Shown here piece by piece: positions 1 through 64,000 of a DNA stretch of 64,000 nt. Origin of the DNA: Ilyonectria destructans (lineage: Eukaryota; Ascomycota; Sordariomycetes; Hypocreales; Nectriaceae); contig JAHEWK010000023.1 of assembly GCA_020740775.1 (NCBI GenBank), forward strand, positions 837,829-901,828. The letters run 5' to 3'. The notes under the pieces are model-generated. The model was not told where the DNA came from and made no database searches. It saw only the letters and a list, made by a program, of their open reading frames with translations. The position numbers and the translations under genes are program-made. Numbering within the stretch: position 1 is the first letter of the stretch; every line of letters starts with the position of its first letter.

Positions 1-2645
1 GCGAAAAAGTCGGCGACTCGCGAAGCTAAGAAAGGTACCTAGAAATTAGGTGTGCGCACTAGTAAAGTTATGTACCAATGTTTAATCGAATAACTCTTTT
101 ACGTACAAGGCGTATGCAGCTTCTCGCGCTGTGACATATCTGCAACATCAACCCCGCATCATCACATCGTCAAATTGGTAGCATCTACTAAAACACTACA
201 ACTTCAAACCACCACAACATTATGAGTTCTTTGTCAATTGGTGATCAGAATAGCGCATCTTGCAGCCTAGAGCCAGAATTATCTGCAGTAGAAAAATGGA
301 TTAACCCTCACACCGGGAAGCCTGACTTCTCGCGATATAATGAGGGGAATCTTGAGCAACGCACTCTTGCTGCAGCTGAGCTCCTCCGAGAGGGTTTTTA
401 TCGATCTGCTGCCGCGGCATCGCGAGACCTGAAGGTCCCGTATCATAGACTCCTAGGCCGTATTAAAGGAGCGAAGCCTGCCACCCAAAATGGCGGTAAC
501 AACACTCTTTTGACCGACATACAGGAGGCGGCAATACTGTGTTGGGCACATCGCCGGGTCACACAGGGCCACCACATTCAACTTCGATCTCTTCAACACA
601 ACGCAAATGCTATTCTGAAGGCCTCTGGCCAGCCTCACAGGGCATCACAGAGCTGGGCCAAGCGCTTCATGAAGCGTTGGAGAGCTACCTTTTATGTGAA
701 GAAGTCAATGACCCGAGATGTGAGGCGTAAGGCGATGCAAGACCGCGCCCACATCGAGGCCTTCTTCCGCGAATTTGAGCTCTTTGTACGTGAGAATGGC
801 ATCAAAGTTGAGCATATCTGGAACTTCGATGAGACGGGCTTTATGATCGGATATCTCCAGAAAGGCACCTTCGTGTGGACTTTTCGAGAAGTTGAACAGC
901 CCATTCTAACTGATGCACACACTACTATCTCTGTGACTACAGTTGAGTCAATATCGGCTGCTGGTGACTCTATTCCTCCATTTATTATCGTACCCGGTGT
1001 CAACATTCCCGTCAAATGGGTCCAAAATCGGCTTAGTGACGATACTACGATTACGACTAGCAGCAAGGGGTATATCAATGACATCCTAGCTCTCGAGTGG
1101 GCTGTGCACTTCGAGCGACTTACACGGCCTACTAACCCGGAAGAGAAGCGGCTGCTTCTTATGGATGGGTGTGAGAGCCACTTTACGAATGAAATCTTCT
1201 ATTTTTGCAGTCAACACAACATCGAGCTGTTCCCTATGCCTCCACATCTTACACATTATCTTCAGCCTCTTGATGTTGGTGTTTTCAACGCATATAAGCA
1301 GTGGCATCAGCATATCCTCTATAGGGAAATTGCTGATGGCGCCAATGACTTCAATAAGACCGACTTCCTATACCACCTCCAAGAGATACGAGAACGGACC
1401 TTCCAGAAGAACACGATTATCTCTGCTTGGGAGAAATGCGGCCTCTTTCCTCACAACCCAGCTAAGGTCCTAGATAACCTCGCTGATCCGCTGTCATCAT
1501 TGACAGCAGATATCTCTGCTGAGAGTCTCCCAGGTCATATGGAAGTTGGCTCTTCATCAATAATCACAACACCACATCAGCATAGCGGTGATAGCTTCAC
1601 AACCCCTGTGACGCCTCAGAGGGTGCCGTTAGCAGCGTATAACTGGGGAGAGGCAACCACACCACCACTACGAATGAAGGTTATTGAGAGATATCAGGAT
1701 TACGTGATGCTTCGAATGCACACATCAATTACATCAGGGGTGCCGTTGACCCTGTCAGTCATGCGTGTATTTGAACATGCAGTCAGTGCTAGTAACACAC
1801 TGGCCCTGAATGGTATTACCGCCACTCAGGAGCTGCACCGTCTGAAAGATAAGGCTACAAGACGGTCAGCCCTCCAAGCACAGACGGGGCTTGTAGCAAA
1901 ATACGGCCCAATTAGTGTCGGTGATGCTAGGCTTCGAGTCTCAAAGGATGAATACAATCAACAAGCTGCACAGGCTGATGAGAAGAAGCGAATTTTACAT
2001 AAAGACAGTCAAGATGAAGGTCTCTTTTTACGCCGTTGGATACGTGATGTCAGGTCACATGTGAGGCCTAGCATCATGGCTCTGAAGCTAGAAGATATCT
2101 ATTCTAACCCCAGAAGAGCCTGGAAGCCACTGTGTAAGCTGCAGCTACAGCGCAGCAACTGGTGGTCCAAAACAGACCGGCGTTCTCACCTTGCTTCAAG
2201 TGAGTGGCTTGCGCAGAAATATGCTCTTCATCGCCAGCTTCAACAGCTAGGAATAGGTGACAACAGATGGCAAGGAACAGGATCTTGGCCGAGAGACTAC
2301 GACCCCGAAGTGGTCCAAGAAGCGGTCAACTTTGCGATCTTCAACGTACAGGAACGGGCTCTTGGAAGAAAGAAGTTGACTTTTGAGGTTGATGGAGTTG
2401 AGGTTATTGCAGATGATGTAAATCATACTAGTCAGGGTGAATTCCTGGTCCCAAAAGACGAAATAGATGACTAGAAATAATGAAAATGGCACTTTGGTCA
2501 GTCACTTACATCACACCGACTTTTCGTTTGGAACATACCGATGCAACTTACCCCATGTAATCGCTATAATGAAGGTACCTCGTCTACACCAAGAATTTGG
2601 TGTGGATTGATGTACCTAAATTTCGCCGGTCGCCGACTTTTTCGC
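1..2645 (+). mobile_element. pogo/Fot1-like Tc1-mariner DNA transposon
   Basis: The first 17 bases (GCGAAAAAGTCGGCGAC) recur inverted at the right end (2629-2645), followed directly by TA at 2646-2647, the expected Tc1-mariner target duplication. The left TA would lie outside the window, so the left boundary is inferred. Beyond the first 17 bp the ends are only loosely similar. The element carries one long transposase gene and ends 223 bp before the start codon of the F-box gene, so it sits in that gene's promoter region. Confidence 0.88.
222..2474 (+). CDS. pogo/Fot1-family DDE transposase, 750 aa
   Basis: Single open exon. The N-terminus (about residues 40-85) holds a pipsqueak-type helix-turn-helix (EGFYRSAAAASRDLKVPYHR), followed by a CENP-B-type DNA-binding region (about 100-170, with SWAKRFMKRW). 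The DDE_1 catalytic core follows, with acidic residues in IWNFDETGF, LLLMDGCESH and YLQPLDVGVF; the last two acids are 35 residues apart. The C-terminal 280 residues or so are a charged extension that makes this protein longer than the classic Fot1 transposase of about 540 aa. No stop or frameshift interrupts the frame and the terminal inverted repeats are present, so it may be competent for movement. The start ATG lies about 220 bp inside the left end, normal for the family. Confidence 0.9.
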   Translation: MSSLSIGDQNSASCSLEPELSAVEKWINPHTGKPDFSRYNEGNLEQRTLAAAELLREGFYRSAAAASRDLKVPYHRLLGRIKGAKPATQNGGNNTLLTDIQEAAILCWAHRRVTQGHHIQLRSLQHNANAILKASGQPHRASQSWAKRFMKRWRATFYVKKSMTRDVRRKAMQDRAHIEAFFREFELFVRENGIKVEHIWNFDETGFMIGYLQKGTFVWTFREVEQPILTDAHTTISVTTVESISAAGDSIPPFIIVPGVNIPVKWVQNRLSDDTTITTSSKGYINDILALEWAVHFERLTRPTNPEEKRLLLMDGCESHFTNEIFYFCSQHNIELFPMPPHLTHYLQPLDVGVFNAYKQWHQHILYREIADGANDFNKTDFLYHLQEIRERTFQKNTIISAWEKCGLFPHNPAKVLDNLADPLSSLTADISAESLPGHMEVGSSSIITTPHQHSGDSFTTPVTPQRVPLAAYNWGEATTPPLRMKVIERYQDYVMLRMHTSITSGVPLTLSVMRVFEHAVSASNTLALNGITATQELHRLKDKATRRSALQAQTGLVAKYGPISVGDARLRVSKDEYNQQAAQADEKKRILHKDSQDEGLFLRRWIRDVRSHVRPSIMALKLEDIYSNPRRAWKPLCKLQLQRSNWWSKTDRRSHLASSEWLAQKYALHRQLQQLGIGDNRWQGTGSWPRDYDPEVVQEAVNFAIFNVQERALGRKKLTFEVDGVEVIADDVNHTSQGEFLVPKDEIDD

Positions 2646-2868
2646 TAGTCAACGACCCCCCCGTGAGGGACGAACGGGGGGTTGAGCTGAAGTGAAATGA
2701 CGAGACCCCCCTAGTAGTGCTAACAGCCGCTAGTCAGGAAGAATTTTACAGGAGAGAGTTGTAGAATACGGCCAATACGCCACGGCTGACCAACAGGAAG
2801 TGGAGTGCCTGCAAGCACCAACACTTACCCCAACCATCTACCCGCTCGTATCGTACTCGCGATTGGAA

Positions 2869-5706
2869 ATGGACGAGTTTGACTGCTATTGTGCCATCTG
2901 CGGCGCCTCGATTACTGGGGGCGAGATTGGCTCTAAGGAGCCGGACGCCTTAGCATACCGCCACAGGCTAGTTGAGCGACGGCGCCGGGCCAGAGAGCTG
3001 GGCGAAGAAGAAGCGAGTTCAGAGGAGGACGAAGGTGACTATTGGGTCCTATAGTATTTAATTCTGGTACTGACGTTACAGGTGATGATAACGAGGACGA
3101 CGGTCACGTAGAGTCTTGGTGGAAAGATGAAGAGCAACGGACTTATGATCCGGAGCTGGTGAACGAGAACAGTATTGCTTGGCTGTTTCAGGTCCGTTGC
3201 CTCGGCTTTAACTGCCTCTCAGCGGGTAATTCCAGGTGAGGCATTCCTAGCGTATTACAAACTGGTGTTAATGACATCAAAGCAGGGCGTTCATTTCTGG
3301 ACCGGGCTCATATGAAGATGCTGTATGTCGTCTAAGGAAGCCTTCATCAGTGTTCCACATATCTTATCAGTTTGCAGGGCTCCTTGGAAGTAGAACTCGG
3401 AGACGGTACGCTAGGGTTATTAACAGATGGATCTCTGACTAGGCTAACAAACTTGAAGATCCAAATCAGCCACAGAGTCCTACCATGTTCAACTGGTTAG
3501 TGGCAGTTCCTACCTCTACTTATGAGTGCTGACCAGGCTAAGCTACGAAGCCATTGAACAAGGCATTGAAGCCGTGTTTCCGCTCCACGACTGCTGCTTG
3601 GAACTTTTAACTGAGTGTCTGACTGGGGCAAAAGACGTCAGTGGCCTCGACAAAGATGTTCTCTACGAAGCCATGTTTCGACTCTCGGGTGGATATGCTA
3701 CATCGTTGAGCTTGGACTACGGAGCTATTTCAGGCCAGGATCAGTGCTGGGAGTCTATTTCTGGGGAGGAGGTGAGTTAGCCAACCTATTCGAGTACGGT
3801 TGAGTCGCCCGTCCCCGAGGGCGGCTGGATGAAACCGCCAACCTGACATTTGCAGTTCTCCGTGTCGCACCCTCTACAGCCCAACGACTTCATTCATGCC
3901 TTGTCCACTGCTATTGTCAGTGGGCTCTTCACAACTCCATCGGGCTCTACCTTGCCGCGGCATAATCACATGGTCCAAGATCCATTCAGCAGGTTATCAC
4001 CTGAGCTCCTCTACTCCGTTCTTGACTACTTGCCTGGAAAGTCCCTCTTGGCACTGATCACCGCGTCGTGTCCGGCATTCTTGGTCACAAACAGCAACGA
4101 CTTCTGGAAACAGTACCTGTATAGAATTCCGTGGAACTGGGAATTCAGAGACATGCTCGATGAGACAGGGATCGTCAGTGTGGACTACAAGCGGTTATAC
4201 CTCTGGCTTGAAGCAAAGACAACCCCGGTATCTGGTGTGGATGTTCTCTTCATGAGTATTGCCAACCGACGTCGTATTTGGGGCGTGTGTGAGCAGATCA
4301 AGGGTCACTGTCTGAAGGCAGCATACTACGAACCGCAAAATGAGCCTGACAAGACCATCGTCGACCAAAGCGAATGCTCTCACATGCCATTCGTGTCGGT
4401 TCCACCGCCAGAACAGCCATCTATAGTAGAGACGAAGCTCTGGGTCCACTCTCGGAAGGAAATAGACGGCTTTTTGTTGGTCTTTGAGGCCTTTTGGGAC
4501 CCGGCCGGTGCATTGGTGGGGCTCGGCGTGGCCGTGGGCGCAAGTCAACGCATATTTGGAATCGACGACTCTCATAACATGACAGTCAAGAAGACCGCTG
4601 GTCGCATTGAACGCAATAACTGGGTTGAGAGCCTGGTTTTGTATAGCAATGAAGCACACAACAGTGATGACGCGGAATTACAGGTTGCCATTGGCCTTAA
4701 GGTAAGTACAGCCAGTCCCGAATTACAATATTTCGTAGCTAATACTACGTTAGGTCAATTTGACGTCTGGAAAATGTCTATCGATGGGTGTTACCGGGGT
4801 CATACTTAATCAGAGATCACTCGTTGTCTCCGAAGGGGGATTGGTAGTCGGAATTTCTGGGCAGATCAGAGAGGTAAGTCACTACCTAGGATATGGAGCG
4901 AAGCCAAGTAGGTGTCCCTGACAGCAAGCATTCTAGGACGGTGTCATCACTCGGCTAGGACTTCTCGAGTGTCGCGAACCGAACAGCACCGCGACCTCTT
5001 CAAGATCGTACACGAGCTCTCCTTTGCAGGGCCGTCTTCTCCACTCAGGTACGAGACACGACCTTCCTCTTTACACTTCTCTGGACAAAAGTTCGCACAA
5101 GCAGTCATCCTCTCTCGTCCTCCTGCCACTGACAAGCGCGGACGGCCACGATGACCCGTTGCTGCGCGATCTCTCTGCGCATGCGACCCTCCTATGGGGA
5201 AGCGGTGCAGGGGTGTTAGGGAAATTGGAGCGAATCTGGCTGCGAGTAGCCAAAGATGATGGCGTTTCCGGCGCTGGCAATCTCCTACTTGGAGTGGGAG
5301 TGCAGTACATCCTGAGATTTTGGGAACCCGAGCGTTATATTGGTCTAAGATCCCCGGGGTGTATGGGGAAATTTCACGAATGGCCTGTCGATGAGATGGT
5401 ACAATTTGACGTGGACGGCCCTGGCGGAGAAAGAATCACGGAAGTAGCCATCGCTTGGACTACTGAGCTCAGGGTTTTCAAGGTGAGATAGTCACGACTA
5501 CGAGGCAGGGATTTACCATCTAACGCCCCGCGAAACAGCTTACAACCAACAAAGGGAGAGAGGTCTCAGTAGGGCATGGAGAAGACCTCGAGTGGACAGT
5601 ACAACGAGCACCGGAAGGCCAGGCACTCGCAGGACTCGTCATGGCATTCGGCATACGAGGCAAAGGACCTGTAACGGCGGTCATGGTCTTGGCCGCTTCC
5701 GAGTAG
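2869..5706 (+). CDS. F-box domain protein, ten exons, about 778 aa
   Basis: Proposed exons: 2869-3034, 3082-3235, 3286-3322, 3378-3405, 3459-3495, 3537-3771, 3856-4701, 4754-4873, 4937-5482 and 5539-5706. The sum is 2,337 nt, an exact multiple of three, and each junction keeps frame with GT-AG borders. The N-terminus (MDEFDCYCAICGA) is the cysteine-rich start typical of a large fungal F-box family. The F-box follows at about residues 262-300 (RLSPELLYSVLDYLPGKSL). The C-terminal half is the variable region usual for these proteins. The F-box would recruit Skp1 of an SCF ubiquitin ligase; the substrate is unknown. An in-frame ATG at 2800 is an alternative start, but the family normally begins at the later one. 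The three internal exons of 28-37 nt and the 41-nt intron (3496-3536) are the weakest calls. Confidence 0.8.
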
Positions 5707-6035
5707 AAGGCAACGGGCCCAGTGCAATCTCAATCTCATCAATTCATAACATCTTTCATTTCTACCGCATTATCTGCTCATCATTTTTTTGCCACCTTCA
5801 AAGAGAAATCCCCGATTGCTCTAGTGATGTTGTACTTTTCGTACAACACGGTTGTACATACATACGTACAAAAAGAAAAAGTACGTACACGTACTACGTA
5901 CGTACAATGAGGGTCCATGATATTCCTAATAAGGCAATTTGTGGATCACATCGTACAAATACGGGGCTGTTCAAAAACTCTGCTCGCTTAGCAGCTCAAC
6001 GCACTCTGCCATTCTCTCCCAATTGAAGGTATCGC
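5707..6035. other. intergenic spacer with GTAC-rich stretch
   Basis: No gene is visible. Positions about 5830-5910 are rich in GTAC/GTACGT palindromes interspersed with A runs, which looks like a degenerate low-complexity tract rather than a coding region. The spacer ends at the left terminus of a hAT element. Confidence 0.6.
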
Positions 6036-8778
6036 CAGTGTTGCTAATAATATGACAATAAAACAATATATTGCAATACATACAATACAATATGCGTTTT
6101 CAGATATTGTACCAATATAATACGTAGGTTGTGATATTGTGACAATACAATATAAGGTTATCCATATCGGCAATATATCGTCTGTTTGGCTGGCGGATCT
6201 TCGGGCAAAATGCACTTGTTTTGTTGACAATTAACGTCGACATGTGGGGACGCGTGCGAAGAAAACGCGTAACTGGTTTATTGTTTTACGTCAGGGGCAA
6301 GAAAACGCGTAGTGAAAGTATAAATTCATGGTCTACAGGGTAGGGTATCGTTCACGGGCAGCCCCTCGAGACCCTCTTCTGTCACTCTACAGAGGACTAC
6401 TGACAACCTCCATGCCTCAACAACGCCTGCCTTTTGTTCAAACGTCGCAACGAAGAGGGTCGTCAATATCAGACGACTTTTCGGAGCTCTCCAGTCAGCA
6501 ATTACATGACCCAGACGAGAGCCAAACCTCCAATTGCCAATCGTCGCGACCTCGCACAGTCTCTAGAACCTCCTTGGCCAAGCCAAGAATATCATGGGTC
6601 TTCTCCCATATGCCAGACGAGGAGATAGAGACAAGATACTACAATCAACGGACCGGAAAAGAAGAGTGGCGCTGCAAGCATTGTGACAAAACGTATTCCT
6701 GTTCTGGTGGAACTGCCGCTCCAGCCAAGCACCTTACAGATCCTCTTCCTGATGGTCATGGCCTCCCAAAAGGCGCCCCACGAACAGCTAAAGTCACAAA
6801 TATACGAACTATTCTCGAACAAGCTCGTTTTACGGCCGATGAAAACCCCCGAAAACGGCGTCGGCTCAACGATCAATCCGGAGACTCGATCGACCCAAAC
6901 CAGCTCGAAGTGTTATACGTAAGGTTTATTACGGCCTGTTCTCTCCCATTTCGGCTTGTGGAATGCCCAGAGTTCCGAGCACTCTTGGCTAGCCTCAATA
7001 CCGATATCGATACTTAGCTTCCAGATACACACGAGACCATCAAGAAATGGATTATGCGGCAGTATGAAGGCCAGAAGGAGATGGTCAAGCAGCGCATACA
7101 GTCGGCAAAGTCAAGGATTCACATCAGCTGCGACCTTTGGACTTCTCCCAATTCTTTGGCCATCTTAGGCGTAGTCGCTCACTATGTTACGGAAGACGGT
7201 CAGCTGGAACACCATGTCTTGGCCTTGAAAGACATCGACAGTGAGCACGATGGTTCTCACCTTGCAGCGGCAGTTTTGGAAGTGGTCGATGATTGGGGGT
7301 TTGCTTCAAAACTTGGATATTTCGTGATGGACAATGCAGGCAACAACGATACAATGATGAGATCTCTTTCTCTTGGTCAGTACGACGCACTATTTCTTCG
7401 GATTTGCCCTAACATTCACAGGCCTTCTGCGCCGATTCGACATTCAATAAGACCCCAGATCTCACCGCCTTCGCTGCCAAGGTCACATCATCAACCTCGC
7501 CGCCAAAGCTTTCCTCTTCGTTACCGACAATGAGAAGCTCGAACACGACGATCCTGGTACATATAATGTGACACTAAAGGAGATCGAGGCGTGGCGGCAT
7601 AAGGGGCCTCTTGGCAAGCTTCATAACTTCGTCGTTTTCATCCAACGAAGTGTTCAGCGTTGCCAGAAGTTTATGGCTATTAGCCATAACCGCAAGCTTG
7701 CGCGAGATAACGACACGAGGTGGAGTTCGTGGTATATTATGCTACAAGCGGCCTTGCATCTTAGGGACGCAATCGACGGGTATTTTAACAAATGGGCGGA
7801 AGCAGATTGCGCTGGAGACGAGCTCTCTTCGGAGGACTGGATCATCCTCGAGAAGATCAGGTCCTTTTTAGAGAAGCTCAAAATGACTACCAAGGCTCTC
7901 GAGTCACCGTTTGCAACCCTCGACAATGTCCTCTTGGCTATGGACTTCGTATTGGCACGATTCGAAGCAGGGAAGGAGGCACATATCGACCACCGGATTA
8001 TGGCACCGATGTATAACTCGGGATGGGCAAAAATGGACAAGTACTATCGCCTTACTGACGAATCGCCTGCCTACGTTGCCGCGATTGTGCTGCACCCTTC
8101 GCATAAATGGCACTACATACACGAGAACTGGAAGAAGGAGTGGGCTGAGTCGTCAAAGAAGTTGATGGAGACACTGTGGGATGAATATAAACCTGTGGAA
8201 CCGCATCTTCCTCTATCTGAGGTCCCGTCGACGACTACGAATGAGTTCTTGAATTGGAGAAACAAGCATCTACAACCAGCGCTTATCACAGATGAGTATG
8301 AGCGTTATTGTAAGTCTGAACGGGTTTATGGGTTTACAAGCGCCCTTGCATGGTGGCTAGAGGAGACACAGCAAAAAAACCATCCTAACCTGAGCAAAAT
8401 GGCCGTGGATATACTGTCAGTTCCTGCAATGTCTGCCGAGCCTGAACGACTCTTCTCTGGGGCAAAGATAACGATTACGGACCGTCGAAATCGACTTGGG
8501 GGGGATGTAATTGAAGCATTGGAGTGCTTGAAGTCATGGTTTGGGATTCGAGATTTTCAAGGTGATGATATTATAGCTACGGCAGGTGAATAATGAAGGT
8601 CACGTGTAATATATGGGATATATTGTCACACTGCCAATATATTGGATTCTTGGCAATACAATACAATATCGGCCATGTTCATATTGGGTAATACAATATG
8701 CACCCCTTGACAATACAATAATATTGCGAGGGGTCCATATTGCCAATATACGTATTGTTTATATTATTAGCAACACTG
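6036..8778 (+). mobile_element. hAT transposon, copy 1
   Basis: The 18-bp terminal inverted repeats (CAGTGTTGCTAATAATAT) are at 6036-6053 and 8761-8778. The subterminal regions are full of CAATA/ATATTG motifs, likely transposase binding sites. The same element recurs at 36921-45284 (with a retrotransposon inside) and as a non-autonomous form at 13980-15065. Unlike copy 2, the flanks (GGTATCGC on the left, GCTCCAAC on the right) are not an 8-bp duplication, so one flank was rearranged after insertion. The right flank is the interrupted ABC transporter gene. Confidence 0.9.
6328..8593 (+). pseudogene. hAT transposase with two nonsense codons
   Basis: Family layout is complete: BED zinc finger (about residues 110-140, CKHCDKTY then spaced histidines), RNase-H-like core (CDLWTSPNS and FVMDNAGNND supplying the two aspartates), and the C-terminal dimerisation domain (AMSAEPERLFSGAK). 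An intron at 7376-7421 splits the core. Two in-frame stops break it: TAG at 7015-7017, where copy 2 has TGG, and TAA at 7448-7450, where copy 2 has TAC. The first is a G-to-A change compatible with repeat-induced point mutation, but two changes are not evidence of heavy RIP. The protein is probably inactive. Confidence 0.85.
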
Positions 8779-10592
8779 GCTCCAACTGCTTCTCTCGAGG
8801 AGCATTTTCCCATTTGGTGCCCACGAGGCCATTCGAGATGTTGTCGAATACAGTACCATTGAATAGCACGGGTTCCTGTAAACTTATAAGCCCAGAAACT
8901 AATGGGATTCACCAGCTATTGCGATTGAAACGCACCTGTTGAACTAGTCGCACATTGGTTCGAAGCCAGCCCAGGTTCAGTTTCTCAATCGGAACCCCAT
9001 CCAGAGTAATCGACCCGCTGTTGGGATTGTACCACCGTTCTAAGAGGCCAACGACTGTACTCTTTCCTGATCCACTGGCGCCCTGCGAAGTGCCATTTGT
9101 TTAGCCGATAATACGCGTTTTCCAAGATGACAAAACTTACAACCAAGGCCGTGACCTTTCCGGCGGGTACATGCAGCGAAAAGTCGTCGAGGACCTTTGT
9201 GCCTGGTCGGGTAGGATACGTGAAGCTAACTCCCCGCAACTCCACTGTACCAGTCACGTTTTCAGGTGCATCTCCACCAACATCGAATGGATTGATCTTG
9301 GACTCTCGATCTATCAGAGAGAAGAGCTGAGAAGCTGCAGTTGCTGCACGAGTGAAGGCCATGATGTTGGGCGCAGTTGCACTAAGCATGCTTGAAGCGA
9401 TGATAACAGACATCAGGACACTAAGGAGTGTTAGCATGCGCACTTGAAAGAATATTCTTTCGCGGGGTTGTGACGAACGTGAAGACTGTGCCGATGCTAT
9501 CGATTTCACCTTTGGCATACATGTTTATGCCCTGCCAGAATGCCAAACCCATTCCAGCATAGGTTGTAAAGTACTGAACAGCAATCATTATGCCATAGAG
9601 GATATTCTTCTTTAAACCGAGATGTAGAGCGTTGGTGAGATACTTGTCGAAGTTTTCAACAAGCCTTGGCCGCAGGCCGAATGCCTTTACCGTCCGCACA
9701 CTGCCCAGCACGCCTTCGGTATATGAGCCTGCCTGTGCGTGGACATCTAAGATCTGACTCTCAATGCCGGTATCAAACGCGGACGTGATGCCCACGACAA
9801 TGACAATCGTAGGGACAATGCAAATGATAATGGCAGCCAACTTCCAGTGAACCACGAAAGCGATAACAAAGCACCCGATGAAAGTAGCGATAGTCTGGAA
9901 GACTTGTCCAAGTTTCTCCGCGATGCCTGCCTGTATCAAGGCCCCGTTCGAAGTTGCCTGGGCAGCAATGGCACCGCCCTCGCCCTCGTCGAAAAAGGCG
10001 ATCTCTTGGCTCAAGGCCGCGCGCAAATATGACCGGCGAATGTTGCGTGTGATGCGGTAGGCGGAGATGCTCGAAAGGACGCTGAATATGTAGATCAGGA
10101 AGAGCCTCGCGATGCCCAGGTAAACGAAGTATAACCTAGATGTGTTGATACTTAGCACTGCTTCTATGCCATCGAGGCTCGATGCAGAATTTGACAACTC
10201 ACGCGTATTTGGAAACAGAGTCAATGAAATTGCTGATCTCGAAGTCTCCGCCAGAAAAGTCGCCCATTACAGTGAGAAAATCGCCCATAACTAGGTTAGC
10301 ATGGCCACAGCTACACCCGAGCCAAGTGCTGCGACGAGAGAAATGCCCAGCAATGCTTTGTCCGTGGTCGTGCAGTACGAGAATACTCTCTGCTCGGCGA
10401 AAAGAGACATCCGATGTCAATTACATGTCGGAAGAGGGCTAGAATAGGATAGGAACGTACCACGTAGGCTTGAAAGGCCGTCTGCTTCTTAGGACTCTCT
10501 CCTGGCTCGTTGTCGACGGGCTTTTCCACTTCATGGCTCCCAAGGGGCAAGGTGGCTTCGTCGCCACCTTTCGAATCCTGTTTAACACCCAT
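8779..10592 (-). pseudogene. 5' half of an MDR-type ABC transporter, truncated by hAT
   Basis: Read leftward from 10592. The first exon (10461-10592) encodes a charged cytosolic tail. After an intron come the first transmembrane domain (several hydrophobic helices between about 10224 and 9480) and the start of nucleotide-binding domain 1, with Walker [10 protein letters not shown] encoded near 9080, then a Q-loop exon ending in LVQQ and an exon beginning EPVLFNGTVFDNI. The frame stops at 8779, exactly at the hAT right terminus. The rest of NBD1, TMD2 and NBD2 are absent from the window. A one-base loss near 10290, just before the LVMGDF segment, also shifts frame. It was probably a drug or metabolite exporter of the plasma membrane. 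Confidence 0.82.
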
Positions 10593-11521
10593 ATTTAGGA
10601 GATTCGCGGCGTGGAGAGGTGGCGGCTCGTAGTTGGACGACTGTCAGTCCTGGATTAGATCAAAGAGATGCGGCTCGTCGATACTTATTCCAGGACCCTC
10701 CAAGCCATGCCCCCTTTCATGGTTGATGAGGGAGAACATCTCTGCGCATTCCGTCATAATCTCCGAGCCAGGTGTATTGTATCCCGAAATACATGTCAAT
10801 GGGGGCAATTTGCTTGGCTTCCGCATGGACGGAAACCGCGGGGCCGCGTAGCCGTGACGCCGGTGGGCACATTTTTGCCCGGATTTGGGATGCATCAATT
10901 GGACGAGATTCTCCCCGGAACACAACCAAAAGATAAGAGTATTGCTGCTGCTAGAGAATCAAGATAGAGTAAGGAGTCTCATGACGACTTGCTTGTGGAA
11001 ACCTGCCTTTGTTGTTTTATAGTCCAGTACCCAAGCACTGTGGATGGTGCACTACGGCGCCCCACTCGCGTTATGCAGGTCATCCTAACCCATCCCATTC
11101 AACACACCAACAAGCATCATAAACATCTACCTACCCTATTACAGGCGTTTCCGGAGCCATCAAAGTATTTTTGTTTCAACTACATAACGAACAGAAAGTG
11201 GACGGACTGATCTTCTCCACCGATATGTCGAGATTCTCCCGACACCGTTGGAGGCCTTGCGCGCGATAAAGATGGAGAGGTTTACTGTAACTCGCCATAA
11301 AGACGGTTTATTATTCATAATTTGTCTAATAATAACTTGATCTGATGCGAATATACCGCGGAGGTCACATAAAGTGTGGTTGTCATGTAGATGTAGAAAG
11401 ATGGATGACGAGCTAAGACGACAGTTGAGGACGGATGCATAAGGTCTCCTTCCTCACGTGATGTTACATATAATGCCAGTCTTAAGCACCAGGCCCAAGA
11501 CTGGTTCTTCACGTATCATGA
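10593..11521. other. intergenic spacer
   Basis: It lies between the 5' end of the broken ABC transporter and the 3' end of the minus-strand membrane protein. Short overlapping frames on both strands show no domain or codon bias. I see no repeat or RNA gene. Confidence 0.5.
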
Positions 11522-12784
11522 TCATTCCCTTAATAGAACCGGAGGTATAGGTGCTCTATCCCCAAAGTCCGCAGCATGGCTGGCATACGAGTCGACTGGG
11601 CGATAGCGTATGGACCTTCTCGACTTTACAACCGTGAGACCCTCATCCCCGGTGAACGTCCTCCGGCCCTCGGTCGATGATAGATTCTCCAGTGCGTAAC
11701 CTCCATCGCCAGTGGAGTTGGTATATGTTTCGTCTGATATGTGGCTCGATGTTGAGTCTCGAGCGATCTTTCCGATGAGCTCAGCCATGGACATTTCGAT
11801 GTTGAGCTTGACAATGTATGCGAGTGGGTGAAACTGCATGTAGCTGTGGACATTAGCTAGCGTTCTGTGCGGAGGGTCGGATTGAGGCTGCCAGAAGCTG
11901 TCATCGAGGACAAGACCTACACGAAAGTATTCTTCAAGCTCATCATGGTAATGATAAGAACATCCATGCTGAGGGAGAAGCCAATGATGAACATATTGAA
12001 GTGGGCCAATCTTTTATACTTTGTCAAACCAAACATGACCAGGTTGACCCGAACGAGATAGATGTAGTAAAAGTTCAAGCAGCCGTCAACAAGGAGATAA
12101 ATGACCTTCTCGCATCGGTCCCACCAGTCGTTTAGCCAGATGTATCGTTCTGAGATTTGTAAACGGGCAGGGATCCATATGTTGTAGACAGATATGTTGA
12201 CTGCTGTGATTAATATCGCCACGCCGACCTTTAGACGCCATGATTTTTCCGCGTCGGCCATGATGACAGCGCATCGATTAATGATGATTTGAAGAAGGAA
12301 TTGTACCTGGAAGTCTGGGTTAATATTATCCCAGGATAGACGAAGGAGAAACACTTACTTGAAGGGCCCAGGTAGTAACTGTGAGAATGATAAGTCAGCA
12401 AGATGCATGCATGATCAATAATGGATCGAACATACGGATGCAAAAGTAGAATGCGAAACTATAGTCCCCCAACATTAGCATCGCGTCAAGCCATTGACCA
12501 AAAAGGAATCAGACTAACCTCGGGGGTATAATACCTAACAAATGCAGAAAACAAATTATGGCGAAAATAAGACAGACGAGAATCTCCAGCCATATCATCA
12601 CAACGTAGGCATTCGAAAAGACACGACGGCCGCGTCGCCTCGCAATGCGCGTCGTCTGCTTCACGGCCGTCCATGTCGTCAGCCAGCCGAAGCCGATGGT
12701 AAACCCCCAGGCCAGGGACGCGATGATGAGATCAGTTTGGGTGACTTCTTGGGCGACGTAGTGCGGCGAGAGGAGGGTTTTCAT
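11522..12784 (-). CDS. multi-pass integral membrane protein, about 338 aa
   Basis: Exons, read leftward: 12784-12519, 12458-12436, 12378-12359, 12306-11921 and 11843-11522, totalling 1,017 nt with every junction in frame. About seven hydrophobic helices are encoded, starting in LIIASLAWGFTIGFGWLTTW, and the tail after the last helix (from about residue 245) is hydrophilic and Ser/Thr-rich. This is the shape of an uncharacterised, widely conserved fungal seven-helix membrane protein related in topology to GPCR-like families. I do not know a ligand or transport substrate. Two microexons of 23 and 20 nt are unusual but needed for the frame (SFAFYFCILTTWALQ). No disabling mutation was found. Confidence 0.75.
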
Positions 12785-13979
12785 GGCACACCCACGAGGC
12801 GAAAGCTCGGATGCATGATGTGGATTGCGGATGAACGGATCAAGCTTTCCACACTAGAGAGCGCGGCGGCGGTGCAATAGATGTAAGGAAAAATTGGCTA
12901 GGGGGACAAATGCCGCAGCTGACTTGGGCGACCAGTCCTAGTATTTTCGGGACTTCGCACGGAATTGCAACCGCAAGACCAATGCGAGACCGACTTGGCC
13001 GACTTGATGTTAGTATACAAGCCTCGTTATGCAGCGGCATGACTGCGAGTCGCGGCTATTGGACATGGGCACGTTGGGGTAATTATGCAACCGGGCGACT
13101 CGCGGATGATTGCCACTCGTTCAGAGACATTCAGAGACATGGGTCCCATTAAAGTTCGCTCGATGGGACTCGATGGGAGTCTCGATTCGGCCCAGCTCCC
13201 GGACCGAGCTCACGGCGTTGCGGTGCAGCGATCTACGGCACTTGTTACCGAGTTGAGGCTACCCCGGAATTGGGCGACGCCACGCCGGGAGATGGCGTCC
13301 GCTGTGGCAACACGTAGCGTACAATGTAGGAGCCTAGGGCGGCATGTGGCCGTTTCTCATGTGCCGCGGGCGAGTTAGCTCCGACTGTGTGTTTGAGGCG
13401 TTGGGCCTAGCAACGAGAGCTGAGGTCTGCTCGGATGGTAGCGGATGGTAGCGGATGCTAGCGGATGGTAGCGGATGGTAGCGCCATGGAATCATTCAAG
13501 CCTCGATGTAATACATTGCTAATGATCGGCTCCAACGACCTGCTTGCAATGACCATTACCTTTGCTTTCTATGTGTTGAATGCGTATTACTCGTTTGACT
13601 TTTCTTAGTAAAAGAGGCACACCATGAGTCAAGTTGGAGAGCATCGTGTTTGCAAAATGTCATTTCATCTTCTAATAGCTCCACCCGCAGTCCAAGACCA
13701 TCACGTGCTTCCTCGGAATCTGAGATCTCGTACGGATCTGCAATTTCGCTCGAGACATCTTGCAAGCGACCTGTGGAGAGCATCTCCTGGCACATCACAT
13801 CTCATTCTGCGAGCTCCACGGCGATGCACTCAAGGAGGCACTTGAAGACGCCCAAATATCATGTCATAAATGCTGAGTGAGGCTTTTAGCGACGAACCAT
13901 TTTACAAAAAGCACCTCATTTGATATCGCTGGGCACATCGTGCGAGAAGCCTGAGATGCATGGGGAGGGGCCCGGCCGC
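12785..13979. other. intergenic spacer upstream of the membrane protein
   Basis: No gene is supported. It contains a short 10-bp tandem repeat at 13431-13483, listed separately. A weak minus-strand frame at 13798-13556 (acidic, DPYEISDSEEA) has no recognisable domain. Confidence 0.5.
13431..13483. repeat. 10-bp tandem repeat GCGGATGGTA, about 5 copies
   Basis: Five consecutive units of (G/T)CGGATG(G/C)TA are visible, with one base change in the first and one in the third unit. It lies in non-coding DNA. Confidence 0.85.
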
Positions 13980-15065
13980 CAGTGTTGCTAATAATATAAA
14001 CAATACGTATATTGGCAATATGGACCCCTCGCAATATTATTGTATTGTCAAAGGGTGCATATTGTATTACCCAATATGAACATGGCCGATATTGTATTGT
14101 ATTGCCAAGAATCCAATATATTGGCAGTGTGACAATATATCCCATATATTACACGTGACCTTCATTATTCACCTGCCGTGGCTAAAATATCGTCACCTTG
14201 AAAATCTCGAATCCCAAACCATGGGCGTTGTTGAGGCATCGAGGTCGTCTCTACTCCTTTGTGCCCTGACAGCAGCGGGGTTGCGGGGTTGGTGTTGGGG
14301 GACTGCTACCCTATAGCACTCGGTTGACACCTCCATGACGCCTTTTTTCACGCGTCATCGCGTGTCAGTTACCCGTTGGCATTGTGGGGCAAGCAAGCAT
14401 GCCAACCTCGTCCCGAGGTTGGGCGGAAAAACCCTTGTCAGCCGGTTTAATATTGTCACACTTTTTGGTGTAAAATGCCGTTTTTTGGCCCTTTATTCTG
14501 CCTCTAATCCATATATATATAATCTTTAGAAAATGGATTTAAATTAAGTAAGCTGAGGGCTTTAAATTGGAGATCTCTTTTTCTATTTTACTTAAATTTT
14601 CAAGAAAAAAGAAAAAAAAGTGAAGTATTTTCTAAGATTTAAATAGAAAAAGAAATTGAGGTTCGTTTCAAAGCCCTCAGTCTGGCCAGTCTAGATATAT
14701 TTTTTAAAGAATTTATATATATAAATTGGGGGCAGAATAGAGGGCCAAAAAACGGCGTTTTACACCAAAAAGGGTGACAACTATTAAACCGGCTGACAAG
14801 GGTTTTTCCGCCCAACCTCGGGACGAGGTTGGCATGCTTGCTTGCCCCACAATGCCAACGGGTAGTCAAATTGTCAACAAACAAATGAACTTTTCCTCCA
14901 AAGCGACAAGCCAATACAAAAAATATATTGCCAATATGGACATCCCGATATTGTATTGTGACAATATGGCAATCTGCATATTGTATTGGTACAATATAGT
15001 GTAGGGTATATCATATCGTATGTATTGCAGTATATTGTTTTATTGCCATATTATTAGCAACACTC
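13980..15065 (-). mobile_element. non-autonomous hAT relative
   Basis: The left 240 bp or so are the inverted 3' end of the hAT at 6036-8778: the same CAGTGTTGCTAATAATAT terminus, then CAATA-rich subterminal DNA, then the last codons of the transposase. The right end resembles the inverted 5' end but is more diverged, and its last base differs. The middle has no transposase and instead contains the foldback repeat at 14370-14864. It is probably an internally deleted or captured derivative mobilised in trans. No 8-bp target duplication was found. Confidence 0.7.
14370..14864. repeat. long foldback (inverted-repeat) element, about 495 bp
   Basis: The left arm beginning TACCCGTTGGCATTGTGGGG is repeated inverted at the right end (..CCAACGGGTA). 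The arms remain similar for at least 155 bp and with gaps for most of the element, so the whole unit can fold into one hairpin. The centre is A/T-rich. It is nested in the non-autonomous hAT. A mini copy with similar termini is at 57574-57622. No coding capacity. Confidence 0.8.
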
Positions 15066-15610
15066 TGCGAGATATGGCTTTCGGTCGAGGTGGCGGCGAG
15101 GCGACGCGACGCGACGCCGATCGACACGTCGTCAGCTTTGCTCTGCGACAAACGCAAGCGCTATATTGTCAGTGCTCAAAACTTGGAACTGCAAGCGTTA
15201 TATCCCAGATTGAGCTGAAGTGAACCTGGGCCATGACAGTCGGAGCATCGTTTCACTTGCCGTGTCCCGATGAAGTAACCATGCAGCTACACGTATACAC
15301 CAGATGGCCAAATACGTTAAAAGCGGTCAATACATCGAGGTAGACTCGCCTGGTGCCAGCGTTTAATCGGATGCTTCCCAGCGCATTGGACAGGGGCTGC
15401 CACCGCATTGACCCTTGTCCATCTCGATGAGAAGCCGAATGATTAGGAAGCAGGAAACTATCTGGAAATTATTACGAAAAAAAATATTAAAGACGCTGGG
15501 AAAGACACAAATGGTAGACATCTCACGCTTGATTTAGAGGGCAAAACAGTCACATTCCACAGAAGGAAAAGCACCGTTGAACTCAGACGCAGCTGTTTCA
15601 GGCCCAGACC
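15066..15610. other. spacer between the hAT relative and element A
   Basis: No coding frame, repeat or RNA is recognised here. Confidence 0.5.
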
Positions 15611-15851
15611 TACGGTTGACTGTAGGGCTCACTGTCCCAAAACCCCATTTTCAAAAAATTTCATCATTAGAGCCACCCTAGCGTATCTTCTTCATAAGCC
15701 CGAAACCCCCAAATACATGAATATTCAATTAAAGCGAGAGGGATATTCCATATACAAGGTCATACAACAATTTTTCCCCCAGTTCACGTCATCTTTTCCC
15801 TGTCACATTCTCCATCAATACATATCAGCAAAAACACCAACTGTATTACAC

Positions 15852-16431
15852 ATGTCACCTCCAATTAACTCAACTGCCAAGCAGCCATCAAATAAGGCTG
15901 CACTCACATCATGGGCTCTTACAAAAGCCCAATTAATACGGCCTGCAAAGGTGATAAGATGTCAAGAGCAGGCAACAGAGAGCCGTCTGTTACAGCTGAA
16001 TACACGAGCTAGACAAGGGCGGTCTGCATCAACTGGCCTTGACTTAACCCGTACACAAAATATTGATGCACTACTCATCTATATTTATGGGACTTCACGC
16101 ACACCTTCCTGTATGCAATGTGCGAGAGGAAATGGCATTTTTGAAGGGTGTATCACTAAGAGTGATATTGCTGCTGGTGCATGTGCGAACTGCACATATT
16201 CATCGAGAGGAATTCGATGTTCATATCATGGTAAGCTATTGAACCTTTCTTTATATAACAAATACTAATCAGAATATATTAGATCGGCCAAAAGAAACAC
16301 AATTATCTCAGTCCATAATAGAGAAAATCGTGAAGGAGTCTACACCTGATCAACTACGTGCATTTGGAGCAGATCTAATTGAAAGAGCTAAGGTCCAAGA
16401 GGAACTTAGCTCCACACAGCCCGAAGAGTAA
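15852..16431 (+). CDS. element A cysteine-cluster protein 1, about 175 aa
   Basis: Exons 15852-16230 and 16283-16431, joined over a 52-bp GT-AG intron with a TACTAATC branch site; the frame holds across the junction. Cysteines 87, 90, 100, 111, 114 and 123 form CX2CX9CX10CX2CX8C, which fits a zinc-binding fold. The arrangement and the ACANC core match the B-element protein at 51118-51944. The C-terminal exon encodes a helical acidic tail. An upstream in-frame ATG at 15717 is possible, but the ATG at 15852 gives a more compact protein. Function is unknown; as a transposon-encoded partner it may bind DNA or the transposase. Element B has no counterpart of this particular gene copy. Confidence 0.7.
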
Positions 16432-16685
16432 CTAGTCTAGGGTTACGGGTGATGAGTCATTAGTGCTAATATTCTCTTTATTTAAAGTGAAAAGTTTTGC
16501 GTACGCAAATAATCCAACTTAATCCTTCTTTATTATTCTCTACTATGAATTCCACAATCTGTTCCAAGAAGGGTTATCTCCATTCTGTTGTATTGTAGTT
16601 AAACCCAGACTGGGCTCGTTGTTATTTCTGTGGAGATAATATTACACCTTTAACTCTCCCTTCTTCTGCCAATCCTCAAGTTAAT

Positions 16686-17714
16686 ATGGTCGATTTGACT
16701 GGAGACAGCCCAATCCCACCTACACAGGCACGATCACGACAACTCCAGCATGCACCTGCACCTGCAATGACTATCCCTTCCTACAATCCTGCTCAACTGG
16801 AATCCGCTGTCAATCAGGGCAACCAAAGCCGAAATCTCCACGCCCAAGCTACTCGAACGAAGCCGATACCTAATACACCCATTGAGTTGTCAATTACCTT
16901 ATATACAGCAGCATATAAGTGTAAACCAAGCGGTCAATTGGAGATCAGGAAGTGGCAGCCTGGATCTCCTAGTGTTGCTACGAAAGTTAGCAATTGTTTT
17001 GTTACAAACGCAACACACAACTATCCTTCACATGCCGACTTTGTAAAGTCAGTTGCAGGACGTGCAGCAACTGATGCAACATATCGGGCTGTTAACTGGG
17101 AGTTCATTTCTGCTTGCATCTGTAACAGTTCTACAAGCATTGTTTTCTTTTCTCAGGAGGTTCTTGAGACAACTTCTCTTGCTGCATTTCTTACTGCAAT
17201 CAATCCTCAAGGTCCGGTTCCAACCAAGGCCAATCTTTCACTTCTGTATGCTTATGAAGCGAAAGAGGAGGAATCTGACATGATCACTCCTGTTCCAGTG
17301 CAAAAGAAGAAGGTCAAAGGCGAAAAGAAACTATCTCTTCCTATACAAAGCAATCCCCCAACACCATCTCCAATCAATCGCAAACGAAAGGCATCTACAC
17401 AAGCAGCTCCAACAACGGAGAGGAAGGTGAAGATAGACACGAAAAAGGAGGAGGTGTTGGTCTTACTAGAGAAGTCTAATGGAGAAGATGACTTTGCTGC
17501 ATTCTTCGATACGGATGTGGATGGATCGGATTTGAATGGACGAGATGAAATAGTTGTGGAAGTAGCTGGGCAAGGTAATGAGGATTTAGAGGCATTTGTG
17601 TCAGATGATGGAAGTAGAGAAGTGATTGAGGGAGATGTAATTAGTACAGGGCGGAAGACTGGCAGTAAACAGCCACTGCCTCCATTAAGCATGGTAACTC
17701 GCCAGCGTAAGTAG
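16686..17714 (+). CDS. element A accessory protein with SIM-like motif, 342 aa
   Basis: The first residues are MVDLTGDSP, resembling a SUMO-interaction motif (hydrophobic-D-L-T followed by acidic/Ser). In the same frame, just upstream of this ATG, a CYFCGD pair is encoded, so a short upstream exon may add a CxxC. The middle (about 30-200) aligns by eye with the minus-strand gene of element B: both have an NRQS/NQSR stretch, a (V/I)ELS segment and a hydrophobic strand near L.YAYE/FWLFNEG. The C-terminal third is charged and disordered. It ends only 25 bp from the convergent transposase stop. I do not recognise the fold. Role inferred: accessory factor for transposition or host evasion; unproven. 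Confidence 0.7.
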   Translation: MVDLTGDSPIPPTQARSRQLQHAPAPAMTIPSYNPAQLESAVNQGNQSRNLHAQATRTKPIPNTPIELSITLYTAAYKCKPSGQLEIRKWQPGSPSVATKVSNCFVTNATHNYPSHADFVKSVAGRAATDATYRAVNWEFISACICNSSTSIVFFSQEVLETTSLAAFLTAINPQGPVPTKANLSLLYAYEAKEEESDMITPVPVQKKKVKGEKKLSLPIQSNPPTPSPINRKRKASTQAAPTTERKVKIDTKKEEVLVLLEKSNGEDDFAAFFDTDVDGSDLNGRDEIVVEVAGQGNEDLEAFVSDDGSREVIEGDVISTGRKTGSKQPLPPLSMVTRQRK

Positions 17715-17739
17715 TTTCAATCCTCTTAAGTCTTTTCCT

Positions 17740-19329
17740 TTATTGATCTGCTGCTATCCATGATTCAAACACATCAATATCGATATTCTGAGCCTGTAGA
17801 AGTTGACTAAGTCGATCTCGCCCATCTCGGGGTCGGTCAAGTAAGGACAGTCGTGGTAAAGTCCCATTCTGAATATAAAGAGCCAATTCACCTCGTAGGA
17901 GATTGTACTCATCCAAAAGTGGATGTGTGACAACGTTCGATATTGCTGGTAAAGAGCCAATTGTCCTTGTGATAATATCTTGACAAATGGACATTGTTTC
18001 TTCTGGTAAGAAAACATCCAGATCAGATTGATCAAGATTAAAGGTTTCTTGACAGAATCTGAATCGATCGGGTGGAATCTCTTCAGCAAAGTTCCGTGCA
18101 GTCTCTGAATTGAGATCATGATATAGAACTGAGGGTTGTCCAGGTTGAACATGTGGTCGATTGGCTTGACGGCGAATAGAATGGCTATTCCAGACTCTTA
18201 CAAATGATATCAAGTCATGCCGGATCGGATTCATAAAGATGAATAGAATAGCAATGCGATCAGGGAGAGAGCCGCCATCAAAGAGCCCATTCTCTGTTAG
18301 CCATTGGAAGTATGTCTAATCGAAGAGAATTAGTAAAGATCAATAAGAAATAGTAGAAACTTACCCTCCATGATCCTCCACGTGCTTGATAAAGCCGATG
18401 CCACCAGCTTTCAATTCGAGTATTATGAATACTCCGTCCAAAAAACCAACAATCCTTGAACTCAATTGGAACTAACTCTGTTCCAATTCGTTTCGATTCC
18501 CAGAAAGAAAGTAATGTAAGCCACACATCAGAGCTGTTTCCCCTCCGTGATCAGATCGAATAGCTCGTGGCATCATACCACGCTGCCGCAGAACTGATAG
18601 ATACTGTAAAGCAATATTCCAACTTGTTGCAGCAGAATATCCACAGTAAAACCATGTAATATATCGGGCATACCCATCAATACCAGCATAGATCTCAAAG
18701 CCCCATTGCTTAAGCTTATCATAACCATCAAGGGACCATACCCAGTCAGGCCCTGGAACAATGAAGTCACGACGTTGAAAACGCGCTTTACCCCATCGAT
18801 CAGTAATGCTTTCAGGTGCAAAGTCTCGATAGACAGTGTACAATGCATCGCGACTGATAACATGATGTTGTTGCCTCATGTATGTGTAAAGATAGCCTCG
18901 ACCAAAGTTTTGAATGACAGTTGAGACTTGAGACTCATCGTGAAAGAAAGTTCTTGCAAGTTGTTGAGCTATTTGAAGCTGGTTATTGTCTTGCCGCCTG
19001 AACAGACCGAGTTCCCGACGGATCTTGCAAAGTCCAGTCATACTCAAGATAAACCCCTCATCTTGAAGCCGGCGTAGGATAATAGCATCTTTTAAACAGT
19101 CATCAAAGAACATTGACTTGATTCGCTCTCGTAGGGGTTCAGTATTAACTGTACGTTGTTGATGTACAAGTTCACATTGCTGTAAGAATCGGTACAGGAC
19201 TGAGCGACTGACTTGAATATTATAATTGGTAGAAAGAGAAAGAATAATACCAGAGATTGGGGTATTTTCTTCATGAAGAATAGTGATATCTTGACGGAAA
19301 GGGTTAAGATCTGTTCGAGGTCGAGGCAT
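17740..19329 (-). pseudogene. element A integrase-fold transposase, frameshifted
   Basis: Exons 19329-18365 and 18315-17740 are split by an intron at the same codon as in element B (after SWR / FWR). An N-terminal helix-turn-helix (about 1-55) precedes the integrase core: D201 in WSLDGYDKL, D260 in IRSDHGGET, and a glutamate in NTRIESWW. Near 18505 one base is missing relative to B: the YFLS strand runs into a stop in one frame while the ESKRIGTELV segment continues in another. Total exon length is 3n+2, consistent with a one-base loss. The C-terminal domain (RPHVQPGQP onward) is open. It resembles eukaryotic integrase-core transposases of the IS3EU kind; that assignment is from memory of motifs. 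Confidence 0.78.
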
Positions 19330-19648
19330 GTTGATTGAGGTTGAAAAGGAGAAGAAAAAGAGGAAAAGATAAGAATGGAGATAAATAACTTAAATATAAA
19401 ATGTAATTAGTTATATGTTTATTAAATAACTGTTTAGTTACATATATTACTTAATTATATTTCTATTTAAATAAATAACTAAATAAAACTTGAGAAATCT
19501 TTGTTTTGTTTCAAAGACAAAGTCTGTAAAGCTCTTTACAGCTCTGTTCATACCTGATCAGAACTATGCTAATCATTATGCTTGAAATCTCAGAAACCCA
19601 AGCCCATATGTCCCCGTAGAGCCATGTACATAGCTAATCAGACATAAA

Positions 19649-20437
19649 CTAATCAGTATCATCATGAATATTGCCGTCAAGGAGTGCCTCGAAGACATTC
19701 TTCATGACTCTGAGCGATTTGTTGTCAAGACTCATGAGCTCATCCATAACATCCTCTGCCTTGTAGTCCCGGCCAGATTTTTCCTTCTTGCTCTTTTTCT
19801 TGCCCTTACCCTTCTGCTTTTTCTGGTGCTTGGAAGTGGCTCATCGTCAGAGGATTCGTCGCGGGATCTCTTGCTGCCACCTGTGGTTATTAGTGATAGA
19901 TCCAGACCAGATATGTACATGTATGTACAGAACTTACCAGAGACAAGTGAGCAATGTTTGGCAGCACCACCGTAGTGGCAAGTGGCACAACCCAGGTGAC
20001 ATTTCGTCCAATGCCACATAAGCATTGAACGCACCAGTACCGTCCTTGCACTTCTGGCACGCCTGTTTGCCTTTGTTTTCTTGCCCGTACATGAACTTGA
20101 CCAAGGAATCGGCGGCTTGAGGGCGTGTAACGTTCACCACAGGCATGACTTTGCCTGACTTGGTCTGTCGAGAACGTAGCTCAATGAATCGCATCATCTA
20201 TCCAACAGTTAGCCATGTACAGGGCTGTACAGAGTCAATCGAGTAAGTACTCACGGGGAAATCAGCGTCACGGTCGAAGATCGCAGCGGCCTTGGCAGTA
20301 AAGGAAGCCTTGACGTCGTAGAACAACCGCGCGAACAAGTTCGCGGGCGACATGTCCACGGGGTCGACGTTCTCCTCAGATGGGATGGGAGTACCGTTGA
20401 GATCGTCAGGCAACTTGAACACAACCGTGGACGCCAT
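19649..20437 (-). pseudogene. element A cysteine-cluster protein 2, decayed
   Basis: Read leftward: exon 20437-20255, exon from 20197, then another after an intron ending near 19862. The product has the partner signature CQKC .. GAFNAY .. GCATC .. HC, but the third cysteine is Tyr. Frame is lost at about 20003 (one extra base just before GCATC) and again near 19840, beyond which an acidic C-terminus ending HDDTD remains open in a third frame. This is the collinear counterpart of the intact B gene at 51118-51944. It was probably functional before decay. Confidence 0.65.
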
Positions 20438-20593
20438 TGTTCAATGCGGTACAGGCGTGTATGGGCGTGTGGACGCGTAGTCGAGAAGTTGTTGTTGTCT
20501 GATGATAAACGTGAAGCAATGGCGGATGATGTTTTGCGACATGGGCCAATGTTTCGCGATGTTTGGTGGTGTACACGTCTGTAGACCAATGTT

Positions 20594-20594
<1 letters not shown>

Positions 20595-20625
<31 letters not shown>
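20595..20625 (+). repeat. A31 homopolymer
   Basis: An uninterrupted run of 31 A residues lies between the decayed cysteine-cluster gene and the right terminus of element A. Length may be unreliable in assembly. Confidence 0.9.
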
Positions 20626-20627
<2 letters not shown>

Positions 20628-20901
20628 AGAAGAAAGATGACGAGGGAAGAATTCCAATTGCGCGCGCTTAAAAAAAAGACGAATCTCTATGCATGTGTTC
20701 TACGCCTGTAACTATCTGTGAACAGCTGTTCACAGCTGTACTCGAATTCTTGCCAGTATTGGAATGAGAGCATGTAAACGTCATATAATCGGTTTAAAGG
20801 ATATTACATTTACGATCAGGCGTGAATACGCCCGTAGTGTGCGGCTAGTGGGAAATTTTTGAAAATGAGTTTTGGGACAGTGAGCCCTACAGTCAACCGT
20901 A

Positions 20902-22945
20902 TCACCACGTTTCTTCGGTCGCTAAGCTTGGTTTCATACATCCTCTTGTCTTCATAGATCCATTCGTTCATACGCCTCCTTATCGAGTCGTCGTTTGTAA
21001 GAGATGCCGCTTCGCGTGCGTAGCTGATACGCATGTGCAGACACGATGTCACATCTATCACCGACTTCGGCAGTCAAAGGCATACGATTTTGCTTGCTTT
21101 TACGGACTGTTATTTTCCCAGACGGACTAATAGGCCTAACAGCTGATCCTACTGTCAGGGGGCTGACCCTGATCCCTGTACTAAGACATCTATTGTGTTC
21201 CAATTCCTCTATAAAATACGGCCCTTCAGACCGTCAGTTAGCTAGGAATCAAGATCTTCTACATGTTCAATTGCAATCCCGCCTTCTGATACACGACATG
21301 GCGATGTCCCACCTGTTCGCTACCACAACGAGAAAGTGCGCTAGATCTGTCACGAATCGCACGATGAGGCAATTGTTGGGACGGTTCAGCAGATCCACAA
21401 AATAATATGAAGCCAGGCCGAGCTTGTCGCGTTTCAATTCCCCCTGCCAACATCAGAGCCAATCCCCTTTCTCGGCCGCCGGTCGTGCCTGCTGTGGTCA
21501 GGGTTCTGCATTTCAAGTCAGCATTCGCTCTGCGACATGCCCTCAGAGAAGCAGGTGGATTTCTCCAATCAAAGCCCGACCCAGAGCCCGCCATACAGAG
21601 GAAACAAGACTTTGCGTGACGTGCTGTATGCGGACAGGTGAATCGATGGCGTGGTGATTGTCGGCTTATGTCGATTGATGACATAGGAACGTGAAAAGTG
21701 CATCACTTTCTTCACAATTTTCCACGACCCCATGTCGGGGCAGTCCTTCCATTGACGGAGCAGACAGAATTAGGTTGACGCAAGCGGTAGTGCATCACAA
21801 AATATGACCATATTTTCACCATTTATGAGAACGAGGATAAATGTGCTAACATGTTCAACAGTTACTGACCAGCGTGTCCGTATAACTTATCTTAGAGTAA
21901 TACTACAAAAATAATACTTTAGGGTCGGATTCCTATCGCGAGCGGAATACCGTATATAGAGTTTGAACAGCTTCGTTGCACCGACAAGCACAAACCTCCC
22001 CTGTCAGCTAAATTATCGGTGTTCTGCTATCCCTAAGCCTCCTTTGGTCGCAGTTTTGTCATCCCTGCTGCCTAGAAACTCTCCAGAGACACTTCGATAG
22101 CTTATAAATCGTGACAGCCAATACTCGACGGATTTTTGCTTAGTCCTGATAGGCAACTGCGTAATAGCGACCGGCCGAAACCTCCCTAAAGATACTTGAA
22201 TGGCCTTCGCATCACAGGTCGTCTTCCCAAGCCAATCTTGCGTTCCGTTCCACAACAGGGTCAGGAGCTGATTAAAGTTTTCGTGCTTTCTTCCAAGTCA
22301 TCAATCAAATTCATATGCGACTGCATAAAGTTACACCAAAGCATCTGCAAGTATTGATATTAATAACGTCACGTTGCATATAGTCCAGAACTTTATTAAT
22401 GGATCTCAGATGTAGATGTGTGTGGATGAAAAAGTCCTGGTGGCTCTTTAATGAAATCCTACTACAGCTGCGCGCCATAGTGCAACCAGTCAAGTTGCTA
22501 AGAAAGCTAGAGCGACCGAGAAATTTAAAACTTAAAGGTTCGTAATAAAAGTAACGATATCACGCCCCAATTTAACAATCCAACCATGTTCGAAACTGGC
22601 CCTCTACGTTCTTCATGAATATCCTGAAAACAAAACCTAAAGAGCTCAATAAATCAGCTATCATTATTAAGTCATACTTAGAAACTTTCCAGAGTTTCCC
22701 AAGGTTTCGTATCTAAATTTATCTAGTTCCACACAGACTGTGAATGGGTTTTGCATGTGATTGCATGGTAGCTGCATGTGACTGCATGATGCTCAATGAG
22801 TATCTGTAAGTACCTACTGTACCAATTCCCGTTGGCATTTTAACAAGATGCCACCAAATGGATCCGTGTACGCGAGAAAAGATCACAGCTACAGACGTTT
22901 AAGCCTTATCTCGAGGCTTGTCACTCTCTCGGTCTTGCCGTCGAA
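20902..22945. other. intergenic spacer with possible LTR remnant
   Basis: No intact gene. A stretch near 21120-21262 has a TATA-like CTATAAAATA followed by a GC-poor leader and AGCTAGGAATCAAGATCTTCTA, closely resembling a stretch at 30080-30103; both may be fragments of the same retrotransposon LTR. The rest shows nothing recognisable. Confidence 0.4.
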
Positions 22946-23290
22946 GTGGTCACTCATCGCTCTTTGACTACGCAAGGCGATACGACTAATCCGACCGGTC
23001 GAAGTTACAGAGCAGATGAGTCGTCTAGACTCGAAGGCTTTCGACATTCGTCTGTTTCTCCCGGACAGCTAATATGGTGCCATCATCGTGGCGACACGGT
23101 TGTCTACAGTCAAAATTGGTTAGTCTATTGCTGGGCAAGCTCCGATGGTCTCCCTCTTGCCCTCTTGACGGCCGGTGCATACCTAGAGCAAGTTTCTACG
23201 ACGTGGAAGGAGTACCTCGAACTATACGAAAGGTTATAGTATAAACTACAGAAATTGAGCCTTCAGCTCCTATTATACGAGGACTGCTAA
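22946..23290 (+). pseudogene. NB-ARC NLR fragment (GLPL region)
   Basis: The segment DGLPLALLTAGAYLEQVSTT followed by KEYLELYE is the GLPL-motif region typical of fungal NB-ARC nucleotide-binding receptors. A TAG at about 23237 interrupts it; in the same frame YKLQKLSLQLLLYED continues as in the family. No P-loop or repeat domain is present. It is a relic of a heterokaryon-incompatibility-type or immune-like receptor gene. Confidence 0.6.
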
Positions 23291-23929
23291 ATACTCAACA
23301 TAGAATATTTCATACACAAATGGCGAGCGACAGAACAAGACGTCAGCAATTCTGCTCCGGCTGTAGGCGTATTTAGGCAACGAGAATTTACGGTACAAGC
23401 TGCTACGTAATAAGAGGCTCAGCAGCACCGCAGTCGCTACAGGACTTAACGGAAGACAGACTCACTTTTGACGAGAGCATGCACAAGACCATGAAGGAAG
23501 CTACTTGCCTAGTTAGATGAAGATGCTTTGAAAACGGAACGCCCTCAGACCGCAAGGAGCAGCAGCGAACCGTGAGAGGCACGAGGCGAGAGTCAAGGGG
23601 AACGGCTGGTGTATGTGGGAAGAGCGCAAAACTAGGGGAGGGGACAGTGGGCGGCAGTGGAAGGAAGGCAATGCACAGAGCCAGCACTACGGGAACCAAA
23701 GTGGAAGCATAGTCTTATCACGGATACCTGCCCTTCGAAGAGGTACTCAGTGGTAGAAAAAAAAGTCCTCATAAATATTCACCAGACTATACCACGACTC
23801 GATGAAAGTACAGGAAAAAGAATACAGAAAAAAGAATAGTGAATAGTGAATAAAAAGCAAGGCGAACAGATTTGTGCAACTCGAAGGAGAAAGACCGACC
23901 AGCTGTGATCAATATCTGGCAGCGAGGCT
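23291..23929. other. intergenic spacer downstream of the GMC gene
   Basis: No gene, repeat or RNA recognised. Confidence 0.5.
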
Positions 23930-25909
23930 TCAGAAGTGGCGACTCTCGCCAATGGCTTCAAGAATAACATCAGTCGCCTTCTCACTAACCATATAGATGG
24001 GAAGGACGATAAAGAACCCAGGAATACGAGGAAAGACGGAAGCATCAACAACGCGCAGGTTGCTCACACCGCGAACACGAAAGCGAGAATCAAGAACGGC
24101 TTTGGGGTCTTCATCCGCTCCAATGGGGCAGCTGCAGGAAGCATGATGGCCCCAGGCCTCATTCCTAATGAATCCTTTCACCTGCTCTGTAGAAGCCAAG
24201 TGACGGCCAGGCGATGCTTCTTCAAGGGGCCCAGTGACAATCGGCAGGACATCGTCCATAATGCGTCGTGCGAAGGCGACGCCTTCGGCAATGGCGCCGA
24301 GATCCCGCTCAGATGCATGAATCTCGCCCGGAGTCGTGGTAAAGTAATTGAAATTGATATCTGGCACGTCTCGAGGATTGGCTGAGGTGAGCATGACAGT
24401 TCCGTCCTGGTTATGCGTGTGAGCCTTGAGCACGGCCCACGTGAAGTGTCTCTTGTCCGAAGTGGTGAGTTCTGAATACCCAGGAAAGTACCCCCGGAAG
24501 AATGCAGGACCGCCGAAGATGAAGAGATCAGGGTCAACATCTGCTTGACTGGACTTCTTCACTATGCCAATGGTGAGTCCATTCGATATATAGGGCCCAC
24601 ACTGATGGTTCCAGTCTTCGAGGCACGGGTCCCCAGGCTTCCCGAACGTGCATTTCGCTATGATTGGGAAGTCATCCTGTATTTTAGTAACGATGGGAAT
24701 CTCGTAGCGGTCCTGGAGATTGGTTCCAACGCCCTGCATATCTTTGACGACACGAATCCCAAATGTCTGCAACTCGTCTTTTGGACCTACGCCGCTCAAC
24801 TTCAGGAGCTGTGGTGTGCCGAAAGCCCCAGCCGCAAGGATGACCTCTCGAGAGACGAGGGCGCGATGTTTGGTGCCGCTGGTGGATGAACTTGACCGAG
24901 GATCGGCCTTATACAGACTGCTGCCTTCGAGGAACTCGACACCAGTCGCCTTCGGAGTGGTGTTGGCGCCAGAATTCTCGTCGAAAAGTACACGGGTAGC
25001 AAGGCACCCTGTCCTGATTTCCAGCGGATACTTCTTGGCAGTATCTACAAGAAAATCGCGAGTACCGCTTCGCTTTGCGTGACTCATGGCCAGGGGGAGT
25101 TGGTAGATACCCTCAGTCATATCCCGGCGAGGATCAATGGAATTCACGTCCCGCAGCAGGAGTCCAAGTAGTTGGGAAACTTTATCGGGGATCAGGCCGA
25201 GGATCGTATTACCCATAGCCGTAGCAGCGGCACCGATTATAGAGAGGACCTTAAAGTCCCCCAGTGCCAGTTTGAGATCAGCGCGATTTGTACCAAGCCA
25301 TCCAGTGAAGCCGTGACCAGGGGTATCCTTTGGAAGATACTCGCAGCGCTCCAGGCGCTTGAAGTACTGGCGCATATTTTTTGGGTCCCACGAAGTATCG
25401 CCGGTCAGGTTGGCGATGTTTGACCAATCACTCTCGTGCGGATAGATGGTGATCATGGCATTGTGTGCTGTACAACCACCAAGCGTCCCTGCGCGCGGGT
25501 AGAGGATTCCTTTCGGCTTTGATCCGCTGGGTGGATCCAATCCGACATAAAGGGTTCCCATGGGTGTCTCCCAGGTCATTTTGGAGTCTTTTTGTGCGAG
25601 CTTCTCGTCTGCGTAATGTTTGACGAAGTAGTCCCAGCGCATCTTCTCGTCCTCTGTGGATCTGAAATGGAAGGCAGGAACCTGCTGGTTGAGATTGGAT
25701 CCCTGATCATCGCCTGCTTCGAGTAAGAGAACTTTGTGGCCGTTCCGGGCGAGATTGGCGGCTAATGGTCCCCCGCCGGCGCCTGAGCCGACCACGACGT
25801 ACTCATAACCCTCCAGTGTGTCCACTTCCTCATCAGGGAGCGCTTCGCCATGTCCACGCATAGAGCTGACTGTTGCCTCTGGCACATGGGTTGTGGAAGG
25901 TTCGCTCAT
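23930..25909 (-). CDS. GMC-family FAD oxidoreductase, 659 aa
   Basis: Single uninterrupted exon. Residues about 35-65 form the FAD-binding Rossmann motif (VVVGSGAGGGPLAANLARNG, then LLEAGDD). The GMC signature region RAGTLGGCTAHNAMI follows at about 135-150, and a second at LAAGAFGTPQLLKLSGVGP. The C-terminus has GHHASCSCPIG and the FAD-contacting DASVFPRIPGFF, ending with a hydrophobic helix. Such enzymes oxidise alcohols or sugars (choline-dehydrogenase, aryl-alcohol-oxidase and glucose-oxidase relatives). The N-terminus is hydrophilic with no clear signal peptide, so it is probably intracellular. No clustered biosynthetic partner is evident. The frame is intact and at the upper end of family length. 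Confidence 0.9.
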   Translation of the reverse strand: MSEPSTTHVPEATVSSMRGHGEALPDEEVDTLEGYEYVVVGSGAGGGPLAANLARNGHKVLLLEAGDDQGSNLNQQVPAFHFRSTEDEKMRWDYFVKHYADEKLAQKDSKMTWETPMGTLYVGLDPPSGSKPKGILYPRAGTLGGCTAHNAMITIYPHESDWSNIANLTGDTSWDPKNMRQYFKRLERCEYLPKDTPGHGFTGWLGTNRADLKLALGDFKVLSIIGAAATAMGNTILGLIPDKVSQLLGLLLRDVNSIDPRRDMTEGIYQLPLAMSHAKRSGTRDFLVDTAKKYPLEIRTGCLATRVLFDENSGANTTPKATGVEFLEGSSLYKADPRSSSSTSGTKHRALVSREVILAAGAFGTPQLLKLSGVGPKDELQTFGIRVVKDMQGVGTNLQDRYEIPIVTKIQDDFPIIAKCTFGKPGDPCLEDWNHQCGPYISNGLTIGIVKKSSQADVDPDLFIFGGPAFFRGYFPGYSELTTSDKRHFTWAVLKAHTHNQDGTVMLTSANPRDVPDINFNYFTTTPGEIHASERDLGAIAEGVAFARRIMDDVLPIVTGPLEEASPGRHLASTEQVKGFIRNEAWGHHASCSCPIGADEDPKAVLDSRFRVRGVSNLRVVDASVFPRIPGFFIVLPIYMVSEKATDVILEAIGESRHF

Positions 25910-26452
25910 GGTGGGATGCGCGAATTGGGTTCTTCGTGTTTGACAAGTCGGATGAGATTAGTGTATCTTCAGGTTTGGTCTGCGAGGATGTTTTATACAT
26001 GTAACCTCGCAACTTGCGAACAAGGCAGGTTGGAAAGTAAAACTCTCGAATCACAACTACAACCCATGGTTGGACACAGCGCATGTGAAAAGCATGTGGA
26101 TTCAACACATCCCAGCTTCTGACATGTGAATCTGAGACATATCCGTTTTTGTTTAGCTCTCTAGATTTCTTTTAGGTTACATGACATCACCACTTTTACC
26201 GAGAATCTTTCGCTTCAAGATTCAGGTACTTTATACCTCTAGTATTTTTAGTAACTCTACTTAAACTATAGCAAGCTGCTTTAATAAACTTTTACTAAAA
26301 TATTACTATGATGTGACGACCAACGTATTCCACTACCTCGAGACCCCCATTGGTAAGACCAGCATTGATCAGGGATTCCTTAGAAAGACTAGCCCCTCAA
26401 ACTGACAGTTTCTTCTCCCCTTCATTTTTCAACGATCCAGCCTTGCTACACT
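25910..26452. other. intergenic spacer upstream of the GMC gene
   Basis: It contains the shared upstream region between the minus-strand GMC gene and the plus-strand DUF2235 relic. No gene is recognised. Confidence 0.45.
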
Positions 26453-26809
26453 ATGCCAGAAGAAACGCCGGAGCTGGCAAGCTATAAGCGCATCATCCTC
26501 TGCTCAGACGGCACATGGCTTGCGTCCGACATGGGCGACAAGTCCGTCCCTTCCAACGTCGCTAAGTTGGCTCGAGCAGTTGCGAACAGTGGCCCTGATG
26601 GTAAAGGTAATCTCGTGAAGCAGATAGTGTCGTACCATTCGGGCCTTGGAAGCGGGACCTCCCATTCCAGAAAGCCACCTATGATGAGTTGCTCAAACCT
26701 AAATCTTCCTCTTCACTTTCGCTCGGACAGCTCTACTGATGTGCTTGCTAGTGCTGAGTATGGCTGCTGTGATTCCAAACTCAAACGGCATACTAGGACC
26801 TGGCCATAA
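26453..26809 (+). pseudogene. DUF2235 (Tle1-like) protein, 5' fragment
   Basis: The opening residues, with IILCSDGTWLASDMGDKSVP, SNVAKLARAV and IVSYHSGLGSG, match the start of the DUF2235 alpha/beta-hydrolase domain seen in fungi and in bacterial Tle1 phospholipases. After about 65 residues the sequence becomes unrelated and stops, so the catalytic core is missing. There is no repeat at the break. A hydrolase relic. Confidence 0.65.
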
Positions 26810-27859
26810 TAATCCCATTTCTACTGATCCCGAGAATGCGGGTTCGAAATAACTCCTCGAACTCGTTAAAGAACTGAGTGAGGAGCGCCAGACGGAGAAG
26901 CCACATTTTACACCTATTGTCTTCGGTGAGAATAATTATAACCGAATTTAATGTGTTATTGCTAAAAAATTAGTTATTGCTGACGGATGACACGTTACAG
27001 TTTTGCTTAGCAGACTTCAAGTTTGACTTCCAGGCAATCAGTGACGATTCTTGTACCTCGTATTCAATGATAAAAGCAGCCAATGGGATGGCTCATTATT
27101 GAATGGATGCTGACCAGGTGCTGCCTCACATCGCGCCAACCCCTGGCAACCCACTTCAGCCCTTGGGTTAAACTCTATGCTGCTTGGTATCACACCATTC
27201 GTATAAGCCGTCTTGGTAGTATGGGCGTAGCTTTCCTGACGCATGTATTCCTGTAAGCTTTCGCATATAGCAGTCACCCCAGGTACATGTACTGAACCTG
27301 GTGTGAAGAAAGATTGCAGAATATGGCATGATAAACAAGCTTTAGCATGTGAATAAGATGATCGTTCGTAGCGTAGACGTGCTCTTAGAAAGGGTGGTAT
27401 GAGGGTGATGATCATGTGAAGGTCTCGAAAGTTCTGAGAAGGCTGTCGAGATCCGCTAATTTCACATGCACCGGATAGCGGCTTGCTGTGAGATAAGTAT
27501 AAAGGACATTGAAGAGTGCAAGGTTCACGAAGAAAGTTTAAGATAGCTTCCAGTAAGAAAATGATATGATTATTCCCAGATCACGCGTAGTCTACATAGA
27601 GTATTACTTGCCTGGCTTCTTGAACCTGCTTGGATCCGAGGTGTGATAGTAGCGCTAACCCTTGCTCGTGCGGCTGAAGTGCATCTCGCAGCACGTCCCC
27701 CGTTTGGAACGTCCGCATTACTACATTCTCTCGATATTGGGCGAGGTGATTAAAAATTGAAATTATCCGGCTATATATAGACTCCGTATTGCAGGTGGCG
27801 TCTGTCAGCCCCATCCTCAACTTTTCCTCACTCCGGCCCTATTGCGCTCTTCGCTCACC
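26810..27859. other. intergenic spacer
   Basis: No domain-bearing frame. A minus-strand frame at 27820-27581 is the longest hydrophilic candidate but has no recognisable family. Confidence 0.45.
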
Positions 27860-29146
27860 ATGGTCAGCTTCTTTACCACCGTTTTAGGCATCTTTATAAG
27901 GCTTATTCATCTATCAATCACCTTTATTCCTTTCCTCTTGTTTATCATTGGGCTCCATACCCGTGACCTAATCTATAGCGTGAGTGATCCCTCTCCATTC
28001 CTACCCACCGCACAATTCTAAGTCTGAGCGGAATTTTGTATAGATCGCCAACCTTTTCTTTCCCAGTCGTCGCGTGGGGAGCGTTGTGCCTCCTGGCCAC
28101 CCAGGGCATCGTGGCGTCTGGCCGCAGTACATCGCTCCCACCCCCGGAATCGAGAGCCGTTCCCCCTGTCCTGGGTACGCATCCCCACCCCCTCCGCATC
28201 CCCCCTTTACACTTCTGATGGACTTGCTTCGTTTCACGCAGACTCAACAGCCTTGCCAACCACGGTACGATATACCGCAGCCTCTTCACGGATTGTCTTT
28301 CACTAACATGCACGTTCAGACATCTTGCCGCGCGATGGCAGACACATCACCTATAAGCAGATGTCGCATGCAATCCAGCACGCATATAACCTTGCGCCGT
28401 CACTCGCTGACCAGCTCACTGCTTCCGCCGTGCAGCTCGATCAAGGGCGGGGTTGGATTGACTTGCATGATCTAAATGCCTTGAACGTGAGTAGCGCAAT
28501 ATGAATGCAATATGAATATGCTCCCTCTTGTCAGATCTAGCTGTACGCTCATCAATCCCTGATCTCGCAGGTTATCCAGCACGACGCCTCGTTCACACGT
28601 CCTGACATCGCCTTTTGCGCCGACCAAAGCTTTCCGGACCCCGACCTCGTAGACAGGTTTCTCGCCCACGCGTCGAATGGAACATCACTCTCGCTCGATG
28701 ACATTGCCTACTTCTCCGGGCTCCGGCGCGCCGAGTGCAAACGCACCAACGGCCAATACTCGCTGACATGGAGCTTCCTACACGAGTTCTTCGGTGGGAC
28801 CCCCATTGCAATTTGAGCTTTGCTGTTCTCACTGACGCGTGCTTCGCCCTAGGCTCCGGAAACGGCGCGCTCATGTACTCGATATTTGGCGGCGATGTCA
28901 AAAACCTGCGGGTCTGGCTTGCCGAGGGGCGCTTTTTGGATGGCTGGGAGCCGAAGACCAGAGAGGCGCTGGGGCACACGATCGCGGTACGTTCTCTACT
29001 CTTCCCTGGGCGATCTGTCCGCACGCTGACCGGGATGGTGCGCACAGCAAGCGCAAATCACCTCACTCGCGATCGAGTTCAACATCAATGAGAAACAGAA
29101 GCTCCGGCCTGGGGATACGGCCTACCTCAAGCCCAATGGGGCGTAG
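27860..29146 (+). CDS. heme-thiolate peroxidase (chloroperoxidase/UPO-like), 298 aa
   Basis: Exons 27860-27979, 28044-28174, 28242-28264, 28320-28486, 28571-28793, 28853-28986 and 29048-29146 sum to 897 nt in frame. The N-terminus is a hydrophobic anchor or signal (FITFIPFLLFII-type helix within the first 35 residues). The family cysteine ligand motif PCP is at 81-83, followed by LNSLANH and ILPRDG. The motif that is normally EHD reads QHD (150-152), and the segment where short peroxygenases carry the acid-base glutamate reads GSGNGAL (222-228). The fold is clearly Peroxidase_2, but two catalytically important acids appear replaced, so activity may be reduced or altered. Probably secreted or membrane-tethered. 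Alternative splice choices could shift single residues at junctions. Confidence 0.82.
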
Positions 29147-29450
29147 ATTCTATGCTCTGGTTTATCTGTACCCTTCTTCTGTCACCGCGAGGCTGCCTGT
29201 CTGTGTTCATAACTCGTCCCAATCGCGCCGTGCAAGCGGGATGTTACCTGATTGGCTGTACCTTTTTGTAAACAAGGTTTCTTTCGTGCAACATAAATTG
29301 GTGATGTATTTAGGAAGGTTAATTATTGGATACAATAACTGCCTATTTCATCCAGGCCTCCAATGGCTGGGAGTGGTGGAGTTGTAGTGCCACAAAATCG
29401 CTGGGATCCGAACAAATCATGATGGGCCTTTCGGATTGATGGATACGCCA

Positions 29451-29941
29451 TCACGAACATGACGAAGAAGAGAACCGACAGCATCCAAGAGATGACCCTT
29501 GCGGCCAGCGACTACGGCCCCAGTTCGAGCATGTTGAGGTCATGCACACAACATCGCCGACATTAGAAGCGAGGAGCGAGGCGCCAGAGCTGATTGCGGC
29601 GCCAGAGTGAATGCCACCGAGGTGATAAATCTTAGCACACCGAGATCTGATGGCGAGTGGCCAAGACTTTGGCACGCTACACGTTATCGTGTATGAGGCA
29701 TTGATGACGAAGTCCTGTCGAATAAGAACGGCAAGGGCGAGGTTGATAGCTGTAACTGTACCCAGCCATTTCTTTGGACACCAGAGAGAATGACTGCGAG
29801 AGCAGCTGCGATATTGAAGATGCCAACCAGAGTGAACAAGCGGTGATACACAATGAGGATGCGATGTCGGAGACCTCGCATACGTTTACTTTGCCTCTTT
29901 TTAGGAAGCGCCGCTTCGAAGTCGATTGTCACAACTATCAT
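29451..29941 (-). pseudogene. fragment of a TmpA-like integral membrane protein
   Basis: Read leftward, LRHRILIVYHRLFTLVGIFN and, in another frame, PKSWPLAIRSRCAKIYHLGG then IHSGAA match a fungal multi-helix membrane family (relatives of TmpA and ferric-reductase-like proteins) in order. The two segments are in different frames, so at least one frameshift is present, and the downstream oxidoreductase part is absent. Confidence 0.5.
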
Positions 29942-29956
29942 CAGACTCTAGGATCA

Positions 29957-30113
29957 TGTTTGCTTTTTTGTGCCCTCATAACAGGCCACAGGCTCGAGCC
30001 CCTGAAGGCTCGGATCCCTGACTTAGGTCACGAGACCGTCTTTTCCTTCATGTATATAAGGGCTGCTTTAGGCCCTTCAAATAGCTAGAAATCAAGAGCT
30101 TCTATTCACATCA
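29957..30113 (+). repeat. possible solo LTR fragment
   Basis: It has a TATATAAG box, then AGCTAGAAATCAAGAGCTTCTA, very like 21239-21262, and ends near CACATCACA directly at the truncated end of the NLR pseudogene. Termini and target duplication could not be established. Confidence 0.35.
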
Positions 30114-31112
30114 CAATGCACCCTTCCTATCCGATGCAACATCGATGCTCTGTTCAACAACAGTTGCTTCCGACTTTTCAGAGGTATAGCTGACTTGTGT
30201 GAGGCTTGAGCTTGCCTTCTTATTATCGCTCCTCCGGATCTCGTCTAGATAAGCCGATACCAACATGCACGGTATTCTTCGCTTGATGTAAGCGGCAGCC
30301 TGGGTTATTGCAAGTGGCATGTAGTTTAGTTCATCGACTAGATCTGTCATTACCACATCAGCCTCGGCGCACTCCTCCACGAGCCTGTTCCGGAGAAGCT
30401 GCAGGGTTTGGCCTTTCTCCATCATCGGTACCTCGTAGATGGCATCCAGGCCGACCAACCTCTCCGCCGCATCTGTGTTGCGAGATGTGATGACGATCGA
30501 TCCGCAGCCGCTCTTTGGTAGGAATGATGCCAGCGGCTGGTCGCGTGAGTGATGCGCGCCCCGTCTCGGAAAGAACACCTCAATGGAATCGGCGTTATCG
30601 AGCACCATCATCCATGGTCCATTCTCTTCGTCACACAGCCAGGAATGCACCAGCCGGAGCACGTTGCGCTTCGGATTATCTCGTCCCGAAAGCTGCAGCG
30701 TATCGGTGGATATTTCGGTATGCCTCCTGGAAACGGGCCGTCGAGCTCGCATGCACCCAGAAAACCCAGGTATCTAGTGACGCCTGTCGGACTTCGTGCG
30801 CGTAATGGATCGCGACCTGTGATTTGCGGCTGCCCAGTTGCCCAGTTGCGCGGTTTGATCACGCAGTCAGAGTAAGATATCAGCCCGCTCAACGAACTTC
30901 GGATCCGGCGGGAAATGGACGGTCGAGAAGGGTCGGATAGATCGCGGCGGGGCATGGGCGCCAAAATTGAAGTTGATCGTCTCCCCGCTGGACACGTGCG
31001 CGCCGACGATCAGGTTTTCGCCGCGAAGTGGCCCTGGAAAGCTGGTATGACTCATGGAAGCAACACGTCGCTGTGAGCATTTCACTGGGTCTACGAGCAA
31101 GTCATACCCCAA
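30114..31112 (-). pseudogene. NB-ARC NLR gene, truncated and frameshifted
   Basis: Read leftward: a linker with FGAHAPPRSIRPFSTVHF and PPDPKFVERADIL precedes the NB-ARC, as in fungal NLRs. The P-loop position reads LGSRKSQ instead of GxGGxGKS. Then come WVFWVHASSTARFQEAYRNI, the Walker B-like WMMVLDNADS, the GSIVITSRNT sensor and a MPLAITQAAAYI GLPL motif. One frameshift lies near 30715 and a stop near 30870. The gene ends abruptly at 30114 by an LTR-like sequence, so no repeat domain remains. A hAT derivative sits immediately 5' (31141-31878). Confidence 0.75.
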
Positions 31113-31140
31113 CTAATGGCAGCGGGCGGCTACCGGTGGT

Positions 31141-31878
31141 AGGGATGCGTTTTTGACGTCATAAACCCCAAGTTACCAATTGACGTCATAAACCCCAACT
31201 GACGGGTAATTTACCGTCATAAACCTCCTTCCTAATTGGGTTTAGTGACTATCCCAAAAGGGGTTGGGGTGGGGGACGACCATGAGTTGTTGCGACCCCT
31301 GAGGAGGCTTCATCACCCCCCGATGTTGCTGTTGAGATTTCTTCACCGACAACAACTATTTATGGTCATTACTGAGTCAATATGACCAATCGGGGAGGTC
31401 GTCCTAAACTTCATGGCATTGACGAATATTTCCGGCCGGCTTCGGAAGAGGGCTTTACGCTGAACCGTGTAGTCTGCAAGCTCTGCTCAAAGACTATGGC
31501 GAAGCACACCTCCAAACAACTTCGACACCTTCACACGCAATGCACCGCATATCGACAGCTTCATGAAGTCATTCCCAGCCGACAACCGCTCATCAACACT
31601 AAGTTGGATAGTGTTAGCAAAGCATCTAAGGATGCATTGGACCTCTTGTACCCGCACAGCCGATTTTGGTGTGATCGGTACCTCATCCCCGACGAATACC
31701 AATGCACACCAGACTGACTGTATGTGCGTATATCATTCCACCGACGCCGTTCCGTAGTCACCAAATAGTACTGGAAGCACGTGATAAATGACGCGTCATA
31801 AACCTCGGGTTTATGACCGTCATTTACCTAGGGGTTTTGGTAATTTACCTCCTGGTAATTTACCTCGATGCATCCCTA
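31141..31878 (+). mobile_element. BED-only non-autonomous hAT (TAGGGATGC family), copy 1
   Basis: The element is bounded by TAGGGATGC and GCATCCCTA and flanked by perfect 8-bp duplications ACCGGTGG at 31133-31140 and 31879-31886. Subterminal DNA has repeats of GACGTCATAAACCCCAA and GGTAAATTACC, likely binding sites. It encodes only the start of a transposase. A second copy in opposite orientation is at 47527-48139. Confidence 0.9.
31382..31717 (+). pseudogene. BED zinc-finger N-terminal piece of hAT transposase, 111 aa
   Basis: It encodes CKLCSKTMAKHTSKQLRHLH, matching a BED finger (CxxC then spaced His), followed by a short linker and a stop. The RNase-H core and dimerisation domain are deleted. 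It might still bind element ends and act as a repressor, but there is no evidence of expression. Confidence 0.7.
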
Positions 31879-31886
31879 ACCGGTGG

Positions 31887-32574
31887 TAGTGGTGATGTTC
31901 AGAGAGTTGATAATTTTGAATGAGATGCATATATTATATTGTCGGTACCGTAATATGTTGGAAGGATTGAGGTTTCCCCCTCGACTTCATGACCCTGATG
32001 TCATGACAAACTCTAAAAGAAGTCCTAGATGGTGGCGACTTCGTAGGACTCAGGCTCATATTGAAGTATAAGAGAGGGCTTTCACGTTCATTAAAAATTA
32101 AGAATAATCACAGTCAGAATAATAACAACCACCTTTTATCAAGTGCACTCAGCATCACTGCGCAATCCAACAACAACACCCACAGCGTATTTCAGCTGCT
32201 CGTCGCCCGCACCATGCGATTAATTCGGCAAATAGCGGTACTATCAGTCAATGGCAATATACTCACCAACGCACATTGGCGGAGCAAGTGCCTCTTAGGC
32301 TGGAAACTTCCCCACGTTAGTCTCAGCATCGGCATGGGCGACAGGGTGAGGGGAAAGGCCGAGGTGTTGGAAATATATTCTGAATAGGTAACAATGAGCA
32401 TTAGACTAGTCCTCTCCACATTTGCGTGACGACATTGGGAAAACCCAGTGGGAAAACCAATGCCGAGAGGCTTAATGACTATCCTGATTCGCTGACCATT
32501 TTAACAAGAACCTAAAAGCAACCCCTACCGGTAACATTCCAGTCCCCTCTCTGCGCGTCGTCAAGCGCAACAGA
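31887..32574. other. intergenic spacer
   Basis: No gene or repeat recognised between the hAT derivative and the metallopeptidase gene. Confidence 0.5.
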
Positions 32575-33378
32575 TCAATTGTCCGGGGTAACATTCTGAA
32601 TCGAATATCCTCCAATACTCGTCCCTGTAAACTTGTAGAATGATCTCGTGTCTCTTTCGTCGGACTCTTGGATCTGTGGGGGGAAACTGTAGCTCATGAC
32701 TGAGAGCGGATTGCTGCTTCCCCACTGGATAGCGCCCCCTTCTTGTGCCGCAAACTCGTGCCTGAGACCCAAAACATGCCCAAGTTCGTGCTGAAAGATA
32801 TTGGCCATATTGTTGACCATACCTGCCTGAAAGGCTCTCTGATACACGAAGACTGTGTTGAGGTCATTCGAGTTCGGAAAGAAGGCTTTTGCAAGTGTGG
32901 AGCCTCCATCGCCGCCGTAGGCCAGTACAAATGCGGCATCGTCAAGGCGGCTCACATAGCGAAACTTGACGCCGACTTTGAGGCTGTTCCACTTCTCGGC
33001 TGCTTCGTAAAGCTTATACGTGGCGTAATAGGCGTGGCTAGGCGACAACCAGCCATTATTATATGCCGTGTAGTTAACAGTTTCCCCGTACTTCCAACGG
33101 GGGATCACGCCCCATAGGCCAATCCAGATCTCTTCGGGGCCTGGCTTCTTCTCATTCGGTCCCATCGGAGGCTCGGGCATCGACACCTGCGTGGCACAGT
33201 CGTACTTTGAGTCAGAGACTGACATGTCATCGCCTAGTTTGAGGCGGCCATATTCTTTTTTGACCTCGTCCAGAGTGCCGACTGTCTCCAGCCGTTCCTT
33301 CCCAATCCTCGCACGTAAGGCTTTTATCAGCTGCCTCCTCTGCGAAGTCTCTTGCCCGGTCGGGTGTTCGGTAGACAT
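32575..33378 (-). CDS. zincin metallopeptidase (M10/M12-like), 267 aa
   Basis: Single intact exon. The zinc-binding motif HELGHVLGLRH is at residues 197-207 (HExxHxxGxxH: three histidines and the catalytic Glu198). A Met-turn is present in SVMSYSFPP about 30 residues later. Both are hallmarks of metzincins such as matrixin and astacin types. Residues 1-80 are hydrophilic with no signal peptide, so it is either cytosolic or secreted by a non-classical route. The size fits small fungal zincins of this kind. It lies among transposon debris with no partner genes. Confidence 0.85.
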   Translation of the reverse strand: MSTEHPTGQETSQRRQLIKALRARIGKERLETVGTLDEVKKEYGRLKLGDDMSVSDSKYDCATQVSMPEPPMGPNEKKPGPEEIWIGLWGVIPRWKYGETVNYTAYNNGWLSPSHAYYATYKLYEAAEKWNSLKVGVKFRYVSRLDDAAFVLAYGGDGGSTLAKAFFPNSNDLNTVFVYQRAFQAGMVNNMANIFQHELGHVLGLRHEFAAQEGGAIQWGSSNPLSVMSYSFPPQIQESDERDTRSFYKFTGTSIGGYSIQNVTPDN

Positions 33379-35477
33379 GGTGTCAGGTCTTGCGGTAGTT
33401 CCACACCAGTCTCCTATGTTGGGATCCAGTTTAAAGTAGTTAAGGAAGTCAAAAGGGGGAAAGGATTGTCAAAGGGGACAAGATGATTGAGATGGTTTTG
33501 GGTCGATTGTGCAGGTGTTAGACTTGGGGGTAATAACCTCTTTATATCCAAATAGATTCCTCTATGACTTGGTGTGGACTGTTTTATTGATTATCCACAT
33601 AGATACCACAGCCTTCGCTACGCGACTTTTTTGGTGGGCAGCGCTGCATCACATGCGATGTGTTATTCTAATTGCATTCGAATTAATCAAAGTAGTCCAA
33701 GATTTAGAGTTCATAAGGGCGCCAGAAAATACCACACCGGATTTCACATGTGCATTGCGTAAGTCGCGAGAAACAGCATGTGAAATCATGTTGAAGAGAG
33801 TGCTACCTTGTGGCGTTCGTCTTCTGGCCTTGCTGGTGATGTGGAAATGACGGAGTAGGCGTCTGGAACGCTGCTTCGCGCGGGCGCATAGAGCAATGCG
33901 GTGCTTTCTATCCCAAAAGTATCTCCTAGTAACGGTCGAGAAAAAGTGAAGAAGAGGCAGCTACCCTATTCCCTTAAGGTCGCTCACATGCTAAATATAC
34001 CAAACGATGAACAGCTAAACCCTCGACGACCTGCATAACCTTTCCCGGGCGAGCTCAGGCGTGCGGCTGATCAGGTGGGTGCTACCCAAATTGATGAGCG
34101 GCTGCGCCGATTCATACTAACTCAATGCCCTGCATACACGAGCTTCGGCAAACCCCGGCGTGATATAAGGTGGTATTACTTTTCAGCACTATACCCATCC
34201 TTAGTGAACTTCAATTGTGCCAAACCGAAGTCTATATAGACCCTAAATCTAGGCTTACTAGTCCCGGGGTATGGGGAGGGTCTGGAGCGGAGGTGTGGCC
34301 ATGCCCCCGTAGCAGGTTTCCCAGCTTTTACGGCATGCAAGGAGCTTGGAAATGTCACAATAGGGTGTGGATCCCGACGGATCATGATCATGTCATCTCA
34401 CAAATTGTTCTGGGTAGAAAAGGGATTAGGGCTGACGTGTGAGACAGTGAGTCTCTAGGCCGTCTCTCAGCAATCGGCAAACCCAGGTTCTCTCAAATAC
34501 TCATATGGTGATATGGGGGTTAGGGATGACGGGTGAGTTCCGAAAACAAAAGTTGTTCGGAACAGAGAAAAAATGATATGGACAATAGAACAAGGAAAAT
34601 GCAATCGAATGAACCTAGTCCCATATTTTTCCCTATCCTGTGGAATAAGTTATCGTGGTTTGGAATATTTAATGGATTGAAGTTTGACAAGTTAGTCGCT
34701 GACATAAGAAAAGTCTTGGCTCACATTTAATTCAAAAGGGTATAGCGTAAGGCCCACATAAAACTCTTGGCTCACGATTAATTCAATTGGGTATAGCGCG
34801 GCTCCACTTTAAAAGTCTTGGCTCACGATTAATTCAATTGGGTATAGCGCCGAGACAGAGCAACTTAGCTAAGCAGCTTTTTCCGACGGGTCGGAGCCTG
34901 CGCCACAGAAATAAAAGAGTGTCTCGGCCGAAAGAGGACGACGTCGCTACCCTACAGCTGGTCAAAACTTACCATTGGGTCCCAAGTCAAATGACGGAAG
35001 AATAGACTCCTAGGGTTATCTTGCGCGGGGAGTGTCGCCGCTAAGCTGTGAAGCTCCTAGGAGTAGCATTTTTCGTAGAACCTATGGTGAAGGTGTTTTC
35101 TGATGGGCGGCTAGGTTGATGCTTGGGGTTATCACAACGATGATGGTTGATTTCTTGGCTCACTTGCCACAGTGAGTACAAGCCTCCGGACATCATGATC
35201 GGGTCAGCGCAATACGTTTCCAAGACTACCCTTTCCATGAAAGGAAACTCGAAGGAAAGAGGAAAGAAACTCTATACTCAACGACTTTGAGCGAGAATGC
35301 ACAAAGTTAAAACACTGCCGAATGCTATTGAATGCAGGCATCCTGAAAGGAAGCCGTGGTTTTTTGCTTTTTCCTCCAGTTATGTAATCTGCAAGTCTGG
35401 CCGGGGAACGCGTTCCGCGTCTCTTATTATTATGAACCCCTTTTTTGGTGCGATCATGGTAGAGATCAAGCGAGACA
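33379..35477. other. long spacer, about 2.1 kb
   Basis: No coding region is supported. The only structure seen is the spaced 36-bp repeat at 34712-34849. It ends at the start codon of the large AT-hook gene, so its right part should hold that gene's promoter. Confidence 0.45.
34712..34849 (+). repeat. three spaced copies of a 36-bp repeat
   Basis: AGTCTTGGCTCACGATTAAT and the following TCAATTGGGTATAGCG occur at 34712-34747, 34763-34798 and 34814-34849, a regular 51-bp period with unrelated 15-bp spacers. The last two copies differ by one base; the first is slightly more diverged. Confidence 0.9.
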
Positions 35478-38400
35478 ATGTCTCAATCAGTCCCGAGACG
35501 TCGTGGTCGACCCAGAAAAGCAGCGTCTGAAGAGGAGCGAGTAGCTTGGGACCGTGCTCTGCAGCGTGCACGATCACAACGATACTACCAACGACAACAC
35601 CAGCAAGCCATCCAACCCCATCGCGCGCCGACCGAGTCGCAACAAGCAGAATTTATACATCATTACCATTATCAACCTCATCCGCCCGCTATACCGTCGA
35701 CTACGGATCCGGTCATTGGCCTCCACCTAGAGCCTCATCTCCAGATCCCCACGGCGTTCGAGGATCCACCAGCGGCCGAGCCCACTTACAACCTCGACGA
35801 CCACGAACCGAACGAGGCCGAAGCGGGCCCGGCCGGAGCACCGTGCAGCCCACAACCTGTGGGAGATAATGAGCTACATGATACACCATCCCATTATTGC
35901 CCGGCTGGAGAAGAACGAAGCCAGTGTGGCCAGGAGATACAGGACCTCCTGCAATCAGTTGAGAAAAGCCTTCACATCTCAGTATCATCAGTCCAAGGTA
36001 TCTATCCCGATTCCCTCGAAGCGGTATCCTGAATCGCAGTTTGGGCCTGCTTAGCTGATTCCAAACTATAGCTGATGATTGCGACGACGACGACAACGAC
36101 GACGACGATGAGCGCGGATTTATTAACCACCCCCATCAAAATCCGCCCGTTCTGGAAAACTTGATCCCTACACTCGAAAAGTATCTTGCCCAAGAATGGA
36201 CAACGCATCCGAGCTGCTCAAGCGAAGAACATGAAGCAGATCATGATAGCCTGGTCAACAACGGTCACCACCACTCGTGCAACTCTCTGGAAGATGTTAT
36301 CGTTCGGCTGGATGGATTGATCAATGACGACCACGATCATCATCCGCTCCCACATGTCACTGATCCTTCTTCCGATCTTCTCGGTCATGCCTCTCAAACC
36401 GAGAATCTCCACGGCAGCGACCCTCCTTTCGATGCGGAACAGCCCACGCACCCGCACTACCGAGATTTCCGAGTAGCTTGCCAAATCGCTCTCGAAGGGT
36501 CTTCAAGTGACGGCGCACCACCGAGTCTCTGTCTCCCAACTAGACATCGCCTTACCCAGCCCTGTACAGATGACTTCATTCAGAAGACCTACGACATCGA
36601 TAGCATTTGTAGTTTTCCCTCTTCCCTAGCTGTCGCCAAGTTAGGTATCCAATGGTACCCGCAACCGTATGTCATCTTCAACCACACCGATGATGTACAT
36701 CTCAGCATCGACATTCCGAGCAACACTTTTTACCAAAACAACTCTCATTCCCAGGGAACTCAGCAGCGACGACGACCCCTACATCATGTCCCGAACTATT
36801 GCTTTGGGCGAATTCAAGGTTTGGTCGATACATTCATCTGGGTATTCTGCCCAGCTTTATGCTCTCACTATACACATGACAACCCGTACGTGCAGACCTC
36901 CCTACCCAGGGAACAGTACGCAGTGTTGCTAATAATATGACAATAAAACAATATATTGCAATACATACAATACAATATGCGTTTTCTGATATTGTACCAA
37001 TATAATACGCAGGTTGTGATATTGTGACAATACAATATAGGGTTATCCATATTGGCAATATATCGTCTGTATTGGCTGGCGGATCTTCGGGCAAATTGCC
37101 CTTATTTTGTTGACAATTAACGTCGACATGTGGGGACGCGTGCGAAGAAAACGCGTAAATGGTTTATTGTTTTACGTCAGGGGCAAGAAAACGCGTAGTG
37201 AAAGTATAAATTCATGGTCTACAGGGTAGGGTATCGTTCACGGGCAGCCCCTCGAGACCCTCTTCTGTCACTCTACAGAGGACTACTGACAACCTCCATG
37301 CCTCAACAACGCCTGCCTTTTGTTCAAACGTCGCAACGAAGAGGGTCGTCAATATCAGACGACTTTTCGGAGCTCTCCAGTCAGCAATTACATGACCCAG
37401 ACGAGAGCCAAACCTCCAATTGCCAATCGTCGCGACCTCGCACAGTCTCTAGAACCTCCTTAGCCAAGCCAAGAACATCATGGGTCTTCTCCCATATGCC
37501 AGACGAGGAGATAGAGACAAGATACTACAATCAACGGACCGGAAAAGAAGAGTGGCGCTGTAAGCATTGTGACAAAACGTATTCCTGTTCTGGTGGAACT
37601 GCCGCTCCAGCCAAGCACCTTACAGATCCTCTTCCTGATGGTCATGGCCTCCCAAAAGGCGCCCCCCGAACAGCTAAAGTCATAAATATACGAACTATTC
37701 TCTAACAAGCTCGTTTTACGGCCGATTAAAACCCCCGAAAACGCCGTCGGCTCAACGATCAATCCGGAGACTCGATCGACCCTGACCAGCTCGAAGTGTT
37801 ATACGTAAGGTTTATTACGGCCTGTTCTCTCCCATTTCGGCTTGTGGAATGCCCAGAGCTCCGAGCACTCTTGGCTTGCCTCAATACCGATATCGATACT
37901 TGGCTTCCAGATACACACGAGACCATCAAGAAATGGATTCTGCGGCAGTATGAAGGCCAGAAGGAGAAGGTCAAGCAGCGCATACAGTCGGCAAAGTCAA
38001 GGATTCACATCAGCTGCGACCTTTGGACTTCTCCCAACTCTTTGGCCATCTTAGGCGTAGTCGCTCACTTTGTTACGGAAGACGGTCAGCTGGAACACCA
38101 TGTCTTGGCCTTGAAAGACATCGACAGTGAGCACGATGGTTCTCACCTTGCAGCGGCAGTTTTGGAAGTGGTCGATGACTGGGGGTTTGCTTCAAAACTT
38201 GGATATTTCGTGATGGACAATGCAGGCAACAACGATACAATGATGAGATCTCTTTCTCTTGGTCAGTACGACGCACTATTTCTTCGGATTTGCCCTAACA
38301 TTCACAGGCCTTCTGCGCCGATTTGACATTCAATACGACCCCAGATCTTACCGCCTTCGCTGCCAAGGTCACATCATCAACCTCGCCGCCAAAGCTTTCC

Positions 38401-39386
38401 TCTTCGTTACCGACAATGAGAAGCTCGAACACGACGATCCTGGTACATATATTGTGACGCTAAAGGAGATCGAGGCATGGCGGCAAAAGGGTCCTCTTGG
38501 CAAGCTTCATAACTTTGTCGTTTTCATCCAACGAAGTGTTCAGCGTTGCCAGAAGTTTATGGCTATTAGCCATAACCGCAAGCTTGCGCGAGATAACGAC
38601 ACGAGGTGGAGTTCGTGGTATATTATGCTACAAGCGGCTTTGCATCTTAGGGACGCAATCGACGGGTATTTTAACAAATGGGCGGAAGCAGATTGCGCTG
38701 GAGACGAGCTCTCTTCGGAGGACTGGATCATCCTCGAGAAGATCAAGTCCTTTTTAGAGAAGCTCAAAATGACTACCAAGGCTCTCGAGTCATCGTTTGC
38801 AACCCTCGACAATGTCCTCTTGGCTATGGACTTCGTATTGGCACAATTCGAAGCAGGGAAGGAGGCACATATCGACGACCGGATTATGGCACCGATGTAT
38901 AACTCGGGATGGGCGAAAATGGACAAGTACTATCGCCTTACTGACGAATCGCCTGCCTACGTTGCTGCGATTGTGCTGCACCCTTCGCATAAATGGCACT
39001 ACATACACGAGAACTGGAAGAAGGAGTGGGCTGAGTCGTCAAAGAAGTTGATGGAGACACTGTGGGATGAATATAAACCTGTGGAACCGCATCTTCCTCT
39101 ATCTGAGGTCCCGTCGACGACTACGAACGAGTTCTTGAATTGGAGAAACAAGCATCTACAACCAGCGCTTATCACAGATGAGTATGAGCGTTATTGTAAG
39201 TCTGAACGGGTTTATGGGTTTACAAGCGCCCTTGCATGGTGGCTAGAGGAGACACAGCAAAAAAACTATCCTAACCTGAGCAAAATGGCCGTGGATATAC
39301 TGTCAATTCCTGCAATGTCTGCCGAGCCTGAACGACTCTTCTCTGGAGCAAAGATAACCATTACAGATCGTCGAAATCGACTTGGG

Positions 39387-39602
39387 TGTAACGGGTCAGG
39401 CCCACTTGGCTGGCGGCTCTGCCGCCAAGCCCGAATTCTTCTCCACAGCGCCATCGAGTTGATTCTCGAATCTTCTATATTAAAGAAGATATAACGCGTC
39501 TTCACGCACCCAGTTTGTATTTAGATTCTTTCCTTTCTTCATCTTGAAAGTAAACAGCATAGGGACTAGTTAGTTGAATCAACTCACTAGAGGCCTTTCA
39601 CA
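39387..39602 (+). repeat. 5' LTR
   Basis: It begins TGTAACGGG and ends CTTTCACA. A TATA-like TATATTAAAG is at about 39476, and the sequence ATCTTGAAAGTA (39541-39552), complementary to the primer-binding site, lies where the transcript start would be expected. Confidence 0.95.
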
Positions 39603-39614
39603 TACTTTCAAGAT
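39603..39614 (+). promoter_or_regulatory. self-complementary primer-binding site
   Basis: TACTTTCAAGAT directly follows the 5' LTR and is the exact reverse complement of ATCTTGAAAGTA in the LTR (39541-39552). Tf1 and sushi-type elements prime reverse transcription by folding the transcript 5' end onto such a site. Confidence 0.75.
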
Positions 39615-39775
39615 CACTTCAGAAATCTGCTGAAGTCCAGAAGTCAACGACTCATCCCGAGTCCAGAAGTCAAAAAGTCAGCCGAAGCACCCGAAGCACC
39701 CAAAGCACCCGAAGCACCCGAAGCACCCGGAGTTAAGAAGTTAGAAGCACCAGAAGCCACAAGCGAAGAAGAATA

Positions 39776-41095
39776 ATGGACCACTCAGACGGCATGACTC
39801 AGGGGGAAACCACTAGCCAGTCGGCTAGCGTACTCGAGCAACTCTTGAGCGAAGTCAGGCTTATGCGGTCCGAGAATATGGCCCTAAGAGAGGCAAATGA
39901 GGAAACGAAATTGAAGCTGTTAGCACTGGAAACGTCCATCCAGTCTATACAGCCCACACCAGCGCCCACGCTGGCGCCAGAAGACAATAAGACAACCGCT
40001 GTTCCTGTCACTCCCAACACTACTACCAACCCTTCTATCACCGCCGATCCCGCCAATACGGTTATCACTTACAGTCCTCACCCGACCAAGCGCCCCAAGC
40101 TGCGAGATGTCCCGAAGTACAGTGGTGACAAGTCCCAGTGGCGTAGCTGGAAGTTGGAGACCGAAGGGAAGCTACGAGTCGACGGCGAAGCCCTCGGAGA
40201 CGCAGAGGGCCACTTTATGTATGTCTTTATGAGCCTGGAAGGCAAGGCTAAAGACAATGTGACCACCTTTGTGGAGATGCAAATTGAGAAGAGGACGTTT
40301 AATGTGGCTGAACTGCTCAACCGCCTTGAACTGTTGTACGGAGAGAAGGATCGTAAACAGAGAGCTACTCGCAACCTGCACTCGATTAAGCAAGGAGAAA
40401 ACGAACCCTTTACTTCGTTCTACCCTCGTTTCGAGAAAGAGATCGCCAACGCCAATGCCGAATATTGGCCAGATGACAGCAAGATTTCTTACCTCCAGGA
40501 GGCACTAAACGACAGAATGAAGGCCGCTCTTATAGGCTCTGATTCCGTCGCGATTAGCACCTACGTTGGGCTGGCAAAGAGGTGCGACTCGCTTAGCAGC
40601 CAGATGGAACTGTTAGGCCAGTGGAAGAAACCTCGCGGCAACACGAGGGGCTTGGACAACCACGGTAGTCAGAGCAGCCAGAGATCTCAGCAACAGCATG
40701 TCCAGCAGGCTGAGGTCAGAAGAGAGGACATGATGGAATGGGAGCCAACCCCACAAGCATCCACTCAAGTAAACGCTGGGCGCACCCGCGGCGGCAAGAA
40801 CACGAATGGCTACCAGTCCAGGCGACCAGAGGATCAGGCTTTGCTCGGTAAGCGTGCCAAGTGGGTCGATCAGGATGAAATGGATGCACGCTACCGCGAA
40901 GGACGTTGTCTCCGTTGCGGAAGAGATAACTGCAGAATCGAACGCTGTCCATTAGCCGCACCTATTCGGCCCGGGAGCGTAACCAGACGCACTCAAGTCA
41001 ACGCCGCAGCCCCCTCGCGCCCCTCGGTTACCAACGCCGCGATCGTTGAAGAAGGCGAAGATGCCACTCTCCAGAGCGACGGAGATTCAGACTAG
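39776..41095 (+). CDS. gag: Gag of the chromovirus, 439 aa
   Basis: The capsid-like core (about 100-260) includes YSGDKSQWRSWKLE and the downstream helices typical of fungal Ty3 Gag. Near residue 380 is a nucleocapsid-like knuckle, CLRCGRDNCRIERC, with spacing CX2CX4CX4C, where the usual histidine is cysteine. The leader just upstream (39683-39730) contains tandem 9-bp units GAAGCACCC. Gag ends with TAG at 41093-41095, and Pol continues in the same frame immediately after, so a fusion would need stop-codon readthrough. Confidence 0.9.
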   Translation: MDHSDGMTQGETTSQSASVLEQLLSEVRLMRSENMALREANEETKLKLLALETSIQSIQPTPAPTLAPEDNKTTAVPVTPNTTTNPSITADPANTVITYSPHPTKRPKLRDVPKYSGDKSQWRSWKLETEGKLRVDGEALGDAEGHFMYVFMSLEGKAKDNVTTFVEMQIEKRTFNVAELLNRLELLYGEKDRKQRATRNLHSIKQGENEPFTSFYPRFEKEIANANAEYWPDDSKISYLQEALNDRMKAALIGSDSVAISTYVGLAKRCDSLSSQMELLGQWKKPRGNTRGLDNHGSQSSQRSQQQHVQQAEVRREDMMEWEPTPQASTQVNAGRTRGGKNTNGYQSRRPEDQALLGKRAKWVDQDEMDARYREGRCLRCGRDNCRIERCPLAAPIRPGSVTRRTQVNAAAPSRPSVTNAAIVEEGEDATLQSDGDSD

Positions 41096-44000
41096 GAACA
41101 CGCGGCGGCTGTGAGAGAATGGGAGACAACCGGTAAAAAGAGAATGGATGGAGATCCATTCATAGCAGACGTTAGGGTGAATGGAACGGACTTCGTACCA
41201 TCCCTCGTCGACTATGGTTGCCTCTGCTACGGCGCGGTTAGCAAACGGACCTTCCAATCTCTTCAGCTGCCACATATACCTGTTCAACCTCGCATCCTCG
41301 AGAATGCAGCAGGAGACGGCAAGGAGGTTAAGATCGACAAGATCACTTACTTATCGATCGACCTAGACGGACACCAACAGCGCCGTGTATTTATGTACGT
41401 CATTGACGACCTTAACTGGGATATGATTCTAGGCAAACGATGGATGGAAGATCAAGATGTTCACATTCATGCGAAGGAAGGATACTTGGAGATCGGAACC
41501 AGTGGAGCTCAAGTACAAGACCGACAACGCTATCGGCCCCCTCGACTAGAGGTCTCGAAGGTGATGGCCGCTGCCTTTCTAGGCGACGTGCGCCGCAACA
41601 GACGTACAGGCGGCGTTGGAGTTTATGCCGTCACGATGGCGGACATCGACAAAGCCTTGAGACCGAAACCAAAGATCGACCCAGTGGAGAAGTTGCCACC
41701 ACACTACCACAAGTGGTTACAAGCCTTCTCTCGACAACTGGCCAACCAGTTACCTCCCCACAGGCCAGGCGTTGACCTGAAGATCGAAGTCCTACGAGAC
41801 GAACACGGCCGCGAGAAACCCCTACCCTGGGGTCCGCTTTATGGCATGTCTCGCGAAGAGCTATTGGTACTGCGGAAGACACTTACAGAGCTTCTCGACA
41901 AGGAGTTTATCAGAGTTAGCAGTTCACCCGCGGCGGCACCGGTTCTCATGGTGAAAAAGCCTGGTGGAGGCGTTCGCTTTTGTGTGGATTACCGAGGACT
42001 GAACAACATCACCAAGAAGGACCGCTATCCGCTGCCCTTACTCAACGAAACGCTACGCACTGTGGCAAAGGCAAAGTGGTTCACGAAGCTAGATGTTATA
42101 GCAGCATTCCACAAGATCAGGGTCGCCCCCGGAGACGAAGAAAAGACGGCCTTCAGAACACGCTACGGATCTTTTGAATGGCTGGTAGTCCCATTTGGAC
42201 TGACAGGTGCACCCGCAGCCTTTCAACGGTATATCAACAGCGTGCTCCAAGACTACCTAGACGATTTCGTGTCAGCATACATCGACGACGTGTTGATCTT
42301 CTCTTCTGGAAGCATTCAAGACCACCGCGACAAAGTCGGCAGGGTCCTCCAACGCCTAATGGATGCTGGGCTACAGCTAGACATCAGCAAGAGCGAATTC
42401 GAAGTCAAGACGGTGAAATATCTCGGGTTCATTATCGAGGCGGAGAACGGGATCCGAGTCGATCCTGAGAAGGTCAAGGCTGTCAAGGAATGGACTACGC
42501 CAACGAACGTAAAAGCCGTTAGAGCCTTTATCGGTTTCGCGAACTTCTATAGGATTTTCATGCCTGAGTTCTCAGAGATAGCAGAGCCGCTGATACGGCT
42601 AACGAAAAAGGACGTACCCTTCCGTTGGGACGACCTATGCGAAGAAGCCTTTGAGAAGCTTAAGGACCTGTTGATCACGGCCCCTATTCTAGCTCATTTC
42701 CACCCGGAGAGAGAGACTATCGTGGAGGCAGATTCTTCAGGATTTGTCACTGGGGGTGTCCTCTCCCAGCGAGACGACGAAGACGGACTATTACGGCCTG
42801 TCGCCTATTTCTCGAAGAAACACTCGCCAGCAGAGGTCAACTACGCTATTCACGACAAGGAACTGCTTGCTATTGTAAGGTGTCTGGAGCAATGGGAACC
42901 AGAGCTGCGAGCTGTGAAGAATTTCAGGATCCTCACGGACCATCAGAATCTGAAATACTTCTATTCGGAGAGAAGATTAACGGAAAGACAAGTACGATGG
43001 TCGGAGTTCTTATCCAGGTTCCATTTCACACTCGAATGGAGACCCGGAAAGAAGGCTGGACTGCCAGACGCGCTCTCTCGACGAGACCAAGATATGCCAG
43101 CCGACTACTCGGACGAGCGGCTCAAGGCACGCATTATGAGGCTCTTTCAGGACGACCATCTTAGAAGGGTACGCATCTCGACAGTTTCCACCAACACTGA
43201 GGGCGCCCTGGAGTTTGATTTCGAAAAGGATATCAGGCTATTCGAGGACCAGGAATTGCAGCAACTTTGGGACGCCGCACGCCGAGAGGACAAGCTCTAC
43301 CAGGAACTCACGAAGCTAGTAGCGAATGGAGAGAAGAACTTACCGACACAGTTGCAAAAGGAGAAGGTTGTGAGTATCTCAGAATGCTCACTGGATGACA
43401 AAGGTCTCCTATGCTTCCGGAATCGTGTCTGGATACCCAACTCTGAGCCGCTGCGCACGAAGATTATTCAAGCAACACACGACTCCCACATTACCGGGCA
43501 CCCGGGGAGAGACCTTACGTACTCTATTCTGTCGAGACGCTTCTTTTGGCCGGGCGCAGCTAGCGAAGTACGCCAATTCGTGCGTAACTGTGAGGTCTGC
43601 GGAAGGAACACCATTTGGAGAGACACGAAGAGAGGGCTCCTGAAGCCATTACCCATTCCGCAACGAATATGGAGCGAGGTCACTATCGACTTCATTACGG
43701 ACCTCCCACCATCGGGACGGGATGGCGCGACGAACTGCATGGTAGTCACAGACCGGCTTACCAAAGGCGTCGAACTCGAAGGCATGAGCGATATCTCCTC
43801 GGAAGCGGTTGCTAAGAGACTCTTCGAACGGCACTACCCGGTCCATGGTATTCCAACAGCCATAACCAGTGACCGTGGGCCCCAGTTTGTCAGCGACATG
43901 TGGAAGCACTTCTGCAAACTGCTGCAGATCGAGCAGCGGCTATCGACGGCGTACCACCCACAGACGGATGGAGCGACGGAGCGAATGAACCAAGAGGTTG

Positions 44001-44785
44001 AGAAGATCCTACGAATATGGACAAACTATCTCCAAGAGAATTGGCTAGACCTGCTACCAATAGCCATGGCAACAATCAACGAGAGGGACGCGGCCTCTAC
44101 CGGCCTAAGCCCGTTCTTCTTCATGCACGGCTACCACAACGAGCCAATTCAGCTAGTCGAGGATCGAAGAGCAGAAGATGCGAGGGAGGGCGAGGTTATG
44201 GCAGAAGACTTCATCCAGAGACTTCAGGACGCCACAGAGTTTGCGCAAGCTGCAATAGCTATGGCCCAAGAGATACAGCAAGCCCAAGCCAACAGGCACA
44301 GAACTGCCTCGCCCCGCTACAAGCCTGGAGACTGGGTATACCTTAATCTGAAGAACGTCAAGACGTCACGGCCTTGTAAGAAGCTGGACTGGCTACATGC
44401 AAAATACCAAGTGGTCGAGGAGATTAACCCACACGCCTACAAGTTAGACGTGCCCGGACGCATACACCCAGTATTCCATGTGGATTTGCTCCGGCCCGTC
44501 CCTGACGACCCGCTACCATCACAGCAGGTCGATCACGAGAGCGCCCCACCAGTGCTGGTGGACGGTCAAGAGATGTACCTCGTTGAACGCATCCTCGATG
44601 AAAAGAAGGAAGGCACGCACAAGAAGGTGCTCGTGAAGTGGGTGGACTATTCGAGACCCACGTGGGAGCATCTCAGTGCTGTACGGCATACGGATGCATG
44701 GAAACAATGGACAAAGCGGAAGAAGAAGAGAGTCAACTTCGAAAATCATCGTGAGATACACGCCAACTCTGGAGGAGGGGGGTAA
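41096..44785 (+). CDS. pol: Pol of the chromovirus (protease, RT, RNase H, integrase, chromodomain)
   Basis: Open in frame with Gag from the codon after its TAG. The first start-like codon is GTG at 41111. Protease region: LVDYGCLCYG, with Tyr where the catalytic D-S/T-G triad usually has Ser/Thr. Reverse transcriptase: FCVDYRGLNN (about residue 287) and YIDDVLIFS (about 390). RNase H: EADSSGF (about 540) and LTDHQNLKYF. Integrase: HHCC zinc finger (about 790-830), then TIDFITD, TSDRGPQF and ATERMNQE supplying D, D and E. The C-terminal chromodomain (about 1150-1210, ERILDEKK .. VLVKWVDY) would direct integration to heterochromatin-marked histones in relatives. No internal stop. Confidence 0.93.
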   Translation, partial: EHAAAVREWETTGKKRMDGDPFIADVRVNGTDFVPSLVDYGCLCYGAVSKRTFQSLQLPHIPVQPRILENAAGDGKEVKIDKITYLSIDLDGHQQRRVFMYVIDDLNWDMILGKRWMEDQDVHIHAKEGYLEIGTSGAQVQDRQRYRPPRLEVSKVMAAAFLGDVRRNRRTGGVGVYAVTMADIDKALRPKPKIDPVEKLPPHYHKWLQAFSRQLANQLPPHRPGVDLKIEVLRDEHGREKPLPWGPLYGMSREELLVLRKTLTELLDKEFIRVSSSPAAAPVLMVKKPGGGVRFCVDYRGLNNITKKDRYPLPLLNETLRTVAKAKWFTKLDVIAAFHKIRVAPGDEEKTAFRTRYGSFEWLVVPFGLTGAPAAFQRYINSVLQDYLDDFVSAYIDDVLIFSSGSIQDHRDKVGRVLQRLMDAGLQLDISKSEFEVKTVKYLGFIIEAENGIRVDPEKVKAVKEWTTPTNVKAVRAFIGFANFYRIFMPEFSEIAEPLIRLTKKDVPFRWDDLCEEAFEKLKDLLITAPILAHFHPERETIVEADSSGFVTGGVLSQRDDEDGLLRPVAYFSKKHSPAEVNYAIHDKELLAIVRCLEQWEPELRAVKNFRILTDHQNLKYFYSERRLTERQVRWSEFLSRFHFTLEWRPGKKAGLPDALSRRDQDMPADYSDERLKARIMRLFQDDHLRRVRISTVSTNTEGALEFDFEKDIRLFEDQELQQLWDAARREDKLYQELTKLVANGEKNLPTQLQKEKVVSISECSLDDKGLLCFRNRVWIPNSEPLRTKIIQATHDSHITGHPGRDLTYSILSRRFFWPGAASEVRQFVRNCEVCGRNTIWRDTKRGLLKPLPIPQRIWSEVTIDFITDLPPSGRDGATNCMVVTDRLTKGVELEGMSDISSEAVAKRLFERHYPVHGIPTAITSDRGPQFVSDMWKHFCKLLQIEQRLSTAYHPQTDGATERMNQEVEKILRIWTNYLQENWLDLLPIAMATINERDAASTGLSPFFFMHGYHNEPIQLVEDRRAEDAREGEVMAEDFIQRLQDATEFAQAAIAMAQEIQQAQANRHRTASPRYKPGDWVYLNLKNVKTSRPCKKLDWLHAKYQVVEEINPHAYKLDVPGRIHPVFHVDLLRPVPDDPLPSQQVDHESAPPVLVDGQEMYLVERILDEKKEGTHKKVLVKWVDYSRPTWEHLSAVRHTDAWKQWTKRKKKRVNFENHREIHANSGGGG

Positions 44786-45001
44786 TGTAACGGGTCAGGC
44801 CCACTTGGCTGGCGGCTCTGCCGCCAAGCCCGAATTCTTCTCCACAGCGCCATCGAGTTGATTCTCGAATCTTCTATATTAAAGAAGATATAACGCGTCT
44901 TCACGCACCCAGTTTGTATTTAGATTCTTTCCTTTCTTCATCTTGAAAGTAAACAGCATAGGGACTAGTTAGTTGAATCAACTCACTAGAGGCCTTTCAC
45001 A
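44786..45001 (+). repeat. 3' LTR
   Basis: It is the same 216-bp sequence as the 5' LTR, preceded by a polypurine tract at about 44771-44782. Confidence 0.95.
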
Positions 45002-47526
45002 TTGGGAGTGATATAATTGAAGCATTAGAATGCTTGAAGTCATGGTTTAGGATACGGGATTTTCCAGGTGACGATATTTTCGCTGCGGCAGTTGAATAAT
45101 GAAGGTCACGTGTAATATATGGGATATATTGTCACACTGCCAATATATTGGATTCTTGGCAATACAATACAATATCGGCCATGTTCATATTGGGTAATAC
45201 AATATGCACCCCTTGACAATACAATAATATTGCGAGGGGTCCATATTGCCAATATACGTATTGTTTATATTATTAGCAACACTGACAGTACGCGCTTTGG
45301 TATGACCAGATACTCCTACCAGCGGTCACCGCAGCAGTTCAGGACCCGAACATCCTTCAGTACATACCAAAAAGCCGCCGAATCGCCCAATCCACCTCGC
45401 GCGCCCGGCAGGAGAGCATCTCAACTGAGCGCCTCGACGAGGGGAGTGCGAATGCTGACGTACTGGGGCAAGGCAGCAGGAGCAACGCGCTCTCCTATGT
45501 CCTCCAACACAGACACCTTGAGGCCATATGGCAAGGGGTCCAATCACGCGTAGCGACGTTTCCCCAGTTTGCTGGCGTAAGACTCTACATGGGGGCCAAG
45601 AACTTGAAGCTTGCCTACATGCATCCCGATATCACTCAGACCATCAGCGACTGGCGCAACCAATGGAACGCCGCCGTTGACGAGAAATTCCTCGACCCCA
45701 GTAGTACCTACGTTGATATTGGCCGTCAATATACTCCTCGAACTGGGTCTGCCGCCGAGGCCAATGTGCTTCTCTGGAGGCGGTGTTGTCTGAAGCGCCT
45801 CTGGCGGCAGCGACAGGCGTGGAGTCGTCGTTATAATGCCCTGGGCCTTGTTGAGCCAAACCCGCCGGAGCCTTCAGAGCCAGACAAGCCTGGCGTCGCT
45901 GCCCTCCGCCAAGCCGAGTACCCGTGGGTCACGATGCGCGACGCGGTTGACATGACCATCACGCCCACGCACGGGGGCCGTGAGGTTCCTGAAGGCCTCC
46001 TGTACAGCCAGTTTTACAATCTCATCAAGATTCCATTTGACGCCGCTAGACAATATCCGTTTCAGAATCCCCAACTCGAGAAGATGGCCCTAGATCCTTC
46101 GTACCTGGCTGATTGTGAAGGCTCTACCCGTGGGAATCACGCCAATCAAGCCTCTCTCAAACTCGCGTACCGCCTGAGTCAGCTACGTGTTAGAGCCGGC
46201 CTGGTCCCGAGTAGTGAAGACGTCATTCATATCCCGTTCACTTATAGGGTTCGAGCCGAGGATCGCATATCTTGGGCGCTCCTCCAACGCATCCTCCCTC
46301 ACTTAGCTTCTTCCGAGACGGCGGCCCAAACTAGTCATCATCAGACACCCACCGACCGGGAGCCACCTTTCTTCGCCATTCAATCGAGAACGATGGCGCA
46401 CTTCCTGCATAGCAATATCAACAGGTATTGCTTCCTCTTCGAGTACATCAAGTCCCAGACCGGACCTAGTTACTCTCTGCCCGAGACTATCGTCATGGCG
46501 GTGGCGCTTCGAAGCCTGCGTTTCAACATGTCTGGTATCATCGCCAAGGAGTCAGTGTTATGGAGAGATCGATGGAAATCAACTTGGCATACCACTACGC
46601 GAGATGGCCAGCGGCAGGATGTCGAGGTCGAGCAGGAGGGGCTTGGTCTTTATAAAACCTCGCAAGACCACGGGCTTGGCTGGTGGCTCCCAGGCAAATT
46701 TGACTGGGATAACTGGCGCTTCAAAGGCGATGTCGGCGATCGACTCATTGCGGGCAATGGCATTCTACAGCGTGATTATGGTCGTCAATGGAGGGTTATT
46801 CAGGACATCCGCGACGTCCACGCACGCATGTGGCAGGCCCAGAAATGGGCCCAGCGCTACTCCGTTCGAGAGCTGCCAACCAATCGGTGCATTTGGGTTG
46901 AGTACTTGTATAGCACCGTCATCGAGCTCTTCCAGTGTGACGTCTGCCGTGCAGCCGAGAAGAGTCTCGAGTGGAAGACCGGCTCCGATCTCACCGATGA
47001 GGCGGCTGCTAGATTCTCCAAAGCCAACCCCCCGTCGTACTGTTATGACGTCTTGCAGAACTCCTTCCACGACCGTCGCCGGAACGTCAGCCACACTCGA
47101 CCTCATCTCCTGGTAGGCAACAAGATCCGCTCTCTAAATATGTGGGACCTCGTCTGCGACCTCCTTGGATTTGACCTCCACGACGGGCGACTTGAACAGC
47201 GAAAATGCCTTAAATCCACTCCTTATCGCATCGCTACCCGACGCAGCATCGAGCTTGTAGGTGATGTGCTAGGACATACAGAGGCGTGTCGTTGGTTCAT
47301 GAAGCTCGGCCGCTTCCTCCTACTCACACATTGGATCCTCCCCTGGCCGTCCACTACCAAGCTCATCTCGACTACGAAGGAGAGCCGCAAGAAAGACCTC
47401 AAGCGGTGGCTAACTTGGGTCTCCCTTGTTTACGCCACTCCCGACCTCCTGCGTTTATACAATCACCGTTCAACCGTACCGATGTGCCCTATCGAGGATA
47501 AAGAGCGCCAAATTACAACTCGTGAC

Positions 47527-48139
47527 TAGGGTTGCCTCGAGGTAAATTACTAGGAGGTAAATTACTAAAACCCCTAGGTAAATGACGGTCATAAACTCGA
47601 CGTTTATGACCGTCATTTATCACGTGCTTCTAAGCACTATTTGGTGACTACGGAAAGGCGTCGGCGGAATGATATACGCACATACAGTCCGGTGCATTGC
47701 TATTCGTCGGAGATGAGGTACCGATCACACCAAAATTTGCTGTGCCGGGTACAAGAGGTCCATACCCACTGCAACAGCCCCGTGTTCGTTTCTTCGCCAA
47801 AACTCCCAGATTTGCTACTTCAATATGATAGTATCATATATCTCGAAAGTCAACCTATTTACATTTCGACGTGAATAACAGACTCTGCCTCTGCGTCCGT
47901 GCCTGCAGCTACAAAAATGCAGTCCTGGAAGTCGTCCTCGAGCTCTAATAGCTTTTTCACGTCAGCCGAAGTTTCCTCAGGGGTCACAACAACTCATGGT
48001 CGTCCCCTGCTCCAACCCCTTTTGGGATACTCACTAAACCCAGTTAGGAAGGAGATTTATGACGGTAAATTACCCGTCAGTTGGGGTTTATGACGTCAAT
48101 TGGTAACTTGGGGTTTATGACGTCAAAAAGGCATCCCTA
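47527..48139 (-). mobile_element. non-autonomous hAT (TAGGGATGC family), copy 2
   Basis: In opposite orientation to the 31141-31878 copy. The ends are TAGGGTTGC and GCATCCCTA, flanked by perfect 8-bp duplications CTCGTGAC (47519-47526 and 48140-48147). It shares the GACGTCATAAACCCCAA and GGTAAATTAC subterminal repeats and is about 125 bp shorter, with the BED frame broken. It lies in the coding frame of the AT-hook gene. Confidence 0.9.
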
Positions 48140-48702
48140 CTCGTGACCAGCTCTGCCAAGCCCTGCATGCCATCTCCGCTGAGCGATTTGGACCGTCTGG
48201 GTGGACGCCGGATTCCGACCCTTCTGACTCCCGCTTCCACTGGACCCCCGAAGACCTCCTTCGACGCACCGGTCCCATCCTTTCCGTCGGGTCTTTCAAT
48301 ATCGGCCGAGCCATAGAGCCCTGTAGTAAGGGGAAGATCTATCCACTTGCTGAACGAGGCCAACCGCCGATCCTCCGATTGGTGAATCGCATACGAAACC
48401 GCACACTTGAGGAGCTGGACCGGCTGTTCGGCGACCTCATCGCAGCCGCACAATCGGAGGCCGAATACCAAGAACTTGGGAGCAACTCTGTCACCCCGCC
48501 CGTTGCTGATCTCGACGCCGAAATAATTCACCAAGGCCTGAACCAACATGAACTTACGCGGAACCTCAACCGGACAACAAGCGGCAATTTGACGGATCCC
48601 ATCTCAGCTACAAGCGACACTGCAAGCGATGATGGCACTCTTGACTCGAGTAGCACATGGAATCCACCCAGGCGGCTAAGGCGTGCCCTAAGATCCTGCT
48701 AA

Positions 48703-49930
48703 TCACCAGCTTACCTTATACTCTGTCGACAGCATCCACAGCATCGACGTCCTATTGGTGTGATGGGGACACGACTACGTGGCGTCCCTACGAATCCGGT
48801 TGTTGGCCTCCACCTGGAGCCGCATCTCCAGATCCCCACACCGTTTGAAGTTCCACTACCGGCCGAGTCCACTTACAACCGCGACTACGACGAACCAAGC
48901 GAGACCGAAGCGGGCCCGGCAGCAGCACCATGCAACCCAGCAGTCTGGAACCACGAGGAAAACTCACGGACCAACCATCTGAGCCCGGCCGATGCGCAAG
49001 AACACCACCCGCTTTTCGAGGACTCTGAGGCCCAGCTCGAGCTTGTGTCAGAAGGATGCGACGCGGCCGACGTGCCGCTCGTCGAAGACCAAGTCAGCCC
49101 CTCGCATCTCGACGCTCGGGATGAAGAATTACAGGCCCTGGTCGACACAGTCCAGCAACTGCTCATCACGCCGGATCGGGAGACAACAAGATGCAAGAAG
49201 GGTCCGGCGAGGATTTGCATTCCACTATTAGCGCGATTGACGCACTAACCCCCGGTTCACCAGACGCGACCAACCCACCACAATCCTCAAGCACAACGGG
49301 ACGACAGGACGACCCAACGGGATGGAGCCCTCGATCGGCCGCTTCTGCTCACGCCTCTCACACCTCTGATGGGCCACAGAACCGAACGCCGCAACGATCG
49401 CGTCAATATGGGGATCGACCCCCCCCCCCCCCCCCCCCAAGCAACAAAAGAACACCCTGCATACCTGGCTGCGACCTTCCACTCACACGTCAGACGGCTC
49501 TCCCGGGTTGACAAGGGCCAAAACCCATGACCACAAAGGATTCCTCTTGTCATCGGCTGCCGGCGTCAAGACGTTTGTGCAGGGACATCCGGAATTCGCC
49601 GACCGTCCTCGTCAAGCGGCGAGAGACTTTGGAGTCGAATGGAGTTACCACGGGCTTTACACCTGGAATCTCCGTCGCCGGCTTGAACGACAGGACCACC
49701 TCGTTACCGAGGACGTCCTCTGCGGCATTCGGCTTGTCATTGAGCTGAGTGGCCACCAGGACGTTATCACACTCGTACGCACCATCCAGCTAGGCGAACA
49801 CGATGCTATACAGCTCAGCCCGGCCGAGATCGAAGACATACGCCAGCATGAGAGTACGATCATACCCATTTTTCATTCGAGAACAACGTCGCTAGTAGAT
49901 CGGATACCGCAGAACTTGCAAGCCGAGTGA
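48703..49930 (+). pseudogene. degenerate paralogue of the AT-hook gene N-terminal region
   Basis: The segment VVGLHLEPHLQIPTPFEVPL followed by a TEAGPAAAPCNP stretch matches exon 1 of the large gene (VIGLHLEPHLQIPTAFEDPP, EAEAGPAGAPCSP), at clear DNA-level similarity. The coding potential then moves through three frames (48760-49248, 49191-49511, 49508-49930), broken near a C20 run. The AT-hook start is missing. The last segment (AARDFGVEWSYHGLYTWNLR) has no match that I recognise. It suggests a tandem duplication of an unknown multi-copy family. Confidence 0.5.
49419..49438 (+). repeat. C20 homopolymer
   Basis: Twenty consecutive C residues lie inside the degenerate paralogue, where reading frame also changes. 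The exact length may be unreliable. Confidence 0.9.
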
Positions 49931-50080
49931 TACGTGAAATCACGTGAGGATCATCAGTCACGTGAGCAATGCCTCAAAAGGGCCTGCAGGGCCCTTCTGA
50001 CTTTGCTTCTTCATCATTCTTCTTCATACAACAATACAATCCATCACCTGCTATTGCAGCTCTCTGGCCCTTCGTGCCCC

Positions 50081-50440
50081 CTAGGGCCTCTGGCCCTTGG
50101 CCATCGCCTCTTTTCGTATCACCGAGCCATTTATATCTTTCAGATGAGGATGAGGAATACTACCATCGGGCCGCGGACAAAGGTCCTTGGGGTCGGGGAG
50201 ATTCAGCGAGCGAACGAGTTTGTTCAGGCCTCGGCGGGCTGGTTTATCGACCTGGTGGATCTCGCCGAGGTGCCTGGACACACGATCTTTGTCTGCTGTT
50301 ATCGCGTATCCGCATTCTTTGCAAATGATAGCAGGCTCAGGCAAGTTGAAATATAAGCCAAGTCGGTCGAGCTTTGTAAGTTGGCTTGGCGAGATTTGGG
50401 TGCCAGGCCCAGTGTGGGTGCGATGCTCATCAGTCGGCAT
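50081..50440 (-). pseudogene. DUF3505 (OrsD-like) zinc-finger fragment
   Basis: Read leftward: LGLYFNLPEPAIICKECGYA, then RVSRHLGEIH completes a C2H2-like finger, followed by RGLNKLVRSL and LPDPKDLCPRPDGS. These are the N-terminal features of fungal DUF3505 proteins. The expected second cysteine-rich segment after HPHLK is replaced by unrelated sequence and a stop, so the gene is truncated at about 50140. A similar fragment is at 58106-58479. Confidence 0.6.
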
Positions 50441-51117
50441 TACTATTAGTCGGGCCGAGTCGAAGCAGTACCAGAATATTCTTTATAGAGAGAGCTGTGT
50501 AAATCTGTTGTGATGTTAAGAGTGACGATGAACGCGTACTGTCCTCCTCCTTTGCCGGGGGTTTCATTTAATTTCACTCTACAAGCATGGCACGGGTACG
50601 GAAGTCCATAGGGGGCACAGTTCCAAAACCCAATTTGTGGTTGTTTTTGGGTAGGGGCACACCCACCGTGCGGCCCCGTTTGAAGCATAATCGCTCCCTC
50701 AAATCGCTTAGTCATCCAAAATCAACTTGCATTCATGGCCAGCTAGTCACGTGCGCACGCCTAATTCTCCTCACAACAGGCTACGAGGGTCTCTTTCCTT
50801 TCTTCTTCCTTCTTCAACTACAATTTGAAGGTAAGAATAGCCTTCTTTTGCATCAAAATAACGCCACCGCCATGCGCTTTACGTGGGCGTTCAATCAGCT
50901 ACGATATCGCATGGTTACGTGCTACATTTTGATATGCATTTTGCCCATATTGGCGGACCCACGCGCCCTACGATTTTCCGCAGTACGTACTGACCCAGGC
51001 TAACCGTTACCCAGGCAGGAACCCCACAAGCCTTCCAGACGCGATGCATCTCCGTACGCGCCCGTACGTAAGCAGATTCGACACACTTCGGCTTCGTACG
51101 ACTACAGATTGCCCATC

Positions 51118-51944
51118 ATGGCCGGCGCTCGCAAGAAGGGTGACAAGGACAAGGAGGCGGAGAAGGAGAGAGAGCGACTCGAAAAGGAAAAAGAGAAACA
51201 GGACAATCTGCTTCGTAAGGCTGCTATCGACCTCCTACGTGAGGATTTTGGAGAGGAAAAATTCGGCCAGCTGCCTAAGGAAGTGCTGGAGATCGATACT
51301 TATACGTTCACATACAAGGGCGAACAGCCCACTGAGAACCCGGATCTTACCGTTTGGGCTCTGATGAATGCTCTGAAGGGTAGCAGTAAGAAGGGTTTTG
51401 CTGCTATTGACTCCACTAAGGTTTATACCCGCAGATCAGCGTACTAGTTCGTACTAACTTGTATCAGGAAGTACGTCTGCTTGAGCTCAACTATAAGACT
51501 GACAGCAAGTCTATGAAGAAGACCGCCCCTGTCCTTAACTTTCGCGGCAGTCAGAATTGTGATACTATGCTCCGCCACCTGTACGGTGACGAACGTGAGG
51601 ATACGGAGCGCTGCAACAAGTGTACGGGCCAAAACGGCTCCTTCAACAAGTGTATTGTCTCTGACACTTACCTGCATGCTTGTGCCAATTGCGACTGGAA
51701 CCGTTCTAGCCAGGCATGTTCTCTCGGTGAGTACTTACACTTACGCACCTATATACAGTACTAATTAGTAGTAGGCAAGCAAAGCACCAAGCGCAAGGCC
51801 GATGACTTCGACTCTAATAGTGACAGTACGGACCCGATGGAGGACTTTGACCGCAAGACGCTCTTGAAGATGTCTAAGTTCTTTAAGGATGCTGCTGACA
51901 AGAAGAAGAGAAAGAAGGGGGCCACCCCTTTGAGGAAAGACTGA
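51118..51944 (+). CDS. element B cysteine-cluster protein, 243 aa
   Basis: Exons 51118-51420, 51468-51726 and 51775-51944 total 732 nt in frame. The first 40 residues are a highly charged Lys/Glu helix (probable coiled coil). Cysteines 150, 153, 163, 173, 176 and 185 give CX2CX9CX9CX2CX8C, probably a two-zinc fold, with NGSFNKC and ACANC matching element A's GNGIFEGC and ACANC. The C-terminus is acidic then Lys-rich, possibly a nuclear localisation signal (KKKRKKG). It looks intact, unlike its counterpart in A. Function unknown; its retention beside the transposase in both elements suggests a role in transposition. Confidence 0.78.
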
Positions 51945-52462
51945 GGTATATCACCCTTTACATGAGAATACGAGCTCGTACCGACCCTTTTCCTAGTCTA
52001 CTTAGTTATTTCCTACCACCCCTGTTCTGAGATTCTAAGGTAAAATTTCTTTTTGTAATCTAAGCAAAAATATAAACGAAACTTTTGCGTACGACTGCAA
52101 GAGGCATACAGAGCATTATAATACCTAATTGCTAGCTAGGGCCTGAAATGAAATTTACTTTAGTCTTTAATTGTTTTTAATGTGAGGAAGATGTAATATA
52201 TTTGCCTTAAAATCTGGGGAGTATTGCTGGGTAGAGTCTGGTTGTATATTGTATGATTACTAACGACCACTAGTAGCTTTGCCCCTGAATTGCCTAATTA
52301 GGCTCTAGCTCAAAAATTAAGATTACGCTCTCGTACGGCCACGTACGCGGCCATGCGAAAAAGATTTCCAGCCCCCGATTGAATCCAAAGCTGGAATTTT
52401 CGATTTTTAGTACGAGCCCGTACTTCTCGTCACGGCCTCATACGAGCCCGCAAGTCAACGCA

Positions 52463-54086
52463 ATGGGCCGCCCTTCGATTGACTTATCTTCATTTCGCAT
52501 ACAAATTCAACAATGGAAGAATGATGACTATCTTACATACGATCAAATCGTCACGCGCCTTAATAAGCATTTCCACGTCATAGTGGGACGTACGACCGTG
52601 TATTGCAGCCTCAAAAGTTGGAATATCTCAGTCAAACAATACACCAAAGACTCAGAACACCTTCGTCAGCATATTAAAGATTTATTCTTTAATAAGGTCT
52701 TGAATGATCACTTTATGCTTCTGAAGCTTCATTCTGACGGCTTTATTATCACGAAGACTGGACTTGAACGCATACGCCGGGACCTTGGGCTTTGGCGCCG
52801 GCAAGACCCCGAGCAGATATCAGAAAGCCTACGCGAATTGCGCCGTTTCTTTGAAAGCGAGTCCGAACAGAGCACTAAGCTTAAAGACTTTGGCCGTACG
52901 TATCTCTACGCAAAGGTCCGTCGAGCTGGACTCGTACTCAGTCGCCGGGCGCTGTACGAAGGCTTTCGTGAGTTTTATCCTGGAAGTATTACCGAACGTT
53001 GGAATACGATGCGATATCGCCGAGGTGGATGGACAGCCCCTGGCCCTGACTTTATGTGGTCTCTTGATGCCTATGATAAACTGAAGGCTTGGGGCTTTGA
53101 GATTTACGCTTCAATTGACGTATACTCACGGTTTATTACGTGGTTTTATATTGGCATATCAGCCAATACGTCACGGAGTGTTGTTGCGCAATACCTTTAC
53201 GTACTTTCAGAACGCCAAACAATGCCCAATATCATCCGTTCAGACCGCGGCCGAGAGACAATTCTAATGGCTGGAGCACATTTCTACCTTTCGAAAGAAC
53301 GCGTGCGTGTACGGGATAGTATTCGGCAAGACGTGCGCTTCCAAGACTGTTGGGCCTACGGCAAGAGCACGAATAATCAGAAGATTGAAAGCTGGTGGCT
53401 TCGGCTAAGTCGAGGCAGGGCTAAGTTCTGGCGGGTAAGTATAGACTGATATCTTTATTTATGATGGCATATTAATGTATTCTTAGGAGTATTTCTCTGA
53501 AATCACGGGAGTTTCATATTTCTCGGATGATTCCGTACCCGACCGTATTGCGATGCTTTATATCTTTATGCCAATTTTGAGAGAGGAATTCGCCGACTTC
53601 GTACACATGTGGAATGTGCATTACATTCGTAAACAGCGCAATAGGCCACATGTTGTTCCCGGGCAACCATGGAACCTTTACTTTCAGCCCGAGGCCCGAC
53701 AAGTCAGAAGCTGGGCAGAGGTTATCCTTCAGGAACGACTAGATACACTTCAGAATATCTTCGCAGAAGACCATATTGACCTTGACGCTTACTTACCTGA
53801 GCATACGATAGCTATTTGCGATCGCATACTCCAAAGCCGCCAAGACTACCCGCAAGATCCAGTAGAACGGCTACATCTTTCTACATATCTCTTCTTACGG
53901 CAGCATTTGCAGCAGTATATTATCAATGAAGAATCACCAGCTCTAGAGCTACTATCAACACCTACTGGTGGACTGGACCGCGTACGAGATCATTTGGCAG
54001 CGAATGATATTGATGCCACTACGCTTGATAGGCTCGAAAATGAGATTGGAGAGGAGATTGATGATGTTGACGAGCAGGAGGACTAA
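52463..54086 (+). CDS. element B integrase-fold DDE transposase, 523 aa
   Basis: Exons 52463-53434 and 53487-54086 (52-bp intron with GTAAGT). An N-terminal helix-turn-helix lies at about 1-55 (LTYDQIVTRLNKHF). The catalytic core shows D202 in WSLDAYDKLK, D261 in IRSDRGRET and E309 in NQKIESWW, with 58 and 47 residues between them. The C-terminal domain (RPHVVPGQPW) and an acidic tail follow. There is no stop or frameshift. ATG at 52463 is chosen because it aligns with the start of the A protein (MPRPRTDL versus MGRPSIDL). It resembles integrase-core proteins of eukaryotic IS3EU-like transposons rather than retroviral integrase, since no reverse transcriptase is near. Confidence 0.85.
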
Positions 54087-54131
54087 CCATATAACCAAAT
54101 ACATACATAATTAAAGCATTTCGCACTCAAA

Positions 54132-55267
54132 TTAATCTATATTCTTATTCTTCCCCCTCCCAGCTCGAAAAGGAAGCTTCTTCTCAGGTGAACCCCCCTG
54201 TGTTTCTGACTGTTCGATATTGCTTGTAAAAGGATCACTCAGTGCGGCATCGTTCGAAGCTGTATCTGTGACTGTAATACACCCCGCGATAACCTCATCC
54301 TTGACTTCAGTCTTGATGGGGCTTCGAGCTTCGAGCTTTATTGGTACCAGAGATAGCACTGGGGCTTTGAATTCGTCCTTACTGGTTGATACGCGCCCTG
54401 ACTTTGCCGTACGTAGAACCTTGGGCTTGATAGGGCTTGGCGTTGACATATCCGAGTCCATATCAGAAGGCCGTAATCAATAGCCCTTTTGCGGCCACGT
54501 GCGGCTCTCAACGGCCTCTGACAGTCGTCATCAGGTCGGGGTCCCTCGTTGAAGAGCCAAAAAGTGAGATTGGCTGTATCACGTTGCTTTGTAACGGTGA
54601 TATTCCCCTGGCTGAATAGATCTCCTAGCGTAACGGTATTGTACGCTCCACTAGGGAAGTATACGGGTCCAGAAGTAGCGCCAACTGTTGATACGGAATG
54701 AACGACTTGCCACTCTTTCTCCTTGAGGCGTTCATCGCATTGCTCGACGATGAATCTGATCATTGAGCTATGGGATGAAAACTTACGCCCTAGTACGACT
54801 TCAACAGATCCAGTACGCTTTCCAGCGTGCCGAATTCCCTTGTACACTGGAATCGTGATGCCTGGGATGCTATCATCGATATAGCCGTTACCAATCCAGA
54901 AGATTGCTGATAGTTCGACAACGACTGGGTCCTTTCGGATCCGTGTGGCTGCGATACTGCTCTGACGGTTCTGTACGGCCATTATAGTCGAAGCCTGATA
55001 GGTGTCAGGCATTGGCACAGTTGTAGAGGAAGTAGTGATTATGCCCCGTGAGGCAATGTTCTTTGTCGTAGAGGTCCGTTGGGTTAAAGGTGAATCAACG
55101 GTCAGGTCGATCGAAATAGGGGCTGCATTGTGTAGAGCCGTAGGTAGTCGTTGAGCGCAATGCGGGCAATAAACAGCCCCCGGAAATTTCGTACGGATAT
55201 CCACATGACGAGTACGTTGTTGCGCTGATGGACAGTACTCTGTTTGAGGAGGTGAAGCGGGCTCCAT
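54132..55267 (-). pseudogene. element B SIM-like accessory protein, probable frameshift
   Basis: It starts at 55267 (MEPASPPQTE). A CPHC pair is followed by SIDLTVDSP, paralleling CYFC and VDLTGDSP of element A's gene. A globular middle (about 80-240) matches A's protein in pattern. Near 54475 the frame changes: RGRKRAIDYG runs on in one frame to a stop at 54338, while SDMDSDMSTPSPIKPK continues in another to 54132, giving an acidic/basic disordered tail like A's. Either a one-base change or an unrecognised intron is responsible. Its stop lies 45 bp from the convergent transposase stop. Confidence 0.6.
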
Positions 55268-55668
55268 ACTGAAAGAAGGTGGAAAGTTGATAGAGAGCAG
55301 CGAAAGTGTGCGTACGAGTTCGTACGAACTCGTACGCAACCTTATACCCCTTTCACCATATACTAAATTGGCCCGGCAATGGGAAACGGATGGTCCCTTG
55401 TACACCGGTAAAGCAATTTTCTCATTGAAATTACGATACGGGCTCGTATGCGGCTAAACAGAAGGATAAATACACATTGGGGTTAGTCTAGTGATAAAAA
55501 AAAAGAGAGCCGGGGGTTTTGGAACTGTGCCCCCTATGGACTTCCGTACACTGGGCAGTTCAGCAACTCGCGCCATTCCAAGTTGAGGTTGCCGCCGCGC
55601 TAATCCGTAAAGTGCTCGCCCACAGATGCTTATTAACTACGGAGCATTTATCTGGGGCCTGACATTGT

Positions 55669-55744
55669 CTTCCCTAAACCGTAACTTCCCTCAACCGTAA
55701 CTTCCCTCAACCGTAACTTCCCTCAACCGTAACTTCCCTCAACC
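55669..55744 (+). repeat. 16-bp tandem repeat just upstream of a regulator gene
   Basis: Units CTTCCCTCAACCGTAA repeat about 4.75 times from 55669 to 55744; the first has A for C at one position. The array ends 20 bp before the ATG of the Zn2Cys6 gene, so it would lie in its 5' UTR or core promoter. Confidence 0.92.
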
Positions 55745-55764
55745 ACCACCTGCATAGTTAAGAC

Positions 55765-57326
55765 ATGTTTGCAAACTTTGAGCTGTGGTCGGGTGGCATG
55801 GTCGAGCACTCGAACAAGGCAAGTCTGCCGCGATCCACAAGCGGTTGCATTCCCTGTACGTTCCTTGACCCCTGCTCTCAGCGCAACTCGCCTACTGCCA
55901 ACGGCGCTAATTACGTGTGACCAAAGGCCGCCGCACCAAGAAAAAGTGCGACGAGAGGCGGCCGGCTTGCGGGCGCTGTGTACGGCGAAGTCAAGGCGAG
56001 TGCACTTGGCCGCGGCCTACATCCTCGCCCTCCTCCGCCACGGGCCCAGATGACGGACAGCAGCCTCAGGATGGGAGAGAGACTACTCTGTGCACAGTGA
56101 GGCCTAGCACCGATTCTGTGCTTGGCATATGTGCCACCATGCCGGGTATCCAACCTGCGTTTGCCTGGGAGCTGATGTGCTATGCCAACCGCGCAATTCA
56201 CGGCGCCTACTTTGACGATCACTACTCGATCTTTATCCCCTTACTCCCGCTGCTGGCCGAGTTTCCCTCTTATGCTTACACATGGCTGGCACTAGGGGCT
56301 GCACAACTGGCGCAGCAACTACCGTCCGCAGAGAACCCATTGCGACTCATGTCGCTAGAATACCACTCGCAGGCAATAGGCAGCCTGCGCCAACACCTCC
56401 ACTCTGCCCCAGTACCTCAGGAATGGGCCCTGTGCTCCATGCTGCTACTTCACATTTTCGAAAAGTTTGGCGACGGGTACCGATCGCCCTCGGATGCACA
56501 TGTCAAGTCGGCGCGAAGCATCTTTCTCCGCCATTTCACCCATTCGCCTCCGAGAGACATGCGCCACATTCTACAGCTAGAGAGCCTGGTATACCGAGTC
56601 GCCATTACTAGCACTTTCCGGCTAGGGCCCATGTGTCACCTGGAGGAATACTCCTCCCTGGACGAGCTCCTCGATATATGGGCGTCGTCACCGATCACTT
56701 GTGGTTTGTGGCAACATAGCCTCTGGATCGGTCTGCGGCCGCCCATATTCAATGCAGTCTTTAAGCTATCAGTCCTCCTCCGTCTCGTGCCCCTCCAACC
56801 TTCCTGGAGGTCTGAGCTGGACAAGCTAGAGGGCAACTTTCGGCACTATCTTGGGCCTTATGAGGCGTGGCCGTCGCACATGGGCGACCCAGATCATCCA
56901 CCGGATAGCGGTGGCAGGCCTTGCTTGTCGCTAGCAGACCAGGCCCGCGCCGCGCACTGCCTTTACGCTTATGCCTGCCACATAATCACGACCAAATTGC
57001 GGGACCCTGAGTCAACGCAGTCTGGGGATCAGGTCCGTCGAGTATCCCGCCTCGGTTTCCGCCTTCTGGCGTACCTGGCAAAAGCCGGGTTCCTATCACC
57101 AGTGTTGATATGGCCAGCCACCATCATCAGTCTCGCCGCGTCGAGTCCGGAGGACCAGGATATAGCGACGCTGTACATCAACGGTCTAGCCCACAAGTCT
57201 GGATCACGGGCCATTACATCAGTAATGCGCCTTCTGCACCTTGCATGGACGAGAACCAGTAAAGAATGGCCGGCCGGAACGAATATACTCTTTGACTTCG
57301 AAGCGCTCGGCGACGTTTTTATCTGA
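55765..57326 (+). CDS. Zn2Cys6 transcription factor, 496 aa
   Basis: Exons 55765-55855 and 55927-57326; the 71-bp intron splits the second zinc-cluster cysteine codon. The joined sequence gives Cys28, 31, 38, 45, 48 and 56 (GCIPC, KKKC, PACGRC, GEC), a complete binuclear zinc cluster. The remaining 430 residues match the fungal-specific transcription factor domain type 2 in helical pattern (SYAYTWLALGAAQLA, SMLLLHIFEKFGDG). It is nuclear and probably binds CGG half-sites. An ATG at 55798 is also in frame, but the cluster is complete with either. The neighbours are transposon debris, so no target cluster is implied. Confidence 0.87.
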
Positions 57327-57339
57327 ATGGCAATGAACT

Positions 57340-57566
57340 TGCATGGCTTTGGGCAAGCGTGGGAGATCCTGAAGACAATGGACTATCTGTTCGTAAATTC
57401 AGGCAGGCTGCGGAGGACACCCGGTTCGAGGAAGCCTCTCATTTCAAGTCGGGAATTGACTGCGGATGGGCGACGCTCGAAGAGACTATTACGTCAAAAC
57501 GGATCGTACACCTGTCTATCAAGCCGCGCTAGCGCTTCACCCATCCTATGGCTACGACTACTCTGA
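57340..57566 (+). pseudogene. hAT transposase scrap
   Basis: CGWATLEE, then in a shifted frame YYVKTDRTPVYQAALALHPS followed by YGYDYSE, matches the region of hAT transposases that precedes the dimerisation domain. Both ends are missing. It directly abuts a small inverted repeat. Confidence 0.55.
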
Positions 57567-57573
57567 GCGGCAC

Positions 57574-57622
57574 TACCCGTTGGTCCATGTGTGGGGCAAG
57601 CCCCAAGGCGGACCAACGGGTA
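57574..57622. repeat. 49-bp inverted repeat related to the foldback element
   Basis: TACCCGTTGGTCC and GGACCAACGGGTA face each other; the stretch TGTGGGGCAAGC also matches the arm of the element at 14370-14864. It is probably a mini derivative of the same family. Confidence 0.7.
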
Positions 57623-57703
57623 AATAAACTCTACTGTACAAAGGCTGTGCTGTGTTCTGCCGTTTTTTTGTGTTCTGTCCGCACTCTTTAACAAGACCCA
57701 CCA

Positions 57704-57867
57704 CCGTCCGTGCACCTCGTTTTGCCTCGCCAACACAACACTTCCGTCCGTGCACCCTGTTTTGCCTCGCCAACACAACAATTCCGTCCGTGCACCATGT
57801 TTTACCTCGCTCGCCAACACAATAATTCCATCCGTGCAACCCTCTCTCTCTCTCTCTCTCTCTCTCT
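57704..57867. repeat. 40-bp tandem repeat followed by (CT)13
   Basis: Units starting CCGTCCGTGCACC begin at 57704, 57744 and 57784, with a partial one at 57828. The third unit has a 4-bp insertion. A CT microsatellite of about 26 bp follows at 57842. Confidence 0.9.
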
Positions 57868-58105
57868 AGACATATACATCCACTTTCCGCAATCTCAAAC
57901 CTGACTGATAGAAGTAGCTATACACCTTTCTTTAATCAAGCTTGATTGAAGCTATAGGTATCTTCCTTCAAGCAGTTGCGTTTGAAATCCTACTACCAAT
58001 CTTTCCTTATGCTTATGCAGCCACATTTGAGATTCTACTACCTTTCTTCATGCAGCTGTATTTGAGATTCTACTATTTTATACTTTCTCTCTAGTTCTCT
58101 CCACT

Positions 58106-58479
58106 ATGTCTAACCACTTTACCTTCCACTCGCCTACACCCTCTCTCTTCTCCCCCTCGACCGCGCCAATAGCACCAACAACTCCGCTTGAATCGTTAGC
58201 CCATCTAGGATTATGGGTTGACCTACAATCCAAGCTGCTTATCTGTACCCAGCCGACATGTAGATATGCCCTTGGCAGTAGTCCAACCTGTGTTACATCG
58301 CACCTACGAGATAAACACAATCTCCCGAGGCATACCAGAAAGGGTTTATCAAAGCTCCTGCGAACCCTTGGGCTCTACAACCCAACTGATGTCGACCCTC
58401 TGGCCGATGCATCACCTGAGCACGCGAAGCTTAAGGTCTATGACGGCTTCGCCTGTTGCCACTGCCCGTTCAGGACAAT
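58106..58479 (+). pseudogene. DUF3505 (OrsD-like) gene fragment cut by a hAT
   Basis: LGLWVDLQSKLLICTQPTC, then TSHLRDKH gives a C2H2-like finger; RKGLSKLLRTLGLYNPTDVD and KVYDGFACCHCPFRTI begin the second cysteine-rich segment. The frame passes into the hAT terminus at 58480, so the remaining large C-terminal part is lost. The upstream CT-rich tract fits a fungal promoter. The family includes OrsD of the orsellinic acid cluster; the name does not imply that pathway here. Confidence 0.65.
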
Positions 58480-61400
58480 CAGGGTTCAAAGCCACTATAC
58501 TCCACTACACATTCGAGGATATGGAATTGATGTGGATGAGGACTAAGATCACGGCGGTGGAATGGATGGATATGGATCCATTATGGATGTGAATCCACAA
58601 TGTGGAAAGGATTTCCACATAACGAGCAAGGGACTTACTCCCTTGCATAACTCAACCCCTGGCATATCGCCATCATTCCCTCGAAGGTTCTGTCAGTATC
58701 TGATCCAACTGCCCGATCAATCCTGCACGTAGCCAACTGCGTAAAGTCTGGCACAGGCCGATAGTTGAAGCATCTAGCCGATTCCTAAGCCTCGTAACCA
58801 TCTGCCCGGCCACTGAAAATAACCTCTCACACTCTGCTGACATAGGGGCCACAGTCAGTAAATCCAGGGCCATCCTACTCAATTTGGGGTACTTGAGCCG
58901 CCTGGTGTGCCAGTATTCGTATGGGTCAGTAACGAGGGCGTCAGAATCGTCGATATTGCGTTGCCACTGATCGTACTCATCGAGATCCAACCCTCTGTAC
59001 AATGACGAAGGAGATGCCCCGGCAGACTCGTCAATAGCCTGATTCTGAAGAGTTAGCCCTCGTTTGCTGTTAGGCCAGGCTGTAAACTTGTTCCTTGAGG
59101 ATTTAAGACGTTTACTTGCAGGTAAATCAGAGTCTTGATCTTCAGAAAATAAGTCCTTATATTCGCATTCCCACAGATCCTGAATAATCGCTTTGGCTTT
59201 GATAATCCACGTCCGCCGCTTAGCATCATCACCCCACAGATTGTCGAATAATGCCCAGCGGTAAGCAGGATGGAGAGCCGCCGCGCCGTAGATCACAGGA
59301 CTGTCGTTGAGGTATTGATAATACTCATCGAGCTTTATCCAGCCTAGGTTAATATTAACGGCGAGATGCCCAGAGTCAGGGAGGCCAACGGCTATCTTTT
59401 TGGCGGATTCGAGGGACTCGAGAAGATATTCGTACGCATGAAGAAGATCCCAGCTTGTACCTTCGAGTCGTGACTCGGTTAGCCATACCAATTACAGACT
59501 GACTCCATCCAGCCAGGACTTACCGGATAATGGAAGCTCAATCTCATCTTCTTGACCTTGCTTTTGGTGTTTCCCCTGTCCATCACCCTCCAAGGCTTTG
59601 ACTACTAGCTGAAAGTCTAGTAGGATATCGCGGAGCGCCTGGAGCACATGCCAGTCGCTGCTTGAAATCCGGTTCTCTTCCTTCAAAAAGAACGGCATCC
59701 TGGCCCCCTTCCTAACGGAGCCACTTTTCGTAAGATTCGCTTTGTTCCACTCACTCAACGCTCGCTGGATAAAAGGGTCGTAAAACGGCTGCAAAATAAG
59801 AGCCCGGTCGATCATGGCTAGCTGGGAAAGCCAACGGGTAGCGTTATCTAATACAACGCCAACAGGATCATGGCTTTGGATCGCTGGATCGTCGGATAGT
59901 TGGGATTCGACCTGCTGGACTTTTTTAAGGACGTCAGTCCAGATATCGGATCTGTTAACCTCCTGCAAATGCAGTTAAAACAAGCCGGAAAACAGGAAAG
60001 TTAGAAATCAATGTAGTAAAAATAAGAAAAGATTCGGCTTACCACAGCGAAGTTATGCCATTTACCCACTGGACCCCTTTTGCGCCACTGCTCATGTTCC
60101 CTCGCCGCCGTCAATTGGCCATCGTAGATCTGTTGCTCGAACGCGTTTGGATCTTGGCCAAATAGCATGTGTTTCACCAATGCAGCGAACCCAGCGCTTC
60201 TTCCAGTCGAATCCTAGCTCATGGCCCAGCTCTTACATCGTTGTTTTGTTATTCGAGGCGTTATCCAGCGTAAAGTAGCCCAGCTTATCCCCAATCTCGA
60301 ACTCCCGGACGATGTCGAGTATCTGCTCAGCGATATTCTCGCCTGTGTGCCGGCCTAGTAGCTCCGGAAGGCCGAGAACGCACTTCCGGGGCCTGTTATC
60401 CAGATACCTGAATATACAAGTAACGCCGTAAAGAGCATGCCTGTTCCCGGATCGCCATCCATCAAACTGGATATGGATCTGGCCTGGGCTCTTCCGAAGC
60501 GTCTCTCGTACAGCCGATTTATTCGCGTTGAATTTTCTTTCGGCGGTCGCGCGTACCGTTACATCGGATATGTGAGCTTCTGTAATGGAAACAGAAGGGT
60601 TGAGATATTCGAAGATCGCTCGCAGGTCAGGATCTTTCGCGGTGGTGAACGATCGATTCGTGTTGACGATCCAGTTTACGATCATCTGTTGAAATGCGGC
60701 TTTATTAAACCGCTTGATTAATAGATTCGTTATTTCTTGATCGCGGGGGACCTCTGGATTCAATCGAAGTAACGTAGCAATTGAACGGGCGGGTGTTGCA
60801 ACGGTAAATTTCAGGGCCTGCCTTTTACCTGAAGGATCGACTATGCCGTTGTGATCCTTGAACAAGTGGCTCTCAGCGTTCTGCAGGCCCTTATAGTTGT
60901 AATTCTTCGGCCTCGGATCCTTCCGTTTGATACATATACAACAGACCCAGCGGCGTTCCTTCGTTGCTATATTCTGAATGTCGTACCCAAACCGGTAGAC
61001 CCATTGACGCGTGTGGCCATCTCTTTCGGACAAAGTTCAGCCTCTGAACAAGCGAAATAGCCGTTGTTCGTCTTCTGTTCGTTCGGGGATCGCCGCCGTC
61101 GATTTCCCTTGCGCAGAGGGCTCGAGAGTACCTGGTCGAGAATCGGGCTGATAGTCGGCCATTGTGATACGATATTTGCAGCTGAAGCTTTGATGCCAGT
61201 CAGAATGAGCCAAAGTACCGGTAGTCGGACGCATTGGCATTGTCAGACAATTAAAATCCACATAGTCGAAGGTCTAATAGCATCAGCTAATTGATGAGAA
61301 TTATCTGAGGAACGCGTCCTCCATGAGGAAATGCACGGGATCGTGCAGATCTTTATTCTGCCAGCCAGGCAGCTGCGGTCGCGAGCAGCATCATGGGAAC

Positions 61401-61700
61401 AGCTGAACAGCCATTCCAGGTAGCTTGATATCGGTAGGGAACAGGTATGCGTTGTCTTAAACCTGGCATATTAGTTAACAAATACTTTAAACTCAACCTA
61501 TTAACTAAGGGTTCTGTGGTATTTGTAAACCTCCGCTAAGATTAAGGAAATATCCACTGCATTCCACAATTTCCACATGTGGCCCGGCTCCCGTGGAGTG
61601 GTAGTAAATCCACAACTGGGTCTGATGGAATGGAGTGTATTTGATATGGATCCATATGTGAGTCCATATGTGGGTTTTCGTGGAGTGGCTTTGAACCCTG
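58480..61700 (-). mobile_element. decayed hAT transposon, second family
   Basis: CAGGGTTCAAAGCCACT at 58480 is repeated inverted at the right end (..GTGGCTTTGAACCCTG, ending 61700). Subterminal DNA on both sides has ATGGATCCAT and TCCACA/TGTGGA motifs. The flanks AGGACAAT and GCCGCTCG do not match, so one side was probably deleted or rearranged. The transposase is on the minus strand. Confidence 0.85.
58673..61233 (-). pseudogene. hAT transposase, several in-frame stops
   Basis: Read leftward. A BED-like finger is followed by RNase-H core motifs (IQFDGWRSGNRHALYG, GYFTLDNASNNKTT), an alpha-helical insert, and the dimerisation domain (APMSAECERLFSVAGQM). TGA at 61039-61037 (probably from CGA), TAA just after NNKTTM near 60230, and TAA at 59494-59492 interrupt it; a few codons are also lost near 60180. 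An intron is visible at about 60040-59969. Not functional. Confidence 0.85.
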
Positions 61701-62086
61701 GCCGCTCGAGAACGTTTTGCTGAGATCCACCAGCTGTTCAGTGAGACCTATCCAGGGCGGTCCATTCAGAGCCTACAGGTGCATTACTCTACGAAGCTCA
61801 AGAGTCGGGAGAGATCCTAGTATGTTGCGGTGGTGGGATGTCAGAATCTGCCAGGAGCTCGTTTAACCTTGAGATCAGTAATGGATGCTCTTGGGTTTGA
61901 GGAGCACAAGAGCTTAGTGGTCTTCTTCTTTGGATCAGATTATACTCTTAGGGTTAAGCCCAAATGCAATCTGCCTGTCCACTCTACCAGGTCGCACAAG
62001 TCCATGGTCGAGGCATTGGGGATGTTTCGTCGTCCCTATGAGAACCCTACCCTCTTGAGACGCGACTCCGTCTAAGATGGTGAGAA
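61701..62086 (+). pseudogene. possible SANT/Myb-like remnant and spacer
   Basis: Directly right of the hAT, ARERFAEIHQLFSETYPGRS then QSLQVHYSTKLKSRER is open until a stop at 61820 and resembles the end of a fungal Myb/SANT-like repeat. It has no start. The rest shows nothing convincing. Confidence 0.3.
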
Positions 62087-62590
62087 CTAGCCGATGACAA
62101 CTCGGGCGCCTTCCTTGCCCAACACACCCCTCTCCTTGGGTTTCGGGCGGTTGTTCCGCCCTTTCTTGCTCTTCAGGAATCTAACCTTGCCGCCTGAGCC
62201 CTCGTTCTTGCCGTCGGCGGCATTATTGGCATCCGTCGGTAGGGTCGCATCCTGGCGTGCCAACTCCGACCAGCTACCACCTCCATCGAGCGTCACCTGA
62301 ACGCCCCCAGTGGGACTTGTAACTCGTTGGCCCGCGATAATGGGGTGGTGGCGGTTTCGGAAGTCGTTCTGGTACGGTGGGGGACGGGCCGGTCGGCTGG
62401 GACGGCCCTGTTGGCTCTCGTTGCTGGTGCTTGAATTGAGAGGTGATGGCTGGTATGCCCCATTCGTTGCCGGCAGGGTGGTGGCCTCATCAGTCGTGAT
62501 GGCCTGAGGAGCGTTGTCCGGGTCGGGTTGCGCCTCATCATTAAGGCCTTGGGCGGCTTCAGTGATCCTGTTGGGGTTAGCACACGGTAC
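62087..62590 (-). pseudogene. C-terminal fragment of an unidentified protein
   Basis: A minus-strand open frame, rich in Pro/Ser/Asn, with a basic C-terminus (KSKKGRNNRPKPKERG) and no stop for about 165 codons. No family is recognised. Its upstream part is replaced by a hAT fragment on the other strand, so it is truncated. Confidence 0.4.
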
Positions 62591-62995
62591 ACAGTGAGAG
62601 GAAAGGCAGCTGTATAAGAGCTGTGGGAGGAGTATCGAAATCTCCCTGTCGAGCAGGATACGATACCTGAGCACCCCACCGTTGCAAGGAAGACAACCGA
62701 CCTAGATGACTTTATGGCCTCAATCAGGAAGCTCGGCACTCAGCCTGCACCTTTGCCGTCGGCTACGCGCAATGAGTACGCAGAGTGGGTGGCCACTGCT
62801 GATCCAGGCGATTGTTTGGTGGATATTCCGATTCAGTATTGGCTTCTCCGAAGACGGCAGTATCCACGTCTGTCGCGGATGGCGATTGATCTCTTTTCAA
62901 TTCCCGCGATGTCTTCCGAGCCAGAGCGAATATTCAGCCTTGCAGGACAGATGGTTACAGCTCAAAGAGGCTGACTCCAAGCGGATAGTATAGGA
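62590..62995 (+). pseudogene. hAT transposase C-terminal fragment, third family
   Basis: ELWEEYRNLPVEQDTIPEHP leads to YWLLRRRQYPRLSRMAIDLF and PAMSSEPERIFSLAGQM, the hAT dimerisation domain. A frameshift follows after TAQRG. A/T-rich subterminal repeats of ATCCAAAT follow to about 63110. No left end is present. Confidence 0.75.
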
Positions 62996-63577
62996 GCAGC
63001 TCAATGTATATCATCTTGGGAGAAAAGTGGGGTTATCCAAATATCCAAATAGATCCAAATCGATCCAAATCGAATTAAATTGGAGGCTCGATTTGATTTG
63101 ATTTATTTGTTTGCAAGCCTGCTCTGAGAAGCCTCGCCTTTTTCCGGCGCAACAGCTAACCTAGATGTGGCTAGATCTTCAGTACTAGTTCACCATCGGT
63201 GCCTGACCCTTTGGTTCGGGCCCATTTTGCGATTCCCCAGAGTGACTCCGGCGACTCTACCGCTTGCTCTATTCTTTCGCGATGTGTCTTTCTGTTTGAT
63301 AGCCCTTCCTTGAGAGGTAATAACGCGGAGGAATCGAGTGTGAGAGATGTGGATGGAAGGTATTCAAATGAGTATTTCGTTCGGGCTGATCTGCTACGGT
63401 AGAGAAATCTCTTGGAAACGAGGGTAGAATGCCCCAGACGAGCGACATGCGAGTACTTGGCAGGCACCCTCTTATATTAAGACTTTCTCTCCTGCTAACC
63501 TTCTCTGTAGTGAATCTGTCTATGATTGCGGATATCTGTGTCAAGGGGCTTTCCATACTGTCTTTTGAGGTCCCGAT
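62996..63577. other. spacer with ATCCAAAT repeats at its left
   Basis: At 63039-63075 ATCCAAAT-type units recur, probably the end of the hAT fragment. Beyond them no gene is supported. Confidence 0.5.
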
Positions 63578-64000
63578 TCAAAGTGAATGCGACTGGCTCG
63601 CCAGATACTCTGTCCAGGTGACCGGACCGTCCTCAAGCAGCGAGAGGCTCCAGTCTAGTGATTCAAACCCGTAATAGCCACCTTCATCCATAAGACGCAA
63701 AGTTTCAAGGGTCGCCATAGCAGCAAACTCAGGGAACCCTAGGCCGTCTATCAACTCCTTCTTGAAGTCTTCATCTGGCACTCGCTGAAATTTAGCGCTA
63801 TTGTATCCAGGGTATCTGGCCTTAAAGGCTTCGACTATCTCCCTCGGGGTCACGTAAGCAGCCGCTCCCAGGACGCGTTTCCCCAGAACCTGGTCGCGCT
63901 TGCGAACGATGGCCTTAATCCAGACGCCGGTGCTTGTGACATCGAACAAAGGGATGCGCGCCGTTTCCGGCATTGGCAACGCAAGAACCCACTCATTGGA
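63578..64000 (-). CDS. NmrA-like NAD(P)-binding protein, C-terminal part
   Basis: Open from the window edge to a stop at 63578; the start is beyond 64000. The segment PLFDVTSTGVWIKAIVRKRD then VLGKRVLGAAAYVTPREIVE matches the C-terminal half of NmrA-like redox-sensor proteins, and the end has the usual LDWSLSLLEDGPVTW. These are Rossmann-fold proteins that bind NAD(P) and often act as regulators. The nucleotide-binding N-terminus cannot be seen. Confidence 0.75.
   Translation of the reverse strand, partial: SNEWVLALPMPETARIPLFDVTSTGVWIKAIVRKRDQVLGKRVLGAAAYVTPREIVEAFKARYPGYNSAKFQRVPDEDFKKELIDGLGFPEFAAMATLETLRLMDEGGYYGFESLDWSLSLLEDGPVTWTEYLASQSHSL

Follow-up and report, generated by a model that had tools for sequence, protein, structure and literature searches.

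Probable IS3EU-superfamily transposons with DUF3716 and G2 accessory genes in the genome of Ilyonectria destructans

Element A, at 15611..20901 of the 64,000-nucleotide stretch of the Ilyonectria destructans genome analysed here (the window), is a copy of a DNA transposon, probably of the IS3EU superfamily, and now has frame breaks in its transposase gene and in its second DUF3716 gene. The A/B family, represented a second time in the window by element B (50597..55548), fits this known fungal superfamily and not a new one when its sequence features are compared with published descriptions of ends, target site duplications (TSDs) and transposase, and we file it there because of its TACGG..CCGTA ends and integrase-fold DDE transposase, with TSDs of 5-6 bp against the usual 6 bp. 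The ends and gene order that the copies share bear out the original prediction, which had a family of DNA transposons ending in TACGG, with an integrase-fold DDE gene and accessory genes of the element's own; the idea that this was an unplaced new kind of element is not borne out, as the family fits IS3EU in its published form. Directly observed are the TACGG termini, a DDE-type transposase gene, TSDs of 5-6 bp with empty sites, many copies, and accessory genes that belong to the element and have dN/dS below 1. The fuller reading, to which we give a probability of about 0.47, is that the transposase would excise the IS3EU copy and re-insert it elsewhere by cut-and-paste, with the G2 protein as a SUMO-linked scaffold, DUF3716 as a zinc-binding helper and later swaps of flanks between copies.

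The arms of A (15611..15656, + strand, starting TACGG, and 20856..20901, - strand, ending CCGTA) are 46 nt long and 89% complementary, with the outermost 33 bases identical. Between them lie DUF3716 gene 1 (15852..16431, +; Pfam PF12511, 6.9e-14), with what we guess to be an intron at about 16230-16285, the main exon of the G2 gene (16599..17714, +; CxxC, a VDLT motif, a core and a charged tail, with an uncertain upstream start), the two-exon rva_4 DDE transposase gene (17740..19329, -) and the second DUF3716 gene (19652..20437, -). Read inverted, open reading frames and tblastn give the order DUF3716 gene 2, transposase, G2 (opposite strand) and DUF3716 gene 1 (opposite strand). The arms and the four genes were thus recovered as predicted, but two of the genes are disrupted: the transposase frame of the window copy is interrupted shortly before exon 1 ends and open for 305 aa, against 371 aa in five A-family copies and 374 aa in another, and the second DUF3716 gene is split over frames. 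At the corresponding end of copies C35, C37 and C16_218, DUF3716 matches lie in long open frames. The copy on C13 is identical to A at 5053 of 5071 aligned bases; the two also differ in length at some places, mostly slightly but once by 209 bases.

In B, terminus search and arm pairing place the inverted repeats at 50597..50631 (+) and 55514..55548 (-); arms taken as 50596-50631 and 55514-55549, which include one flank base on each side, pair over 36 nt with 100% complementarity. The gene order, again from open reading frames and tblastn, is DUF3716 (51118..51944, +; inferred exons 51118-51420, 51468-51726 and 51775-51944, with limits read by eye; PF12511, 2.2e-11 on exon 2), transposase (52463..54086, +; inferred exons 52463-53434 and 53487-54086) and G2 on the opposite strand (54135..55267, -). 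The G2 frame changes near 54480 in the window copy and is 371 aa long in 5 of 12 full copies, the window's included, and 440 aa in another 5. The predicted recurrence of the gene set of A in B, collinear when inverted, therefore holds for the order of the genes but not for their number, B having three and not four. The two B haplotypes differ mostly by C-to-T changes, of which 27 of 39 lie in CpA context (C18 against C16w), which looks like repeat-induced point mutation (RIP); the RIP-like haplotype is nonetheless present in several copies (C16w, C38, C20 and C16_552, against the C18 and C29 copies).

The termini of IS3EU elements are TA..TA and their TSDs are usually 6 bp long (accessible parts of PMC10045372), and those of rusts (Pucciniales) have TAYGG..CCRTA ends, terminal inverted repeats (TIRs) over 30 bp and 6-bp TSDs (accessible parts of PMC12730594). 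A and B start with TACGG and end with CCGTA, within both terminus patterns, and their TIRs, with 33 identical bp in A and 35 bp in B, likewise exceed 30 bp. Four further subfamilies, S2, S3, S5 and S7 (the S labels are our own), and a 1615-bp derivative have TACGG..CCGTA ends as well, but in a search seeded on TACGG; the ends of the four subfamilies match at 29-30 of the 30 outer bases and their TIRs are 38-43 bp long with up to 3 mismatches. No TIR was found for S6 in the one 7-kb piece searched. The transposase scores above the cut-off for Pfam rva_4 and below it for rve, and residues D202, D261 and E309, given for the transposase of B, are near-invariant across 21 rows; a sequence search of solved structures with the transposase P0002 gave no useful match.

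Three described systems come closest. As far as the accessible text of PMC12730594 describes them, rust IS3EU families also combine a transposase with extra genes, and those that carry TET have an alpha-kinase gene opposite in strand to the transposase, like G2 in A and B; their cargo is TET/JBP dioxygenase and alpha-kinase genes instead of DUF3716 and G2, and their TSDs are 6 bp, whereas those of A have 5 bp and those of B either 5 or 6. Styx of Zymoseptoria, found on core and accessory chromosomes, resembles A in its IS3EU-related transposase, four ORFs and association with rearrangements, whereas it is 7927 bp long, has a 6-bp TSD and carries GATA, CCHC and DUF3577 genes, the genes being compared by description (accessible parts of PMC10853768). 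IS481EU has a similar IS3/IS481-like integrase-fold transposase, but it is set apart by termini that read TNT or TGT, by TSDs about 4, 15 or 25 bp in length, by its single protein and by its occurrence in parabasalids (PMC10045372, in the parts available); the TACGG termini and 5-6-bp TSDs of A and B do not fit it.

Across the 71.7-Mb assembly of 74 contigs, the A terminus matched 13 places with 6 two-ended copies and the B terminus 24 places with 11, which puts the inverted termini beyond chance. The test set by the original prediction, full-length copies with the same TACGG ends and gene order, thus comes out in its favour within this one genome. A search with the B transposase exon hit 123 places, which share 30-100% identity with it and fall into several subfamilies. 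The closest transposase proteins from named sources are from Ilyonectria and Fusarium, with those of Metarhizium and Beauveria more distant; the closest for G2 are from Ilyonectria and for DUF3716 from Ilyonectria and Dactylonectria. Two Ilyonectria robusta proteins, one related to the transposase (P0008) and one to G2 (P0033), are both listed with a longest contig of 442,315 bases, which suggests that they lie on one contig. Beside the full elements, the 1615-bp element (C14:299780-301394; L122:1781-3395) has TACGG TIRs and the 5-bp TSD GTCGG, lacks a transposase, retains N-terminal pieces of G2 (a 196-aa ORF) and DUF3716, and by eye is inserted in an apparent LINE. It is one of eleven genome-wide N-terminal G2 pieces without a nearby transposase, and the one of these that was viewed. 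At C16:744061-744295 (L112), S7 termini bound a MITE-like element of 235 bp whose 6-bp TSD is TTTGGG. An S6-type transposase copy (C16:835294-836214) lies some 1.6 kb ahead of the window and may belong to an element that extends into it.

TSDs of at least 5 bases were found in 1 of 6 A copies and 3 of 11 B copies, so that 4 of the 17 A/B copies have matching TSDs of their own, and in 10 of 17 S7 and 2 of 4 S5 copies. They are 5 bp long in A, 5 or 6 bp in B and 6 bp throughout in S7 and S5. The S7 sample comprises those 17 of 39 left ends that are identical over 94 bases, one 235-bp derivative included (9 of the 16 full-length copies have a TSD); one S7 copy on C13 with a duplicated terminus was left unscored, and the S5 sample is four of the left ends found. 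A single S3 copy has the 5-bp TSD CGTCC, and no TSD match was seen in the S2 copy. Empty sites with a 5-bp overlap were found on C21 for B_C29_369, on C19 and C22 for B_C29_156 and on C19 for a rearranged pair; at two more, on C9 and C32, a mismatch reduces the overlap to 3. For the A_C35 copy, none of three candidate empty sites showed a clean duplication. The flanks differ directly outside TACGG, and flank pairing and empty sites rule out TA as the target duplication.

The accessory genes travel with the transposase. Of 59 matches to DUF3716, 49 begin no more than 4.5 kb from a transposase match, and 41 of these share its strand; of 54 matches to G2 (pieces of one gene counted apart), 40 begin as close, all but one of them on the strand opposite to the transposase. 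Random placement gave mean counts of 5.6 for DUF3716 (52 matches placed) and 5.3 for G2 (47 matches placed). The nearness agrees with the earlier claim that these genes are part of the element. Among the 123 transposase loci, 30 have both genes, 16 DUF3716 only, 8 G2 only and 69 neither, in searches that miss far G2s. Accessory genes free of a transposase, named beforehand as the refuting case, do occur in part: 10 of the 59 DUF3716 matches have none within 4.5 kb, which means that DUF3716 is not confined to complete elements. One of the ten (C38:142371) adjoins a B terminus; those at C2:631759, C4:1035133, C3:98184 and C74:1607983 are possibly host genes or relics. A profile score of 52.0 bits for gene 1 of A and 44.0 bits for exon 2 of B stands above the curated PF12511 cut-off of 22 bits, and the gene 2 fragment of A, at 16.5 bits, below it; no DUF3716 match was found in the S6 and S7 copies viewed. 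Between A subgroups, dN/dS is 0.08-0.19 for DUF3716 gene 1, 0.27-0.37 for the gene 2 fragment, 0.11-0.15 for the transposase and 0.51-0.55 for G2; against S3, synonymous sites are saturated for most genes. The tree is compatible with one or more gains of DUF3716 and does not decide for a single gain. The cysteine spacing, C-x2-C-x9-C-x8..11-C-x2-C-x8-C, recalls fungal Zn2Cys6 clusters, and the cysteine-rich product, encoded twice in A and once in B, would probably be a zinc-binding helper. The structure model (mean pLDDT 47) was set aside, a sequence search of solved structures returned no useful match, and of 37 stretches in viral contigs that fitted a pattern none was confirmed as a relative.

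A profile of G2, built from the A, B-type, S2 and S3 proteins and run on 94 sequences including 48 window ORFs as decoys, gave E-values of 2.5e-21 for S5, 0.0026 for S7 and 0.088 for S6, with the best true decoy at 1.1. G2-like ORFs lie on the opposite strand in single copies of S5, S7 and S6. Of the seven subfamilies, the profile check supports G2 in five only, A, B, S2, S3 and S5, whose homology is clear; that of S7 is weak, and that of S6 is a matter of position and motifs. The G2 of A matched no significant Pfam family, and a sequence search of solved structures gave no useful match. The protein has a C-H-CxxC knuckle, an I/VDLT motif of SUMO-interacting type, a core that is possibly ubiquitin-like (beta-grasp, taking as criterion the b-b-a-b-(a)-b order of solved ubiquitin-like domains) and a tail enriched in SUMO-acceptor consensus, with 21 sites across seven proteins where 2.5 are expected. 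Such a zinc-knuckle scaffold with a sumoylation-prone tail would aid assembly of the transposition complex or block host silencing, and from its motifs we infer a SUMO-linked transposition or anti-silencing helper.

Other readings of the gene set differ in probability. That A and B form a new superfamily, or that their extra genes are host genes caught as chance passengers, is very improbable: it can point to the ten DUF3716 matches without a transposase and to a protein search that found just 3 G2 homologues, the named ones from Ilyonectria robusta, but the IS3EU hallmarks are present, and the gene set is conserved across subfamilies with 42-75% transposase identity to B, which makes passengers unlikely. 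A more serious alternative, possible but well short of even odds, sees an ordinary IS3EU element whose G2 and DUF3716 are generic DNA-binding helpers, after the model of the second, Myb-like protein of Harbinger, with SUMO-like motifs incidental to a charged nuclear protein. The evidence for IS3EU membership suits it equally, as do the single acceptor site in the G2 of A and a K- and E-rich tail that is unstructured in the model (pLDDT <50 for 248-378). Against it, psiKxE is more frequent than in shuffles that preserve the composition of each 40-residue block, the reversed motif showing no such rise, and the I/VDLT motif recurs in 5 of 6 aligned subfamilies. The boldest form of the SUMO-linked reading, in which Hypocreales IS3EU elements would encode their own SUMO-pathway hub as a core accessory protein for transposition assembly or silencing evasion, with DUF3716 as a transposon helper family, we consider unlikely. 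In literature searches whose coverage mostly excluded subscription papers, IS3EU with SUMO surfaced only buffalo mastitis work, and nothing was found for a transposon-encoded protein with a SUMO-interacting motif or for DUF3716, alone or with a transposon.

The flanks of several copies appear to have been swapped. The left flank of A, AGACC (15606..15610), equals the right flank of the C13 copy and differs from the right flank of A, TCACC (20902..20906), which equals the left flank of that copy. In all, seven left-right flank matches join different A/B copies, two among the 30 ordered pairs of A (null mean 0.05) and five among the 110 of B (null mean 0.21). Four of the seven form two reciprocal pairs, A_C16w/A_C13 (AGACC/TCACC) and B_C16w/B_C38 (CACGGG/CACTGG). 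C18, C16_702, C16_552 and C13 form an open chain of matches, and six A/B copies are unpaired on one or both sides. Cross matches in S7, at 2 among 272 ordered pairs where the null mean is 0.79, do not exceed chance. At C19:390743-390893 the C16_552 left flank continues into the C13 right flank with one CCTGG, so this pair was probably once one site. The B copies are mosaics of two haplotypes (55 variable columns, 9 close copies), with C13 and C16_702 switching once and C38 holding an internal tract. Swaps and mosaics fit ectopic exchange between copies, near-identical copies acting as recombination sites, or misassembly. An assembler crossing between near-identical 5-kb copies is a substantial possibility, somewhat short of even odds, since the B copies, and likewise A and its C13 partner, are nearly identical; but S7 copies with identical 94-base ends keep their TSDs in 10 of 17 cases (S7 is shorter, though, at 3.6 kb), C38 has its own haplotype on both sides of the foreign tract, as from gene conversion, and the IS3EU-like Styx lies near translocation breakpoints in Zymoseptoria (accessible parts of PMC10853768). 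Hybrid transposition, in which the ends of two copies are used in one event and rearrangements with exchanged TSDs result, would account for the two reciprocal pairs; we think it improbable, because the haplotype switches inside the element in C13, C16_702 and C38 better fit crossing-over within copies.

G2 suggests that a transposon can encode a protein with motifs of the SUMO pathway, which is better known from silencing than as transposon gear. DUF3716, an uncharacterised Pfam family, is linked here to a transposon. After Styx, the A/B family is a further case of IS3EU copies possibly at rearrangement breakpoints, in which the TSDs trace flanks that were formerly joined.
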